Source of the DNA: Parvularculales bacterium
GTDB lineage: Bacteria > Pseudomonadota > Alphaproteobacteria > JAPOUT01 > JBAJNM01
DNA: 64,000 nucleotides
Assembly: GCA_036881865.1 (NCBI GenBank)
Contig: JBAJNM010000007.1
Span: 1 to 64,000 of the forward strand
Reading direction: 5' to 3'
A program made the translations under genes and the position numbers. The notes under the pieces were generated by a model. That model was not told where the DNA came from. It made no database searches and saw nothing but the letters and a program-made list of their open reading frames with translations. Positions 1-64,000 of this stretch are shown piece by piece (position 1 is the stretch's first letter; every line of letters begins with the position of its first letter).

Positions 1-165
1 CATATCTGCCACAAGACGCTCTTCATCAGCACGGCCTTGTGGAACACGGCGTTGTGTTGATCGATACTGCCTGAGCACCTTGCAGGCGCGGCGCTCTGAT
101 ATGCCAAACTTCTCCCGAGCAGTATCGACGCATTGACGGCGACGAGAAGGGCTTAGTAGTTTCCC
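1..165 (-). CDS. IS3-family transposase OrfB, N-terminal part only
   Basis: This is the start of the catalytic transposase subunit, cut by the window edge. The minus strand from 165 down to 1 reads open as GKLLSPSRRRQCVD, then REKFGISERRACKVLRQYRS, which is the HTH_21-like N-terminal region of IS3 OrfB. No ATG is seen at the beginning of the frame. It lies in the -1 phase relative to orfA and overlaps the orfA end, so the protein is probably made as an OrfAB fusion by frameshifting at GGGAAAC (159-165). The DDE catalytic domain would lie beyond position 1. Confidence 0.75.
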
Positions 166-431
166 GAGGCGGCTTCAGCAAGGATAAGCTTGTCCAGCGT
201 CAGATCCGATACGGCCTTGCGCAACCGCTCGTTCTCCTTCTGTAGACGCTTCAGCTCACGCAACTGGTCCGTCCCCATCCCGCCATACTGCTTCCGCCAG
301 CGATAGTATGTCTGTTCCGTGATCCCGACCTGACGGATTGCGTCAACACGACCTTTCCCCTGGCCGACCAGAACCTCAATCTGGCGTTGTTTGCTAACAA
401 TCTCTTCGGGTTTGTGCCATCTCTTTCCCAT
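153..431 (-). CDS. IS3-family transposase OrfA
   Basis: This 92-residue DNA-binding subunit of an IS3-type transposase has an N-terminal helix-turn-helix (about residues 8-50, with GITEQTYYRWRKQYGGM typical of the family). A leucine-rich coiled coil follows (LRELKRLQKENERLRKAV), which mediates OrfA/OrfAB multimers. The ATG is preceded by an AGGAGGGG-like ribosome binding site (minus strand, about 437-445). The length is normal for the family. OrfA alone usually represses transposition, while the OrfAB fusion catalyses it. The reading frame is intact. Confidence 0.9.
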   Translation of the reverse strand: MGKRWHKPEEIVSKQRQIEVLVGQGKGRVDAIRQVGITEQTYYRWRKQYGGMGTDQLRELKRLQKENERLRKAVSDLTLDKLILAEAASGNY

Positions 432-499
432 ACCGGTACCCCTCCTGTTTCATATAGTTACTAACATTCAGGGTGGACCAGTTAAATGGAGGAGGGTCA

Positions 500-1432
500 A
501 GATAACAGAATGATTTTTGCTTTATTTTTACTTCTCTCCCGCCATATTCACAGATGCCTCCACATATTTCAGGATTAAGATCTTTGAGAAAATTTAACCG
601 ACTAAAAACGTTAGTATTCTGGAGGCCTTACTGGGAATCCGTCCACTAAAATGTATCATTCTTCTAATTAGGCAATTTTACAATTAAAGGCCTCTGGGTT
701 GTAACAAAGTCCAACCCAAGCGGACGGCGTAAATTTTTGTTGGGCGGATTTGGTCAAAGTGCACTACAACCCACGCTCTATAACGTTATCGCTTTTTGTC
801 TTGATTGTTTTAATTCATGCGGTGCGGGCTTTTACTTCTATTGATAGAAATCTGATTGGAGGGGATGCTGTTTGTATCTTTCATGAGCCTTCGGTATTTG
901 TTGTTGGTGGTGATATTACCACTTTGATAATACAGGTGTAGTTCTGCATGAGCAAGGTGGTAGTTGTTGTGGTCACCGTAAGGCCTGTTCGTTTTTCTCT
1001 TTTTTAGGAGAGTTATCTCTCTCAGATAATGTGTTGGTTGTTGTCACTGTAGTACAACTGGGATGATCATTTTTCATATTGCTATCTCTACTTTTTCTTA
1101 GTGAATGTATTAATATATGGTGGCTTTTTTAGAGGTATGGGGAGGCGTGATTTATACGGAGCTGGGGACGAGTTTGTTTGGTCACGTGAGCATGTTTTGT
1201 CTATTGTAATACTATGAGATAGTGTTGATCTCTTCTTTGGATCTTATGGTGCCTGTCTTTGGTATTATATTGAGGGATCATGCCCTATGGCGATGTAGCA
1301 CGTCTGTTGTCTATTAGGATGAGTGATGGTTATGGCAGGAGTTCTTATTATTATAAGCCGTAGTAGTCAGACTCTTTTAGAGAGTGTTTCCTTACAAGTT
1401 TTTAAAATTTGTGGGGAAAGCCTGTTTTCGTG
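500..1432. other. long gap without recognisable gene
   Basis: About 930 bases lie between the IS end and the amidase. The longest plus-strand frame (63 codons at 750-941) has a weak hydrophobic N-terminus and no family resemblance I can see. Plus-strand frames are dense with stops and T-rich. The minus strand was not read fully in all frames. I see no RNA gene or convincing protein remnant. It may be a decayed gene too degraded to identify by eye, which would fit the pseudogenes elsewhere in the window. Confidence 0.5.
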
Positions 1433-2164
1433 ATGGGCGAATTGTTTCTCTCTCCCAATTATAATATCCGTCCGGCAGATATGCCAGTGGATATGTTGAT
1501 TATGCATTATACTGGCATGGCATCGGGAGAGGCAGCCCTTGCTAGATTGTGTGATCCGACAGCAAAGGTGAGTGCTCATTATCTAGTGGATCAGAATGGC
1601 GCAATTCATAAATTGGTGGCAGAAAAAAACCGTGCGTGGCATGCGGGGGCCTCTTGCTGGGCGGGGCGTGAGGATATCAACAGTCGATCAATAGGTATTG
1701 AGATTGTTAATCCGGGTCATGAGTTTGGTTATCAGAATTTTCCGGTATCGCAAATGGTTGCCGTTGTGGAGTTGGCCCAAGACATTGTAACACGCCATAA
1801 GATTAAACCTCCGCAGGTCTTGGGTCATTCGGACGTAGCACCCTTACGTCGAAGAGATCCAGGTGAGCATTTTGATTGGGCACTGCTAGCTAGCGCTAGT
1901 GTGGGGATGTGGGTTGAGCCTGCCCCTATAAAGGCATCGGCTAACGACGAGATAGATGCCGCTATTATACAGCGCTTGCTCGGCGCTTATGGATACCAGA
2001 TTCCTACCACAGGATATTTTGATGATGAAACACGTGCAGTCATACGTGCGTTTCAGCGTCACTTTCGCCCAGCACGCATTGATGGTATGGCGGATGCCTC
2101 AACACTGTCTACTCTCGAGGTTTTGCTTTCTGCGGCGCGGCCTTTTGGTGTGAGTACTGCTTGA
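1433..2164 (+). CDS. N-acetylmuramoyl-L-alanine amidase (Amidase_2 with peptidoglycan-binding domain)
   Basis: This zinc amidase of the AmpD/AmiD family cleaves the bond between N-acetylmuramic acid and L-alanine in peptidoglycan or its recycled fragments. An N-terminal amidase_2 domain covers about residues 8-155. Zinc-ligand candidates are H in MHYTGM, H in VLGHSDVAP and D in RRDPGEHF, and GIEIVNPG is a typical core strand. A C-terminal PG_binding_1 repeat (about 170-230, AIIQRLLGAYGY...TRAVIRAFQRHFRP) should target it to the wall. No signal peptide is evident. The ATG at 1433 is chosen for its GGGGAAAG about 13 nt upstream; an in-frame GTG (1430) or TTG (1409) is possible. It precedes rnpB, as in many alphaproteobacteria. 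Confidence 0.88.
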   Translation: MGELFLSPNYNIRPADMPVDMLIMHYTGMASGEAALARLCDPTAKVSAHYLVDQNGAIHKLVAEKNRAWHAGASCWAGREDINSRSIGIEIVNPGHEFGYQNFPVSQMVAVVELAQDIVTRHKIKPPQVLGHSDVAPLRRRDPGEHFDWALLASASVGMWVEPAPIKASANDEIDAAIIQRLLGAYGYQIPTTGYFDDETRAVIRAFQRHFRPARIDGMADASTLSTLEVLLSAARPFGVSTA

Positions 2165-2197
2165 CGCTGAAAAATCCACCCGCCATGATACCGTCGT

Positions 2198-2590
2198 CAG
2201 ATGGCTGGATGACCACTATTTTAACAGATAGAGGAAAGTCCGGGCTCCACGGAAATACGGTGCCGGATAATGCCCGGCGAGGACGACCTAACGACAGGGT
2301 TGTCTTTAGGGAAAGTGTCGCAGAAAATATACCGCCTGTGTATATAGGTAAGGGTGAAATGGTGCGGTAAGAGCGCACCGCGCCTTCGGTAACGGAGGTG
2401 GCAGGGTAAACCCCACCGGGAGTAAGATCGAATAGAGGCGCATGGTTCAGCACTGCTGGCCGAATCTGTTTCCGGATTGTCGCCTGGGTAGGTTGCATGA
2501 GGTGTTCGGTAACGGATATCCTAGATGAATGGTCATCATTTCACTATTTTGTGGTGGAATACAGAACCCGGCTTATAGGCCATCTGGCTT
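2198..2590 (+). ncRNA. rnpB: RNase P RNA, bacterial class A
   Basis: This is the catalytic RNA of ribonuclease P, which matures the 5' ends of tRNAs and other RNAs. Universally conserved blocks are visible: GAGGAAAGTCCGGGCTCC (2231-2248), GTAAGATCGAATAGAGG (2422-2438) and ACAGAACCCGGCTTAT (2561-2576). The P1 helix can be drawn between CAGATGGC (2198-2205) and GCCATCTG (2579-2586). A T-run follows immediately (from 2589), so P1 may also serve as the transcription terminator. The length of about 390 nt is normal. It lies between the amidase and mraZ, both on the same strand. The ends are accurate to a few bases. Confidence 0.95.
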
Positions 2591-2764
2591 TTTTCTTGAT
2601 TTTTATGTGATCTGTGTTGTTTCGCTTGACTCTGTTGCTTTGTTTTAGGCGGGAAGGCTGTTTAGCATGTTGAAAGGCTTTTGTTCTTGGGTGAGCATAA
2701 TTGTTCTCTCTATGTTCTTTTTTTGATGAAGCCTTGCCATATTTCTACTGTTTGTATCTATATT

Positions 2765-2830
2765 CCCATTGACACCCATACTATCCCATAGTACCCCATA
2801 TAATTCTATACTTAGCCCAAACTAACCCGG
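2765..2830 (+). promoter_or_regulatory. MraZ operator array upstream of mraZ
   Basis: Four exact CCCAT units begin at 2765, 2775, 2785 and 2795, each separated by 5 nt, so their period is exactly 10 bp. Two weaker units follow, CCCAA at 2816 and CCCGG at 2826. On the other strand this is ATGGG-N5 repeated. MraZ is known to bind TGGGN direct repeats with 5-nt spacers upstream of its own operon and to repress it. TTGACA (2769-2774) and TATAAT (2799-2804) are interleaved but 24 nt apart, so I cannot assign a sigma70 promoter. The rest of 2591-2947 is T-rich with nothing else recognised. Confidence 0.8.
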
Positions 2831-2947
2831 AGATTGCAGTGGGTTGACTAGCAGACCAGTTAGTGGGGAAAAGTTGGGATTAAATGCTGGAAAATTTGAA
2901 AAAAATGAAGGGAGCGCCCACCGGAACTAATTAACAGCAAGAGGTCA

Positions 2948-3445
2948 ATGGTGGGTATTGCGAGTGAGAACAGAAGAATGTACGGATTTCGTGGCATACA
3001 CACGAACAAGTTGGACGCTAAGGGGCGCGTTTCTATTCCAGCGCGGTTTCGTGCTGTCCTTGAGAAGGACGAACTGAATAGTGTCATCTGCTATCCCTCC
3101 TTTAAGCAGGATGTTGTAGAGGCTGGCGGGCGACGTCTGATGGACGAACTAGATGGTATGCTGAATCGCTTAGATCCTTATTCTGACGAGCGGGAAGCTC
3201 TATCCCATGCCCTAATCGGGGCTAGTGAAGAATTATTGATGGATCAGGATGGTCGAGTAACCCTTCCAGAATCCTTACGCGAGATAGCGCACGTAACATC
3301 GTCGGTTACGTTTGTTGGGTTGGGTAACAAGTTTCAGTTCTGGCAACCAGAAGCCTATCAGGATCATTACGTTCAGGCGCGCGCCATGGCGCGTGAAAAT
3401 CGCTTTTTACTACGTTCTCTAAACAAGGGGTCGGGTGATGGATAG
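2948..3445 (+). CDS. mraZ: transcriptional regulator MraZ
   Basis: MraZ is an AbrB-fold DNA-binding protein that autoregulates the division and cell-wall cluster. The first SpoVT-AbrB domain is unmistakable (HTNKLDAKGRVSIPARFRAVL, residues 19-39). A second copy near residues 95-140 contains DQDGRVTLPESLRE. The 165 residues are slightly longer than the usual 140-155 because of an N-terminal extension, so starts at GTG 2951 or ATG 2978 are possible. AAGAGG ahead of 2948 favours the longer forms. It is the first gene of the cluster and lies downstream of the CCCAT array that it probably binds. It overlaps rsmH by 8 nt. Confidence 0.95.
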   Translation: MVGIASENRRMYGFRGIHTNKLDAKGRVSIPARFRAVLEKDELNSVICYPSFKQDVVEAGGRRLMDELDGMLNRLDPYSDEREALSHALIGASEELLMDQDGRVTLPESLREIAHVTSSVTFVGLGNKFQFWQPEAYQDHYVQARAMARENRFLLRSLNKGSGDG

Positions 3446-4454
3446 GAGCACTTTGGTTCATGAGCCAGTGATGGTAGGTGAGATGTTGGCAGCATTAGCG
3501 CCAAAAGATAGCGGTCTTTATGTAGATGGTACCTTTGGGGGTGGAGGATATACACGCGCTATTTTGGATGCGGCGGATTGTTCGGTTGTAGCGCTAGATC
3601 GTGATCCTAATGCCATTGCTTGCGCTAGGAAGATAGGGGCTGAGTGTTTGAGTCGCATGGCAGTCATTGAGGGCCTTTTCGGTGACCTTGCACGTTTGCT
3701 AGATGAGAGAAACATTGCATCAGTTGATGGAGTGGTGCTGGATATCGGCATGTCATCGTTGCAGTTGGATGATGTGGCGCGTGGTTTTTCATTTCAGCAT
3801 GATGGGCCTTTGGATATGCGTATGAGTGGTACGGGTCCGTGTGCGGCGATGGTTTTGAATACGCTGGATGAGTCTGTGTTGGCAGATATACTCTCGGCCT
3901 ATGGTGAGGAGCGTCATGCGAGGCGGATTGCCCAGGCAATTGTTGAAGCTCGTGCTAAAGCACCCCTTTCTCGTACCAGTGAATTGGCAAACCTTATAGC
4001 GCGTGTGACGCCAAGGGTGGCTTCACAAGTAAAAAGAGGTGTAAATCCAGCTACGCGTACTTTTTTGGCGTTGAGGATTTTTGTGAATGATGAACTGCGC
4101 GAGCTAGCCAGTGCCCTTGGTGCCGCAGAGCAATGCTTGCGGGCAGGTGGGCGGCTTGTTGTGGTTTCTTTTCATTCTCTTGAGGATCGTATTGTTAAGA
4201 GGTTTTTGGAAAAAAGAAGTGCTGGGCGCATATCCACGTCGCGGCATCTACCTGATGTACCTTCTCCACCTCCATCTTTTCGGTTGTTATTTAGGGGAGT
4301 GAAAAAGCCAAGTAGTGAAGAAGTTTCGGTAAATGTCAGAGCGCGCTCAGCTCGTTTGCGAGCAGCTGAACGCACAGATGCATGTTCGTATCCTCTGGAT
4401 TTTTTATCTCTGTCTCTTCCTATGGTTGAGTGCTCTTTAACAGGAGGTAGATAA
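3438..4454 (+). CDS. rsmH: 16S rRNA (cytosine(1402)-N(4))-methyltransferase
   Basis: RsmH (MraW) transfers a methyl group from S-adenosylmethionine to N4 of C1402 in the 16S rRNA decoding centre. The SAM-binding loop is seen in YVDGTFGGGGYTRAIL, and VVALDRDP follows as the acidic SAM ribose contact. Family signatures HEPVM near the N-terminus and SFHSLEDRIVK near residue 245 are intact. The length of about 338 residues is typical. ATG 3438 is chosen over GTG 3435; AAGGGG lies just upstream. It overlaps the end of mraZ and ends in TAATG with ftsL, implying coupled translation. Confidence 0.95.
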   Translation: MDRSTLVHEPVMVGEMLAALAPKDSGLYVDGTFGGGGYTRAILDAADCSVVALDRDPNAIACARKIGAECLSRMAVIEGLFGDLARLLDERNIASVDGVVLDIGMSSLQLDDVARGFSFQHDGPLDMRMSGTGPCAAMVLNTLDESVLADILSAYGEERHARRIAQAIVEARAKAPLSRTSELANLIARVTPRVASQVKRGVNPATRTFLALRIFVNDELRELASALGAAEQCLRAGGRLVVVSFHSLEDRIVKRFLEKRSAGRISTSRHLPDVPSPPPSFRLLFRGVKKPSSEEVSVNVRARSARLRAAERTDACSYPLDFLSLSLPMVECSLTGGR

Positions 4455-4762
4455 TGAGTACCCCCTTGCAAATTGGTATTGTGATATTGACCGTAGTGTT
4501 CTCGTTTGTTCTTTACCAAGTGAAATATGACGTAAGGGATAAACATATCACCCTTGCCACTTTACAGGATTATATCCTTCATGAGAAGGAGTCTATTCAG
4601 ATTCTTGAGGCAGAATGGAGCTATCTCAATGACCCAGCCCGACTTCAGGATATCGTGCGCGCTCACGGTACTCTTCAGCCATTACAGGCAGGCCAAATAC
4701 AAACTCTGAATGATTTGAGACCTCTAACGACTCTTCCTGTCTCTCAAGAGGGTGCGAAATAA
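4454..4762 (+). CDS. ftsL: cell division protein FtsL
   Basis: This small bitopic membrane protein joins FtsQ and FtsB to activate septal peptidoglycan synthesis. The 102-residue chain has an N-terminal membrane segment (about residues 6-22, LQIGIVILTVVFSFVLYQV). A heptad-like periplasmic helix follows (LATLQDYILHEKESIQILEAEW), ending in YLNDPARLQDIVRAHG, the motif that best marks FtsL. It overlaps rsmH and ftsI by one base each (TAATG at both ends). Sequence identity in this family is low, so position between rsmH and ftsI carries much of the call. Confidence 0.9.
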   Translation: MSTPLQIGIVILTVVFSFVLYQVKYDVRDKHITLATLQDYILHEKESIQILEAEWSYLNDPARLQDIVRAHGTLQPLQAGQIQTLNDLRPLTTLPVSQEGAK

Positions 4763-6495
4763 TGTCGTGGCGTTCGTCAGGGTATAGTCTGCCTAGAGAT
4801 ACATTCATCGGGCAAGATATGGCCATGTGGTCTGGTACCGCCCACGCCCATGGACAAGTGATAGCGGGTGGTCACCGCCGCTTAGCTATTATGGCAGGCC
4901 TGTTTGGTTTGGCGTTTGCGGCTTTATCAGGACGGTTGGTTGATGTTGCTTTGTTAGACGCCCCTGACAGTGGCTTGCGTCAAATTGGTACTGCCCAAGA
5001 TAAGATAAGACGACCTAACCTGACGGATCGCTATGGCCGTTTGCTGGCAACTGACCTTGTAACGGTGTCTCTTTATGCCAATGCTACGCAGGTTCCCGAT
5101 ATTGATGTAGTCGCGAGCCGTTTAACGGCTACATTGCCCATCCTTGAGGAAAATGATGTTAGGGTGCGTCTTGAAACACAGCGGCCATTTATCTGGCTAG
5201 CACGTAAACTAACACCGGCTCAACATTACAAAACTCACAATCTTGGTATTCCTGGGCTGGGGTTTGTCAAGGAGATAAAACGGGTTTATCCTAGCGGTCC
5301 TGTTGCGTCTCATGTTTTGGGGTATGTGGATGTAGACAATAAAGGTATTGCCGGTATTGAAAAATATATAGACACTCGTGATGATATGAACTCCGGCAGT
5401 TCTGTTGCTCTCACCCTTGACCTTGCTGTTCAGCATGTGGTGCGCGATGAATTAAAAAAGGCCATGGAAGAGTTTAGATCTTCCGGCGCTATGGGTCTGT
5501 TGATGGATGTTCACAATGGTGAAATCATCGCTATGGTGTCTTTGCCGGATTTTGACCCTAACAATCCTAACAAGTTTTCTGATGGGGCGCGGTTTAATCG
5601 TGCAACTCTTGGGGTATATGAGATGGGGTCAACGTTTAAGGCTTTTACAACCGCCATTGCGCTAGAGGCCGGGACGGCAAAACTGACAGATAAGTACGAC
5701 GCCACAGAGCCTATTTATGTATCAGGCTATGCCATTCGCGATTTTCATCCAGAAAAACGTTGGCTTACAGTTCCGGAGGTTTTTATCCATTCCTCTAATA
5801 TAGGTACAGCGAGGATGATTATGGATGTAGGCAGTAATAATCATCAGACGTTTCTCAAAAGACTGGGCTTGCTGAATCCACTCCACGTAGAACTACCGGA
5901 GGTTGGGGCCCCTCTTATTCCTAAACGGTGGCGGACAATTAATAGCGTTACCATATCATACGGTTACGGCATGGCAGTTTCTCCCTTGCAGTTGATGAGT
6001 TCTATGGCCGTTTTGGTGAATGGTGGCTTTCGGGTGCAGCCTACTTTTGTGCGCGAGCGAGATCAGCCGCAAGAACTGGCAGGTGAGTGGGTGCGTATTG
6101 TTTCGCGACATACCAGTGAGGCTTTGCAGTCTTTGATGAAGATGGTGGTTGAACAGGGAACAGGTCGACAAGCTGCCACTTTGGGGTATAGCGTCATTGG
6201 TAAAACTGGCACAGCAGAAAAAGTTGTCAATGGGCGTTATGAAGAACGGCAATTGTTGACATCATTTTTTAGTGCATTTCCGGCGGAAGCACCGCGCTAT
6301 GGTATGTTAATTTTACTAGATGACCCCCATGGTAATGAAAGCACGTACGGGTTTGCCACGGCGGGGTGGACAGCGGCTCCTGTGACAGGGCGTATTGTGG
6401 CGCGGATAGCACCTTTGTTGGGCCTTAGGCCTAAAGATCAACAAGCACCATCGGGACTTGAGGCGATAGCGGTTTCTTACGCAAGGTCGAGATGA
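4762..6495 (+). CDS. ftsI: septal peptidoglycan D,D-transpeptidase FtsI (PBP3)
   Basis: FtsI is the class B penicillin-binding protein that crosslinks septal peptidoglycan, paired with FtsW. A cytoplasmic N-terminus and one membrane segment (about 41-57) precede the PBP dimer domain (about 80-215). The transpeptidase domain has all three active-site motifs: S290-T-F-K293, S344-S-N346 and K481-T-G483. The length of 577 residues is normal. The TAATG junction with ftsL and ATGA junction with murE suggest translational coupling. No SPOR or PASTA extension is seen. Confidence 0.97.
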   Translation: MSWRSSGYSLPRDTFIGQDMAMWSGTAHAHGQVIAGGHRRLAIMAGLFGLAFAALSGRLVDVALLDAPDSGLRQIGTAQDKIRRPNLTDRYGRLLATDLVTVSLYANATQVPDIDVVASRLTATLPILEENDVRVRLETQRPFIWLARKLTPAQHYKTHNLGIPGLGFVKEIKRVYPSGPVASHVLGYVDVDNKGIAGIEKYIDTRDDMNSGSSVALTLDLAVQHVVRDELKKAMEEFRSSGAMGLLMDVHNGEIIAMVSLPDFDPNNPNKFSDGARFNRATLGVYEMGSTFKAFTTAIALEAGTAKLTDKYDATEPIYVSGYAIRDFHPEKRWLTVPEVFIHSSNIGTARMIMDVGSNNHQTFLKRLGLLNPLHVELPEVGAPLIPKRWRTINSVTISYGYGMAVSPLQLMSSMAVLVNGGFRVQPTFVRERDQPQELAGEWVRIVSRHTSEALQSLMKMVVEQGTGRQAATLGYSVIGKTGTAEKVVNGRYEERQLLTSFFSAFPAEAPRYGMLILLDDPHGNESTYGFATAGWTAAPVTGRIVARIAPLLGLRPKDQQAPSGLEAIAVSYARSR

Positions 6496-7970
6496 TGAGG
6501 GGTGTCGTGACACTTAGAGGATTGGTGAATACAGATGATTCTGTGGTTGCGTCATTGGCAGAAAAAACCATCACGGGTCTGACAGCAGATAGTCGAGAGG
6601 TGCAACCGGGATGGTTATTTGCAGCTTTACCGGGAGAGCATAACAATGGCCTTCAATTTATTGGGGAGGCCATAGGGCGGGGAGCTAGTGCCATTCTAGC
6701 ACCGCTGGATACGCATCTGCCAGAAGATGCCACAAAGGTTGCTCTCATTATAGACGATAATCCACGCCGCCGCCTATCTCTCATGGCAGCGCGTTTTTAT
6801 GAGTCTCAGCCCGACGTGGTAGTAGCCGTTACCGGTACCAATGGTAAGACATCAGTGGTTTCTTTTGTCAATGCTTTGTGGCGAGCGTTGGGCATTACAG
6901 GGGCTAGTATTGGTACGTTGGGAGTTGAGGGGGGAATGGAGGGTGCAAGCAAGCCAACCCTAACGACGCCAGACTCTGTGAGCATGCATAGGATGTTGAG
7001 TAGGTTGGCCAGAGCCGGTGTTTCTCACGTAGCGCTGGAGGCATCCAGTCATGGTCTAGCGCAGTATCGTTTGGATGGTGTGCGGTTGGCGGCGGCAGTG
7101 TTTACCAATTTAAGTCGCGATCATATGGATTATCACGGAGATGTTAGTTCTTACAAAAATTCTAAATTGCGTTTGTTCAATGAATTGTTGCCTAAGGGTG
7201 GGCTTGCGGTTTTGAATGGTGCTGTAGATGATTATCCTGATTTTGACTCTCTGTGCCGTAAACGTGGTCATCGCATTCTAACTGTTGGCGGAAAAGGGGG
7301 CAGTTTTTACCTTGCAGACGTTGACCCTTATTCTGAAGGGCAACGTCTGACGCTTATTTATGAGGGGCAGTGTTATAGGGCTAACCTGCCTTTGGTAGGG
7401 GAGTTTCAAGCTATTAATGCACTCATGGCTGCCGCTTTGGTAATAGGGCTTGGAGTAGACCCTGCATTGGTGTTTGAAGCTTTGTCGACTCTTGAAAGTG
7501 TGCCGGGTCGTATGGAGGAAGTAGGTCGTACAACTGAAAACGCGCCGGTTTATGTGGATTATGCGCACACCCCCGATGCTTTATCGCATGTGTTGCGGGC
7601 TGTTCGAGCACATGTTGGGGGGCAGTTGTTATTGGTGTTTGGATGCGGTGGAGATAGAGATCGTGGCAAGCGGGCAGAGATGGGAGAGGTAGCTTCTCGT
7701 CTTGCTGATAAGGTTTGGGTTACGGATGATAATCCCCGCACAGAAGATGCAGCAGCTATTCGGGCAGCTGTTTTAGCGGCTTGTCCTGATGCTGATGAGC
7801 GAGATGATCGTGCGATAGCCATTGCGGAGGCTATTAGAGCATTGACTCCTCATGATGCGTTAATTATTGCGGGTAAGGGTCATGAAACGGGTCAGGTTAT
7901 TGGCGATCAGGTAATAGAGTTTTGTGACCGTGAGGTTGCACGCTCTGTTTTAGTGGGGGCAAAGCCATGA
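6492..7970 (+). CDS. murE: UDP-N-acetylmuramoyl-L-alanyl-D-glutamate--2,6-diaminopimelate ligase
   Basis: MurE adds the third amino acid to the peptidoglycan precursor in the cytoplasm, using ATP. The Mur ligase P-loop TGTNGKT is at residues 114-120, and the lysine-containing segment YKNSKLRLF (221-229) includes the residue normally carbamylated. DNPR (413-416) is the motif that distinguishes meso-diaminopimelate ligases from lysine ligases, so the wall is DAP-type. The length of 492 residues is typical. ATG 6492 overlaps the ftsI stop, and a second ATG follows at 6495. The end overlaps murF as ATGA. Confidence 0.97.
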   Translation: MMRGVVTLRGLVNTDDSVVASLAEKTITGLTADSREVQPGWLFAALPGEHNNGLQFIGEAIGRGASAILAPLDTHLPEDATKVALIIDDNPRRRLSLMAARFYESQPDVVVAVTGTNGKTSVVSFVNALWRALGITGASIGTLGVEGGMEGASKPTLTTPDSVSMHRMLSRLARAGVSHVALEASSHGLAQYRLDGVRLAAAVFTNLSRDHMDYHGDVSSYKNSKLRLFNELLPKGGLAVLNGAVDDYPDFDSLCRKRGHRILTVGGKGGSFYLADVDPYSEGQRLTLIYEGQCYRANLPLVGEFQAINALMAAALVIGLGVDPALVFEALSTLESVPGRMEEVGRTTENAPVYVDYAHTPDALSHVLRAVRAHVGGQLLLVFGCGGDRDRGKRAEMGEVASRLADKVWVTDDNPRTEDAAAIRAAVLAACPDADERDDRAIAIAEAIRALTPHDALIIAGKGHETGQVIGDQVIEFCDREVARSVLVGAKP

Positions 7971-9418
7971 CCTTGTGGACTGCGGCTGATGCAATGGCGG
8001 CCATTGGTGGTACGGGGCCTTTGGGATGGCGGGCGGAGGGAATTTCCATTGATACGCGCACTCTAGTAGAAGGGGATTTGTTCGTTGCTCTTGAAGGTCC
8101 TAATTTTGACGGTCATGATTTTCTTCCGAATGCTTTTGCGGCGGGTGCGGTCGCAGCAGTGGTATCGCGTGCAGACAGGGCAGAATCCGGCGCTCTGATT
8201 CAAGTGGAGGATACGTTGCAGGCGCTTGGAGATTTAGGACGCGCTGCTAGGCAACGCACACAAGCGCGTATTCTTGCTATTACGGGCAGTGTTGGCAAAA
8301 CCGGCGCGGTACAGGCGCTTGTTAGCGCTCTGGAAGTTCAGGGTGTGGCTCATGCTTCTGCGCATTCCTATAACAACCATTGGGGTGTGCCGTTAAGTCT
8401 GGCGCGTATGGCCTCCGGTAGTAACTATGGCCTGTTTGAGATTGGCATGAACCATGCTGGAGAAATTGGACCTCTTTCGCACATGGTTTCGCCTCATGTA
8501 GCGCTGATTACCAATGTAGAAGCAGCGCATCTGGCTGCATTCAATAGTATAGAAGAGGTAGCGGCTGCTAAAGCAGAAATTTTTAGTGGTCTGCAAGCGG
8601 GCGGGACTGCCGTTATCAATCGGGACAATGCCCATTATGAGCAACTGAGGGAAGCGGCCGATGCAGAGGGAGTTGATCACTTTATTACATTTGGTGGGGC
8701 TTCTGATGCTGACGTGCGACTTCTTAAGATGGGCCTTCACGGAGAGTGTTCTTGTGTGAGAGTTGATGTGATGGGGGAAAGAATCACTTATAAGCTGGGC
8801 GCGCCAGGGCGTTATCTTGTTATGAATAGTCTGGGATGGTTGGCATGTTTGAAGGCTCTTGGGGCTGATCTTACACGGGCAGCGTTGCAGTGGGCGGGTA
8901 TGAGAATCTTTGCGGGGCGGGGACTTCATTACATTGTAGACAGCGTGAGCGGACGGTTCACTTTGGTGGATGAAAGTTACAACGCTAATCCGGCTTCCAT
9001 GGTAGCAGCCATTGAAACGTTGGGCAGAGCACGTGTTTCACGTCAAGCAAAGCGAATTGCAGTACTGGGGGACATGATGGAGTTGGGTGCAACTGCCGAT
9101 GACTGGCATCGTCGGCTGGCTCCCACCATTGAACAAGCCAATGTTGATTTAGTGTTCACCTGTGGGCCGCACATGAGAAATCTTTATGAGGCATTGCCTT
9201 CTCGTTATAGGGGGGGGCATGGTGTTGATGCTACTGCTCTCGTTCCTATAGTTCAAAGCGTTGTGGGGGCGGGTGATGTAGTGATGGTTAAGGGGTCTCA
9301 TGACTCTCGTATGTCTATTGTCGTTCAGTCTCTTCGTTCCCTTGAGGGCGGCGCTTTGTTGTTTTCCGGTGATATAAGCCCAGCTACAACCAATACTGCA
9401 ACGAACGGGAGCGTATAG
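7967..9418 (+). CDS. murF: UDP-N-acetylmuramoyl-tripeptide--D-alanyl-D-alanine ligase
   Basis: MurF joins D-Ala-D-Ala (made by Ddl, also in this cluster) to UDP-MurNAc-tripeptide, completing the cytoplasmic pentapeptide precursor. The ATP-binding loop is ITGSVGKTG (about residues 105-113). [29 protein letters not shown] and [12 protein letters not shown] are classic MurF segments for substrate and metal contacts. The length of 483 residues is within the family range. It follows murE with an ATGA overlap and is separated from mraY by 2 nt. Confidence 0.96.
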
Positions 9419-9420
9419 TT

Positions 9421-10509
9421 ATGCTGTATACCCTGTTCATTGAAGTTTTGTTTGATGTTAGTGGCGCGAATTTATTTCGCTACATTACCTTCCGCGCAGC
9501 AGGCGCACTTATGACAGCACTGCTTATTAGCCTGCTCGCAGGACCCTCCATCATACGGTGGCTTGCCAGGCAACAAGGCGAAGGCCAGCCGGTACGAGGT
9601 GATGGTCCCAAAAGCCATTTGATTTCTAAAAAAGGCACTCCTACCATGGGTGGTTTGCTCATTCTTATGGCGTTGGTAATCTCTACGTTGCTTTGGGCGG
9701 ATATTCGCAATCCATACGTCCAGATCGTTTTAATGGTAACGGTTGGTTTTGGCATGGTTGGCTTTGCAGATGATATGCGCCAACTGATGCGCCGGTCTTC
9801 GGTTGGTTTGCCGGGTTGGATCAAACTGGGGTTAGAGGGAATTATTGCGCTGGTGGGCGTTTATCTACTGACTCTCCATGCGCCAGTAGGCTTAACAGAT
9901 ACGATTGCCGTTCCTTTTTTCAAATCTGTGCTTATTCCTTTAGGGGGTGGGTTTTTGCTGTTCGGTGTGTTTGTGATTGTGGGTGCTTCCAATGCAGTAA
10001 ATTTGACAGATGGGTTGGACGGCCTTGCTATTGTACTGGTGATGATTGCAACAGCGACGTTCGGCATTATTGCCTATCTCGCCGGTAATGCACAGTTTGC
10101 ACAATATCTTAATCTCCATGCCATGCCTGGCACGGGCGAGTTAACAGTGTTTTGCGGAGCACTTGTCGGATCTGGCTTAGGGTTCCTCTGGTACAATGCT
10201 CCGCCCGCCATGGTGTTTATGGGAGACACGGGTTCATTGTCTTTGGGCGGAGCGCTTGGGGCTATCAGCATCGCCACCAAACATGAATTGGTATTAGCTG
10301 TTGTAGGGGGAATTTTTGTTTTGGAGGCCATTTCAGTCATTGTGCAGGTAGTATCTTTCAAACTAACGGGACGACGGGTTTTTCTCATGGCTCCTGTTCA
10401 TCATCATTTTGAAGAAAAGGGCTGGGTGGAATCGACGATTGTTATCCGCTTTTGGATTATCGCACTTGTCCTAGCGCTTATCGGCCTTTCCACGTTGAAG
10501 TTGAGATAG
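9421..10509 (+). CDS. mraY: phospho-N-acetylmuramoyl-pentapeptide-transferase
   Basis: MraY is the integral membrane enzyme that transfers phospho-MurNAc-pentapeptide to undecaprenyl phosphate, forming lipid I. About ten hydrophobic segments are apparent over 362 residues. Family motifs are present: [17 protein letters not shown] (the acidic pair binds Mg2+), [27 protein letters not shown] and the histidine-rich APVHHHFE loop. It follows murF by 2 nt and precedes murD by 6 nt, matching the usual dcw order. Confidence 0.97.
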
Positions 10510-10515
10510 CTGCCC

Positions 10516-11910
10516 ATGATTGCCGTCACAGAGTACAAAGGAGAAACCGTAGCAGTGTTGGGGCTTGGGCGTTCGGGTCTGGCTACAGCAAAAGCGCTTG
10601 ATGCGGGCGGAGCGCAAGTTATTGCTTGGGATGATGATCCGGCTCGGTGTGATGATGGTGTGGCGGAAGGGTTTGTTATTGCCGACCCAGAAACATCTCT
10701 GTGGCGTGGGGCTAAAGCTATGATGCCTAGTCCCGGTATTATGCCCACTCACAGTGCTTTGGAAGCAGCTCGTGCGTGCAACATGGATATCGTTGGCGAT
10801 ATTGCATTGTTCTGTCGCGCAGTGAGAACAACACCTTTCGTGAGGTTGGTTGCTATTACTGGCACTAACGGTAAGTCTACTACCACCGCTCTGGTTAATC
10901 ACATTTTGCAAAAAGCGGGTGTGTTAGTTGAGATGGGCGGCAATATTGGTGTGCCAGCGTTGCAACTCTCTCCGCCCAAACCTGAGAAAGTTTATGTATT
11001 GGAGGTTTCCTCTTTTCAGCTAGAAACGGCGGGTGATTTAGCTGTTAATATTGCTGTCTTGTTGAACATATCTCCGGATCATCTGGAGCGTCATCATACG
11101 TTGGATTCTTATGCTGGTTTGAAGGCGCGTATTTTTGCCGGACAGAGTGAGGGTGATGTCTCTATTATTGGTGTAGACGACCTCCATGGGCGTAAGTTGA
11201 TGAATGAGTTAAAGGATAGAACGCCAGTTAAACTTGTTCCACTTTCTATAAGTCACGATTGCGAGGGTGGCCTCTATGTAAGGAATGGTGTTTTGTTTGA
11301 TGCAATGAAGGCTTCTGCGCAGGCAGTCGCGGACCTCAAAACCACAAGGGTGTTGTCAGGGCCTCATAATTGGCAAAACGCTGCTGCTGCTTATGGTATT
11401 GCCCGTAGCCTTGGTGTTGAGAAGACATCTATTGTAGGGGCTTTTTCTGATTTCTCTGGATTACCTCACCGCATGGAGATGGTTGCCGAACGAGATGGTG
11501 TGCGTTTTGTTAACGATAGTAAAGCTACCAATGCGGCAGCAACAGCTCAGGCCTTAGCAACTTATGATCGTATTTTCTGGATTGCAGGGGGTGTTACCAA
11601 GCAGTATGACGCAGGCGTGGAGGCTTTACCTCTTGAGAACCTAGTGCGGGCATATTTGATTGGTGAGGCAGCGGCAGACTTTGCGCACCAACTTGGCGAT
11701 AAGGTTGATCATGGGTGTTATGATTCTCTAGCGGATGCAATACGAGTGGCAGCTCATGATGCGTGGATGGAGGCGCGTTCTGGCCGAGGTGTTGTTGTTG
11801 TGCTGTTATCGCCTGCCTGTGCTTCTTACGATCAGTTTTCCAATTTTGAGGTACGAGGGGAGGTGTTTCGGGCGGTGGTTCAGGATGTGATGGAGAGGAT
11901 GCCCTCATGA
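10516..11910 (+). CDS. murD: UDP-N-acetylmuramoylalanine--D-glutamate ligase
   Basis: MurD adds D-glutamate to UDP-MurNAc-L-Ala, the second amino acid step. An N-terminal Rossmann-like domain (VAVLGLGRSGLATAKAL, about residues 12-28) binds the UDP-sugar. The central domain carries the P-loop ITGTNGKSTTT (about 115-125) and SPDHLERH. The C-terminal domain has FVNDSKATNAAAT and WIAGG. The length of 464 residues is normal. The stop overlaps the ftsW start (ATGATGA). Confidence 0.96.
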   Translation: MIAVTEYKGETVAVLGLGRSGLATAKALDAGGAQVIAWDDDPARCDDGVAEGFVIADPETSLWRGAKAMMPSPGIMPTHSALEAARACNMDIVGDIALFCRAVRTTPFVRLVAITGTNGKSTTTALVNHILQKAGVLVEMGGNIGVPALQLSPPKPEKVYVLEVSSFQLETAGDLAVNIAVLLNISPDHLERHHTLDSYAGLKARIFAGQSEGDVSIIGVDDLHGRKLMNELKDRTPVKLVPLSISHDCEGGLYVRNGVLFDAMKASAQAVADLKTTRVLSGPHNWQNAAAAYGIARSLGVEKTSIVGAFSDFSGLPHRMEMVAERDGVRFVNDSKATNAAATAQALATYDRIFWIAGGVTKQYDAGVEALPLENLVRAYLIGEAAADFAHQLGDKVDHGCYDSLADAIRVAAHDAWMEARSGRGVVVVLLSPACASYDQFSNFEVRGEVFRAVVQDVMERMPS

Positions 11911-13085
11911 TGACGATAAACCGCACAGACCAAAGTTTAATTGGTGAGTGGTGGTGGACCATAGACCGTTGGGCGTTAGCCGCTGTGTTAGCCTTGATAT
12001 CTATCGGTGCTGTTCTTATTTTGGCGGCAAGCCCAGGGGTCGCTGTGCGATTACGCCTTGACCCATTCCATTTTATTTACCGCCAGTTTGTTTTTCTGGT
12101 TCCTGCTCTTGTAGTATTGATAGGATCTTCACTTTTAACGCCAAGACAGGTTTTTCGTGTAAGCGCTATACTTTTTGTTGTGAGCTACGTTCTTATGGTG
12201 ATGACACTTATCATTGGGCCTGATGTCAATGGATCTACCCGTTGGCTTTCCCTTGGGGGGTTGTCGATTCAACCCTCAGAGTTCATGAAGCCATCTCTAA
12301 CGGTGCTTATAGCTTGGTTATTGACAGAAGGTTCATCCGATTATGGGGGTAGCAGAAATTCTGCGCCCACCTTATACAGTAAATCTATTTCTACAGCCTT
12401 GGTTGGTGTGGTGGTTATTGTTTTAGCATTGCAGCCTGATTTTGGTCAGGCTGTGTTGTTATTAGCACTTTGGGGTGGTCTGCTTTTTGTTGCAGGCTTA
12501 CCTATGATATGGGTCGGGGGGCTTGGGTTGGGAGCGATGGCTTTTGCGGGAGGAGCTTATCTGTGGATGCCTCATGTAACAAGCCGCATTGACCTTTTTC
12601 TTTATCCAGAGCAAAGAGATAATTATCAGATAGACCAAGCATTAGAGGCCTTTCGTGCTGGAGGCTTTACTGGGCGTGGACCAGGTGAAGGGCAAGTTAA
12701 GGCCATCTTGCCGGATGCTCATACCGATTACATCTTTGCTGTGGCTGTAGAAGAATATGGTTTTATCGCTGGAGCGCTGATTATTGTCCTGTTTGCTTTC
12801 ATTGTGTTGCGCAGTTTGTTGCGTAGTATGAAGGAGAGTGATCGTTTTGCTCAATTTTCTGGCTCTGCCCTTGTGGGTCTGTTCGGGGCGCAAGCTCTAT
12901 TTAATCTAGGCGTTAATCTCAATGTGTTGCCATCTAAAGGTATGACTTTACCGTTTATTTCTTATGGTGGGTCATCTTTGTTAGCATTGTCGCTGACTAT
13001 GGGTATGGCGTTGGCATTAACTCGTCGCCGTCCGGGGTGTGCATATGCGATTGTTCTTTCGTGCCCATTGAGAGAGTCTTCATGA
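11907..13085 (+). CDS. ftsW: septal peptidoglycan glycosyltransferase FtsW (SEDS family)
   Basis: FtsW polymerises glycan strands from lipid II at the septum, in complex with FtsI. This SEDS protein has about ten predicted membrane segments in 392 residues. Family hallmarks are GSTRWLSLGGLSIQPSEFMK, LQPDFGQAVLL, the extracytoplasmic loop PDAHTDYIFAVAVEEYGFI with its catalytic-site aspartate, and GMTLPFISYGGSS near the end. The short C-terminal tail (RRRPGC...) differs from RodA at 57456. It overlaps murD by 4 nt and murG by 4 nt. A second in-frame ATG at 11910 could also start it. Confidence 0.96.
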   Translation: MMTINRTDQSLIGEWWWTIDRWALAAVLALISIGAVLILAASPGVAVRLRLDPFHFIYRQFVFLVPALVVLIGSSLLTPRQVFRVSAILFVVSYVLMVMTLIIGPDVNGSTRWLSLGGLSIQPSEFMKPSLTVLIAWLLTEGSSDYGGSRNSAPTLYSKSISTALVGVVVIVLALQPDFGQAVLLLALWGGLLFVAGLPMIWVGGLGLGAMAFAGGAYLWMPHVTSRIDLFLYPEQRDNYQIDQALEAFRAGGFTGRGPGEGQVKAILPDAHTDYIFAVAVEEYGFIAGALIIVLFAFIVLRSLLRSMKESDRFAQFSGSALVGLFGAQALFNLGVNLNVLPSKGMTLPFISYGGSSLLALSLTMGMALALTRRRPGCAYAIVLSCPLRESS

Positions 13086-14308
13086 AGTCACGATTTTATA
13101 GTAAAGATCAACGTCTGGTGGCTATTGCTACCGGTGGCACTGGCGGACATTTGTTTCCAGGACTAGCGTTAGCAGAAGAATTAGGCCGTCGAGGGTATGG
13201 TGTTGTCTTAATGACAGATGAACGCATGGCTACGATTGCTCATAGTTCTTTTGAGGTAGGCGATATTTACGTCCTGCCTAGTGCCACGTTTTCAGGGCGA
13301 CGTAACATCATGCTACTTGTAGCTTTTTGCAATATTCTACGCGGAGTATGGCGCTCATGGAAGATTATAAGGCAACTACGTCCGGCTGTTGTTGTTGGTT
13401 TTGGAGGTTATCCAAGTTTACCCCCGCTTGTGGCAGCGTGGTTGAGACGGGTTCCGTTTTGCCTTCATGAGCAAAACGCTGTTATGGGACGTGTGAACAG
13501 GTTTATGGCTTTTGGTGCTTCTGGTGTGGCCGCAGGATTTAGTGAGCCAATCGGGTTTAAAGCGGCGATACGCAAACGTTTAACGATAACCGGTAATCCA
13601 GTGCGGAGCGTTGTGCAGAAGTATGCGTCTTCACCTTATCAAGTTTCACAAGGATCCGACCCCTTCCGACTTTTAGTTGTTGGAGGTAGTCAGGGTGCGC
13701 GGTTGCTGGATGATGTAATGCCTTGCGCCTGTGCTAATTTGCCACTAGCTCTGAAGGCACGTATGCGGATTACTCAGCAATGTCGTCCAGAAAATACGTT
13801 AAGGGTGCGGAACGCCTATAAAGAGGCGGGGATTTCGGCCATTGTAGAGGATTTTTACAACGACTTACCGAAGAGGATGATGGAATCTCATCTTATTATT
13901 GCACGCGCGGGGGCTTCTTGTGTGAGTGAGTTAGCGGTCATAGGTCGTCCGTCTGTTTTAACACCCCTTGCGGGCACGTTGGACGGTGATCAAGTGGCAA
14001 ACGCTCAATATCTTAGTCACGTTGGCGCTGCTTGGGTGATACCACAGGAGTCATTTACCCCTGAAGCTGTATCAACTCTGCTAGTAGAATTAGCTACAAC
14101 GCCGGGTCAACTAGAAAAAGTTGCTGATGCGGCTTTGCAGGAAGGACGTCCTAATGCGGTATGCTTATTGGCTGATTTGGTAGAAGAATTATGCGGTAAC
14201 AAAGGACGCAAGCGACACTCAGGGCGACAGGACTCATCATCTCAAAACTTTATAGAATTCCTCGCCATAATGCTGAAATACCGGAGTTGGAGAGGTCAAA
14301 TCTCGTGA
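13082..14308 (+). CDS. murG: UDP-N-acetylglucosamine--lipid I GlcNAc transferase MurG
   Basis: MurG adds GlcNAc to lipid I on the inner face of the membrane, making lipid II. The N-terminal GT-B fold carries the glycine-rich loop [19 protein letters not shown], then [15 protein letters not shown] and [13 protein letters not shown]. The C-terminal domain has [13 protein letters not shown] and [18 protein letters not shown] for UDP-GlcNAc binding. ATG 13082 is chosen because it overlaps the ftsW stop (ATGA) and matches the family N-terminus. The C-terminus is somewhat extended past the usual end and overlaps the murC start. Confidence 0.95.
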
Positions 14309-15732
14309 CAGCTCTTTCTGTAGATATAGGTGTTATTCATTTTGTTGGCATTGGTGGTGTTGGCATGAGCGGTATTGCAGAAGTTATGCATAATCTGGGC
14401 TATCAGGTGCAGGGCAGTGATATTAGCGAAAACACCAATGTGAAGCGCTTGCGGGGATTGGGTGTTCCTGTTGAGGTGCGGCACCATGAAGACAATATAA
14501 AAAACGCGAACGCTGTCGTTGTATCCTCCGCGGTGCAGACAGATAACCCAGAACTTGTGGCGTCTCGCGCTTATGGGATACCGGTTGTGCGTCGTGCAGA
14601 AATGTTGGCAGAGTTGATGCGTCTTAAGTCTAGCGTTGCAATTGCAGGCACTCACGGTAAAACCACCACTACGGCTTTGGTAGCTGCCATTTTGGATGCA
14701 GCGGGATTTGATCCAACCATGATTAACGGCGGCATTGTTAATGCGTATGGAGCAACGGGTCGGTTGGGGGCCGGGGGTTGGATTGTGGTAGAAGCAGATG
14801 AGTCTGATGGCACTTTTATGCGCTTGCCCGCAACAGTTGCTGTGGTGACCAATCTTGATCCAGAGCATTTGGATCATTATGGAGATTTCAATGCTCTAAA
14901 AGAGTCGTTTCATATATTTTTGGAAAACATTCCATTTTATGGGTTTGCGGTTTTGTGTATAGATCATCCTGATGTGCAAGCGCTGGCGGGGCGTATCCGG
15001 GACCGTCGGGTGATTACGTATGGCATGAACACGCAGGCCGATGTGCGAACTTCCAGTATGCACTATGAGAAAAACGGTGTGGTTTTTGACGTAACACTCA
15101 CTGGAAAACGGGATTCGGCAGAACAAACGCTGAAAGATTTTTATCTGCCTATGCCTGGTAGGCATAACATGTTGAACGCTTTGGCAGCCATTGCGGTTTC
15201 TCTTAATTTGGGGGTGGATAGCAATGTTATTCGTCAGGGATTATCAAATTTTTCCGGTATACACCGGCGTTTTACTCTTGTGGATACATGGAATGGTGTA
15301 CGGATTTATGACGACTACGGTCACCACCCGGCAGAAATCTCTGTTGTTCTCAAGGCTGCTCGTGAGATGACAAAAGGACGGCTCGTAGCAGTCGTGCAAC
15401 CCCATCGGTATAGTCGTTTGCAGGCTCTTTTTGATGATTTCTGTGTCTCGCTGAGCGAAGCCGATAGAGTCATTGTTACACCTGTTTATGCTGCTGGTGA
15501 AGCACCACAGGAAGGCATCACTCATGAGGCCTTGGCGAGCAGTTTGATGGCGCGTGGTCATCGTGGGGCAAGCGTTTTAGATAATCATGAAGATTTAGCG
15601 TCAGCGCTGGCAGATTATTTGCAGTCAGACGATACAGTTGTTTGCCTAGGAGCTGGCAACATCACCGACTGGGCGCATGCATTGCCGGCGGCTCTTGAGA
15701 CCTTTTTCTGCCAAGCAGGGAGGGTAGCATAA
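14305..15732 (+). CDS. murC: UDP-N-acetylmuramate--L-alanine ligase
   Basis: MurC adds the first amino acid, L-alanine, to UDP-MurNAc. The nucleotide-sugar domain begins [17 protein letters not shown]. The central ATP loop is [15 protein letters not shown] (about residues 113-127), and EADESDGTF and [10 protein letters not shown] follow. The C-terminal domain shows [10 protein letters not shown] and QPHRYSR. GTG 14305 is chosen: it overlaps the murG stop as GTGA and has GGAGAGG about 10 nt upstream. A TTG at 14287 would add six residues. The end overlaps murB (TAATG). Confidence 0.96.
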
Positions 15733-16685
15733 TGAGTCAGATATCTATTAGTGCATCTTCGTATCCAAATGTGGCGCTATCTATACCGCAAACGCGGGGA
15801 CACCTCAAGAGAAATGCAGACCTTGCTCCCGTTACATGGTTTCGGGTGGGGGGTGCTGCTGACTTTTTATTTGTTCCGGCAGATGGCGATGATTTAGCGG
15901 CCTTTTTTCAGGAACTGCCACAAGACATCCCGGTCATGATGATGGGGGTTGGGTCAAATCTTTTAGTGCGGGATGGTGGTGTTCGCGGCGTGGTAGTGCG
16001 GCCTGGTGCAGGTTTGGGGAGTGTTACTGTTGAGCCTAACCACAAAATAAGAGTTGGTGTCGGAGCTCTAGATAGTGCGGTGGCGCGGGCGGCTTTGGAG
16101 GTAGAAATTAGCGGGTTTGAATTTTTACGTGGTATTCCTGGGTCAATAGGTGGTGCATTGGCTATGAATGCCGGTTGTTATGGCTCTGAGATTAGTGAGA
16201 GAATTGTAGAAGTTACGGCATTAGATCGTCAGGGGACGTATCATAACCTGAATCCAGCGAATATGGGCTTTTCTTATCGCTATACGGCAGCAGCAGATAA
16301 AGGCCTCTTCTTTGTGGAGGCATTATTGCAGGGGGCATCAGGTAATCGGGAGTCTATTACCGCTACGATGATAAAAATCACAGAATCCAGAGAAGTATCT
16401 CAACCCATGCGCACTCGAACCGGAGGTAGTACATTTAAAAATCCCCCAAAGGCTGTATCTGGTGGGCGCAAAGCTTGGCAGTTAATTGATGCGGCAGGCG
16501 GTCGAGGGTTATCTTATGGCAATGCGCTTGTTTCTACACAGCATTGTAATTTTCTCATCAATCAAGGAGAGGCCACCGCGACAGAATTGGAAACCCTAGG
16601 TAATATGGTGCGGGAGCGTGTTCTTGAAAACAGTGGCGTTAATCTGCAATGGGAAATTCGGCGAATTGGGGAGGCCGTCTCGTGA
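15732..16685 (+). CDS. murB: UDP-N-acetylenolpyruvoylglucosamine reductase
   Basis: MurB is the FAD enzyme that reduces UDP-GlcNAc-enolpyruvate to UDP-MurNAc with NADPH. FAD-binding segments are TWFRVGGAADFLFVPA, GVGSNLLVRDGG and FLRGIPGSIGGALAMNAGCYG. The proton-donor serine is in RTGGSTFKNP and the C-terminal glutamate in WEIRRIGE. The length of 317 residues is typical. It starts in TAATG with murC and ends in GTGA with ddl. Confidence 0.96.
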   Translation: MSQISISASSYPNVALSIPQTRGHLKRNADLAPVTWFRVGGAADFLFVPADGDDLAAFFQELPQDIPVMMMGVGSNLLVRDGGVRGVVVRPGAGLGSVTVEPNHKIRVGVGALDSAVARAALEVEISGFEFLRGIPGSIGGALAMNAGCYGSEISERIVEVTALDRQGTYHNLNPANMGFSYRYTAAADKGLFFVEALLQGASGNRESITATMIKITESREVSQPMRTRTGGSTFKNPPKAVSGGRKAWQLIDAAGGRGLSYGNALVSTQHCNFLINQGEATATELETLGNMVRERVLENSGVNLQWEIRRIGEAVS

Positions 16686-17599
16686 CGGCTCATTCTCATG
16701 TTGCTGTTTTGATGGGTGGTTGCTCGGCAGAGCGAGAGATAAGTCTCATCACAGGTCGAGGGTGCACTGAGGCCTTGCGCGAGCATGGGTATCAGGTAAC
16801 GGAAATAGATGTGGATTTTACCATCACCGAAACATTAATGGAGACAAAGCCCGATGTAGTATTTAACGCCTTGCATGGTCCAGGCGGTGAAGATGGCTGT
16901 ATCCAAGGGCTACTGGAAATCCTTAAGATACCCTATACCCATTCGGGAGTATCGGCTTCGGCTCTGGCTATGAATAAGCATTACGCCAAGGCTATTTTTA
17001 GAGATGCTGGTCTACCAGTAGCAGATAGTATTACGTCAACATGGCAAGAGGTGCTCTCTGTGCCTCCCATGAAACCTCCTTATGTTATAAAACCCATCAA
17101 TCAAGGCTCTAGCGTTGGTGTGTATATTATACACGTTGGAGATAATAGCCTCCCCGATGCTCTGGGTTTGAAGCTTGGGGGGGAAGCAGTGATGGTGGAA
17201 CGTTATGTTCCAGGTCGAGAGTTAACATGTGCCGTTATGGAAAATCGGGCTTTGGAGGTAATAGAAATTACTCCAAGTGAATCTTTTTACAATTATGAAG
17301 CCAAATATGAGGTTGGCAAGTCAGAGCATGTTTTGCCGGCTGATTTACCGGTGGATATCTATCAGAGTGTCCAGAACATAACCCTTGAAGCTCATAATCT
17401 GCTTGGATGTCAAGGGGTAACACGGGCGGACTTCCGCTTTGATGAGTCACGTTCAGGCATCGGACTGGTGTTACTTGAGATAAATACTCAGCCAGGCATG
17501 ACGCCCGTATCGCTGGTACCGAAACTGGCAGCTTACGAAGGCATTTCTTATAGCGACTTAGTATGCCGCATGGTGGAGGACGCTTCATGCAGCCGTTAA
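16682..17599 (+). CDS. ddl: D-alanine--D-alanine ligase
   Basis: Ddl is the ATP-grasp ligase that makes the D-Ala-D-Ala dipeptide used by MurF. The N-terminal motif VAVLMGGCSAEREISL is the substrate loop, and HGPGGEDGCIQGLLE, PYTHSGVSASALAMNK and VIKPINQGSSVGV mark the ATP-grasp fold. The metal and product site is at LLEINTQPGMTPVSLVPK. GTG 16682 is chosen: it overlaps the murB stop (GTGA), has GGGGAGG just upstream and gives a normal length of 305 residues. It overlaps the ftsQ start by 13 nt. Confidence 0.96.
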   Translation: MTAHSHVAVLMGGCSAEREISLITGRGCTEALREHGYQVTEIDVDFTITETLMETKPDVVFNALHGPGGEDGCIQGLLEILKIPYTHSGVSASALAMNKHYAKAIFRDAGLPVADSITSTWQEVLSVPPMKPPYVIKPINQGSSVGVYIIHVGDNSLPDALGLKLGGEAVMVERYVPGRELTCAVMENRALEVIEITPSESFYNYEAKYEVGKSEHVLPADLPVDIYQSVQNITLEAHNLLGCQGVTRADFRFDESRSGIGLVLLEINTQPGMTPVSLVPKLAAYEGISYSDLVCRMVEDASCSR

Positions 17600-18492
17600 A
17601 ACAGCATATGCTTTATGTAAGGCGCTGGTTGCAGCGCAAATTGTGGCAGAGGTTGGTGAGCGAGGCTTTTGGAGTTTGGCTTCTTGTGGGGTTAGTTTTT
17701 GGGTTTGTGTTATTCAGTATCGGGTATGGCCTTGTGTGGGGAGGCCATGTAGCGCGGGTTATTGCCATGGGGCAAGCGCATATAAACGAAACCCTCAAAG
17801 AGTCGGGGTTCGTTGTTGATACTGTGATGATTCAAGGTCGCAAAAATCTGCCCCGTCATGTGTTGCGGGAGGCTTTGGGGCCGATACCCTCATTAGGGGT
17901 TAGTCTGTTTCTAGACATTGAGGACGTACAGGCACGTATTGAACAGCTCGGTTGGATTGAAAGGGCCATAGTTTCTAGGCGGTTGCCGGGCCGTCTGCTG
18001 GTGACACTCCATGAGCGTATCCCTTTTGCGCGATGGGCTGAGGAAGGTTCGGTATTTTTGCTGGACCGTGAGGGTTATGTAATCACAGATACAGGCGTGG
18101 TCAAGTTTACAGCGCTTCCTCTACTGAAAGGAATTGGTGCACCGCGAGGAGCTGGAAATTTGTTTAATAATCTCTCTAGCCTGCCAGCGTTGTCGTCTCG
18201 TATTCGAGTGGCGGTGCGGGTTGGTAATCGGCGTTGGAACCTTCGCCTTGATAATGGTTCAGAGATTTATCTACCAGAAGAAAATCCAATTGAAGTGTTG
18301 GCGTATCTTATGACAATTGATAGCTCTCATAAGATACTAGAGCGGTGCCCTGAGGTTATTGATTTACGCTTGTCCGATAGAGTGACTATTCGCATGGGCG
18401 ATGACACGCGTCCACTATATCCAGATATGGTATCAGACATCCAAGAAGAGTCAGAACGAGAGCTAATTGTTACAGGGGGTCGGCGAACATGA
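17587..18492 (+). CDS. ftsQ: cell division protein FtsQ
   Basis: FtsQ is a bitopic membrane protein linking early and late divisome parts through FtsB and FtsL. With ATG 17587 (GGAGG 11 nt upstream, inside ddl) it has a short basic cytoplasmic tail and a membrane segment (about residues 28-50, FGVWLLVGLVFGFVLFSIGY). A periplasmic POTRA domain follows (about 70-145, VMIQGRKNLPRHVLREAL...GWIERAIVSRRLPGRLLVTL), then the FtsQ-type beta domain. The length of 301 residues is normal. The stop overlaps ftsA as ATGA. Confidence 0.94.
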   Translation: MQPLKQHMLYVRRWLQRKLWQRLVSEAFGVWLLVGLVFGFVLFSIGYGLVWGGHVARVIAMGQAHINETLKESGFVVDTVMIQGRKNLPRHVLREALGPIPSLGVSLFLDIEDVQARIEQLGWIERAIVSRRLPGRLLVTLHERIPFARWAEEGSVFLLDREGYVITDTGVVKFTALPLLKGIGAPRGAGNLFNNLSSLPALSSRIRVAVRVGNRRWNLRLDNGSEIYLPEENPIEVLAYLMTIDSSHKILERCPEVIDLRLSDRVTIRMGDDTRPLYPDMVSDIQEESERELIVTGGRRT

Positions 18493-19814
18493 GCACCACG
18501 GCTTCTCTACGTAACGCAACAAAGAGATCTGCATTTATGCCTCGCCAATTCAATGATATGGGCTTGGATGTGTTGACGGCTGTTGAGGTTGGAAGTTCCA
18601 AAATTAGTTGTTTTGTAGTCCAGACAGGTAATCTGTACACAGGTAAGCGCGATGATAATGCACGGGTGATTGGCATTGGGCATCACTTATCTCCTGGTGT
18701 GAAAGGCGGTAGCATTATTGATATGAAGGCTACGGAAAGTGCTATTCGAGCCAGTGTGGAAGCTGCCGAGCGGATGGCTAAAGTTACGGTGCACGATGTC
18801 GTGGTCAATGTGTCGTGCGGGCGACCAAGAAGCGAATTGATACGGGTGCGCACGCCAGTACGGGGGCAGATTGGGGGGTCAGACATAAAGGAGGTGCTTA
18901 ATGAAGTGCGTACTTATCAGTCAGCCCCTGATCGCACTGTAATTCACACTGTGCCGTGTGATTTTGTTGTTGGGGGCTGTGGCGGCATTCGTGATCCTCG
19001 TGGCATGGTAGCGGCTGAGTTGGCAGGCACTGTTCATGTTGTGAGTGTTGAAAGTGCAGCGTTGTCTAATTTAATTGCTTGCGTTGAGCGGTGTCATCTG
19101 GAGGTTTTCGGCTTAACACTATCCTCTTATGCCTCTGGTTTATCTTGTTTGACGGATGATGAAAAAGAGTTAGGTGTCATTTGTGTTGATTTAGGGGGTG
19201 GGACGACGTCATTAGGGATTTTCTATGGAGGGGCTTTTGTCCATTGCGATATTATTCCGGTGGGAGGCAGTCATATTACTAATGATATTGCCTATGGGTT
19301 GTCTACAACGATTACTCATGCGGAACGGATAAAGGTTCTTTATGGCTGCGTGCTGACAGATGTGGATGACAATCGGGATATTGTTGATTTTCTAACTGTC
19401 AGTGATGAACAGGAGGGAGATGCGGAGCGCATCCCTCGTTCAGTGTTAACCGGCATCATTAGGCCGCGGGTTAAAGAAATTTTGGAGATTGTGCGTGACC
19501 GTATCAAGACTAGTGGATTTTCTCATCTAACCAGTAAGCAGATTGTGTTGACAGGCGGAGGTAGCCAATTACTTGGCCTGCGCAATTTGGCTACACAGAT
19601 TCTTGGTTGTCAGGTACGTATTGGCAGGCCGATGGGGGTTGAGGGTTTAGCAGACGCTACCGAAGGACCGGCTTTTTCGGCTTGTGTGGGTCTTTTGTCC
19701 TACGCCCGACAGGTGGGGGGGTATAGCGATAGTATTTCAGCGTTTGGGTATCCAAGCGCGGGATTGCGGGGGCAATTTGCCCATATTAGTCAATGGCTAA
19801 AGGAAAATTTTTGA
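18489..19814 (+). CDS. ftsA: cell division protein FtsA
   Basis: FtsA is the actin-like ATPase that tethers FtsZ to the membrane and recruits late divisome proteins. Actin-fold motifs are TAVEVGSSKISCFVV (phosphate 1), VICVDLGGGTTSLGIFYGG (phosphate 2) and QIVLTGGGSQLLGL (adenosine). The SHS2 region contains the ISCG-like stretch around residues 90-170. The last residues (HISQWLKENF) form the amphipathic membrane-targeting helix. There are 441 residues. It overlaps ftsQ by 4 nt and is followed by a 64-nt gap before ftsZ. Confidence 0.96.
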   Translation: MSTTASLRNATKRSAFMPRQFNDMGLDVLTAVEVGSSKISCFVVQTGNLYTGKRDDNARVIGIGHHLSPGVKGGSIIDMKATESAIRASVEAAERMAKVTVHDVVVNVSCGRPRSELIRVRTPVRGQIGGSDIKEVLNEVRTYQSAPDRTVIHTVPCDFVVGGCGGIRDPRGMVAAELAGTVHVVSVESAALSNLIACVERCHLEVFGLTLSSYASGLSCLTDDEKELGVICVDLGGGTTSLGIFYGGAFVHCDIIPVGGSHITNDIAYGLSTTITHAERIKVLYGCVLTDVDDNRDIVDFLTVSDEQEGDAERIPRSVLTGIIRPRVKEILEIVRDRIKTSGFSHLTSKQIVLTGGGSQLLGLRNLATQILGCQVRIGRPMGVEGLADATEGPAFSACVGLLSYARQVGGYSDSISAFGYPSAGLRGQFAHISQWLKENF

Positions 19815-19878
19815 AATCGCCTATAGGGGGCGATGATGCAGATGAAGATAAGTATACACATAAACAAGGAGTAGAAAA

Positions 19879-21792
19879 ATGAGTATTAATCTATCTTTTC
19901 CGAAAGCATCGGAAGTGAAGCCTCGGATAACCGTTTTTGGTGTTGGAGGTGCTGGCGGTAACGCTGTCAATAACATGATTGCCAGCAGTTTGCAGGGTGT
20001 TGATTTTGTTGTCGGTAATACAGATGCTCAAGCTCTTTCCTATAGCACCGCTGAAAGATGCATACAGATTGGGGCTTCTGTAACAGATGGTCTTGGGGCG
20101 GGTTCACGCCCAGAGATTGGAAGTGCAGCTGCAGAAGAATCTCTGGCTGAAATCCAAAGTGTCTTTCAAGGGGCACATATGGTTTTTGTTACCGCTGGTA
20201 TGGGTGGCGGCACAGGCACGGGAGCTGCACCTGTTATCGCGCGAGCAGCACGGGAGCAAAACATTCTTACGGTTGGCGTTGTTACTAAACCGTTTCAGTT
20301 TGAAGGTAAACGGCGGTTAGATATTGCTGAAGCAGGTATTATTGAGATGCAGCAATATGTGGATACGCTAATTATTATCCCGAACCAGAATCTGTTTCGT
20401 CTTGCAACAGAAAAGACCACCTTTGCTGATGCTTTTGCTATGGCTGATGAGGTGTTGCATTCAGGTGTTGCGGGGATTACGGATTTGATGGTGCGTCCAG
20501 GTCACATCAATCTGGATTTCGCTGATGTTCGCTCTGTAATGAACGAGATGGGCAAGGCCATGATGGGAACAGGTGAAGCGGCTGGTGACAATCGGGCGGT
20601 TACAGCGGCGGAAATGGCTATTTCTAATCCACTTCTAGATGAAGTCTCCATGAAGGGCGCACGTGGCCTATTGATTAATATAACCGGTAATAGGGACATG
20701 ACACTCTATGAGGTAGATGAAGCAGCTAATCGTATCCGTGAAGAGGTGGATGAAACTGCCAACATTATCATTGGCTCAACCTTTGATGATGCGTTGGAGG
20801 GCGTCATACGTATCTCGGTGGTAGCCACAGGCATTACGCCAGAGGAGATGCGTGAGGGAGCATCATCATCGGCGTACTCACATAGGCCCGTTGCATTGCA
20901 TGGAGTGGGGGGACGTTCTCCAACCTCTCCGGCCCCTTCACCGCAGCCCCCTGCACATAAACCACAGGGAACGTCTTGTATTTCGGGTTATCCCGCACCG
21001 GACGTAGCGTCTGGCGTTATTGTTCGCCCACCATCTCCTCCACCTCCGCCGCCATCGCTAGCACCACCATCGCTACCAATTGTAACGGTAAGTGGTAACG
21101 CACAAGCACTGTCTGCTAGTATGGCTGAGGTGAATGAGCTTGATGTGAAAGAAGGGGCTGTAACAGCAGGGCCTCAGGGTGATGCTGAGACGATAGCACC
21201 CTTTTTAGGGTATGGTCATCAACACGAGGAGATCGAGAGTGAGGTAGGGTCCGCTCCTGTTTTTAAAGCTTCTAAGCAGAAAGGGCCAGATGCAGAGGCT
21301 GAAACAGCCTCCGTAGAGAGTGCAACGCCGATAGGGTTAGTGGAGGATGAAAGTGTTATTGATGCTGGCGAACTCTCTACGTTACCAGAGTCCTGTGCGC
21401 CAGAATCATCAATGCAAGAAGTGGCTATGGCAGAGTCAAAAGCAACCATAGAGGAAAATATAACACCTCATTCGCTAACTCACATGATGTCTCCAGAGGC
21501 AGCTGGCCGTAAATGGGGTTTGTTGGAGAGGTTTGCTAATGCACGACGGGGGTGGCAAAAGCCATCGCCAGAGCTGGCGTCTGGGCAAGTCAGAGAGAGT
21601 GTACCTCCAGAAATGCCAGAAGCGACAGAGATAGCACCGATCGTGAAGCCTTTCGCTATCGGAGACAACAGAGAAAGCAAGAGTAATGATCATAGTGATA
21701 TGGAGACTGCTCCGCCTTCGTCCTTTGACTATCCTCGTTTGGATGAGGAACATCTTGAAATACCGGCTTTTTTGCGGCGTCCAGTGAGCTAA
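19879..21792 (+). CDS. ftsZ: cell division protein FtsZ, with long linker
   Basis: FtsZ is the tubulin-like GTPase that forms the division ring. The conserved core (about residues 12-320) has [13 protein letters not shown], the tubulin signature [22 protein letters not shown] and [10 protein letters not shown] very long, proline- and acid-rich linker (about 325-615, including [17 protein letters not shown]) follows. The chain ends in the conserved tail peptide [10 protein letters not shown], which binds FtsA. At 637 residues it is much longer than E. coli FtsZ (383), but long linkers are known in alphaproteobacteria. AAGGAG lies 9 nt before the ATG. Confidence 0.97.
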
Positions 21793-21984
21793 GAAACAGG
21801 TCAGGCAGGGGATTTTTATTTACCCTCCGTCAGCTGTATTCTTTTTTGCAATAAAAGGTAGGAAAGAGTGATTAGATATTTTTCCATATTTTTATTAACT
21901 TTTAACATCAAAGGGGATTTTTTAACCACGATCTATGTAGCGCAACCAAGTGTAGCGTAGGTAGGAGTTGTTAAGCCAAATATT

Positions 21985-22938
21985 ATGCAAACAGAATCCA
22001 TAAACGTTAATGCGTCATGTCAAACCAGCTTGGAGGCCAGTGTTCAGTGCGCTGGCGTGGGCCTTCACAGTGGCGTGTCTGTGGTGATGACGATACACCC
22101 CAAGCCCGCAGGAACAGGTATCATATTTCGTCGCACAGATATATCCACCGATGATAATATCATTCCTGCTCGATATGACTGGGTGAGTGACACTCGGTTG
22201 TGCACTGTCCTTACCAATGAAGCGGGCGTGAGTGTAGGTACGGTTGAGCATTTAATGGCTGCACTTGCCGGATGCGGTGTGGATAACGTTTGTGTTGATA
22301 TTGACGGGCCTGAGGTGCCTATCATGGATGGTAGTGCGGCTCCTTTTGTTGAGATGATAGAGCGAGCAGGCGTGGCTATTTTAGAAGATCTGCGTCAGTT
22401 CATCCGAATTTTGGAACCGATTGTAGTTGAAAAGGGTGCAACAAAGGTAGGACTGTATCCTCATGAGGGGTGTGTCTTTGAATGCGAGATTGATTTCTCT
22501 ACGCCAGTTATAGGACATCAGAAGGCACGCTCTTCTATTGAAGACGAGACGTTTATTCGCGATGTTCTAGCCTCGCGCACTTTTGGTTTTCTTGAGGATT
22601 TAGAGGCCATGAAAGAGGCGGGCTTAGTTAGAGGAGGCTCTCTGGACAATGCTATCGTCATCAGTGGTGGCCATGTCTTGAACACTGATGGGTTGCGCCA
22701 TAGCCATGAGTTTGTTCATCACAAACTTTTAGATGCGATGGGAGATCTCTTCCTTGCGGCTATGCGTATTCAGGGATTGTATCGGGGGATACGTCCAGGA
22801 CACGCTGCCAATAATGCGCTGTTGCGGGCTTTGTTTATGCGTCCTGAAGCGTGGGATATAGCACCAATGCTGGCTTCTACCACTGATGTTGAAGTTAGGG
22901 GTAAACGTATACAGGGTCTACCTTCTGTTGCCGCTTGA
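21985..22938 (+). CDS. lpxC: UDP-3-O-acyl-N-acetylglucosamine deacetylase
   Basis: LpxC is the zinc deacetylase that commits UDP-3-O-acyl-GlcNAc to lipid A synthesis. Zinc ligands are H in GTVEHLMAAL and the H and D of HHKLLDAMGDL. Other signatures are QCAGVGLHSGV, GPEVPIMDGSA and ASRTFGFLEDLEAM. The length of 317 residues is normal. It is the first gene after ftsZ, separated by about 190 nt with no clear terminator. GGTAGGAG lies about 16 nt before the ATG, so the ribosome site is weak or the start may differ slightly. Confidence 0.96.
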   Translation: MQTESINVNASCQTSLEASVQCAGVGLHSGVSVVMTIHPKPAGTGIIFRRTDISTDDNIIPARYDWVSDTRLCTVLTNEAGVSVGTVEHLMAALAGCGVDNVCVDIDGPEVPIMDGSAAPFVEMIERAGVAILEDLRQFIRILEPIVVEKGATKVGLYPHEGCVFECEIDFSTPVIGHQKARSSIEDETFIRDVLASRTFGFLEDLEAMKEAGLVRGGSLDNAIVISGGHVLNTDGLRHSHEFVHHKLLDAMGDLFLAAMRIQGLYRGIRPGHAANNALLRALFMRPEAWDIAPMLASTTDVEVRGKRIQGLPSVAA

Positions 22939-23071
22939 ACATTCACCTGTCATTTGCGTTGAATTCGGGGCAACATTGATACTGGTATTTGAAGCCTATT
23001 TGGGGTACGATTATAGAATCCCCAGTGGGGCTTTCTGAGACAGTAAAATTGGCCTTGCGTAGCCGAGATTT

Positions 23072-23944
23072 ATGACGGAGTCTAATATGCCTACCCTTAA
23101 CAGGGAGAACCTCCCGATACGATCAGTGATGATTTTTATGCTGGTTACAGTTCTTCTTTTTTTAGGGGCCTGCGCGTCCGATGATGGTGATTATGATGAG
23201 CGTCCTGTAGGAGAAATATACAACACCGCGTGGGAGGCTCTTAAAGAGGGTAAACTTATAAAAGCGGCTCAAGAGTTTGATGAAGTTGAGCGACAGCATC
23301 CCTATTCTGTCTGGGCGGGGCGTGCCATGATTATGGCAGCTTATGCCCATTACAAACAAAATGCCTACGATGAAACTATTATAGCGGCGCAGCGTTATAT
23401 ATCTCTTTTTCCTGGCAATGAGGCGGCGGCTTATGCTCACTATCTCATCGCTTTGAGTCACTATGAACAGATTTCCGATGTAGAGCGTGATCAAAAATCA
23501 ACGGAACAGGCACTTGTAGCTCTTCAAGAAATTGTGCGGCGCTATCCACAAAGCGAATATGCGCAAGATGCACGGTTTAAAATTGACCTAACCTTTGACC
23601 ATTTAGCGGGTAAAGAGATGGCGGTGGGCCGCGAATATCAGAAAAAGAACTCTTATGTAGCGGCCATAGGGCGATTCAGTAATGTTATCAATCGCTACCA
23701 GACAACGTCTCATGCGGCGGAAGCGCTACACCGGTTGACAGAATCTTATATGGCTCTTGGGGTTCTTGATGAGGCTCGAGCAGTAGCGGCAGTGTTGGGA
23801 CATAACTATCCTGACAGTGAGTGGTATCAGGATAGTTATAATCTGTTGGTTGAGAAAGGTGTTAGTCTGGAAGCCTTTGCCAACGAGCAATCCTTGAACC
23901 CATCGTCTCAAGATAGAAAACCCTCAGCATCAGAAGATTCTTGA
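23072..23944 (+). CDS. bamD: outer membrane assembly lipoprotein BamD
   Basis: BamD is an essential lipoprotein of the BAM complex that inserts beta-barrel proteins into the outer membrane. The signal segment ends in a lipobox (LFLGAC, cysteine about residue 34), followed by a short acidic linker. TPR-like repeats occupy about 45-270: YNTAWEALKEGKLIKAAQEFDEV, then YDETIIAAQRYISLFPGN, YPQSEYAQDARFK and NSYVAAIGRFSNVINRYQTT. There are 290 residues. It sits between lpxC and recN, an order common in alphaproteobacteria. Confidence 0.94.
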   Translation: MTESNMPTLNRENLPIRSVMIFMLVTVLLFLGACASDDGDYDERPVGEIYNTAWEALKEGKLIKAAQEFDEVERQHPYSVWAGRAMIMAAYAHYKQNAYDETIIAAQRYISLFPGNEAAAYAHYLIALSHYEQISDVERDQKSTEQALVALQEIVRRYPQSEYAQDARFKIDLTFDHLAGKEMAVGREYQKKNSYVAAIGRFSNVINRYQTTSHAAEALHRLTESYMALGVLDEARAVAAVLGHNYPDSEWYQDSYNLLVEKGVSLEAFANEQSLNPSSQDRKPSASEDS

Positions 23945-23963
23945 ACTTAGGCGAGGCTTAGCT

Positions 23964-27799
<3,836 letters not shown>

Positions 27800-27817
27800 T
27801 TATCGGGAGATACACTT

Positions 27818-28266
27818 ATGAAATTGTATATGGTTTCATTAGCCCCCAACCCACCAGGTGCTTTTGGAAGGTGATGTTGTGACACGTCATAAGATGTGAG
27901 ATTTAGAGTGTATTGTTGAGATGCGGCGGTTAATCCTATAGGGGCTTATGCCCATATTAAAGCCCGCCTCTTGGATTTCCTCCTGACCCTGTTAGTTCTG
28001 CTGAAATTAAAAAGCAGACATAAATACCTCTTGATTATCTTGAGGGGTTGCTGGCTGACTGTAGGACATGCATAGGGGGCGATAGAGTGTGCATGGTTGA
28101 CTTTATGCTTCAGATTGGCTTGCAATTCGTACGTTACATTGGGGCGGATATACCTCTAGACCTCAGCCTTGTGAATAGGATGAATACTATCGTGCTCTCC
28201 CCGTTTCTCAAACTGTTTTGCGCTGGTAGATATAAAACGCTACAAAGCGCGGGTGGCATGCTCTAG
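27818..28266 (+). pseudogene. glutathione S-transferase remnant
   Basis: An ATG at 27818 with GGGAGA 8 nt upstream opens MKLYMVSLAPNPPGAFGR, like the first strand of a GST (usually MKLY..PLAPNP), then stops at 27872. Around 27947 another frame reads AAVNPIGAYAHIKARLLDF. At 28048-28200 a third segment reads IGGDRVCMVDFMLQIGLQF then RYIGADIPLDLSLVNR, matching the GST helix with its AGD/ADI motif and the following NL.RW segment. The middle (about 70 residues, with the rest of the thioredoxin fold) is missing or unreadable. Several stops and frame changes make this non-functional. Its 3' end runs into the pepP stop region on the other strand. Confidence 0.75.
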
Positions 28267-30057
28267 CCAGAGGCGAGTTTTGTCATCTACCAAGGGAGAT
28301 ATCTCATCACGCACACGGGCATGATAGGTATTAAGCCACGCCAGCTCATCGCTCAAGAGTTGTGTTTTTACAACCAGTGATAAGTCAATGGGTGCAAGGG
28401 TTAAGATTTCAAATCCCAACATGAGTTGCTCACCGCCATCAAGCTTTTGGGGTGCTTGCACTACCAATAAATTTTCAATCCGGATACCATAGTCTCCTGC
28501 TTTGTAATAGCCGGGCTCATTGGATAAAATCATGCCAGATTGAAGCGCAACAGAGTCCATATTGCTACTAATACGTTGTGGCCCTTCATGGACTGATAGA
28601 TAACTGCCAACGCCGTGTCCTGTGCCATGGCCAAAATCCAACCCCGCCTGCCATAAAGGTAAACGTGCTAGTGCATCTAATTGTGCGCCGGTGGTCTTAT
28701 CGGGAAACCGAGCTCTGGCCAGTGCAATGTGTCCTTTGAGGATCCGTGTAAAGCGGTCTTTTTGTTCATCAGTAGGCGTACCAATTGCAACAGTGCGAGT
28801 GACATCGGTAGTACCATCGGCATATTGCGCACCTGAGTCCACCAGATACAGCATATCCGACTCAATAGGGCGGTTGGTCTTTTCTGTCACTTGATAATGC
28901 ACAATAGCTCCATGAGAACCAGCACCAGATATAGTGTCAAAACTAAGGTCCTTAAGAGCACCACTTTTGGCGCGAGCCTCTTCAAGAAAGTGAGCCGCGC
29001 TAATTTCGTCTACTCCGCCTTGGGGAGCTTGTTCCTCCAACCAGCACAGAAAAACCGCCAGCGCTACCCCATCTCTTTTGTGGGCGGCACGCGCACCAGA
29101 TATTTCTGTTGGGTTCTTGCAGGCTTTGGGTAACAGGCAAGGGTCGAGTCCGTGAATGCTATCAGCACCGGCATCTTTCAATCGTTGCGCTAACAAATCG
29201 GCAGTAGAGGTGGGGTCAAGATGCACGCGGCCTCCTTTGGCTCCTATAGATTCCAGTGCAGGAAATAAATCAGCGGGGGGGCACGGGCGAATGCCCTTGT
29301 CAAGGTTTGCTAAAAGCTCGTTGCCAGTTTTGTCGGGGTTAACGAACCAATCAATGCTGCTATCTGAATAAAGTAGTGCGAAGGACAACACCAAAGGTGT
29401 GTGGGGCACATCCAACCCACGCACATTAAGAAGCCATGCAATGGAATCCGGTTGGGTTAATAGGGCGGCTTGAATGTTATCTTTGATTAGAGTTGCAGCA
29501 ATAGATTCGCGCTTTGAAAGGGAGTCTCTTCCCGCTAGAGCAAGGGGGTGTGCTACGGCAGGGGTGCAAGGTAAAGCTGGTCGGTCGTGCCAGAGTGCAT
29601 CAATAGGGTTGTCCTCAATGGCCACAAGCGTTGCACCTACCCGTGTGCAAACCTCTCTGATGTGGTGTGCCTCATTGACAGTATGCAACCATGGGTCATA
29701 GCCAAGGGTTATGTTCTCTTCAAGGTTTTGTGCTAGCCAGCTTATCAGGGACGTTTTGGCTGTGAGACAGATTTCATAGAGGGTTTTATCTACTTGAATT
29801 CCGGCTTGCAGCACATAACGTCCATCAACAAACACGGCGGCTTTTGATCTTAATAGCACGCCACTTCCGGCTGAACCGGTAAACCCCGTAAGCCATGCTA
29901 GCCGTTCTGCGTGGGGAGGTAGATATTCATTTTGATATTCGTCAGCATGAGGCACAATAAAGCCATCAAGGGCGTAGGCCTTAAGGTGTTCTCGTAGGCT
30001 GATCGTTCGTGCAGCACTTGCGTTGGCGTCTGATGAATCCGTAAAATCCTGAAACAT
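28240..30057 (-). CDS. Xaa-Pro aminopeptidase (M24B family)
   Basis: This dimetal peptidase removes N-terminal residues before proline. Two creatinase-like N-terminal domains (about residues 20-310) precede the pita-bread catalytic domain. Metal ligands are visible in VDSGAQYADGTTDVTRTV (two aspartates), FGHGTGHGVGSYL (histidine), LSNEPGYY (glutamate) and GIRIENLL (glutamate). At 605 residues it is the long, three-domain form related to eukaryotic aminopeptidase P1, not the shorter E. coli PepP. No signal peptide is seen, so it is cytoplasmic. It lies 60 nt downstream of uvrD on the same strand. Confidence 0.93.
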   Translation of the reverse strand: MFQDFTDSSDANASAARTISLREHLKAYALDGFIVPHADEYQNEYLPPHAERLAWLTGFTGSAGSGVLLRSKAAVFVDGRYVLQAGIQVDKTLYEICLTAKTSLISWLAQNLEENITLGYDPWLHTVNEAHHIREVCTRVGATLVAIEDNPIDALWHDRPALPCTPAVAHPLALAGRDSLSKRESIAATLIKDNIQAALLTQPDSIAWLLNVRGLDVPHTPLVLSFALLYSDSSIDWFVNPDKTGNELLANLDKGIRPCPPADLFPALESIGAKGGRVHLDPTSTADLLAQRLKDAGADSIHGLDPCLLPKACKNPTEISGARAAHKRDGVALAVFLCWLEEQAPQGGVDEISAAHFLEEARAKSGALKDLSFDTISGAGSHGAIVHYQVTEKTNRPIESDMLYLVDSGAQYADGTTDVTRTVAIGTPTDEQKDRFTRILKGHIALARARFPDKTTGAQLDALARLPLWQAGLDFGHGTGHGVGSYLSVHEGPQRISSNMDSVALQSGMILSNEPGYYKAGDYGIRIENLLVVQAPQKLDGGEQLMLGFEILTLAPIDLSLVVKTQLLSDELAWLNTYHARVRDEISPLVDDKTRLWLEHATRAL

Positions 30058-30117
30058 AATGGGCTTAAGTATGCCGCCACAAGACCACCCTGTGCAAGGG
30101 TAAAGCCCATGGTTGGA

Positions 30118-32328
30118 TCAAGTTGTGACCTTCTCTACAAAATCCACCATGATTTTCTTAGAACCCGCCTTATCAAACTCAATAGTAAATCTGTCATCTT
30201 CAATGGAGGTTATATGGCCATAGCCAAACTTTTGATGAAAAATCCGCTCACCAGAAACAAAATCGCCTTTGCTTTTCGTTACGGAAATGGCGGAGTTTTT
30301 GCTCGCAGCACTCTGAGTATGATAGCGTTTTATCGTAGAGGGGGTAGGGGGAATATCCGCTATTATGATGTCGGTTTCTATGTGTTCTGGTGGTAGTTCA
30401 TCAATAAAGCGAGAGGGAACGGTATGCACCCAGCGATTATAAACCTGCCGGTTGGCTGCAAAAGATATAAACGCCCGCTTTCTGGCGCGGGTAAGGGCTA
30501 CATAGGCCAAGCGGCGTTCTTCTTCCAGCCCTTCAAGACCTGACTCATTAAGAGTGCGAGGGTGAGGAAATAATTCTTCCTCCCAGCCAGGCAGAAAAAC
30601 AGCATCAAACTCAAGACCTTTAGCATTGTGAATGGTCATAAGAGATATGCGGCTTGCTACATCGCTTTGCTCAGCCTCCATCACGAGGGCTATGTGTTCT
30701 AAATAGGCCTCAAGGGTTTCAAATGGCTCCAGAGAGTGCACTAGTTCTTTGATATTATCTAGACGACCCGGGGCATCGGCTGTTTTAGCATTTTGCCACA
30801 TGGTGGTATACCCCGCCTCATCTAGGACTTGTCTGGCAAACTCTGTAAGAGGTATAGTTTTGGTAACGTGACGCCATTGAGTCATCATATTCAGAAAATC
30901 GGTGAGAGAATATCGCGCCTGCGGGGTGAGGTCTTCCGTGGCTGCTAGTTTTTCTGAGGCCCCCATCAAAGAACAATTTTGCGCTTGCGCTAATTTATGA
31001 ATGGTCTGTAGGGTGGTACTACCAAGCCCACGTCGCGGTAGATTGATGATTCTCTCAAAAGCTAAATCATCCGCTGGTTGATGAATAAGGCGAAAATAAG
31101 CGTTGGCATCACGGATTTCAGCACGCTCATAAAATCGAGGCCCCCCGATAACCCGATAAGGAATCCCGCGCTCCAAAAAACAATCTTCAAATTCGCGAGT
31201 TTGAAAACCAGCCCGCATCAAGATGGCCATTTCATTAAGATCATGTTGGTCTCGTTGCATGGCTTCTACATAATCAGCAATGAGGCGAGCTTCTTGCCCA
31301 CCATCCATAACACTGCGTACGGAGACTTTTTCGCCTGCCCCTTGCTCCGTCCACAAGGTTTTTCCCAAGCGCGCCTTGTTGCCTGCAATCAATCCTGAGG
31401 CCGCTCCTAAGATATGCGGCGTAGAGCGGTAATTCAGTTCCAGTCGAATGATTTGAGCGTCTGGGAAATCCTTCTCAAAGCGCAAAATGTTGCCAACTTG
31501 CGCCCCACGCCAGCCATAAATTGATTGGTCATCATCCCCAACACAACAGATATTATGATGTTTGCGAGCTAACAACCTAAGCCAAAGATATTGTGCCGTG
31601 TTGGTGTCTTGATATTCATCTACCAAAATGTAGCGAAAATGCTTTTGATAAGACGTCAAAATATTTGGATAATTTTTCAATATTTCCAGTACCTCAAGAA
31701 TTAAGTCACCAAAGTCAGCAGCATTGATGGTTTTAAGGCGCTGCTGATAGGCTTTATAAAGATCTATGCTCTGGCCATCAGCATAAAGGTGGGCGTCTTC
31801 TGTCGGTATTGTATCGGGTGTTAGGCCACGATTTTTCCAACCATCAATGTGAGCGGCCAACTGTCGAGCAGGCCAACGTTTTTCATCTATGTTGCTGGCC
31901 CGCACTAATTGTTTGAGTAAGCGCAGTTGATCGTCTGTGTCCAAAATGGTGAAGTTTGACTGTAATCCCGCCAATTCTGCATGACGGCGTAAAATCCGCG
32001 CTCCCATAGCATGAAAGGTGCCAAGCCACGGCATGCCTTCTACCGCTTCACCTCCCAACTGACTAATACGTTTCTTCATTTCTCTCGCAGCGCGATTAGT
32101 AAAAGTTACAGCAAAAATCTGGCTGGGCCATACCTTGCTATTCGCAAGCAACCAAGCGATACGGCTTGTCAGCACCCGCGTCTTGCCGGTACCTGCTCCT
32201 GCTAGAACCAGCGTTGGCCCATCTGGGGCCTCCACGGCAGTGCGTTGTGCCTTATTAAGGGTATCCAGCCAATTAGGAGTATTTTTTGGGGTGCTGTTGG
32301 AGAATACAGAGGGAAGGGTATCTGGCAT
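30118..32328 (-). CDS. uvrD: ATP-dependent DNA helicase UvrD/PcrA
   Basis: This superfamily 1A 3'-to-5' helicase acts in nucleotide excision and mismatch repair. Motif I is LAGAGTGKTRVLTSRIA (about residues 41-57), motif II VDEYQDTNTAQY, motif III GDDDQSIYGWRGA, motif IV LELNYRST and motif VI VALTRARKRAFI. The C-terminal tail (HQKFGYGHITSIED...TIEFDKAGSKKIMVDFV) is the Tudor-like domain seen in PcrA and UvrD, separating it from Rep. The length of 736 residues is typical. It is probably cotranscribed with the downstream aminopeptidase. Confidence 0.96.
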   Translation of the reverse strand: MPDTLPSVFSNSTPKNTPNWLDTLNKAQRTAVEAPDGPTLVLAGAGTGKTRVLTSRIAWLLANSKVWPSQIFAVTFTNRAAREMKKRISQLGGEAVEGMPWLGTFHAMGARILRRHAELAGLQSNFTILDTDDQLRLLKQLVRASNIDEKRWPARQLAAHIDGWKNRGLTPDTIPTEDAHLYADGQSIDLYKAYQQRLKTINAADFGDLILEVLEILKNYPNILTSYQKHFRYILVDEYQDTNTAQYLWLRLLARKHHNICCVGDDDQSIYGWRGAQVGNILRFEKDFPDAQIIRLELNYRSTPHILGAASGLIAGNKARLGKTLWTEQGAGEKVSVRSVMDGGQEARLIADYVEAMQRDQHDLNEMAILMRAGFQTREFEDCFLERGIPYRVIGGPRFYERAEIRDANAYFRLIHQPADDLAFERIINLPRRGLGSTTLQTIHKLAQAQNCSLMGASEKLAATEDLTPQARYSLTDFLNMMTQWRHVTKTIPLTEFARQVLDEAGYTTMWQNAKTADAPGRLDNIKELVHSLEPFETLEAYLEHIALVMEAEQSDVASRISLMTIHNAKGLEFDAVFLPGWEEELFPHPRTLNESGLEGLEEERRLAYVALTRARKRAFISFAANRQVYNRWVHTVPSRFIDELPPEHIETDIIIADIPPTPSTIKRYHTQSAASKNSAISVTKSKGDFVSGERIFHQKFGYGHITSIEDDRFTIEFDKAGSKKIMVDFVEKVTT

Positions 32329-32375
32329 AGGTGGGTTATCTAAGACATTCTAGATTAAGAGCACAGTGCAATGTT

Positions 32376-34042
32376 TTAACGATGCTCTTCAAGAGAAGTG
32401 GCGACGAGTTCATCATTAAAACGTTTCAAGGCATCATGATATGCCACAATACCAATGATTCGCCTTGATGTTTCATCTCCCGTTTCTACCTCATTGACAG
32501 GATAACTATCCAACTGTAAGCGCTCCATTAAGGTTAAGGCTCTATTTAAGCTGTCATTGGCATATAGAATCTGTCCGGTAATTTGGGGGACTTGCTGCCA
32601 GTCGGTGAGATTTCCTCTTTCGTCCGCTACTTTCATAATGTCTCCCACTAAAACCGTGTGGAGAATACGTTGATGTGGCCCGTCATTGAGAAAAATGCCT
32701 TGTCGCTCTAGCATACTGTGAAAATAGCTCTTTCCCATGATGATCCAAGTAAGGGCTGTGGCAATAGCGACGGTGAACACGAGGGCTAGGGTAAGCTGAT
32801 AATCCCCCATCATCTCAAATATGATCAAACTTGTGGACAGGGGTGCTCCCAGAACAGAAGCTACCACTGCACCCATGCCGACAATAGCATAGAGTCCATG
32901 CGTGGATATAGTGTCTGGTAGGAAGAAGGCGAGCCCCAACCCAAATGCTCCACCAGTCATAGCACCAAGATAAAGAGAGGGGCTGAAGATACCACCACCC
33001 CCAAAGCGCCCGGCAAAGGTGGTGGCTGTAGAGATGATATTAACGACAATCAAAATTAGGAGAAGCATCAGGGGATACCCTTCTCTAAGGACAGCATCTG
33101 TTGCCTCGTAACCAACCCCCAATGCTTGCGGAAAGGCAATACCCATGGTACCTACCATCACTCCAGCTAGTGCTGGACGGCTCCACAAAGGGAGGGTAAA
33201 TCGAATCGATATTTTTTCTGCAAAACTGTCCGCCGCAAAGCAGCTTTTCATAAAAACAATTGCAATAAAAGCGCACAGCACACCAAGCAGAAAGAAGGCG
33301 GGAAATTCATAATAAGACAAGATGTAATAATCGGGGATTGTGAAAGCTAAATCATTTTCCAGCTGATTGTGGATGACAACGGTTGCTGAAAAACTGGAAA
33401 TGGTAATAGGAACAAAGGCGCGTATGGCCATATGGCGCAAGATAATTTCATGGGCGAACAAAATACCTGCGATGGGAACATTGAAAGAGGCCGAAACGGC
33501 TGCTGCTACGCCGCATCCCCGTAATATTCTCCTAGCGCGTGGTGGTAGAGAAAAGCGAGTGACAAAAGCATCGGCAAGGGTAGATCCCAAATGCACCGCA
33601 GGCCTCTCGCGTCCGGCGCTAGCACCGCCTCCCAGTGAGAGTGCCGTTAAGAAAGCATTCATCAACCCGTCTTTCAGTGGGAGTTGTCTGCCTCCATGAG
33701 CATGAGAGACAATAAAGTCTGTCACGTTTAAAAAACGATGGCGTTTCATTACAAACTGTAAGCATACCCCGCCAGCAATCCGGCCATGGCTGGTCCCGCC
33801 ATAATTTGCCACCAAGGTAAGGTAGAGGTGATTGAGGTCATAGTTTTCGGTAGCTCTGAGCCTGTCCAGACATATTGGGTGAAGTTGATTAACATCCGAA
33901 ATAACCAGATGGCATAAGCTGTAGCAATGCCGATAATAAGGGCTAGCAACCAGATAAGAGGACGACGTTCTGTCATTAGAGTGCGCCAAGGCCCGGTAAG
34001 AGCGCTTTTTAAAAAAGCGATGATTTGCTTTAAAAAATCCAT
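32376..34042 (-). pseudogene. ClC-type chloride channel/antiporter with CBS domains, frameshifted
   Basis: The N-terminal part (34042-33749) encodes the first cytoplasmic and membrane segments and stops at 33749 after GPAMAGLLAGYAYSL. The rest continues in another frame as VMKRHRFLNVTDFIVSHAHG, so one base is missing at about 33749-33760. The downstream frame has GASAGRERPAVHLG where ClC proteins have GREGP: the gating glutamate is kept but the next glycine is arginine (codon at 33603-33605). FGGGGIFSPSLYLG matches the GxFxP filter motif. A pair of CBS domains closes the chain (about 32390-32690). Restoring the frame gives about 555 residues. One indel alone could be a sequencing error, but the filter substitution argues for real decay. 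Confidence 0.78.
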
Positions 34043-34121
34043 CAGTTCAATGTAGTTTTTTGTGACCCAAACCAATACTACGACCCGCTTGGGGGGATGC
34101 GTGAGGGTATGGACTCTCTGC

Positions 34122-35516
34122 TTAATCCGCAGGGCTAATCATATCTTGTGGATTAACAAGTCGGTCAAAATCTTCCGCCGTCACATAACCCAGACGTAAG
34201 GCCTCACCCCGCAAAGTAGTTCCATTCTTGTGGGCTGATTTAGCAATTTCCGTTGCCTTGTCGTAGCCAATATGCGGGGCTAGGGACGTCACCAACATCA
34301 AGGAGCGCTCCATAAGGGATTTAATATGGGCTTTGTTAGGCTCTATGCCGACAATGCAATTATCTGTAAAACTAACGACAGCGTCACCCAACAGGCGGAT
34401 GGATTGTAGCAAATTATATATCAAGACCGGTTTGAAAACATTTAGTTCAAAATGTCCCTGACTACCTGCCATCGTAATGGCGGTGTGGTTTCCCATAACT
34501 TGCACGCAAACCATGGTCATGGCCTCGCATTGGGTAGGATTAACCTTGCCGGGCATGATAGAAGAGCCAGGTTCATTTTCCGGCAGAGATAATTCGCCAA
34601 GACCAGAACGAGGGCCAGAGCCCAGCAAGCGAATATCGTTGGCGATTTTGAACAGCCCAACCGCAATCGTATTAAGAACGCCGGAGGCCTCCACGATAGC
34701 ATCGTGGGCTGCAAGGGCTTCAAACTTATTGTTAGCGGTTTTGAACTCTAGGTTAGTTATGCGGGATACTTCTGCGGCAAAGGCTATGTCAAAGCCTTTC
34801 TTGCTATTGAGGCCTGTACCTATGGCCGTACCACCCTGAGCTAAATGACGTAGACGGGGCAACGCATCCTCTAGGCGTTCTATAGCGTATTGAACCTGTG
34901 CGACGTAGCCGGAAAACTCCTGACCAAGGGTGAGAGGTGTTGCATCTTGCAGGTGGGTGCGTCCGATTTTGATTAAGCTCATCCAGTCGTGCGACTTAGC
35001 TCTGAGAGCTTTCAACAAATGCTGTAGATTGGGTATCAGCTGGCGAGTAATCTGCTCTACGGTGGCGATGTGCATGGCGGTTGGAAAGGTATCGTTGGAG
35101 GATTGCCCTTTATTGACGTGGTCGTTGGGGTGTACGGGATCTTTGGAGCCTTTTTCGCCGCCGAGTATTTCAATGGCGTAGTTGGCGATGACTTCATTGG
35201 CGTTCATGTTGGATTGAGTACCGGAACCTGTCTGCCAGACTGCCAGAGGAAAATGATTGTCAAGAGCGCCATCTGATACTTGTTGTGCAGCTTTGATAAT
35301 TGCCCTACCTATTTTTTCATCTAGAATGCCTTGAGACATATTCACTTGTGCAGCGGCTTGTTTAATAATTCCAAAGGCGCGTATTAGGGGGGGTGGCATG
35401 GTTTCACCGCCGATTCTGAAATTGCTGAGAGAGCGTTGGGTTTGAGCACCCCAATATCTATCGGTGGGCACCTCAAGGGTACCGAAGGAGTCAGTTTCGG
35501 TGCGGGTGGTGGTCAT
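34122..35516 (-). CDS. fumC: class II fumarate hydratase
   Basis: FumC is the iron-independent fumarase of the TCA cycle, interconverting fumarate and L-malate. The superfamily signature [15 protein letters not shown] (about residues 317-331) contains the catalytic-loop serine. Other blocks are [17 protein letters not shown] (substrate site), [17 protein letters not shown] and [10 protein letters not shown]. The length of 464 residues is normal. It lies downstream of sspB on the same strand with an 18-nt gap, so the two are probably cotranscribed. Confidence 0.97.
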
Positions 35517-35534
35517 GGCTAGGTTGCTCCTTGA

Positions 35535-36029
35535 CTATTGGTCTTGATTAGGTGCTCTTTTTTTGCGGAAGCTATCAAGAGAGACAATGCGACTTTGTTC
35601 TCCTTGTTCTTCTGGGGTCTGTTCATCGTAGTTGTTGTTCTTACTATCATCTTTGTTGTCGTCACTTTCGGCTAAGTGCAAACCAAATTGAACCTCCGGG
35701 TCAGCAAAAGAGGTAATGGCCGCGAAGGAAACACTAACGGTTTCGCGAATATCGTTAAAGGATAATATTACGGAGAACTCACTCTCTCCAACGGTTAACT
35801 CTTCAAACTGATGTTGCAAGACGATGGTCATTTTTTTGGGATACCTTTCGCGTAACCTATCAGATAAAGAGATATCCGAGCGGTTGGTCTTAAAGCCAAT
35901 GTAAAAGTGATGTCCGCCGGGCAGCCCTTCGCGGGCGGCAAACAACAAGGCTTCACGAACAATACTACGCATGGCTCTTTTGGTTATCTGATCGTAGCCT
36001 ATAAGATCTTTGGGCGGTTTTTGATCCAT
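35535..36029 (-). CDS. sspB: ClpXP adaptor SspB, alphaproteobacterial type
   Basis: SspB delivers ssrA-tagged, incompletely made proteins to the ClpXP protease. The substrate-binding beta-fold covers about residues 5-125: IGYDQITKRAMRSIVREALL, GGHHFYIGFKTNRSDISLS, YPKKMTIVLQHQFEELTV and SVSFAAITSFADPEVQFGL. A flexible acidic linker and the C-terminal ClpX-docking tail (SRIVSLDSFRKK) follow. ATG at 36029 is chosen because GAGGTC lies 8 nt upstream and homologues start there; a TTG at 36062 would add 11 residues. It lies directly downstream of ssrA on the same strand, about 60 nt away. Confidence 0.92.
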   Translation of the reverse strand: MDQKPPKDLIGYDQITKRAMRSIVREALLFAAREGLPGGHHFYIGFKTNRSDISLSDRLRERYPKKMTIVLQHQFEELTVGESEFSVILSFNDIRETVSVSFAAITSFADPEVQFGLHLAESDDNKDDSKNNNYDEQTPEEQGEQSRIVSLDSFRKKRAPNQDQ

Positions 36030-36089
36030 GTGGTTGACCTCATGGTGAACAGCAACCAACAATAGCAGAAATACAAATCAGTACCAGAG

Positions 36090-36425
36090 AGTAGCGGCGG
36101 GCTTCTGTTGCCGGGTGCCCGCCTGACCCCGCCTGACCGCGCGACCGGTCAGGACGTTATTCGAAGCTGTCGCACTGCTTATGCAGCGAGACGTGCTTCC
36201 GCATAGTTGTCGTTGGCAACTATAAAGTCTGGCCCGATAACAGTGGTGCCATGCCGAGCGAAAGAGCCGCTTTTACACCCTCGTCGATCCTATCTCGCCC
36301 CCAAAAAATCAAACTGCCCATTGTGAAAGATTATGTGGATAAATGGTGGAGGCGCCGGGTACTGCCCCCGGGTCCGATGAGTTTATTATGCGATTCGTTT
36401 ATCGCTATAGCTGACAGAGTCAGCC
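36090..36425 (-). ncRNA. ssrA: transfer-messenger RNA, circularly permuted two-piece (alpha) type
   Basis: tmRNA rescues stalled ribosomes and adds a degradation tag. On the minus strand the acceptor piece comes first: a GCGAT/ATCGC hairpin (36390-36405), then CGGCGCCTCCACCA with encoded CCA at 36344-36346. A 41-nt intervening segment (36303-36343) follows. The coding piece begins GGGGGCGAGATAGGATCGAC (36302 downward). The two ends pair as a 7-bp acceptor stem containing the G3-U70 wobble needed by alanyl-tRNA synthetase. The tag frame ANDNYAEARLAA is at 36217-36182, stop at 36181-36179. A GGCGGGC/GCCCGCC hairpin (36096-36123) closes the 3' region. The precursor ends are estimated. Confidence 0.94.
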
Positions 36426-36430
36426 TGTTA

Positions 36431-36460
36431 ACTATAGGGGACAGGGGTGAGAAATGCAAA
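36431..36460 (-). promoter_or_regulatory. candidate sigma70 promoter of ssrA
   Basis: The minus strand has TTTGCA (36460-36455) and TATAGT (36436-36431) with an 18-nt spacer. These match the sigma70 consensus at 4/6 and 5/6 positions. Transcription would begin near 36424, just before a small GCTGA/TCAGC hairpin and the acceptor piece of tmRNA. This is a sequence-only prediction. Confidence 0.5.
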
Positions 36461-36592
36461 CACGCCCTTCTGGGATGAGTCGCAAAGAGCGAAGTGTAAA
36501 AAACCTAAAAGAGTGTGTTGAGAGAGTTAACACGACAGAGGAATGATGAGAAATTGATGGCATAAGGCAAGGTTTCGCAGATACTGTCGTTC

Positions 36593-37345
36593 ATGCGCCA
36601 GTATCTTGAATTCATGGCTGATATTCTGGAAACTGGCGTTGATCGGACAGATTGCACTGGTACTGTGGGGCTTGAAGCGTGTTTGGACGTCTAATGCGGT
36701 TTGATCTGGCGGATAGTTCTCCTCTCCTTACAGCAAATTGTTGTGGTTTCTTCAGGGTGATACGAATGTTAGCACCTTAAATGATAATGGTGTGATTATT
36801 TGGGACGAATGGGCCGATGAGAAGGGTGATCTTGGTTTGGTTTATGGCCATCGATGGCGTTTCGTGGTCGGGACGTAATGGTGAAGCCATTGACCAAATA
36901 AGCACAGTGGTGAATAATGCAAAAAAGCAATCCGAACTTGAGGCACCTTATTGTGAGTGCTTGAAATACCGGTGACCTTGAGGATATGGCTTTACTGCCG
37001 TGTCATTGCTTGTTTCAATTTCATGTAGCGGAGGGGCCAGTTGTCCTGCCAATTGTGCCGACGCTCAGCGGGTTTTTTCTGAGAGTACTGTTTAACATAG
37101 CCTCCTACGCCTTGCTTTACGGCCATAATGGCGCTAAAGTCAGGCGAATTTATTCATACGATGGGAGATGCATACCTCTATAAGAACCATTTCACTCAAG
37201 TGCGCCAGCAGTTTTAAAGCGCACCCCCAAACCTTTGCCGGTTCTTTTTATGAATCCTACCATCAAGGATATATTCAACTTCCGTTATGAAGGTTTTTGA
37301 ATTGTTTATCATAGGCACAAAATAGAAGCTTCAGAAGGGCGTTAT
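36593..37345 (+). pseudogene. thyA: thymidylate synthase (thyA) pseudogene
   Basis: From ATG 36593 the sequence reads MRQYLEFMADILETGVDRTD, a near-perfect ThyA N-terminus. Frame jumps and stops then interrupt it, but ThyA segments continue in order. [13 protein letters not shown] appears near 36690, then the DTNV, NDNGV and WDEWADE region (36750-36820), a YGH then IDQIS region (36840-36910), and LPCHCLFQFHVAEG with the active-site cysteine (36995-37035). FNIASYALL is near 37100, GDAYLY..HF near 37160 and DIFNFRYEGF near 37270. No frame is open across it, so it cannot give an active enzyme. It precedes folA, the usual thyA-folA order. Confidence 0.9.
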
Positions 37346-37424
37346 CGTGCTATGATGGAAGCATCAGAATTTTCTGTTTTAATTCAAACTGTAGAAACAG
37401 CCAATAAGAAGATCCTGTCTTCTC

Positions 37425-37448
37425 ATACTCCCACTCCAGTGGGGGTAT
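37425..37448 (+). promoter_or_regulatory. strong inverted repeat upstream of folA
   Basis: ATACTCCCAC (37425-37434) can pair with GTGGGGGTAT (37439-37448) around a TCCA loop, giving a 10-bp stem with one G-U in RNA. It ends 10-22 nt before the possible folA starts. No T-run follows, so it does not look like a Rho-independent terminator. It might affect folA translation or be a processing site or protein-binding site. The function is unknown. Confidence 0.5.
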
Positions 37449-37469
37449 AGGGGCAAAGTGTGGGGGAGT

Positions 37470-38018
37470 ATGCGTATAGCCCTTGTGGCGGCAGTAGCTG
37501 AAAATGGCGTCATTGGTTATAAAGGGCGTCTACCGTGGCATTTGCCGGATGATTTGCGTTGGTTTCAGGAGGTGACCATGGGCAAACCTGTTATTATGGG
37601 GCGGCTTACGTGGGAGTCGATTACGGTCCGAAGCGGCAAATCTCTTAAGGGTCGCGATAATATCGTGGTGAGCAGTGGAGCGTTGACTTTGCCAGAGGGT
37701 GCTTATGGGGTACGCTCTCTTGAGGAGGCGTTGGCGCGGGCATCTAGGCTAGCTGATAGGGCAGGAGTTGACGAGGTGGTGGCCATTGGTGGTCGCCGGA
37801 TTTATGAGGCCGCTTTGCCTCGCTCAGGTCGGCTTTATTTGACGGAAATTGCGGCTTCTCCTGAGGGGGATGTATATTTTCCGCCTTTTGACCGGCAAGA
37901 ATGGCGGGAAATTATGCGCAAAGCGCGCCCCCTTTCAGGAGATAACAACCTGCCGTACAGTTTTGTGGTGTTAGAGCGGAAAGAGGAGAACAGAGATGGT
38001 ATCGTTCTCTCCGATTGA
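37470..38018 (+). CDS. folA: dihydrofolate reductase
   Basis: FolA reduces dihydrofolate to tetrahydrofolate with NADPH. The N-terminal MRIALVAAVAENGVIGYKGRLPWHLPDDLRWF has the substrate-loop tryptophan and the active-site aspartate region. KPVIMGRLTWESI, NIVVSSG and VVAIGGRRIYEAALP are the NADPH and folate motifs. ATG 37470 is chosen for fit to the family N-terminus, although GGGGGAG lies almost against it. A GTG at 37458 would add four residues. There are about 182 residues. The upstream thyA is broken. The end overlaps the SMP-30 gene by 23 nt. Confidence 0.93.
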   Translation: MRIALVAAVAENGVIGYKGRLPWHLPDDLRWFQEVTMGKPVIMGRLTWESITVRSGKSLKGRDNIVVSSGALTLPEGAYGVRSLEEALARASRLADRAGVDEVVAIGGRRIYEAALPRSGRLYLTEIAASPEGDVYFPPFDRQEWREIMRKARPLSGDNNLPYSFVVLERKEENRDGIVLSD

Positions 38019-38937
38019 GTTTTGTGAGGTAGCTTCAGGTCTCTTGTTTCCTGAGGGGCCGGTGGTCATGGCAGATGGCAGCATCATTTTAGTTGAGATT
38101 GCCCGTGGTACGTTGAGCAGGGCAACGCTTGATGGACGTGTTGAGGTAGTAGCCAATTTGGGTGGCGGCCCCAATGGGGCGGCCCGTGGACCAGATGGGG
38201 CCATTTATGTTTGCAACAATGGAGGTTTTGCGTGGCACGATTACGAAGGAATGTTGATTCCTGGTGATATGGCCGAGGATTATTCGGGGGGTCGTATTGA
38301 GCGTGTTGAGCTGGATACAGGTCGGGTGGATGTACTTTATACGGCGTGCAATGGGCAACCTCTGATTGGTCCGAATGACATCGTTTTTGATAAGGCCGGT
38401 GGGTTCTGGTTTACCGATTTAGGTAAGACTCATGATCGGTTGCGAGACAGGGGTGCCCTTTATTATGCCAAACCTGATGGTTCACTTATTCGAGAGTGTG
38501 TCTACCCGATGGAAATGCCCAACGGGGTAGGGTTAAGTCCTGATGAAAAGACCGTGTTTGTTGCTGAGACAATTACAGGCCGGATGTGGGGATTCCCCAT
38601 TGCCGAACCCGGTCAGATTGCCGGAGAGGGACATTCGGTATTGCCCAGAAGTGATGCCTTTATTATGGGGTCTTCTATTTTACAGTTTTTTGATTCGCTA
38701 GCGGTTGATGCCGAAGGACACGTCAATGTAGCGACCATCTTCAACAGTGGCATCACACGTATATCGCAGGATGGCCAGACCATAACACATATTCCTACCG
38801 ATGACAGACTGACAACAAATATCTGCTTTGGGGGCGATGATATGAAGACTGCGTATATAACATTGTCTTCTTCGGGCCGTCTTGTAGCTGCCGATTGGCC
38901 GATAGCAGGCTTGATGCTTAATTATCAAGAAGTTTGA
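37996..38937 (+). CDS. SMP-30/gluconolactonase/LRE family protein
   Basis: This six-bladed beta-propeller hydrolase of the SMP-30 family probably acts on a lactone or related ester. Metal-site candidates are the E in LLFPEGPVV (about residue 20), N in GPNDIVFDKAGGFWFTDLG and the N and D positions in MPNGVGLSPDEKTVFVAET, all in their usual family order. The 313 residues contain no signal peptide, so it is cytoplasmic. The substrate cannot be told from the sequence. It overlaps the end of folA by 23 nt, so the two are probably cotranscribed, but the functional link is unclear. Confidence 0.88.
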   Translation: MVSFSPIEFCEVASGLLFPEGPVVMADGSIILVEIARGTLSRATLDGRVEVVANLGGGPNGAARGPDGAIYVCNNGGFAWHDYEGMLIPGDMAEDYSGGRIERVELDTGRVDVLYTACNGQPLIGPNDIVFDKAGGFWFTDLGKTHDRLRDRGALYYAKPDGSLIRECVYPMEMPNGVGLSPDEKTVFVAETITGRMWGFPIAEPGQIAGEGHSVLPRSDAFIMGSSILQFFDSLAVDAEGHVNVATIFNSGITRISQDGQTITHIPTDDRLTTNICFGGDDMKTAYITLSSSGRLVAADWPIAGLMLNYQEV

Positions 38938-39000
38938 TAGAAAAAATAGAGAATCATATACATGAGTAGAAAATATTATGTGGTATGGTGTAATCGTGCT

Positions 39001-40146
39001 TTAAGCACCCACCTTCTTAAGGTGCTTGGCGACAGTTTCTGCCAACGCCTTGAAGGGTTGTGCGCTGGGGCTATCAGGGGCACTCCCCATAAGGGGGCGG
39101 CCTATATCCATGCCTTCTTGAATCTCAATTTCCAGAGGAATATCTGCGAGTAACTCAAGGTTCAACTGTTCTGCCGTGCGGCGTACGCCTTCTTTGCCGA
39201 AGGGATAAAACTTATCTATCCCGCCGGGAGGCGTGAACCACGCCATGTTTTGCACAACACCAAGTACGTCTATACCGGTGCGACGAAACATATTAACGCT
39301 ACGTCTTACATCTGCGAGTGCAACTTCCTGTGGAGTAGAAACAATCACAGCGCCCGTTAAGGGTACACGTTGAGCTAGCGTGAGCTGAACATCACCTGTG
39401 CCGGGTGGCATATCTAGTACCAGAACGTCCAAATCCCCCCATGCCACGTCTTTGAGGAGTTGAATAAAGGCGCTTTGCACCATCGGTCCACGCCAGATAA
39501 CCGGCGCATCTTCCTCTACCAACAAACCGATGGACATACACTTCAGACCGTATTGCTCCATGGGAACAATTTTTTTTCCACCATCACTGTCAGGCTTACC
39601 GGTAAGACCCATCATGCGAGGCAGGGAGGGACCATAGATATCGGCATCCAAAATACCAACCCGCAACCCAAGAGCAGCAAGACCAAGGGCCAGATTAACA
39701 GCTACCGTAGATTTCCCCACGCCGCCCTTGCCACTGGCCACCGCCACAATAGAGTGAATGTTCTTAAGGGTGAGAGCCTCCTTGAACTTCTTCCCATCCG
39801 GACAATGGCCATGTCGTTTGGGGAGAGGGGGAGATGCAGATGCGGGGGTGCCCGTCTCTCGATGTGCTGTCAAAATAACGTTAGCCTCTTCTATATCCAG
39901 TGCGTGGCGCAAAGCCTCCTCACAGGCAATACGTAACGACTCATACTCCTGAATTCGTTTAGGCTCTTGAGCATGCTCAGAAGGCACACTGAGAATAACG
40001 CTCATTCGCTTCTTATGAACAGTAAACCCTTGTAGCAAGATATCGGCACAAGAAGTGCCCATCGGCTCCTCTGGCGCAAGTTCTTTCGGTATGGCCACGT
40101 GTTTAAGAATATTACCAATCTCCTCGCGACTTATTGATAATGTCAT
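39001..40146 (-). CDS. mrp: Mrp/NBP35-type P-loop ATPase (iron-sulfur carrier)
   Basis: Proteins of the Mrp/ApbC family carry and transfer iron-sulfur clusters. The N-terminal MIP18-like domain covers about residues 1-95. The deviant Walker A VASGKGGVGKSTVAVNLALG (about 134-153), then DADIYGPSLPRMMG and VLDMPPGTGDVQLTLAQ, define the ATPase. The usual CPxC pair after QNMAWF is absent; the sequence there is TPPGGIDKFYPFG, so cluster binding may differ. There are 381 residues. The gene is convergent with the SMP-30 gene and divergent from hflK. Confidence 0.9.
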   Translation of the reverse strand: MTLSISREEIGNILKHVAIPKELAPEEPMGTSCADILLQGFTVHKKRMSVILSVPSEHAQEPKRIQEYESLRIACEEALRHALDIEEANVILTAHRETGTPASASPPLPKRHGHCPDGKKFKEALTLKNIHSIVAVASGKGGVGKSTVAVNLALGLAALGLRVGILDADIYGPSLPRMMGLTGKPDSDGGKKIVPMEQYGLKCMSIGLLVEEDAPVIWRGPMVQSAFIQLLKDVAWGDLDVLVLDMPPGTGDVQLTLAQRVPLTGAVIVSTPQEVALADVRRSVNMFRRTGIDVLGVVQNMAWFTPPGGIDKFYPFGKEGVRRTAEQLNLELLADIPLEIEIQEGMDIGRPLMGSAPDSPSAQPFKALAETVAKHLKKVGA

Positions 40147-40274
40147 GGTGCTTTCTCGGTGGTTCCCTCAAACGTAAGGCCATAAGGGCTGAGTGTTGCG
40201 CCCTGCTAGATACTGCCTTACAATAGATACCTATTACATAGTGTGCCATGAAATTAATCTTCACGGGAGTTTTT

Positions 40275-41390
40275 ATGTCTTGGAACGATCAAAACAGCGG
40301 TGGGAATCATCCCGGTCCTTGGGGGCAAGGTTCGTCCTCACCTCGTGGCGGCGGCCAGCACCCACCAGATTTGGAAGAAATGCTACGCCGTGGTCAGGAA
40401 CGTCTCAAGGCAGTTCTACCATCAGGGGCACCCCCTAGCCGAATTGTGATTATCAGCCTGTTGGTTCTGATGGCCCTATGGGCAGCGAGTGGTATCTATC
40501 GGGTTTTGCCAGATGAGCAAGGTGTTAAATTGCGCTTTGGTCAGTTGGTAGAAACTACACTGCCGGGTTTGCATTATCATATCCCCTGGCCGATTGAGAC
40601 CGTACTCACCCCTCAAGTAACCCGCGTTAACCGAATGGATATCGGTATCCGCGGTGATGATTATTACAGTCAAAGTCCGGGTGTGCGGCGGGATGTGCCG
40701 GAAGAAAGCTTAATGCTTACCGGCGACGAAAACATTGTGGACGTAGATTTTTCTGTGTTCTGGGTTATCAAGAATGCGGGGGATTATCTATTTAATGTTG
40801 AGAATCCACCGGCAACAGTTAAAGCGGTGGCAGAGAGCACCATGCGTGAGATTGTTGGCAAGAGTGACATTCAGCCCATCCTAACTGAGCAACGCCAAGA
40901 CACAGAAGAAGCGGTGAGAACCTTGATGCAGGAAACTCTTGACCGTTACGGCACGGGTATTGAAATCACAGAGGTTAAGATGCAGAAGGTTGACCCGCCC
41001 GGGGCTGTGATTGATGCCTTCCGTGATGTACAGGCAGCACGGGCAGACCAAGAAAGAGTGCGTAATGAGGCCAACGCGTATCGTAACAAAGTGGTGCCGG
41101 AATCTCGTGGTACGGCGGCTCGGTTGCGCAATGAAGCTGAGGCCTATCGTGAAGAAACAGTTGCTCAGGCTGAGGGCCAAGCGCAGCGGTTTATTGCCAT
41201 TTATAACGAATATAGAGATGCCCGTGATGTCACCCGCCAACGTATGTTTTTGGAGACTATGGAGCGTGTACTAAAGCGCTCTGACAAAATTATCATAGAT
41301 AGTCAGGCAGAAGGGGGACAAGGCGTGGTGCCTTATTTGCCTTTAAATGAACTACGGCGTAACCCTGAATCAGAGGGGGGGTCGCAATGA
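40275..41390 (+). CDS. hflK: FtsH protease modulator HflK
   Basis: HflK is a membrane-anchored SPFH protein that forms a large periplasmic complex with HflC and regulates FtsH. The N-terminus is glycine- and proline-rich (residues 5-45). One membrane segment follows (about 57-75, IVIISLLVLMALWAASGIY), then the band-7/SPFH domain (DEQGVKLRFGQLVETTLPGLHYHIPWP) and a long helical region. ATG 40275 is chosen because GGGAG lies just upstream; an ATG at 40248 would add nine residues. It overlaps hflC as ATGA. Confidence 0.94.
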   Translation: MSWNDQNSGGNHPGPWGQGSSSPRGGGQHPPDLEEMLRRGQERLKAVLPSGAPPSRIVIISLLVLMALWAASGIYRVLPDEQGVKLRFGQLVETTLPGLHYHIPWPIETVLTPQVTRVNRMDIGIRGDDYYSQSPGVRRDVPEESLMLTGDENIVDVDFSVFWVIKNAGDYLFNVENPPATVKAVAESTMREIVGKSDIQPILTEQRQDTEEAVRTLMQETLDRYGTGIEITEVKMQKVDPPGAVIDAFRDVQAARADQERVRNEANAYRNKVVPESRGTAARLRNEAEAYREETVAQAEGQAQRFIAIYNEYRDARDVTRQRMFLETMERVLKRSDKIIIDSQAEGGQGVVPYLPLNELRRNPESEGGSQ

Positions 41391-42403
41391 ACCGGCTATT
41401 GGTTATTATTGGTGTTGTAGTGGCAGTTATCGCCGTTGTGGCTTACGCTTCTCTTTTTACTGTCAACGAAACGCAGCAGGCATTGGTGTTGCAGTTTGGT
41501 GATCCAAAAGACGTCAAAGAAACGGCAGGGCTTCACATTAAGTTGCCGTTTATTCAAAATGTTGTCTACATAGACAAGCGTATTTTGAACCTTACGTCTT
41601 CATCTGAGGAGGTTATTGCGTCAGATCAAAAACGTTTGGTGGTGGATGCTTTTGCACGATACAAAATTATTGATCCGCTTGAGTTTTATAAGACACTTGG
41701 CAGTATTCAGGCAGCAGAGTCTCGCTTGTCAACTTTGTTGAGTTCATCCCTACGTAGCGTGTTGGGTAAGGAATCTTTTGTTGCTGTGGTGCGTGACCAA
41801 CGTGCTGAACTGATGCAGCGCATTCGTGCTCTTGTTAATCAGCAGGCTCAGTCTCTGGGTATTGAGATTGTCGACGTGCGTATTCGTCGAGCGGATTTGC
41901 CGGAAGCTAACAGTCAGGCGATTTTTCGTCGCATGCAAACGGAGCGTCAACAAGAAGCTGCTGAAATCCGCGCCATAGGACAGCAGGATTCTCGTGAAAT
42001 CCGCGCTCAAGCAGATAAAGAAGTAACAGTTATTTTGGCGGATGCTAATCGCGATGCTGAAATTATACGAGGTGAGGGGGATGGTTGTCGCAATCGGATA
42101 TTCGCCGCCGCCTATGGTCAGGATCCTGACTTTTTTGCATTTTATCGCTCTATGCAATCTTATGAAGAGGCTTTGAATCAAGGGGATACAGCGCTGGTTT
42201 TATCACCGGATAGCGAATTTTTCCGCTTTTTCAGGGACCCCAATGCAGCAACTGAACACAGTAGCAGGGTACCCCGTCCACAAACGACTTCTTCGTCCTT
42301 ACCGGATTTTAGAGCCGGTCAGACATTGCGCAGTGAGTTCTGTCCTGAAGTAGACAAGATGAAGCCAGAAGTAGGCGCGTTGCCTGTCTCTCAAACGCCC
42401 TAA
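41387..42403 (+). CDS. hflC: FtsH protease modulator HflC
   Basis: HflC is the partner of HflK in the SPFH complex around FtsH. An N-terminal membrane segment (about residues 3-22, LLVIIGVVVAVIAVVAYASL) precedes the SPFH domain (VNETQQALVLQFGDPKDVKETAGLHIKLPFIQNVVYIDKRI). A charged coiled coil follows (MQTERQQEAAEIRAIGQQ), then the typical YGQDPDFFAFYRSMQSYEEAL. At 338 residues it is longer than E. coli HflC because of a low-complexity C-terminal tail. It overlaps hflK by 4 nt. Confidence 0.94.
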   Translation: MNRLLVIIGVVVAVIAVVAYASLFTVNETQQALVLQFGDPKDVKETAGLHIKLPFIQNVVYIDKRILNLTSSSEEVIASDQKRLVVDAFARYKIIDPLEFYKTLGSIQAAESRLSTLLSSSLRSVLGKESFVAVVRDQRAELMQRIRALVNQQAQSLGIEIVDVRIRRADLPEANSQAIFRRMQTERQQEAAEIRAIGQQDSREIRAQADKEVTVILADANRDAEIIRGEGDGCRNRIFAAAYGQDPDFFAFYRSMQSYEEALNQGDTALVLSPDSEFFRFFRDPNAATEHSSRVPRPQTTSSSLPDFRAGQTLRSEFCPEVDKMKPEVGALPVSQTP

Positions 42404-42412
42404 TGATTAGTC

Positions 42413-42604
42413 ATGTTGATGAATGATTTTCTGGTAGCCGTGGGGCTTCTTTTGATTCTGGAAGGTTGTTTTTATGCTTTTATGACGGAGCCTATGAAAT
42501 ATCTCATTCGGCGAGGTCTTGATCTTCCTGACAGCATAATGCGTATGGGCGGAGGTGTTGCTGTCATTACTGGTGTTATATTGATCTGGTTTATACGCAA
42601 CTGA
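42413..42604 (+). CDS. DUF2065 family small membrane protein
   Basis: This 63-residue protein has two membrane segments (about residues 6-23 and 46-60) with the conserved EGCFYAFMTEPMK between them. This matches the DUF2065 (YjeT-like) family, whose function is unknown. Genes of this family are commonly found beside hflKC, as here, 9 nt after hflC and before degP. A second in-frame ATG at 42419 is an equally good start. Confidence 0.88.
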   Translation: MLMNDFLVAVGLLLILEGCFYAFMTEPMKYLIRRGLDLPDSIMRMGGGVAVITGVILIWFIRN

Positions 42605-42637
42605 TGTGGCGCAAATGAAGAAGTGAAAAGGAGTATG

Positions 42638-44119
42638 ATGAAAAAACGTCAAAACAGTAGAAGCATCATAACGCCAGCGGGAGTTCTAGCTTTGTTTGCC
42701 TTGTCTATCAGTGTAGCTGAAGCGCGGGTTTCTCTGGAAAGTTTTGCTTCTTTAATAGAAGAATTATCACCTACGGTCGTTAATATCTCCATTAGTCAAA
42801 AAGTTTCTGGGAATAGCGGGTTTCGTGGTTTGCCGCCAGGGATTCCTCCTGGGACGCCATTTGAGGCCTTCTTTCGGGATTTCTGGGAACGGGGCGGTGA
42901 GGGAGACGCAAGCCCACTTCCTCCCCCCTCACGGCAGGTGAATTCACTGGGCTCTGGCTTTGTGATTGATCCTGATGGGATAATTATCACCAATAATCAT
43001 GTCATTGCTAATGCGGATGAAATAACGGTCAATTTTACTGACGGAGAATCGCTGCCGGCAACGCTTATAGGTCGTGACCCTAGAACGGACCTGGCTGTGA
43101 TTAAGGTAAAGCCGGGAAAAAAACTAGCTTACGCTAAGTTTGGCGATTCTGATAAGGCGCGAGTTGGAGATTGGGTATTGGCGGTTGGAAATCCCTTTGA
43201 CCTTGGGGGGACGGTTACAGCGGGTATTATTTCTGCTGTTAATCGCAACATTAATGCGGGGCCATATGACAGTTTTATTCAAACAGATGCTGCTATCAAT
43301 CGTGGGAGTTCTGGTGGGCCGTTATTTAATCTGGATGGTGAAGTAATCGGCGTGAATACGGCTATTATTTCACCTTCTGGCGGATCTATTGGCATTGGAT
43401 TTGCGGTGCCGGCTTCTATTGCAGTTGGTGTCATTGAGCAGTTACGTAAGTATGGTGAGACTCGTCGGGGTTGGCTTGGGGTTCAGATTCAAACCGTAAG
43501 TGATGAAATTGCTGAGAGTCTTAATCTAAGCGAGGCAAGAGGAGCTATTGTGGCTTCTGTTGAATCTGGCAGTCCGGCAGATAGAGCAGGCATTGAAGCG
43601 GGGGACGTTATCTTGCAGTTTAACGGTATAGATGTTGAAAAGATGCGCGATTTGCCCCGCATTGTGGCTGATACACCTATTGGTGAGCAAGTCAATGTAA
43701 TCGTCTTTCGTGATGGTGAAGAAAAAATCCTTGCGGCGGTGGTTGCTCGTCTTGAGGAGGGTGAAAGAGAGGTTGAGGCTCGAAACGAGAAAAAGGATGA
43801 TAGCAAGGGTGAGGCACAAGAGATTTTGGGTCTTAAATTATCGGCTCTTGATGATAACTTGCGTCAACGTTATGGTTTGAATGAGGAGGCAAAGGGCGTT
43901 GTGGTTGTTGGGGTAGCACCAAACAGTCCAGCGTCTGAAAAATATATCTTGCCGGGTGCTCTTATTACGGAAGTAGGGCAGAATCCTGTGAACAGTTTTG
44001 AAGATGTGAAGGCGCAAATTAACAAGGCTCGTGACGAGGGTCGCCGTTCTGTCTTGATGAAACTTGAGAGTGAAGAGAGAGCACGGTTTGTTGCTCTGCG
44101 GCTGGATGATATCCCTTAA
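42638..44119 (+). CDS. degP: periplasmic serine protease DegP/HtrA (Do family)
   Basis: DegP is a periplasmic protease and chaperone for misfolded envelope proteins. The signal peptide ends about ISVAEA. The trypsin-like domain has the catalytic triad H in NNHVIANADE, D in DPRTDLAVIKV and S in NRGSSGGPLF. Two PDZ domains follow (about residues 265-360 and 385-485). ATG 42638 has AAGGAG 4 nt upstream; ATG 42635 and GTG 42623 are alternatives. There are about 493 residues. It is the last gene of the hflK-hflC-DUF2065-degP group and converges with serB 10 nt away. Confidence 0.95.
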   Translation: MKKRQNSRSIITPAGVLALFALSISVAEARVSLESFASLIEELSPTVVNISISQKVSGNSGFRGLPPGIPPGTPFEAFFRDFWERGGEGDASPLPPPSRQVNSLGSGFVIDPDGIIITNNHVIANADEITVNFTDGESLPATLIGRDPRTDLAVIKVKPGKKLAYAKFGDSDKARVGDWVLAVGNPFDLGGTVTAGIISAVNRNINAGPYDSFIQTDAAINRGSSGGPLFNLDGEVIGVNTAIISPSGGSIGIGFAVPASIAVGVIEQLRKYGETRRGWLGVQIQTVSDEIAESLNLSEARGAIVASVESGSPADRAGIEAGDVILQFNGIDVEKMRDLPRIVADTPIGEQVNVIVFRDGEEKILAAVVARLEEGEREVEARNEKKDDSKGEAQEILGLKLSALDDNLRQRYGLNEEAKGVVVVGVAPNSPASEKYILPGALITEVGQNPVNSFEDVKAQINKARDEGRRSVLMKLESEERARFVALRLDDIP

Positions 44120-44129
44120 CAGATCAACT

Positions 44130-45023
44130 CTATGAAGGGGTGATAATCTCCTCGGCAGTATAGCCTTGGATATAAAGTAGGGCTGTTAGGTCATTGTGCC
44201 TGATGCAAGCTGAGGCGGCAGTCTCTAGGATAGGTTTAGCGTGAAAGGCAATTCCAAGACCTGCCCCGCGCACCATATCTAAATCATTGGCCCCATCGCC
44301 CACTGCTACTATTTCCTCAGGGGTTAATCCCAAGGAGGTTCGCATTTCTTGCAAGAGGCGGTATTTGGTATCCCGTCCTAAGATTGGCTCCTCTACTTTT
44401 CCGGTAAGGCAGTTATTCTGCTGAAGCAGAACATTCGCCCGATGATAATCAAAACCTAAAGCCTTAGCAATTTTGTTGGTAAAATACGTAAACCCCCCTG
44501 ATACGAGAGCTGTAGTTGCGCCATGAGCGCTCATGGTGGCTACAAGAGAGTGCGCTCCGGCAGTGAGGGTGATGTGCATGTGCCAGACATCATCTAGCAG
44601 AGAGACAGGTTTGCCCGCCAACAAAGCAACCCGCGTTCGCAAAGCTTCTTCAAACTCAATCTCACCTGTCATGGAACGGCGGGTGATTGAAGCCACTTTA
44701 TCACCCAGGCCGGCTTTTTCAGCAATCTCATCAAGACACTCTTGCTCAATGATGGTGGAGTCCATATCCGCCAGCAGCAGTTTTTTGCGGCGTCCCCCAG
44801 TGGGTTGTACCACGACATCAAGAGGCAAATCTTTTAGCACTCTCTGCACAGCGGCTAGCGCTTCGGAGGGGGCAGGGGTATTAAAGGGAATATCACAGGC
44901 TTTATGGGGGGCAAGCCAGCGGGGTTCTCCTGCCCCTTGCACAGTAGCGGCGGCTTGCATTACAGTTTTATCGTTCAAGGCGGAACTATCTGATCTGCCA
45001 ATCAGTGTCATAATGTATTTCAT
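44130..45023 (-). CDS. serB: phosphoserine phosphatase
   Basis: SerB is the HAD-family phosphatase that makes L-serine from O-phosphoserine. HAD motif I is ADMDSTIIEQE (nucleophile and acid aspartates), motif II VSGGFTYF, motif III the lysine in GRDTKYRLLQEM, and motif IV GDGANDLDMVRGAGLGIAFHAKP. The N-terminal 75 residues are a poorly conserved ACT-like region. The length of 297 residues matches the SerB type. It is convergent with degP and divergent from miaA, with only about 75 nt between the serB and miaA starts. Confidence 0.95.
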   Translation of the reverse strand: MKYIMTLIGRSDSSALNDKTVMQAAATVQGAGEPRWLAPHKACDIPFNTPAPSEALAAVQRVLKDLPLDVVVQPTGGRRKKLLLADMDSTIIEQECLDEIAEKAGLGDKVASITRRSMTGEIEFEEALRTRVALLAGKPVSLLDDVWHMHITLTAGAHSLVATMSAHGATTALVSGGFTYFTNKIAKALGFDYHRANVLLQQNNCLTGKVEEPILGRDTKYRLLQEMRTSLGLTPEEIVAVGDGANDLDMVRGAGLGIAFHAKPILETAASACIRHNDLTALLYIQGYTAEEIITPS

Positions 45024-45097
45024 CAGTTCTCCCGTCTATGCACTTTGATTTTTGGGTGAAAAACACTCCATCTTGAATCTTGACAATATTCTGCATA

Positions 45098-46051
45098 ATG
45101 CCAAAGCTTAATATCCCCCTCATTCTTATCACAGGACCAACCGCCTGCGGCAAGTCTGCCCTAGCGCTTAAATTGGCAAGTGCTTTTAATGGAGCCATAA
45201 TCAATGCTGATTCCATGCAGGTATACCGCGAACTGCGAATTTTAACTGCTCGCCCCACACCAGAGCAAGAAACCCAAGTTCCTCATCATCTTTATGGAAT
45301 GATACCGGCCTTACAGAGGTTTTCTGTTGCGGCATGGCTGGAGGTCGTCCGCCGTACCATCAATGAAGTTGCCGCTTTGGGGCAACTGCCCATCGTGGTT
45401 GGTGGCACAGGCCTCTATATGACGAGCCTCGTTAGAGGATTGGATGCTATGCCGGATATTCCCGATGTTATTCGCCGTGAGGTGCGGGATAGTATGGCCC
45501 GTGGAAGGGTGGAGGTAGCCTATGAGCAGTTAAGGGCCATAGACCCGTTCGCTGCTGCTCGTGTACATCCGCACGATACTCAGCGTATTGCCAGAGCATT
45601 GGAGGTTTTTCGGGCGACGGGTAAGTCTTTGACAGAATGGTGGCAGGAGTCCCAGTCTCTGTCACTGGCCTTGCCGAAGGGTTGGATAGGGTTGGTGCTG
45701 ACATCTTCTCGGGGTTGGCTCCATGATAGAGGCGCACGTCGGGTAGAGAGGATGATAGCGGCAGGGGCTGTGGAGGAAGTCGCCACCCTTGCAGCCCTTG
45801 GGCTTGACCCGGCCCTTCCAGCCATGAAGGCCTTGGGAGTTAAGCCTTTGATGGCTTTGTTGCAGGGGAATATCTCCAAAAATGAGGCTTTAGAGGCCAT
45901 AAAGACAGCTACACGGCGCTATGGCAAGCGCCAAGGGACGTGGATAAAACAAAATATGATTTCGTGGCAGACAATAAACTCGGAACAATTGGAAAATGAT
46001 ATAGATATAATTTTCTCTATTATTTCAAAAAAATTGTTGACCCTCACTTAG
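45098..46051 (+). CDS. miaA: tRNA dimethylallyltransferase
   Basis: MiaA adds the isopentenyl group to A37 of tRNAs that read codons beginning with U. The P-loop GPTACGKSALALKLA is at about residues 13-27, with INADSMQVYREL (the substrate aspartate) and GGTGLYMTSLVRGLDAMP next. QRIARALEVFRATGKSLTEW and TRRYGKRQGTWIK mark the tRNA-binding and C-terminal parts. ATG 45098 is chosen to fit the family start; an in-frame ATG at 45080 would add six residues. There are about 317 residues. Confidence 0.94.
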   Translation: MPKLNIPLILITGPTACGKSALALKLASAFNGAIINADSMQVYRELRILTARPTPEQETQVPHHLYGMIPALQRFSVAAWLEVVRRTINEVAALGQLPIVVGGTGLYMTSLVRGLDAMPDIPDVIRREVRDSMARGRVEVAYEQLRAIDPFAAARVHPHDTQRIARALEVFRATGKSLTEWWQESQSLSLALPKGWIGLVLTSSRGWLHDRGARRVERMIAAGAVEEVATLAALGLDPALPAMKALGVKPLMALLQGNISKNEALEAIKTATRRYGKRQGTWIKQNMISWQTINSEQLENDIDIIFSIISKKLLTLT

Positions 46052-46142
46052 CAAAGCAGTACGTTATCCCGTTTTTCAAGGAAATTTAGTAGTTTCGCTG
46101 TCTGCTGTGGTGAAACATAGACATATAATCAAGGGAGGTTAC

Positions 46143-47903
46143 ATGGCGTCGGTTGAGATGAGCGGTGCTGAAATCGTTATTAAGGCTCTGAAAGATCAGG
46201 GGGTCAAAGTTGTATTTGGCTATCCGGGGGGTGCGGTTTTGCCGATCTATGACCGGCTGTTTGAAGAAACCGGCATTGCCCACGTGTTGGTGCGTCATGA
46301 GCAGGGAGCAGTTCATGCGGCAGAAGGATATGCGCGCTCTACAGGTAAGCCAGGCGTTGTGTTGGTCACATCAGGCCCAGGGGCTACCAATGCGATTACT
46401 GGTCTTGCGGATGCTATGATGGATTCAATTCCTGTCGTGTGTCTTACTGGACAAGTGCCAACTCACATGATTGGCAGTGATGCTTTTCAAGAGGCCGATA
46501 CGGTTGGTATAACACGTCCCTGCACGAAGCATAATTGGCTGGTGCGGTCAGCGGACGTTCTTGCACAGACTCTCCATGAAGCTTTTCTGATTGCCACAAG
46601 CGGGCGACCAGGCCCTGTTGTGGTGGATATTCCCAAAGATATTCAATTTGATAGTGCGCTTTATAACCCGCCGGGTATTATGGCGCACAAACCTTACCAA
46701 CCCACCTTAAAGGGTGACTTGAGCAAAATTAAAGAAGCTGTTGATATTGTCGCAGACGCCAAACGCCCAATTTTTTATACAGGTGGTGGCGTTATTAACT
46801 CTGGTCCGGCAGCCAGTCAATTGTTGCGGGAGTTTGTGAACTTAACGGGCTATCCCATCACCTCGACATTGATGGGGTTGGGAGCATATCCGGCTCTTGA
46901 CCCGCAATGGTTGGGCATGTTGGGTATGCATGGTACGTGTGAAGCTAACAATGCTATGCACGATTGTGACGTGATGATTGCTGTTGGTTCTCGATTTGAT
47001 GATCGGGTAACGGGTCGCCTCGATGCCTTTTCGCCAGATTCCAGAAAAATCCATATTGATATTGACCCCTCGTCTATCAACAAGAATGTTCTTGTTGATG
47101 TGGGCATTGTGGGCGATTGTGCTCACGTGTTAGAGGATATGTTGCGCTTGTGGAAAACCTCGGCCCATAACCCCGACAAGCAAGCTCTTGAGGGATGGTG
47201 GCAGCAGATTGATACATGGCGATCGCGTAAATCTCTGTCTTATAAAACCAGCGATGAGGTCATCAAGCCACAGTATGCGGTGGAGCGTCTTTATGAGCTA
47301 ACCAAATCTCGCGATGTTTATATCACTACAGAGGTGGGACAACATCAGATGTGGGCGGCACAACATTATCATTTTAATGAGCCACAGCGGTGGTTGACGT
47401 CTGGAGGGTTGGGGACGATGGGCTATGGCCTACCAGCGGCTATTGGTGCTCAGATGGGGCATCCTGATGCGTTGGTGATAGATATTGCCGGTGAGGCTTC
47501 CATCTTGATGAATATGCAGGAGATGTCTACTGCTGTCCAGCATAGATTACCGGTTAAGGTGTTTATCTTGAACAATCAATATATGGGCATGGTGCGTCAG
47601 TGGCAGGAGTTGCTACACGATGGGCGGTATTCTCATAGTTATACGGCCTCTTTGCCGGATTTCATCAAATTGGCGGAGGCCTACGGGGCGTTGGGTCTGC
47701 GGGCAGAAAAACCGGATGAATTGGACGACAAAGTCTTGGCTATGATTGACTACACCGGACCAGTTTTGTTTGATTGTGTGGTAGATAAGGATGAAAACTG
47801 CTACCCCATGATACCTTCAGGTTCCGCTCACAATGAGATGTGGTTTGGGGATGAAGGGCAGGCTACGCCGGATGTGTCTGATGAAGGCAAGATTATGGTT
47901 TAG
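46143..47903 (+). CDS. ilvI: acetolactate synthase large subunit
   Basis: This is the catalytic subunit of acetohydroxyacid synthase, the first common step of valine, leucine and isoleucine synthesis. It uses thiamine diphosphate, FAD and Mg2+. The activating glutamate is in LVRHEQGAVHAAEGYARS (about residue 50). The C-terminal ThDP-Mg region is DIAGEASILMNMQEM...VFILNNQYMGMVRQWQEL. ATG 46143 has GGGAGG 5 nt upstream, so the in-frame start at 46107 is rejected. There are 586 residues. It is followed by ilvN and ilvC. Confidence 0.96.
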   Translation: MASVEMSGAEIVIKALKDQGVKVVFGYPGGAVLPIYDRLFEETGIAHVLVRHEQGAVHAAEGYARSTGKPGVVLVTSGPGATNAITGLADAMMDSIPVVCLTGQVPTHMIGSDAFQEADTVGITRPCTKHNWLVRSADVLAQTLHEAFLIATSGRPGPVVVDIPKDIQFDSALYNPPGIMAHKPYQPTLKGDLSKIKEAVDIVADAKRPIFYTGGGVINSGPAASQLLREFVNLTGYPITSTLMGLGAYPALDPQWLGMLGMHGTCEANNAMHDCDVMIAVGSRFDDRVTGRLDAFSPDSRKIHIDIDPSSINKNVLVDVGIVGDCAHVLEDMLRLWKTSAHNPDKQALEGWWQQIDTWRSRKSLSYKTSDEVIKPQYAVERLYELTKSRDVYITTEVGQHQMWAAQHYHFNEPQRWLTSGGLGTMGYGLPAAIGAQMGHPDALVIDIAGEASILMNMQEMSTAVQHRLPVKVFILNNQYMGMVRQWQELLHDGRYSHSYTASLPDFIKLAEAYGALGLRAEKPDELDDKVLAMIDYTGPVLFDCVVDKDENCYPMIPSGSAHNEMWFGDEGQATPDVSDEGKIMV

Positions 47904-47940
47904 TACGTTTTTTGTTGGTATTTATCTTTTGAGAGTTCTT

Positions 47941-48453
47941 ATGACTGAAGAGTTAAAAATTCAGAGTCATACCCTTGCCATATTGGTAGATAATGAAGCG
48001 GGTGCGCTTGCACGCGTTATTGGGTTGTTTTCTGGACGGGGTTATAACATTGAAAGCCTAACTGTAGCTGAGATTAGCTCTGAATATCACATGTCGCGCA
48101 TTACGTTGGTTACCCGTGGCACGCCTATAGTAGTTGAACAGGTTAAATCCCAGTTAGGGCGTTTAGTTCCAGTTCACAAGGTGGTAGATTTAACTCGTGA
48201 GATGCTAGGGATTGAGCGAGAGATGGCCCTCGTCAAAGTAGCTGGTGTTGGAGAGAAGCGTGTTGAGGCTTTAAGGCTCTCTGATGGGTTTCGGGCACGG
48301 GTTCTGGATACTACTCACTCATCTTTTGTGTTTGAGATAACGGGCGCTCCGGATAAAATTGATGCCTTTGTGGATTTAATGCGCCCTTTGGGGCTAGTAG
48401 ATGTATCACGCACAGGCGTTGTTGCCATTGCGCGCGGGCCTGAGCCTATGTAG
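47941..48453 (+). CDS. ilvN: acetolactate synthase small (regulatory) subunit
   Basis: The small subunit activates the synthase and confers feedback inhibition by valine. An N-terminal ACT domain (about residues 8-80, HTLAILVDNEAGALARVIGLFSGRGYNIESLTVA) is followed by the C-terminal small-subunit domain (GVGEKRVEAL..FRARVLDTTHSSFVFEITG). The length of 170 residues is typical. ATG 47941 is chosen because the ACT domain starts there; the frame is open upstream into ilvI but that part has no homology. The name ilvH would be equivalent. Confidence 0.95.
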   Translation: MTEELKIQSHTLAILVDNEAGALARVIGLFSGRGYNIESLTVAEISSEYHMSRITLVTRGTPIVVEQVKSQLGRLVPVHKVVDLTREMLGIEREMALVKVAGVGEKRVEALRLSDGFRARVLDTTHSSFVFEITGAPDKIDAFVDLMRPLGLVDVSRTGVVAIARGPEPM

Positions 48454-49518
<1,065 letters not shown>

Positions 49519-49530
49519 CGACTAACAGTG

Positions 49531-49785
49531 TTAAATGTCCCGCCCTCGTAGCATATTGGTGCGGAATCTAGCAAAGATAATGGCGCTTAGTAGCAAGGTG
49601 AAGGTCAACAGAATAATGTAGAAAGACTAGGCCCAACACGATGGTCTTACCTGTAATAAGGGTAGGGTCAGAACAACTGGAATAGTAAGACCGATAGTAC
49701 CAAAGGCTGGTCTTGAGCCAATATTGATAGTGTGTTGTAGTTGATTGGCGCGGGCAATTTGAATAGCAGTTAAGTTTTCCGGTCT
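49531..49785 (-). pseudogene. chaA: C-terminal remnant of a ChaA-type Ca2+/H+ antiporter
   Basis: On the minus strand, starting near 49785, the sequence reads RPENLTAIQIARANQLQHTI then NIGSRPAFGTIGLTIPVV. A frameshift then leads to LLTGKTIVLGLV, and another to YIILLTFTLLLSAIIFARFR and TNMLRGRDI before a stop at 49531. These pieces match, in order, the last third of ChaA (LPEG..A..AARANRLQ, LGSALATIGLTIP, GKPLVLGL and FGTGRTNVLQGAVHL). The first two thirds and the end are absent. It is the only recognisable content of the 49519-49876 gap. Confidence 0.78.
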
Positions 49786-49876
49786 TTGAAACAATTTGCA
49801 TTTTTGCAAGGCAGTTGTGCATAAATATAGGCTATAATAGACGCCAAAGAGTATATCCACCGCTAGCACAAAATTG

Positions 49877-50848
49877 ATGGATTGGAACGATTTACGATAT
49901 TTTATGGCTGTAGCAGCTGCCGGAAGCCTTTCGGCTGCTGCCCAGAACCTGAGAGTCAACACCACAACGGTTCTGCGCCGCGTTGGTCGTCTGGAGAGTC
50001 TTCTAGACCAACGCCTTTTTGAGCGCGCTCGCTCTGGGTACCACCTGACCGCCGCTGGACAGCGATTGGTGGAAGCCCTAGACCCCGTCGAACAACGCCT
50101 AAATGCACTGGAGAGAGATGTGTTGGCAGGAGGCTCCGGCTCTGAAGGTGTGGTGCGGTTGACAGCTGGTGAGACTGTTGCAGGATATCTGCTAGCTCCC
50201 GCCATTACCCAAGGAACCCTGACGCAATCAGGTGTTATTGTTGACTTGATGGCAGAGTCTTTTATGGCCAAAGCCGCTGTAGCTCCCCGCATTATGAACC
50301 CTCTGCTGAATGCCGATATCGCTGTGCGTACCTCGCGGCCTACTCAAGGCGATATATTGGTGCGCAAAATCGGAGTCATGGCCTACGGTCTATATGGAAC
50401 CAATAATTATATAGAGGCTCACGGACATCCCCACGAAACGGACGCTTTGCACACAGGACACAAGCTCATCGGATTCGCCCATAGCGAGCCACCTCTAGGG
50501 CCGGTCTGGCGGTTGTCGCGCATGGAAAGGAATATAGGAGGAGAAGATGGGACTATGGGGGAAACGGAGGTTGTCTTTCGGTCGTCTAGTGTTAGGGCAC
50601 GCCTTGCGGTTTGTTTGGGTCATGGAGGATTGGCAGTGTTGCCTTGTCTGGTGGCTGACTGTGAGCCATCACTCACCCGCGTCTTTGGCCCAGAGCAAAT
50701 TGGCTTTCTGGAATTATGGCTGTTGGTTCGCAATGATATGGCTCATGTGGACCGTGTGCGTCGGATAATGGATTTCATTATCAATACCGCTGAGGCCGCT
50801 CGTCCTGCTCTTATAGGCCATGAAGCTACAGCCCCTGTTTATCAATGA
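49877..50848 (+). CDS. LysR family transcriptional regulator
   Basis: This LysR-type regulator has an N-terminal winged helix-turn-helix (about residues 2-60). WNDLRYFMAVAAAGSLSAAA then QNLRVNTTTVLRRVGRLE is the recognition region, followed by the linker helix. The effector-binding domain (about 90-305) is poorly conserved, so the ligand is unknown. There are 323 residues. ATG 49877 is chosen over the TTG at 49874. The ribosome site is weak. It lies between a chaA remnant and leuA, but nothing in the sequence ties it to either. Confidence 0.85.
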   Translation: MDWNDLRYFMAVAAAGSLSAAAQNLRVNTTTVLRRVGRLESLLDQRLFERARSGYHLTAAGQRLVEALDPVEQRLNALERDVLAGGSGSEGVVRLTAGETVAGYLLAPAITQGTLTQSGVIVDLMAESFMAKAAVAPRIMNPLLNADIAVRTSRPTQGDILVRKIGVMAYGLYGTNNYIEAHGHPHETDALHTGHKLIGFAHSEPPLGPVWRLSRMERNIGGEDGTMGETEVVFRSSSVRARLAVCLGHGGLAVLPCLVADCEPSLTRVFGPEQIGFLELWLLVRNDMAHVDRVRRIMDFIINTAEAARPALIGHEATAPVYQ

Positions 50849-50954
50849 TAAAGACTTGTGTTGGCTGAAAAAATATGTAATGGTGTGGAACACTATGATT
50901 ATACAGGTAGCGGCAATGTCCATAGGGAACACAAAGAACTGGAAAGTCCAGAGC

Positions 50955-51014
50955 ATGATGAGCAGTGATGCCGGTCAGTTACGAGTGCTTGTGCTACTCC
51001 TTATGCGCCCCTGA
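50955..51014 (+). CDS. candidate leader peptide of the leuA attenuator
   Basis: A 19-codon frame, starting ATG ATG with GGAAAG 8 nt upstream, encodes MMSSDAGQLRVLVLLLMRP. Five leucine and two valine codons fall within eight positions (TTA, CGA, GTG, CTT, GTG, CTA, CTC, CTT), ending 175 nt before leuA. Leader peptides rich in the regulated amino acid control leu operons by ribosome stalling. A complete inverted repeat overlaps the stop codon. No coding evidence other than composition and position exists, so this is inference. Confidence 0.55.
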   Translation: MMSSDAGQLRVLVLLLMRP

Positions 51015-51055
51015 GCGTTGATAGACGTTCATAACGTAGGTCGGGCTCTCAGGGG
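51008..51055 (+). promoter_or_regulatory. inverted repeat in the leuA leader, possible attenuator stem
   Basis: CCCCTGAG (51008-51015) and CTCAGGGG (51048-51055) are perfectly complementary, with a 32-nt loop. The 5' arm covers the stop codon of the Leu-rich frame, so translation through the leader would block the stem. No T-run follows the 3' arm, so it is not a plain Rho-independent terminator. It could act as an antiterminator or affect translation. The rest of 50849-51188 shows nothing else recognisable. Confidence 0.45.
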
Positions 51056-51188
51056 ATAGGTTTACCGAAACAAAAAGTCTGTTTCATAAAAGCAAAATTT
51101 TCATATACGTTAAGTTACGTGAATCGCCCATCCATCATGACAAGGCGTTATGATAGGCTCGGAGGTCACCGCAATAGGGATAAAGCCC

Positions 51189-52766
51189 ATGACTGATAAT
51201 TCAACCAAACCTCGTCAAGAAACTGGTGAGAAAATTGTAATTTTTGATACTACATTGCGCGATGGCGAACAATCGCCTGGTGCATCAATGACACTGGAAG
51301 AAAAAGTAGAAATTGCTCGCGTTCTAGATATACTTGGCGTTGATGTAATTGAGGCTGGTTTTGCCATCGCCTCTAACGGCGACTTTGAAGCGGTGCGGGA
51401 AATCAGCGCTACCGTGAAAGAGGCTACTGTGTGCTCCCTTGCTCGTGCAGGAGAGAACGATATTCGTCGCGCAGCAGAAGCGCTAGTGGGTGCACGGAAT
51501 CCTCGCATTCATACGTTTTTGTCCACTAGTCCTATTCATATGAAGCATAAGCTGAAAATGGAGCCAGAAGACGTCCACGACGCTATTATTATGAGTGTTA
51601 CCACGGCTCGTAATTTGACAGCAGACGTAGAATGGTCACCGGAGGATGCTACCCGCACAGATCATGATTTTTTGTGCCGATGTGTGGAGTCTGCCATCAA
51701 GTCTGGAGCTCGTACGATTAATATCCCCGATACTGTGGGCTATAGCGTGCCAGAGGAATTTTACGATCTTATCACCATGTTGCGGGAGCGTGTATCGAAC
51801 AGCGATCAGGCGGTTTTTTCTGTTCACTGCCACAATGATTTGGGGCTGGGGGTCGCAAATTCTCTAGCCGGCATCGCTGCAGGCGCGCGGCAGGTAGAGT
51901 GTACCATCAACGGTATTGGCGAGCGGGCTGGCAATGCGGCTCTTGAGGAAGTCGTTATGGCCCTCAAGGTGCGTAACGATCGCATGCCCTATACAACAGG
52001 CGTCAATACGGAATTGCTGGCGCGAGCTTCACGATTGGTATCGTCTTCTACATCTTTTCCAGTGCAATACAATAAGGCTATTGTGGGGCGTAACGCTTTT
52101 GCTCATGAGTCAGGCATTCATCAAGATGGCATGCTGAAAAACAATCAGACCTATGAGATTATGAACCCTGAGAGTGTTGGGATTGCAAAGACGTCTCTGG
52201 TTATGGGTAAACACTCAGGCCGTCATGCGTTTCGAGAGAAACTTTCAGAGTTAGGGTACGATCTAGGAGCCAATGCTCTGCAGGATGCCTTTGCGCGGTT
52301 TAAGGATTTAGCGGATCGCAAGAAGCATGTGTTTGATGATGATATTATTGCTCTGGTTGACGATGGCATGGCGCGGGGAACAGACAGAGTAAAACTGGTT
52401 TCTTTACGAATTGTTGCAGGTACTGGGGAGAAACCTACCGCTGAATTAACCCTTGAAATTGATGGGCAGGAGCAAACGGCTGTGTCGCATGGGGATGGTC
52501 CGGTGGATGCAATTTTTATTGCCATTCGCAATCTATTTGCCCATGAGGCACGATTGCTTCTTTATGATGTGCATGCGGTCACCGAGGGCACAGACGCTCA
52601 GGCGGAGGTCAGTGTGCGGCTTGAAGAAAAAGGACGCGCTGTTACAGGGCGTGGGGCTGATACCGATACCATGGTCGCGTCAGCACGGGCCTATATCAGC
52701 GCTCTCAATCGTCTTCTATTAAAGCGCCAAAAACAAGTGCTGGAAGATATGGCACTTACCCAGTAG
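51189..52766 (+). CDS. leuA: 2-isopropylmalate synthase
   Basis: LeuA condenses acetyl-CoA with 2-oxoisovalerate, committing carbon to leucine. The catalytic TIM barrel opens with [19 protein letters not shown] (metal aspartate and catalytic arginine), and metal histidines lie in [22 protein letters not shown]-type NGIGERAGN follows. The C-terminal domain (about residues 390-525) is the leucine-binding allosteric domain. ATG 51189 gives 525 residues, the normal length; an ATG at 51150 would add 13. It stands apart from ilvIC, with a LysR gene upstream and mreB downstream. Confidence 0.96.
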
Positions 52767-52937
52767 CGCTCTCCGTAGGGGCATTACAAGCGAGTTGCAC
52801 CTTTATTTCAGTGGCGAATGTGGCCTTCAATGGCAGATTATGCTAGACGTTAGCCATGAGTAAGGCAGGGGTGGGCAAGAGAGTGCGTCACTGATTTTAG
52901 CTCTGTCTCACTGCCACCTTTGTTGAGAGGATGTTGA

Positions 52938-53978
<1,041 letters not shown>

Positions 53979-54092
53979 AGCATTGACTGAGTTCTTAACA
54001 TGAGGAATTTCAGTTTGTTGCCATGATAGCTATATCAAAAGTGTACCCCTAAAAGCACGGTGTAAGATACGCCTAAGTGAAAGATATTCGCT

Positions 54093-54935
54093 GTGAGAGC
54101 ATTAAGCCAACTGTTACAAAGATTATCGCGTCTTTATGCACCGCTTTTGTTTTTTATTGTTATGGGGTTGACTCTTTTGATGTTTGGTCGCTTTGAGTCT
54201 TACTATTTAGAAAAAGCTAGCCAAATATCAATGGATGTTTTATCGCCTGTTTTGCTTATCATATCACGTCCAGCAGAAACTATTTCTCAGTGGGGTGAAG
54301 GGATTGAGAATTATTTTAACGTTTTTGACGATAATCAGAAGCTAAGAGAGGAAACAGCTCGTCTTAGAGTGTGGCGGGAAAGGGCATTACTGCTTGAATC
54401 TCGCATTGCTGAGTATGAGTCTCTTCTTAATGTTCAATCTGAACCGGAAATAACATATCTGACGGGCCGTATCATCAGCGATTCAAACAGTCCTTTTGTG
54501 CATACGGTTTTGATTAATATCGGACAAAATCAAGGTGTAGAAAACGGGCAGGCGGTTATGGATAGTCTTGGTCTGATAGGGCGTATTGTTGCAGTAGGCC
54601 GTTGGAGTAGTCGGGTGCTTTTATTGACGGATTTGAACAGCAGAATACCGGTATTGGTGGAGCCGGGTAATTATCACGCTATTCTTGCTGGGAAGAATAC
54701 AGAGACACCGTGGTTAGCATATCTTCCTGCAGATCAAGAAGTAGAACGAGGTAATAGAGTTGTTACGTCAGGTTATGGGGGGTTTTTACCACCAGGATTA
54801 CCTATCGGTATTGTGACAGAGTCACAAGAGGGCAAGTCTACGGTTAAGCTCTTTGCTGATTTATCAACCACCCACAACGTGCGTATTCTAAAATATAATT
54901 TGGATCTTGATGTTCCAAGGCATTCTGATAACTAA
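54093..54935 (+). CDS. mreC: rod shape-determining protein MreC
   Basis: MreC is a bitopic scaffold protein that activates the PBP2-RodA synthase. A membrane segment (about residues 16-33, PLLFFIVMGLTLLMFG) is followed by a coiled coil (NYFNVFDDNQKLREETARLR) and the beta-barrel domains (VENGQAVMDSLGLIGRIVAV, LLLTDLNSRIPVLVE, VVTSGYGGFLPPGLPIGIV). The start codon is GTG with little ribosome-site support. There are 280 residues. It is 114 nt after mreB and 55 nt before mreD. Confidence 0.93.
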   Translation: MRALSQLLQRLSRLYAPLLFFIVMGLTLLMFGRFESYYLEKASQISMDVLSPVLLIISRPAETISQWGEGIENYFNVFDDNQKLREETARLRVWRERALLLESRIAEYESLLNVQSEPEITYLTGRIISDSNSPFVHTVLINIGQNQGVENGQAVMDSLGLIGRIVAVGRWSSRVLLLTDLNSRIPVLVEPGNYHAILAGKNTETPWLAYLPADQEVERGNRVVTSGYGGFLPPGLPIGIVTESQEGKSTVKLFADLSTTHNVRILKYNLDLDVPRHSDN

Positions 54936-54990
54936 ATTGAGAATAATGATAGCCGATATGAGAATTAAGTGTAATGGCTGATTTTTTTGG

Positions 54991-55527
54991 ATGAGCTGGC
55001 CACAAGTAAAAATTATAGGTCCCCCAGACGGATTGTCTCATCGACTTGTACTTCTAGTGCTTGGTGTTTTGTGTGTTTTGCTTTCTATTGTACCGATTGC
55101 GAGTGGCCAGAGTATTTCTCTGTTTGGGGGATTACCTATCATGATGATTTATTTCTGGGCCTTAAGACAACCTAAAACCATGACCCCTCTGATAGTCTTT
55201 CTTATAGGGTTATTTCATGATTTTCTCATAGGGGCTCCCGCCGGATTTTATGCCCTTATTTATTCTCTGATATATGCCATCATGATTGCTCAAAGTGCCA
55301 CGCGCATGCGCTGGGTTTTTGAGACAGCATGGTTAGGATTTGCAGTAGTAGTTATAATAGCTTGTGGGCTGACGGGTTTTGTTGGGTTCATTTTTATCGG
55401 TTATGGGTCAATTTGGGCGCTCATTATTAATAATCTGTTGGCGATAGCATTATATCCTCTTGTGAGCTTTATATTTGAAGCTCTTAACCTCCGGGTCTTT
55501 GCAGTAGTGGGAGTGGATAGACCATGA
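54991..55527 (+). CDS. mreD: rod shape-determining protein MreD
   Basis: MreD is a small polytopic inner-membrane protein of the elongation complex. About five hydrophobic segments occupy most of the 178 residues, with GLFHDFLIGAPAGFYALIY being the most family-like stretch. The sequence family is weakly conserved, so position between mreC and mrdA is important evidence. The stop overlaps the mrdA start (ATGA), so they are translationally coupled. Confidence 0.9.
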   Translation: MSWPQVKIIGPPDGLSHRLVLLVLGVLCVLLSIVPIASGQSISLFGGLPIMMIYFWALRQPKTMTPLIVFLIGLFHDFLIGAPAGFYALIYSLIYAIMIAQSATRMRWVFETAWLGFAVVVIIACGLTGFVGFIFIGYGSIWALIINNLLAIALYPLVSFIFEALNLRVFAVVGVDRP

Positions 55528-57428
55528 GCTATGACGATTTTTATGATACTGAACAACGCCAGTTGACACGGCGTATGATGTTACTAGGTGCGGGGCAAGC
55601 AGCATTATTTGGTGGTCTTGCGGCGAGGATGTTTTATCTTCAGGTCGTGCAGTATGATTATTACTCAATGCTGGCTGAAGACAATCGGATTAAAGTTCGT
55701 CTGTTAATTCCACTACGTGGCCGTATTGTAGATCGTAGCGGTGTTTCTCTAGCTGTTAATAGGCAAGAATTTCGTGTTGCTTTGGTTCCCGAATCTGTGG
55801 AGAGCATCCCCGATGCTCTTGATAAAGTTAGGGACATTATCACGCTGGATGAGGCGGTATACAACAGAGTTATAGAAAACGCCCAACAAGCTCCGAGGTT
55901 TGCCCCTATCACGGTGGCTAGTAATTTAACATGGGAGCAATTTTCCAAACTCAACATCAATGTACCGAATCTCCCAGGTCTGTATCCAGAGGTGGGGTAT
56001 AAGCGCCATTATCCATGGCGTGGGTCGGCTGCTCATATTATTGGGTATGTAGGGGCTACCTCTCCTGATGATATCTCTTTTGAGGGTAAGAGTTCTGATG
56101 ATGGTCAGACTGTTGATCCGTTGCTGAAATTACCGGATTTTCGTATCGGCAGGCGCGGTGTTGAAAGAGGTGTTGACCGCTTGCTACGTGGTGCTGCAGG
56201 GGTAAGTCGGGTTGAGGTTAACGCTTTTGGTCGTGTAATACGGGAGGTAGATCGAAAACTAGGAGAATCAGGTCGGGATGTAGCGCTAACGCTGGATATG
56301 GATACCCAAGCCTATGCTGCCCGTTTGTTAGAAGGTAAAAGTGGGGCTAGCGTGGTTTTGGATACTCAAAATGGCGACGTTATCTCTATAGTGTCCGCTC
56401 CATCGTATGATCCCAATGAGCTTAGTGATGGTATCACGCAGGAAAATTGGCAACGCCTTCTTCGGGACCCGAAAAAACCATTATTGGATCGCACGTTGGC
56501 TGGCCAATATCCGCCGGGGTCTACATTCAAACTTGTTGTGGTACTTGCGGCTCTTGAGAACAATATTATAAGTCCTTCCCTCAAGATAACGTGTCAGGGA
56601 GTTTATAGTTTTGGAGGACGGCAGTTTCATTGTTGGAAAAAAGAGGGGCATGGCACTCTTGATCTGGTGGGGAGCATAACACACTCTTGCGATATCTATT
56701 TTTACGAACTGGCCCGTAAGGTGGGAATTAACGCGATTTCTGATATGGCAGGTCGGTTGGGGTTAGGACAAAAGTTTAACATAGGCTTTGATATAGGTCT
56801 TGCGGAGCAAAGGGGAGGTCTTATTCCAACGCGAGATTGGAAGAAAGATAATTTTGGTGAGATTTGGTATGCGGGAGAAACATTGATTTTGGGTATAGGG
56901 CAGGGGTATGTGCTCACTACGCCGATGCAGCTTGCTGTTATGACGGCGCGCCTCGCTAGTGGTAATTTGGATCTAACCCCTCGGCTTGTGTGGAATGGGG
57001 AAAGGGCGGCATTGGGAGCACAAGATGTTCAAACGGCCTCTCCCAAATTGTCTGACTATGCTCTGAATGTGGTGCGGGAGGGTATGATTGCGGTTTCTAA
57101 TACTCCCGACGGTACTGCTTATGGGGCGCGACTTAGGCTTCCGGGTGTAGCTCTGGCGGGAAAGACGGGTACCTCTCAGGTGCGTCGTATTACTGAAAGT
57201 GAACGTCTTACGGGTGTCTTGGACAATGAAGAGTTAGAGTGGAAAATGCGTGACCATGCTCTGTTTGTTGGTTATGCGCCGGTAGATAAGCCGCGTTATG
57301 CTATATCTGTTGTGGTAGAGCATGGGGGGAGTGGATCACGGGTGGCGGCTCCTATTGCTCGTGATCTGATGACTCACGTTCTCAAGCGTGATCTGACATC
57401 GCTTGGGCCTTATAGTCAGGATGTTTAA
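55524..57428 (+). CDS. mrdA: peptidoglycan D,D-transpeptidase MrdA (PBP2)
   Basis: PBP2 is the elongation-specific class B transpeptidase, partner of RodA. A membrane segment (about residues 18-42) precedes the pedestal domain (GRIVDRSGVSLAVNR, LPGLYPEVGYKRHYP, GRRGVERGVDRLLRG). Transpeptidase motifs are S333-T-F-K336, S388-C-D390 and K547-T-G549. The SxD second motif is normal for PBP2. The length of 634 residues is typical. It overlaps mreD by 4 nt and is 27 nt from rodA. Confidence 0.96.
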   Translation: MSYDDFYDTEQRQLTRRMMLLGAGQAALFGGLAARMFYLQVVQYDYYSMLAEDNRIKVRLLIPLRGRIVDRSGVSLAVNRQEFRVALVPESVESIPDALDKVRDIITLDEAVYNRVIENAQQAPRFAPITVASNLTWEQFSKLNINVPNLPGLYPEVGYKRHYPWRGSAAHIIGYVGATSPDDISFEGKSSDDGQTVDPLLKLPDFRIGRRGVERGVDRLLRGAAGVSRVEVNAFGRVIREVDRKLGESGRDVALTLDMDTQAYAARLLEGKSGASVVLDTQNGDVISIVSAPSYDPNELSDGITQENWQRLLRDPKKPLLDRTLAGQYPPGSTFKLVVVLAALENNIISPSLKITCQGVYSFGGRQFHCWKKEGHGTLDLVGSITHSCDIYFYELARKVGINAISDMAGRLGLGQKFNIGFDIGLAEQRGGLIPTRDWKKDNFGEIWYAGETLILGIGQGYVLTTPMQLAVMTARLASGNLDLTPRLVWNGERAALGAQDVQTASPKLSDYALNVVREGMIAVSNTPDGTAYGARLRLPGVALAGKTGTSQVRRITESERLTGVLDNEELEWKMRDHALFVGYAPVDKPRYAISVVVEHGGSGSRVAAPIARDLMTHVLKRDLTSLGPYSQDV

Positions 57429-57455
57429 GGCAGAGCTTTTGAGGGGGTAGGTTGA

Positions 57456-58646
57456 ATGTTTAATTTAGCTACACAAAAGGTACAAAGTGATACGCTGTAC
57501 GGAAAAGTTCAGCGTATAGACTGGGGTTTAGTCTTGGTACTGACATTGCTTGCTGGTGTAGGTTTTGCTCTGTTGTATTCGGCCACTCGTGGTGTTCTGG
57601 AGTCGTGGCCTATTCAGCAAATGATACGCTTTTCTATTGGCATCGTGTGTGCCACAGCCGTAGGGTTGGTGAGTTTGCGCGTTTGGCATGGGATAGCATG
57701 GTTATCTTATGGTGCGGCTTTGTTGTTGCTTATTCTGGTTCCCTTATTGGGGGGGGCCACTACGGGGGCTCAGCGCTGGTTGGATTTAGGAATCATAAAA
57801 TTTCAACCCTCGGAGCCTATGAAATTGGCTCTGATTTTAGCGCTGGCGCGTTATTACGAGAGTTTACCCGCTAAAGATATCTCTCGCCTTCGTTTTATGA
57901 TTATACCGGTGGTTCTTACGTTGATACCGGCGATGTTAATTATGCGGCAACCGGATCTGGGAACAGCTTTTCTAATTGTAGCTACTGGAGGTATTATTAT
58001 ATTTCTTGCTGGTGTGCGGATACTTTATTTTGTGCTTGTTGTTGTTGTAGGTGTTGCGTCTCTCCCGGTGTTATGGTCCTTTTTGAAAGACTATCAGAAA
58101 GAACGTATATTATCTTTTGTCGAGTCAGGCTATGATCCCTTAGGGGCGGGATATCATATTCTTCAGTCTCAGATTGCGCTGGGTTCGGGCGGTGTGTTTG
58201 GGCGCGGTTTTCTTCAAGGTACTCAGACTCAGTTGAGTTTTTTACCTGAACTACAGACAGATTTTATTTTCACAATTCTAGCGGAAGATTTTGGCTTGAT
58301 GGGTGGACTTGTTTTACTATTTTTATGTGGAGCAGTTTTGTGGATAGTCTTTCGGATTGCCCGCAATAGCGTGAGCACTTTTGGACATTTAATTGCGATG
58401 GGGGTTGGTGTGATATTTTTTCTTCATGCTTTTATTAACATGGCTATGGTTATGGGGCTACTTCCGGTTGTTGGTATTCCCTTGCCGTTGATTTCTTATG
58501 GAGGGTCGTCCATGTTGACGTTTCTATTAGGGTTTGGTTTGGTGTTGAGTGCCCATATTCATCAAAGACTTAAGATAAGTGGTGGTATAGGGGCAATGGG
58601 AGGCACACTAGCACTAGTGGATAATTTTCATAGCGAGAGAAAATAA
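57456..58646 (+). CDS. rodA: peptidoglycan glycosyltransferase RodA (SEDS family)
   Basis: RodA polymerises lateral-wall glycan from lipid II with PBP2. It is a SEDS protein of 396 residues and about ten membrane segments. Signatures are AQRWLDLGIIKFQPSEPMKL, MRQPDLGTAFLI, LPELQTDFIFTILAEDFGLM (with its catalytic-site aspartate) and GIPLPLISYGGSSM. It differs from FtsW at 11907 and sits next to mrdA, which identifies it as the elongation enzyme. A tRNA gene starts 27 nt downstream. Confidence 0.95.
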   Translation: MFNLATQKVQSDTLYGKVQRIDWGLVLVLTLLAGVGFALLYSATRGVLESWPIQQMIRFSIGIVCATAVGLVSLRVWHGIAWLSYGAALLLLILVPLLGGATTGAQRWLDLGIIKFQPSEPMKLALILALARYYESLPAKDISRLRFMIIPVVLTLIPAMLIMRQPDLGTAFLIVATGGIIIFLAGVRILYFVLVVVVGVASLPVLWSFLKDYQKERILSFVESGYDPLGAGYHILQSQIALGSGGVFGRGFLQGTQTQLSFLPELQTDFIFTILAEDFGLMGGLVLLFLCGAVLWIVFRIARNSVSTFGHLIAMGVGVIFFLHAFINMAMVMGLLPVVGIPLPLISYGGSSMLTFLLGFGLVLSAHIHQRLKISGGIGAMGGTLALVDNFHSERK

Positions 58647-58673
58647 GTATTCGCTTTTGCGCATACATGAAGA

Positions 58674-58749
<76 letters not shown>

Positions 58750-58768
58750 GTTTTTCAAATGCTATTCG

Positions 58769-59605
58769 TTATTGGCCTGAAATTGGCCAAAACGGCTGTT
58801 CGTCACGTAGATAAAAGGTTTGAACAGCGGCTTGTCCTTTGTTGGACAACAGCCAGCGCACAAAAGCGCGGGCTTCGTCGTGCCGTGTGTGGGGATGGCG
58901 GGCGGGGCTCACAATTATTACCGTATAATGATTGGGTGGGTAGGTAATCTGATCGCCAATCCATTGAAGATATTGGGTATTCCCGGATGCTAGCCATGTG
59001 GCGCGGTCAACTAGAGTATAAGCGTTAAGCTCGGCGGTGATGTTGAGAGTTGCGCCCATGCCAGCGCCGGTTTCCAAATACCAGTGACCACTCATGGGGG
59101 TAGGATCAATGCCTGTCTCATGCCAAAGCTTTTGTTCTGCATAATGAGTACCACTATTATCTCCTCTGGATACGAAAACCGGTTTGTTTGCCTGTTGGCC
59201 ATAGGCTGCAAGACGCTTAAACGCTTCAACACTGTTGGGAGCACTGTTTAGCATGGCCGGATCATTGGCGGGCCCTACAAGGCCAAAACGGCCTTCCATG
59301 ATGGGCAATCGCTCTGGGGCAAATTCGTCTTTAATAAAAGCACGTTCTAAAGCAGGATGATGGGTAAGCACGGCATCTGCATCGCCGTTGCGGGCTGTTT
59401 GTAGGGCGCGTCCGGTGCCTTGGGAAATAACGTGTACCACAATCCCTGTCTGCGCCGTAAACTGAGGTAGCAGATAAGTTAACAACCCGGAGTTCTCCAG
59501 AGAGGTTGTGGTAGCAAGGGTCAGGGTGGATGGTGCGGCGGAGGAGGTGAGAGGATACATCCACACAAAGAGAGCGATGGAAACAAGGTGCAATGAAGCA
59601 ATCAT
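58769..59605 (-). CDS. tupA: tungstate/molybdate-type ABC transporter substrate-binding protein
   Basis: This periplasmic binding protein captures an oxyanion, most probably tungstate. A signal peptide ends about PLTSSAAP. The TupA family marker TTTSLENSGLLTYLLPQF follows at once, and SRGDNSGTHYAEQKLW and YTLVDRATWL are further family segments. The length of 278 residues is normal. It overlaps the permease gene upstream (ATGA). Tungstate versus molybdate cannot be decided from sequence alone, but the TTTS motif and context favour TupA. Confidence 0.87.
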   Translation of the reverse strand: MIASLHLVSIALFVWMYPLTSSAAPSTLTLATTTSLENSGLLTYLLPQFTAQTGIVVHVISQGTGRALQTARNGDADAVLTHHPALERAFIKDEFAPERLPIMEGRFGLVGPANDPAMLNSAPNSVEAFKRLAAYGQQANKPVFVSRGDNSGTHYAEQKLWHETGIDPTPMSGHWYLETGAGMGATLNITAELNAYTLVDRATWLASGNTQYLQWIGDQITYPPNHYTVIIVSPARHPHTRHDEARAFVRWLLSNKGQAAVQTFYLRDEQPFWPISGQ

Positions 59606-60303
59606 AATGAAGCACGAGCCGAAGAACTAAGGGCAGCTACCACGCTGTTTACACCGAGAGCAATAAAAAGTAAAATAAGACCCAACGCCAGAGCCAAAGA
59701 TAGATTACCTTTGCTGGTCTCTAGAGCAATGGTGGTCGTCATCACGCGGGTATAGTGGTCAATGTTACCGCCAACAATCATAACAGCCCCCACTTCAGCA
59801 CTTGCGCGCCCAAAACCGGCAAGAGCTACTACAATCAAACTACTGCGAGCCTCCCATAATAAAGTGGTGGCAGCTTGCCTTGGGCGAACACCAAACGAGA
59901 GTAACTGCTCCCGATATTCAGCCCACATGTCTTCGGTGACTTGTCGGGTGAGGGCGGCAACAATGGGGAGAGCTAAAACAGTCTGAGCAACAACCATGGC
60001 GGTGGGGGTGTAAAGCAAACCCAGAACTCCGAGAGGGCCAGAGCGCGATAAAATTAAGTAAATGAACAAACCTACCACCACAGGAGGTAGCCCCATAGCG
60101 GCGTTAACGATGACAATCATCATGCGGCGTCCAGGTAGGGTGGTAAGGGCAAGAATAACGCCCAGAGGCATGCCAAGAAGGGCTGCAAGAAATGTTGCTG
60201 TTAGGCTGACATAAAGTGACAGCCCTACAATTTCTAGAAGATCAGAGTCAGCATGTGTTACCAGATGAAAGGCTATCATCATTGAATCGGTGAAGTTAGT
60301 CAT
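59602..60303 (-). CDS. tupB: tungstate/molybdate-type ABC transporter permease
   Basis: The permease has 233 residues and about five to six membrane segments. The ABC permease loop is seen in EYREQLLSFGVRPRQAATTLLWEARSSLIVVALAGFGRA, with the EAA-type glycine. MGLPPVVVGLFIYL and AEVGAVMIVGGNIDHYTRVMTT are typical of TupB. It overlaps tupA by 4 nt. Its start abuts the divergent ATPase gene. Confidence 0.88.
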   Translation of the reverse strand: MTNFTDSMMIAFHLVTHADSDLLEIVGLSLYVSLTATFLAALLGMPLGVILALTTLPGRRMMIVIVNAAMGLPPVVVGLFIYLILSRSGPLGVLGLLYTPTAMVVAQTVLALPIVAALTRQVTEDMWAEYREQLLSFGVRPRQAATTLLWEARSSLIVVALAGFGRASAEVGAVMIVGGNIDHYTRVMTTTIALETSKGNLSLALALGLILLFIALGVNSVVAALSSSARASL

Positions 60304-60331
60304 GGGGCGTATTATACGGTATTATGAGTTC

Positions 60332-61087
60332 ATGAGAATTGTCGATGATAGAAAGAGGCTTTCGCTGGAACTGAAGGGCGTTTGTTACAATGCAGGTGGT
60401 TCTATCTTGATACGAGATATGAGTTTGCGGATTGAAGCAGAGCCATTGACGATTGTGCTAGGGCCTAATGGGGCTGGAAAAAGCCTTACACTTAGGCTTA
60501 TTCATGGGTTGATAAAGCCAGATAAAGGTAAGATACGTTGGTGTAGCTCGATAATTCCCTGTGCTGCGCGAGATTCCTACACAAGGCCTGTTATCTTTCA
60601 GGCCATGGTGTTTCAGCGTCCTGTTATCTTGCGACGTTCGGTTTTGGGTAATGCACTTTATGGTCTACGCCAGCATGGTGTTAAACGGCGGGTAGCGTTA
60701 GCGCGAGCGCATCATGCTCTTGAGGGGGTAGGCCTTGCAGCACAGGCACATCAAAGTGCAAGTACGTTAAGTGGTGGTGAGCGGCAGCGTTTGGCCCTAG
60801 CTAGAGTCTGGGCTATGAGGCCGGAGGTGTTGTTTTTGGATGAACCCACCGCCAATCTTGATCCAGCCTCAACGCGTAGGGTGGAGGATATTGTGCGACT
60901 GATGGGAGAGGAGGGTACAAAAATTATCATGACCACTCATGATATTGACCAGGCTCGGCGGTTGGCGGATGAAGTTGTGTTTTTGCACCAAGGCACCTTG
61001 TTGGAGAAAACGCCTGCCAAAGATTTTTTTACTAACCCTCAAACAAGAGCCGCTCGTGCTTTTTTGTCAGGTGATTTTCTACAGTGA
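60332..61087 (+). CDS. tupC: ABC transporter ATP-binding protein, tungstate-type
   Basis: This ATPase probably energises the divergent TupBA. Walker A is VLGPNGAGKSLTLRLIHGL, the ABC signature is LSGGERQRLALAR and Walker B is VLFLDEPTANLDP, followed by the switch histidine in MTTHDIDQARRLADEV. The start is uncertain: ATG 60332 fits the domain start, while 60302 and GTG 60290 are in frame and would overlap tupB on the other strand. About 251 residues. It is on the opposite strand from tupAB, unlike the usual single tupABC operon. Confidence 0.85.
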   Translation: MRIVDDRKRLSLELKGVCYNAGGSILIRDMSLRIEAEPLTIVLGPNGAGKSLTLRLIHGLIKPDKGKIRWCSSIIPCAARDSYTRPVIFQAMVFQRPVILRRSVLGNALYGLRQHGVKRRVALARAHHALEGVGLAAQAHQSASTLSGGERQRLALARVWAMRPEVLFLDEPTANLDPASTRRVEDIVRLMGEEGTKIIMTTHDIDQARRLADEVVFLHQGTLLEKTPAKDFFTNPQTRAARAFLSGDFLQ

Positions 61088-61101
61088 AGGGGGTGAAATT
61101 T

Positions 61102-62289
61102 ATGACTCATTTAGATATTCAAGCTGCTGCTACAAATTTTATACCTCAGTTACAGGCGCGAGCTGATGAAATTGAAAGTAATCGCTTTTTGCCGCAAGAC
61201 CTTGCTCAATCGTTTGCCGAGGCTGGCTTGTATGCCAGTTTGATGCCTCAGATCTATGGAGGTTTGGAGTTGCCACCTATGGATGCGCTACGGTTGTTTG
61301 AAACGTTGGCGCAGGGGGATGCGTCTGCAGCATGGTGCGTCATGATTGGGGCTACCTCTGGTATGATGGTTGCGTGGATGCCTCCTGAAGCGGCTTGTGA
61401 GGTGTGTGGTATGAAAACACCGGATGCCCTGCTGCCGTCCGTTGAAAGCCTACCTGTATTGGCGGGGGTTTTTGCCCCTATGGGGAGTGCCATTCCGGAG
61501 GGAGATGGTTTTAGGGTGCAGGGACGTTGGTCATGGGGGTCGGGAAGCCGCAATGCTCACTGGATTGCCGGTGGTTGTATGGTTATGCGGGATGGCGAAC
61601 CGGAACGCATGGCGAATGGTTTGCCTTTGAGCCGTATGATGATGGCTCCGGCGGGGGAGGTTAATCTGTTGGATACATGGCACGTCTCCGGCCTGTGTGG
61701 GACGGGTAGTACAGATTTTGTGATGGAGGATTGTTTCATACCACAAGACCGAGCCATTAGTCTGGTAACGGGTAAGCCCCTTGATAGACCGGTTTATAAA
61801 TTTTCCATCTTTAGTTTTTTGGCGGTAGCGGTGTCTTCTGTGTGTTTTGGTATTGCACGGGGTGCACTGGATGATTTGATTGTGCTGGCCGCAGAAAAAA
61901 GATCGCAAGGGGCCGTTAAGCCGCTGGCCTTGCGGGAGGCAACGCAAACTGATGTAGCGCGTTCTGAAGCGGTGGTGAGAAGTGCGCGGGCATTTTTGTA
62001 TGAAAGTGTTGAAAGAGCGTGGGAGAGTGTTAATAAGAACGGATATGTCAGCGTTGAGGAACGTCGTGATATGCGTCTTGCAGCGGCTTATGGAGCGCAA
62101 GCGTGTGTGGATGTTGTAGATATTGCCTATAGACTTGGGGGTGGATCGTCAATTTTTCGAACCTCACCTTTGCAAAGACGCTTTCGAGATATCCATGTAG
62201 CCACTCAGCATATGATGGTAGGGTCAAACAATTTGACTCAGATGGGGCGGTTGTTTCTGAACGTTGAAACAGACACTACTATGTTTTAG
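61102..62289 (+). CDS. acyl-CoA dehydrogenase-fold flavin monooxygenase-like protein
   Basis: This belongs to the acyl-CoA dehydrogenase superfamily branch that includes DszC, HpaB and HsaA-type flavin-dependent monooxygenases. The substrate helix region (QARADEIESNRFLPQDLAQSFAEAGL) is followed by a middle beta domain (GRWSWGSGSRNAHWIAGGC, DTWHVSGLCGTGSTDFVMED) and a helical C-terminal domain (CVDVVDIAYRLGGGSSIFRTSPLQRRFRDIHVATQHMM). ATG 61102 has GGGGGTGA 7 nt upstream. There are 395 residues. No flavin reductase partner is in the window, and the substrate is unknown. It follows tupC by 14 nt. Confidence 0.82.
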   Translation: MTHLDIQAAATNFIPQLQARADEIESNRFLPQDLAQSFAEAGLYASLMPQIYGGLELPPMDALRLFETLAQGDASAAWCVMIGATSGMMVAWMPPEAACEVCGMKTPDALLPSVESLPVLAGVFAPMGSAIPEGDGFRVQGRWSWGSGSRNAHWIAGGCMVMRDGEPERMANGLPLSRMMMAPAGEVNLLDTWHVSGLCGTGSTDFVMEDCFIPQDRAISLVTGKPLDRPVYKFSIFSFLAVAVSSVCFGIARGALDDLIVLAAEKRSQGAVKPLALREATQTDVARSEAVVRSARAFLYESVERAWESVNKNGYVSVEERRDMRLAAAYGAQACVDVVDIAYRLGGGSSIFRTSPLQRRFRDIHVATQHMMVGSNNLTQMGRLFLNVETDTTMF

Positions 62290-62314
62290 AGACGTGTTTT
62301 AGAGTTGCAAAGCG

Positions 62315-62328
62315 CCTCTTGTAAGAGG
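62315..62328 (+). terminator. weak candidate terminator after the monooxygenase gene
   Basis: CCTCT (62315-62319) and AGAGG (62324-62328) can pair around a TGTA loop, followed by TTTG. The stem is short and the T-run poor, so termination is uncertain. It is 26 nt past the stop codon. Confidence 0.3.
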
Positions 62329-62536
62329 TTTGATGATGCAATGATCGATAAGATCGGTATGATTTTTGAAAGTTTTGCACCACATTGTTAAATTCTTTTA
62401 TGTGTTGGTCCTAGTGCGGTGCGTCTAGGGGAAAATACACTGAAACTGGGAATGTAGCAGATCTAGCCTCGTCCGCTAGAGATATAAAAATCATAATTCT
62501 GCGACGGAATTTGGTCTGCTGTCCGTTTAACCTTAT

Positions 62537-63223
62537 ATGGTTAGTGAATATTACAAGTTTATGTTTGAAGGGGTCGTGCTTGAATCTTTGGAAGATAGAA
62601 GGGGTGGAAAAGGAAGCGTGTCAAGAGAACGGCAATTTTGTTTTTCTGATAAGGATGCTTACGGAGAATACGATGATGACGCATTGGTTGCCCTGATTGC
62701 TGAAGGAGACCAGATGGCGTGCCGGGTCATGGTAGGACGTTATTTGGATGCCATGGTTGCTCTGGCGCGGCGCTTTTTGGGTAATCACAATGATGCGGAA
62801 GATGTGGCGCAGGAAGTCTTTGTGCGCCTGTGGCGGCAGGCGGGGCGGTGGCAGCCCGGGCGGGCACAGTTTTCGACATGGCTATATCGGGTTGCCATTA
62901 ATTTGTGTCTGGATGTCCGCCATCGACATAGGACGGCTTCTCTGGAGGAACAGGCGGAACCTGTGGATACTGCCGGTGGACCGGAGCACATGGTTTACGA
63001 AAGTCAAATCAAGGCCAAAGTGGATGAGGCCCTCGGTAAGTTGCCGGAGCGCCAGAGGGCGGCACTTGTTTTGTCTCACCATCAGGGCCTCTCTAATAGA
63101 GAAACGGCGGAAGTGTTGGAAATCAGTATTGAAGCGGTTGAATCTTTGCTTAGTCGGGCACGGCGGGCTTTGCGCCAAGAGCTTATGCCGTCGCGTGATT
63201 TTCTTTTGCAAGGCTCAGAGTGA
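62537..63223 (+). CDS. ECF-type RNA polymerase sigma factor
   Basis: This is a sigma-70 family ECF factor. Region 2 is at about residues 60-125 (VGRYLDAMVALARRFLGNHN, then DAEDVAQEVFVRLWRQAGRW and FSTWLYRVAINLCLDV), and region 4 is at about 155-215 (LPERQRAALVLSHHQGLSNR, then ETAEVLEISIEAVESLLSRARRAL). There is no sigma-3 domain. The target promoter is unknown. The N-terminal extension before residue 45 is unusual and the true start may be further in. It precedes a probable anti-sigma partner and a metal-sensor-like protein. Confidence 0.88.
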   Translation: MVSEYYKFMFEGVVLESLEDRRGGKGSVSRERQFCFSDKDAYGEYDDDALVALIAEGDQMACRVMVGRYLDAMVALARRFLGNHNDAEDVAQEVFVRLWRQAGRWQPGRAQFSTWLYRVAINLCLDVRHRHRTASLEEQAEPVDTAGGPEHMVYESQIKAKVDEALGKLPERQRAALVLSHHQGLSNRETAEVLEISIEAVESLLSRARRALRQELMPSRDFLLQGSE

Positions 63224-63248
63224 AAACGCATCCGGGGAGAATGATAAG

Positions 63249-63758
63249 GTGACAGATGGGCAAGAAAATATAATGACACTTGAGGCATTTCAAATGTTGC
63301 TGGATACCCATGGGAGTGCTCCCGAAGACTGGCCTGATGACGTAGTGGATTCGGCGCAATCTTTGCTGGCTTTGTCGCAGGACGCCCGTTGGATGCACGA
63401 AGAGGCTGTAGCCCTTGGAGGGTTGTTGGATCAGGCACCTACACTGTCTGCACCTTCGGTTCTTTTAGGGCAGGTTATGGCTAGTGCCGCTGATGCTTGC
63501 ATCTCGGATACAAGCGCCTCTCATGGGTTATCGCAGTTTATTACCCGTAAGTTCTGGGGAATTTTGTGGGCTGATAATAGGGAGAGCGTCATATGGGTTG
63601 GATCGTTAGCAGTCTGCGCTGTGTTTGGTATCTATCTGGGGGCAAGCGGTCTTGTACCTTTAGCAACGCTTTTTGGTGGCGGGCAAGAGGTAGTGGTAAC
63701 GAGTGGAGATTTGTTTTTGGATTCGATCTTGATCGGGTTTCAGGATAGTGTTGAGTAA
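63249..63758 (+). CDS. probable anti-sigma-like membrane protein
   Basis: This 169-residue protein begins at GTG 63249 (GGGGAGA about 9 nt upstream) or ATG 63273. The N-terminal half is acidic and helical (TLEAFQMLLDTHGSAPEDWP...). One membrane segment lies near residues 116-132 (VIWVGSLAVCAVFGIYLG), followed by a short outside tail. I do not recognise a named family. Its position immediately after an ECF sigma gene and its single-membrane-span layout suggest an anti-sigma role, which is inference. Confidence 0.6.
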   Translation: MTDGQENIMTLEAFQMLLDTHGSAPEDWPDDVVDSAQSLLALSQDARWMHEEAVALGGLLDQAPTLSAPSVLLGQVMASAADACISDTSASHGLSQFITRKFWGILWADNRESVIWVGSLAVCAVFGIYLGASGLVPLATLFGGGQEVVVTSGDLFLDSILIGFQDSVE

Positions 63759-63782
63759 GTTAGGGGATAGAGGAGAATAGAT

Positions 63783-64000
63783 ATGACAATGGCCAATACG
63801 AATAATAATCCGGAACTTGAGGCCGCAGGCCGTCGCTGGAAACGCTGGAGATGGGTTTTGTATGTTTCCTTGGCGCTGAATCTGTTGTTGGTTGGTATTC
63901 CGGTTGGTTTTTTTGCTTTTGGTAAGTCGGAATATCGCGCTCTTATGTCGTCCATACCTGCCGATGTGCGTAGGGATATTCGCCGAAGCCTGAAAGACGC
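63783..64000 (+). CDS. periplasmic heavy-metal-sensor-like protein, N-terminal part
   Basis: This frame begins at ATG 63783 (GAGGAG 8 nt upstream) and runs off the window. A basic cytoplasmic N-terminus (RRWKRWRW) precedes a membrane segment (about residues 24-42, LYVSLALNLLLVGIPVGFFAF). The outside portion begins FGKSEYRALMSSIPADVRRD. This layout resembles small CnrR/ZraP-like Metal_resist proteins that often accompany ECF sigma genes. The metal-binding part lies beyond the edge, so the call is tentative. Confidence 0.5.
   Translation, partial: MTMANTNNNPELEAAGRRWKRWRWVLYVSLALNLLLVGIPVGFFAFGKSEYRALMSSIPADVRRDIRRSLKD

Follow-up and report, generated by a model that had tools for sequence, protein, structure and literature searches.

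The minus strand of the window (the whole 64,000-nucleotide stretch analysed, positions 1 to 64,000 of contig JBAJNM010000007.1 of a Parvularculales bacterium) carries a circularly permuted tmRNA gene, ssrA, followed by sspB, which encodes the ssrA-tagged protein adaptor for ClpXP. tmRNA rescues ribosomes that have become stuck and marks the incomplete proteins on them for degradation. The features of the locus, with the evidence that places them, are:

36431..36460, minus strand: sigma70-like ssrA promoter, TTTGCA-18-TATAGT, with the -35 TTTGCA at 36460-36455 and the -10 TATAGT at 36436-36431 (consensus scan)
36344..36425, minus strand: tmRNA acceptor piece, comprising 5' hairpin, T arm, acceptor 3' strand and CCA; 5' end approximate (RF01849, ARAGORN, sequence)
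36346-36344, minus strand: encoded CCA (sequence)
36303..36343, minus strand: 41-nt segment between the CCA and the coding piece (sequence)
36093..36302, minus strand: tmRNA coding piece, starting with the acceptor 5' strand GGGGGCG; 3' end approximate (RF01849, ARAGORN, acceptor-pair covariation in relatives)
36179..36217, minus strand: tag reading frame ANDNYAEARLAA plus stop (ARAGORN; identical tag in several relatives)
36096..36123, minus strand: 3' hairpin of the coding piece, GGCGGGC / GCCCGCC, with loop CCNGGCAACAGAA (covariation in relatives)
35535..36029, minus strand: sspB, 164 aa (PF04386, E=6.6e-38; solved relatives 2qas, 2qaz and 2nys)
34122..35516, minus strand: fumC, next gene of a conserved block and often found after sspB in relatives (Pfam Lyase_1 and FumaraseC_C)
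36581-37333, plus strand: decayed thyA (thymidylate synthase) pseudogene

An earlier note, made from the letters alone, had proposed a permuted tmRNA gene here, and two methods agree on it. The Rfam alpha_tmRNA covariance model (RF01849) matched the minus strand at 36093-36463 over its full length (model positions 1-355) with 274.1 bits and E=1e-78, the gathering score being 50, and the tRNA-like core was also matched by tmRNA_permuted (RF04321) with 132.9 bits. Independently, ARAGORN reported a permuted tmRNA at 36088-36436 on the same strand with the tag ANDNYAEARLAA. A chance match was ruled out by the E-value together with covariation among relatives. Frame-based calling would, as had been anticipated, meet only short spurious frames at this locus, the longest being an antisense ORF of 75 aa (36251-36478).

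The position of the acceptor piece upstream of the coding piece, with its encoded CCA, can be read directly from the sequence. The acceptor strands CGCCTCC (36354-36348) and GGGGGCG (36302-36296) are paired at 7/7 positions in a stem bridging both pieces, which includes the claimed G3-U70 pair (36300 with 36350). Conservation was assessed in 108 distinct alphaproteobacterial tmRNA genes, both acceptor strands being readable in 101; G3-U70 is retained in 100 of these 101, and compensatory changes occur at pairs 5:68 and 6:67 (G-C to A-U, C-G, U-A; C-G to U-A). The pairs of the coding-piece 3' hairpin also covary, across 95 relatives. The tag has a hydrophobic AA end followed by a stop and is letter-for-letter the same in other alphaproteobacteria. 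By analogy with the tmRNA family, the mature molecule would consist of two pieces, and the 41-nt segment between them is expected to be lost in processing. The locus is an ordinary alphaproteobacterial two-piece tmRNA gene, and its product one more tmRNA of an already known type.

Some structural variations were observed alongside. The loop CCNGGCAACAGAA (36103-36115, minus strand) is retained in 95/108 relatives though a simple hairpin leaves it unpaired; this points to a pseudoknot or another kind of contact. Permuted tmRNA genes of unusual length (about 460-630 nt) occur at L116 3495-3973 and in genomes G061, G076, G103 and G119, the extra length probably representing a longer segment between the pieces, and a Paracaedibacteraceae MAG (L103 3628-3965) encodes a 20-residue tag, ANSNKAPVANFNRASAAVAA, versus the usual 10-13.

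The sigma70-like promoter claimed ahead of the tmRNA was recovered by the consensus scan, and an equivalent element, usually CYTTT ... CCTATATT, lies at the same position before nearly all of 92 homologues. Since the Rfam match includes this promoter, the transcript probably starts near 36425 and not at 36460, the 5' end of the RF01849 match lying about 38 nt upstream of the likely start.

The slot between the tmRNA and folA, in which relatives have an intact thyA, is occupied here by the decayed copy, which is interrupted by many stops and frame changes and shares about 33% identity with the open ThyA of the same genome. Two other thyA-like genes are present in the assembly, one open (on contig C14) and the other split in two frames (on contig C16); given an assembly contamination estimate of 3%, one of these may be foreign. 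With a decayed gene next to it, the tmRNA gene could itself be a decayed or inactive copy, yet this is highly improbable: it is full length, its stems, tag, stop and promoter are all intact, and a search of the 2.33 Mb genome shows it to be the sole copy.

The gene immediately downstream on the same strand had been identified in the earlier note as sspB, an assignment borne out by a PF04386 match of 130.6 bits (threshold 27) and by its solved-structure relatives. The family's invariant residues are present, the C-terminal tail IVSLDSFRKK is conserved, and the ATG at 36029 lies 63 nt past the end of the tmRNA model. An smpB gene is present in the genome on another contig. A class A RNase P RNA gene also lies in the window (2197-2591, plus strand, 286 bits); RNase P is the expected tmRNA-processing enzyme.

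In order to establish how widely this arrangement occurs, 144 genomes spread over Alphaproteobacteria were analysed, gaps being measured to the start of the SspB domain match. Both genes are present in 134 genomes, and in 91 of these sspB lies directly downstream of ssrA on the same strand with a gap of 37-395 nt; in 16 further genomes it lies 0.5-5 kb downstream, again on the same strand, and any other arrangement within 5 kb was found in 0/134. Both genes are on one contig in 115 genomes, including the 91 with adjacent genes. A second set of 80 independently fetched loci, chosen as best SspB matches in source-named records, has a tmRNA upstream of sspB on the same strand in 60 cases (within 400 nt in 54), among them Azospirillum, Phenylobacterium, Parvibaculum, Kaistia, Rhodomicrobium, Telmatospirillum and a Paracaedibacteraceae MAG. 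The pair belongs to a wider conserved block, hflK-folA-thyA<|>ssrA-sspB-fumC, in which hflK, folA and thyA are divergent.

The recurrence of the same order and orientation across the class shows that the linkage is inherited as part of this block, one of the two explanations that the earlier note had offered for the proximity of rescue RNA and adaptor. Class-wide linkage is well supported, and the ssrA-sspB pair is ancestral in Alphaproteobacteria, an old arrangement common to most of the class. It is not universal, even near the lineage of the window: the genes are apart in about a third of genomes, and a member of the same order (G002) has a tmRNA without sspB beside it. Loss of one gene tends to accompany loss of the other in a Fisher test that ignores phylogeny (p=6e-5, or 0.015 when two weak tmRNA matches are scored as present). 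Another genome of the same order, a single contig of 1.7 Mb (G001), has neither an alpha_tmRNA match nor SspB. When the permuted model was run across the whole phylum, matches outside Alphaproteobacteria were mostly weak. A statement of the ssrA-sspB linkage was not found in the searchable literature, which does not include key older papers; an earlier mention is possible, and the linkage is therefore not claimed as new.

Linkage alone is no proof of shared regulation, because conservation extends to the flanking genes on either side. The gap itself was scanned: within its 63 nt no terminator pattern was detected by a simple scan, of a kind that misses long-loop hairpins, and no second promoter was detected on the same strand. 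Terminator patterns in 52 relatives numbered 2, against 1.75 expected from shuffles, which is no excess in a scan blind to the long-loop 3' hairpin. This GC-rich hairpin of the tmRNA could act as a terminator; the T content after it is low here (3/10), and a T-rich tail is found there in some relatives. The folding energy of the 3' region together with the gap was unremarkable (z -1.2).

Spacing, orientation and the absence of a detected terminator fit shared regulation of ssrA and sspB, and the short gap in which neither terminator nor second promoter was found makes cotranscription plausible. A fuller version, that in Alphaproteobacteria the pair is an ancestral operon in which transcription from the ssrA promoter reads through to yield sspB mRNA, which tmRNA 3'-end processing sets free, so that tagging and delivery come under one promoter, is put forward tentatively, with slightly less than an even chance of being right. 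The tmRNA being as described, the closeness of sspB could equally reflect preserved gene order only, with the two genes transcribed and regulated apart. Conservation of the whole block, and not of the pair alone, speaks for this, as do the insertions tolerated between the genes in the 16 genomes mentioned above and the possibility that the 3' hairpin is a terminator in some relatives; yet the pair is tighter than the remainder of the block and has one orientation wherever the two genes lie no more than 5 kb apart, and the gap scan also argues the other way. This reading too falls a little short of even odds, plain retention of gene order and cotranscription being about as likely as each other. 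The broader statement, that the locus comprises the only ssrA gene of the cell (permuted alphaproteobacterial type) and then sspB, with a conserved promoter and most likely some read-through into sspB, is held with near certainty.

Two-piece processing, alanine charging, tagging and SspB delivery to ClpXP are known for the tmRNA family (PMC3985003, PMC11915505). By extension from these, and from the observed sequence, conserved structure, conserved promoter, synteny and presence of smpB, transcription would start near 36425 from the conserved promoter, and tRNA-type processing would presumably involve an RNase P cut before GGGGGCG and trimming at the CCA. The 41-nt segment would be removed, leaving acceptor and coding pieces held together by the acceptor stem. 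Charged with alanine and accompanied by SmpB, the tmRNA would enter stalled ribosomes and add A+ANDNYAEARLAA; SspB would, as in the known family, bind this tag and pass the protein to ClpXP. Most likely some transcription would continue into sspB, so that RNA and adaptor would share a promoter.

The useful part of these results is the class-wide ssrA-sspB order, which connects the RNA that tags proteins with the adaptor by which the tagged products are disposed of, and aids annotation of both genes. In model species such as Caulobacter, shared expression lends itself to a direct test.

The ssrA of Caulobacter, an example of the alphaproteobacterial two-piece tmRNA (Keiler et al. 2000, reviewed in PMC3985003), also belongs to RF01849 and resembles the gene described here in its permuted order, encoded CCA, G3-U70 pair, tag, conserved promoter and 3' hairpin, the difference being ordinary sequence divergence and nothing more. 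Likewise, the SspB-alpha proteins of Caulobacter (2qas, 2qaz) and Agrobacterium (2nys) share with the SspB described here, which matches these chains at E 1e-25 to 1e-27, membership of PF04386 and the conserved C-terminal tail. The window SspB is about 40-50% identical to other members of the class, and its binding of the tag is predicted. In Escherichia coli, smpB adjoins ssrA; the likeness is that a trans-translation gene lies beside ssrA there, whereas in the window genome the neighbour is the proteolysis adaptor gene sspB.
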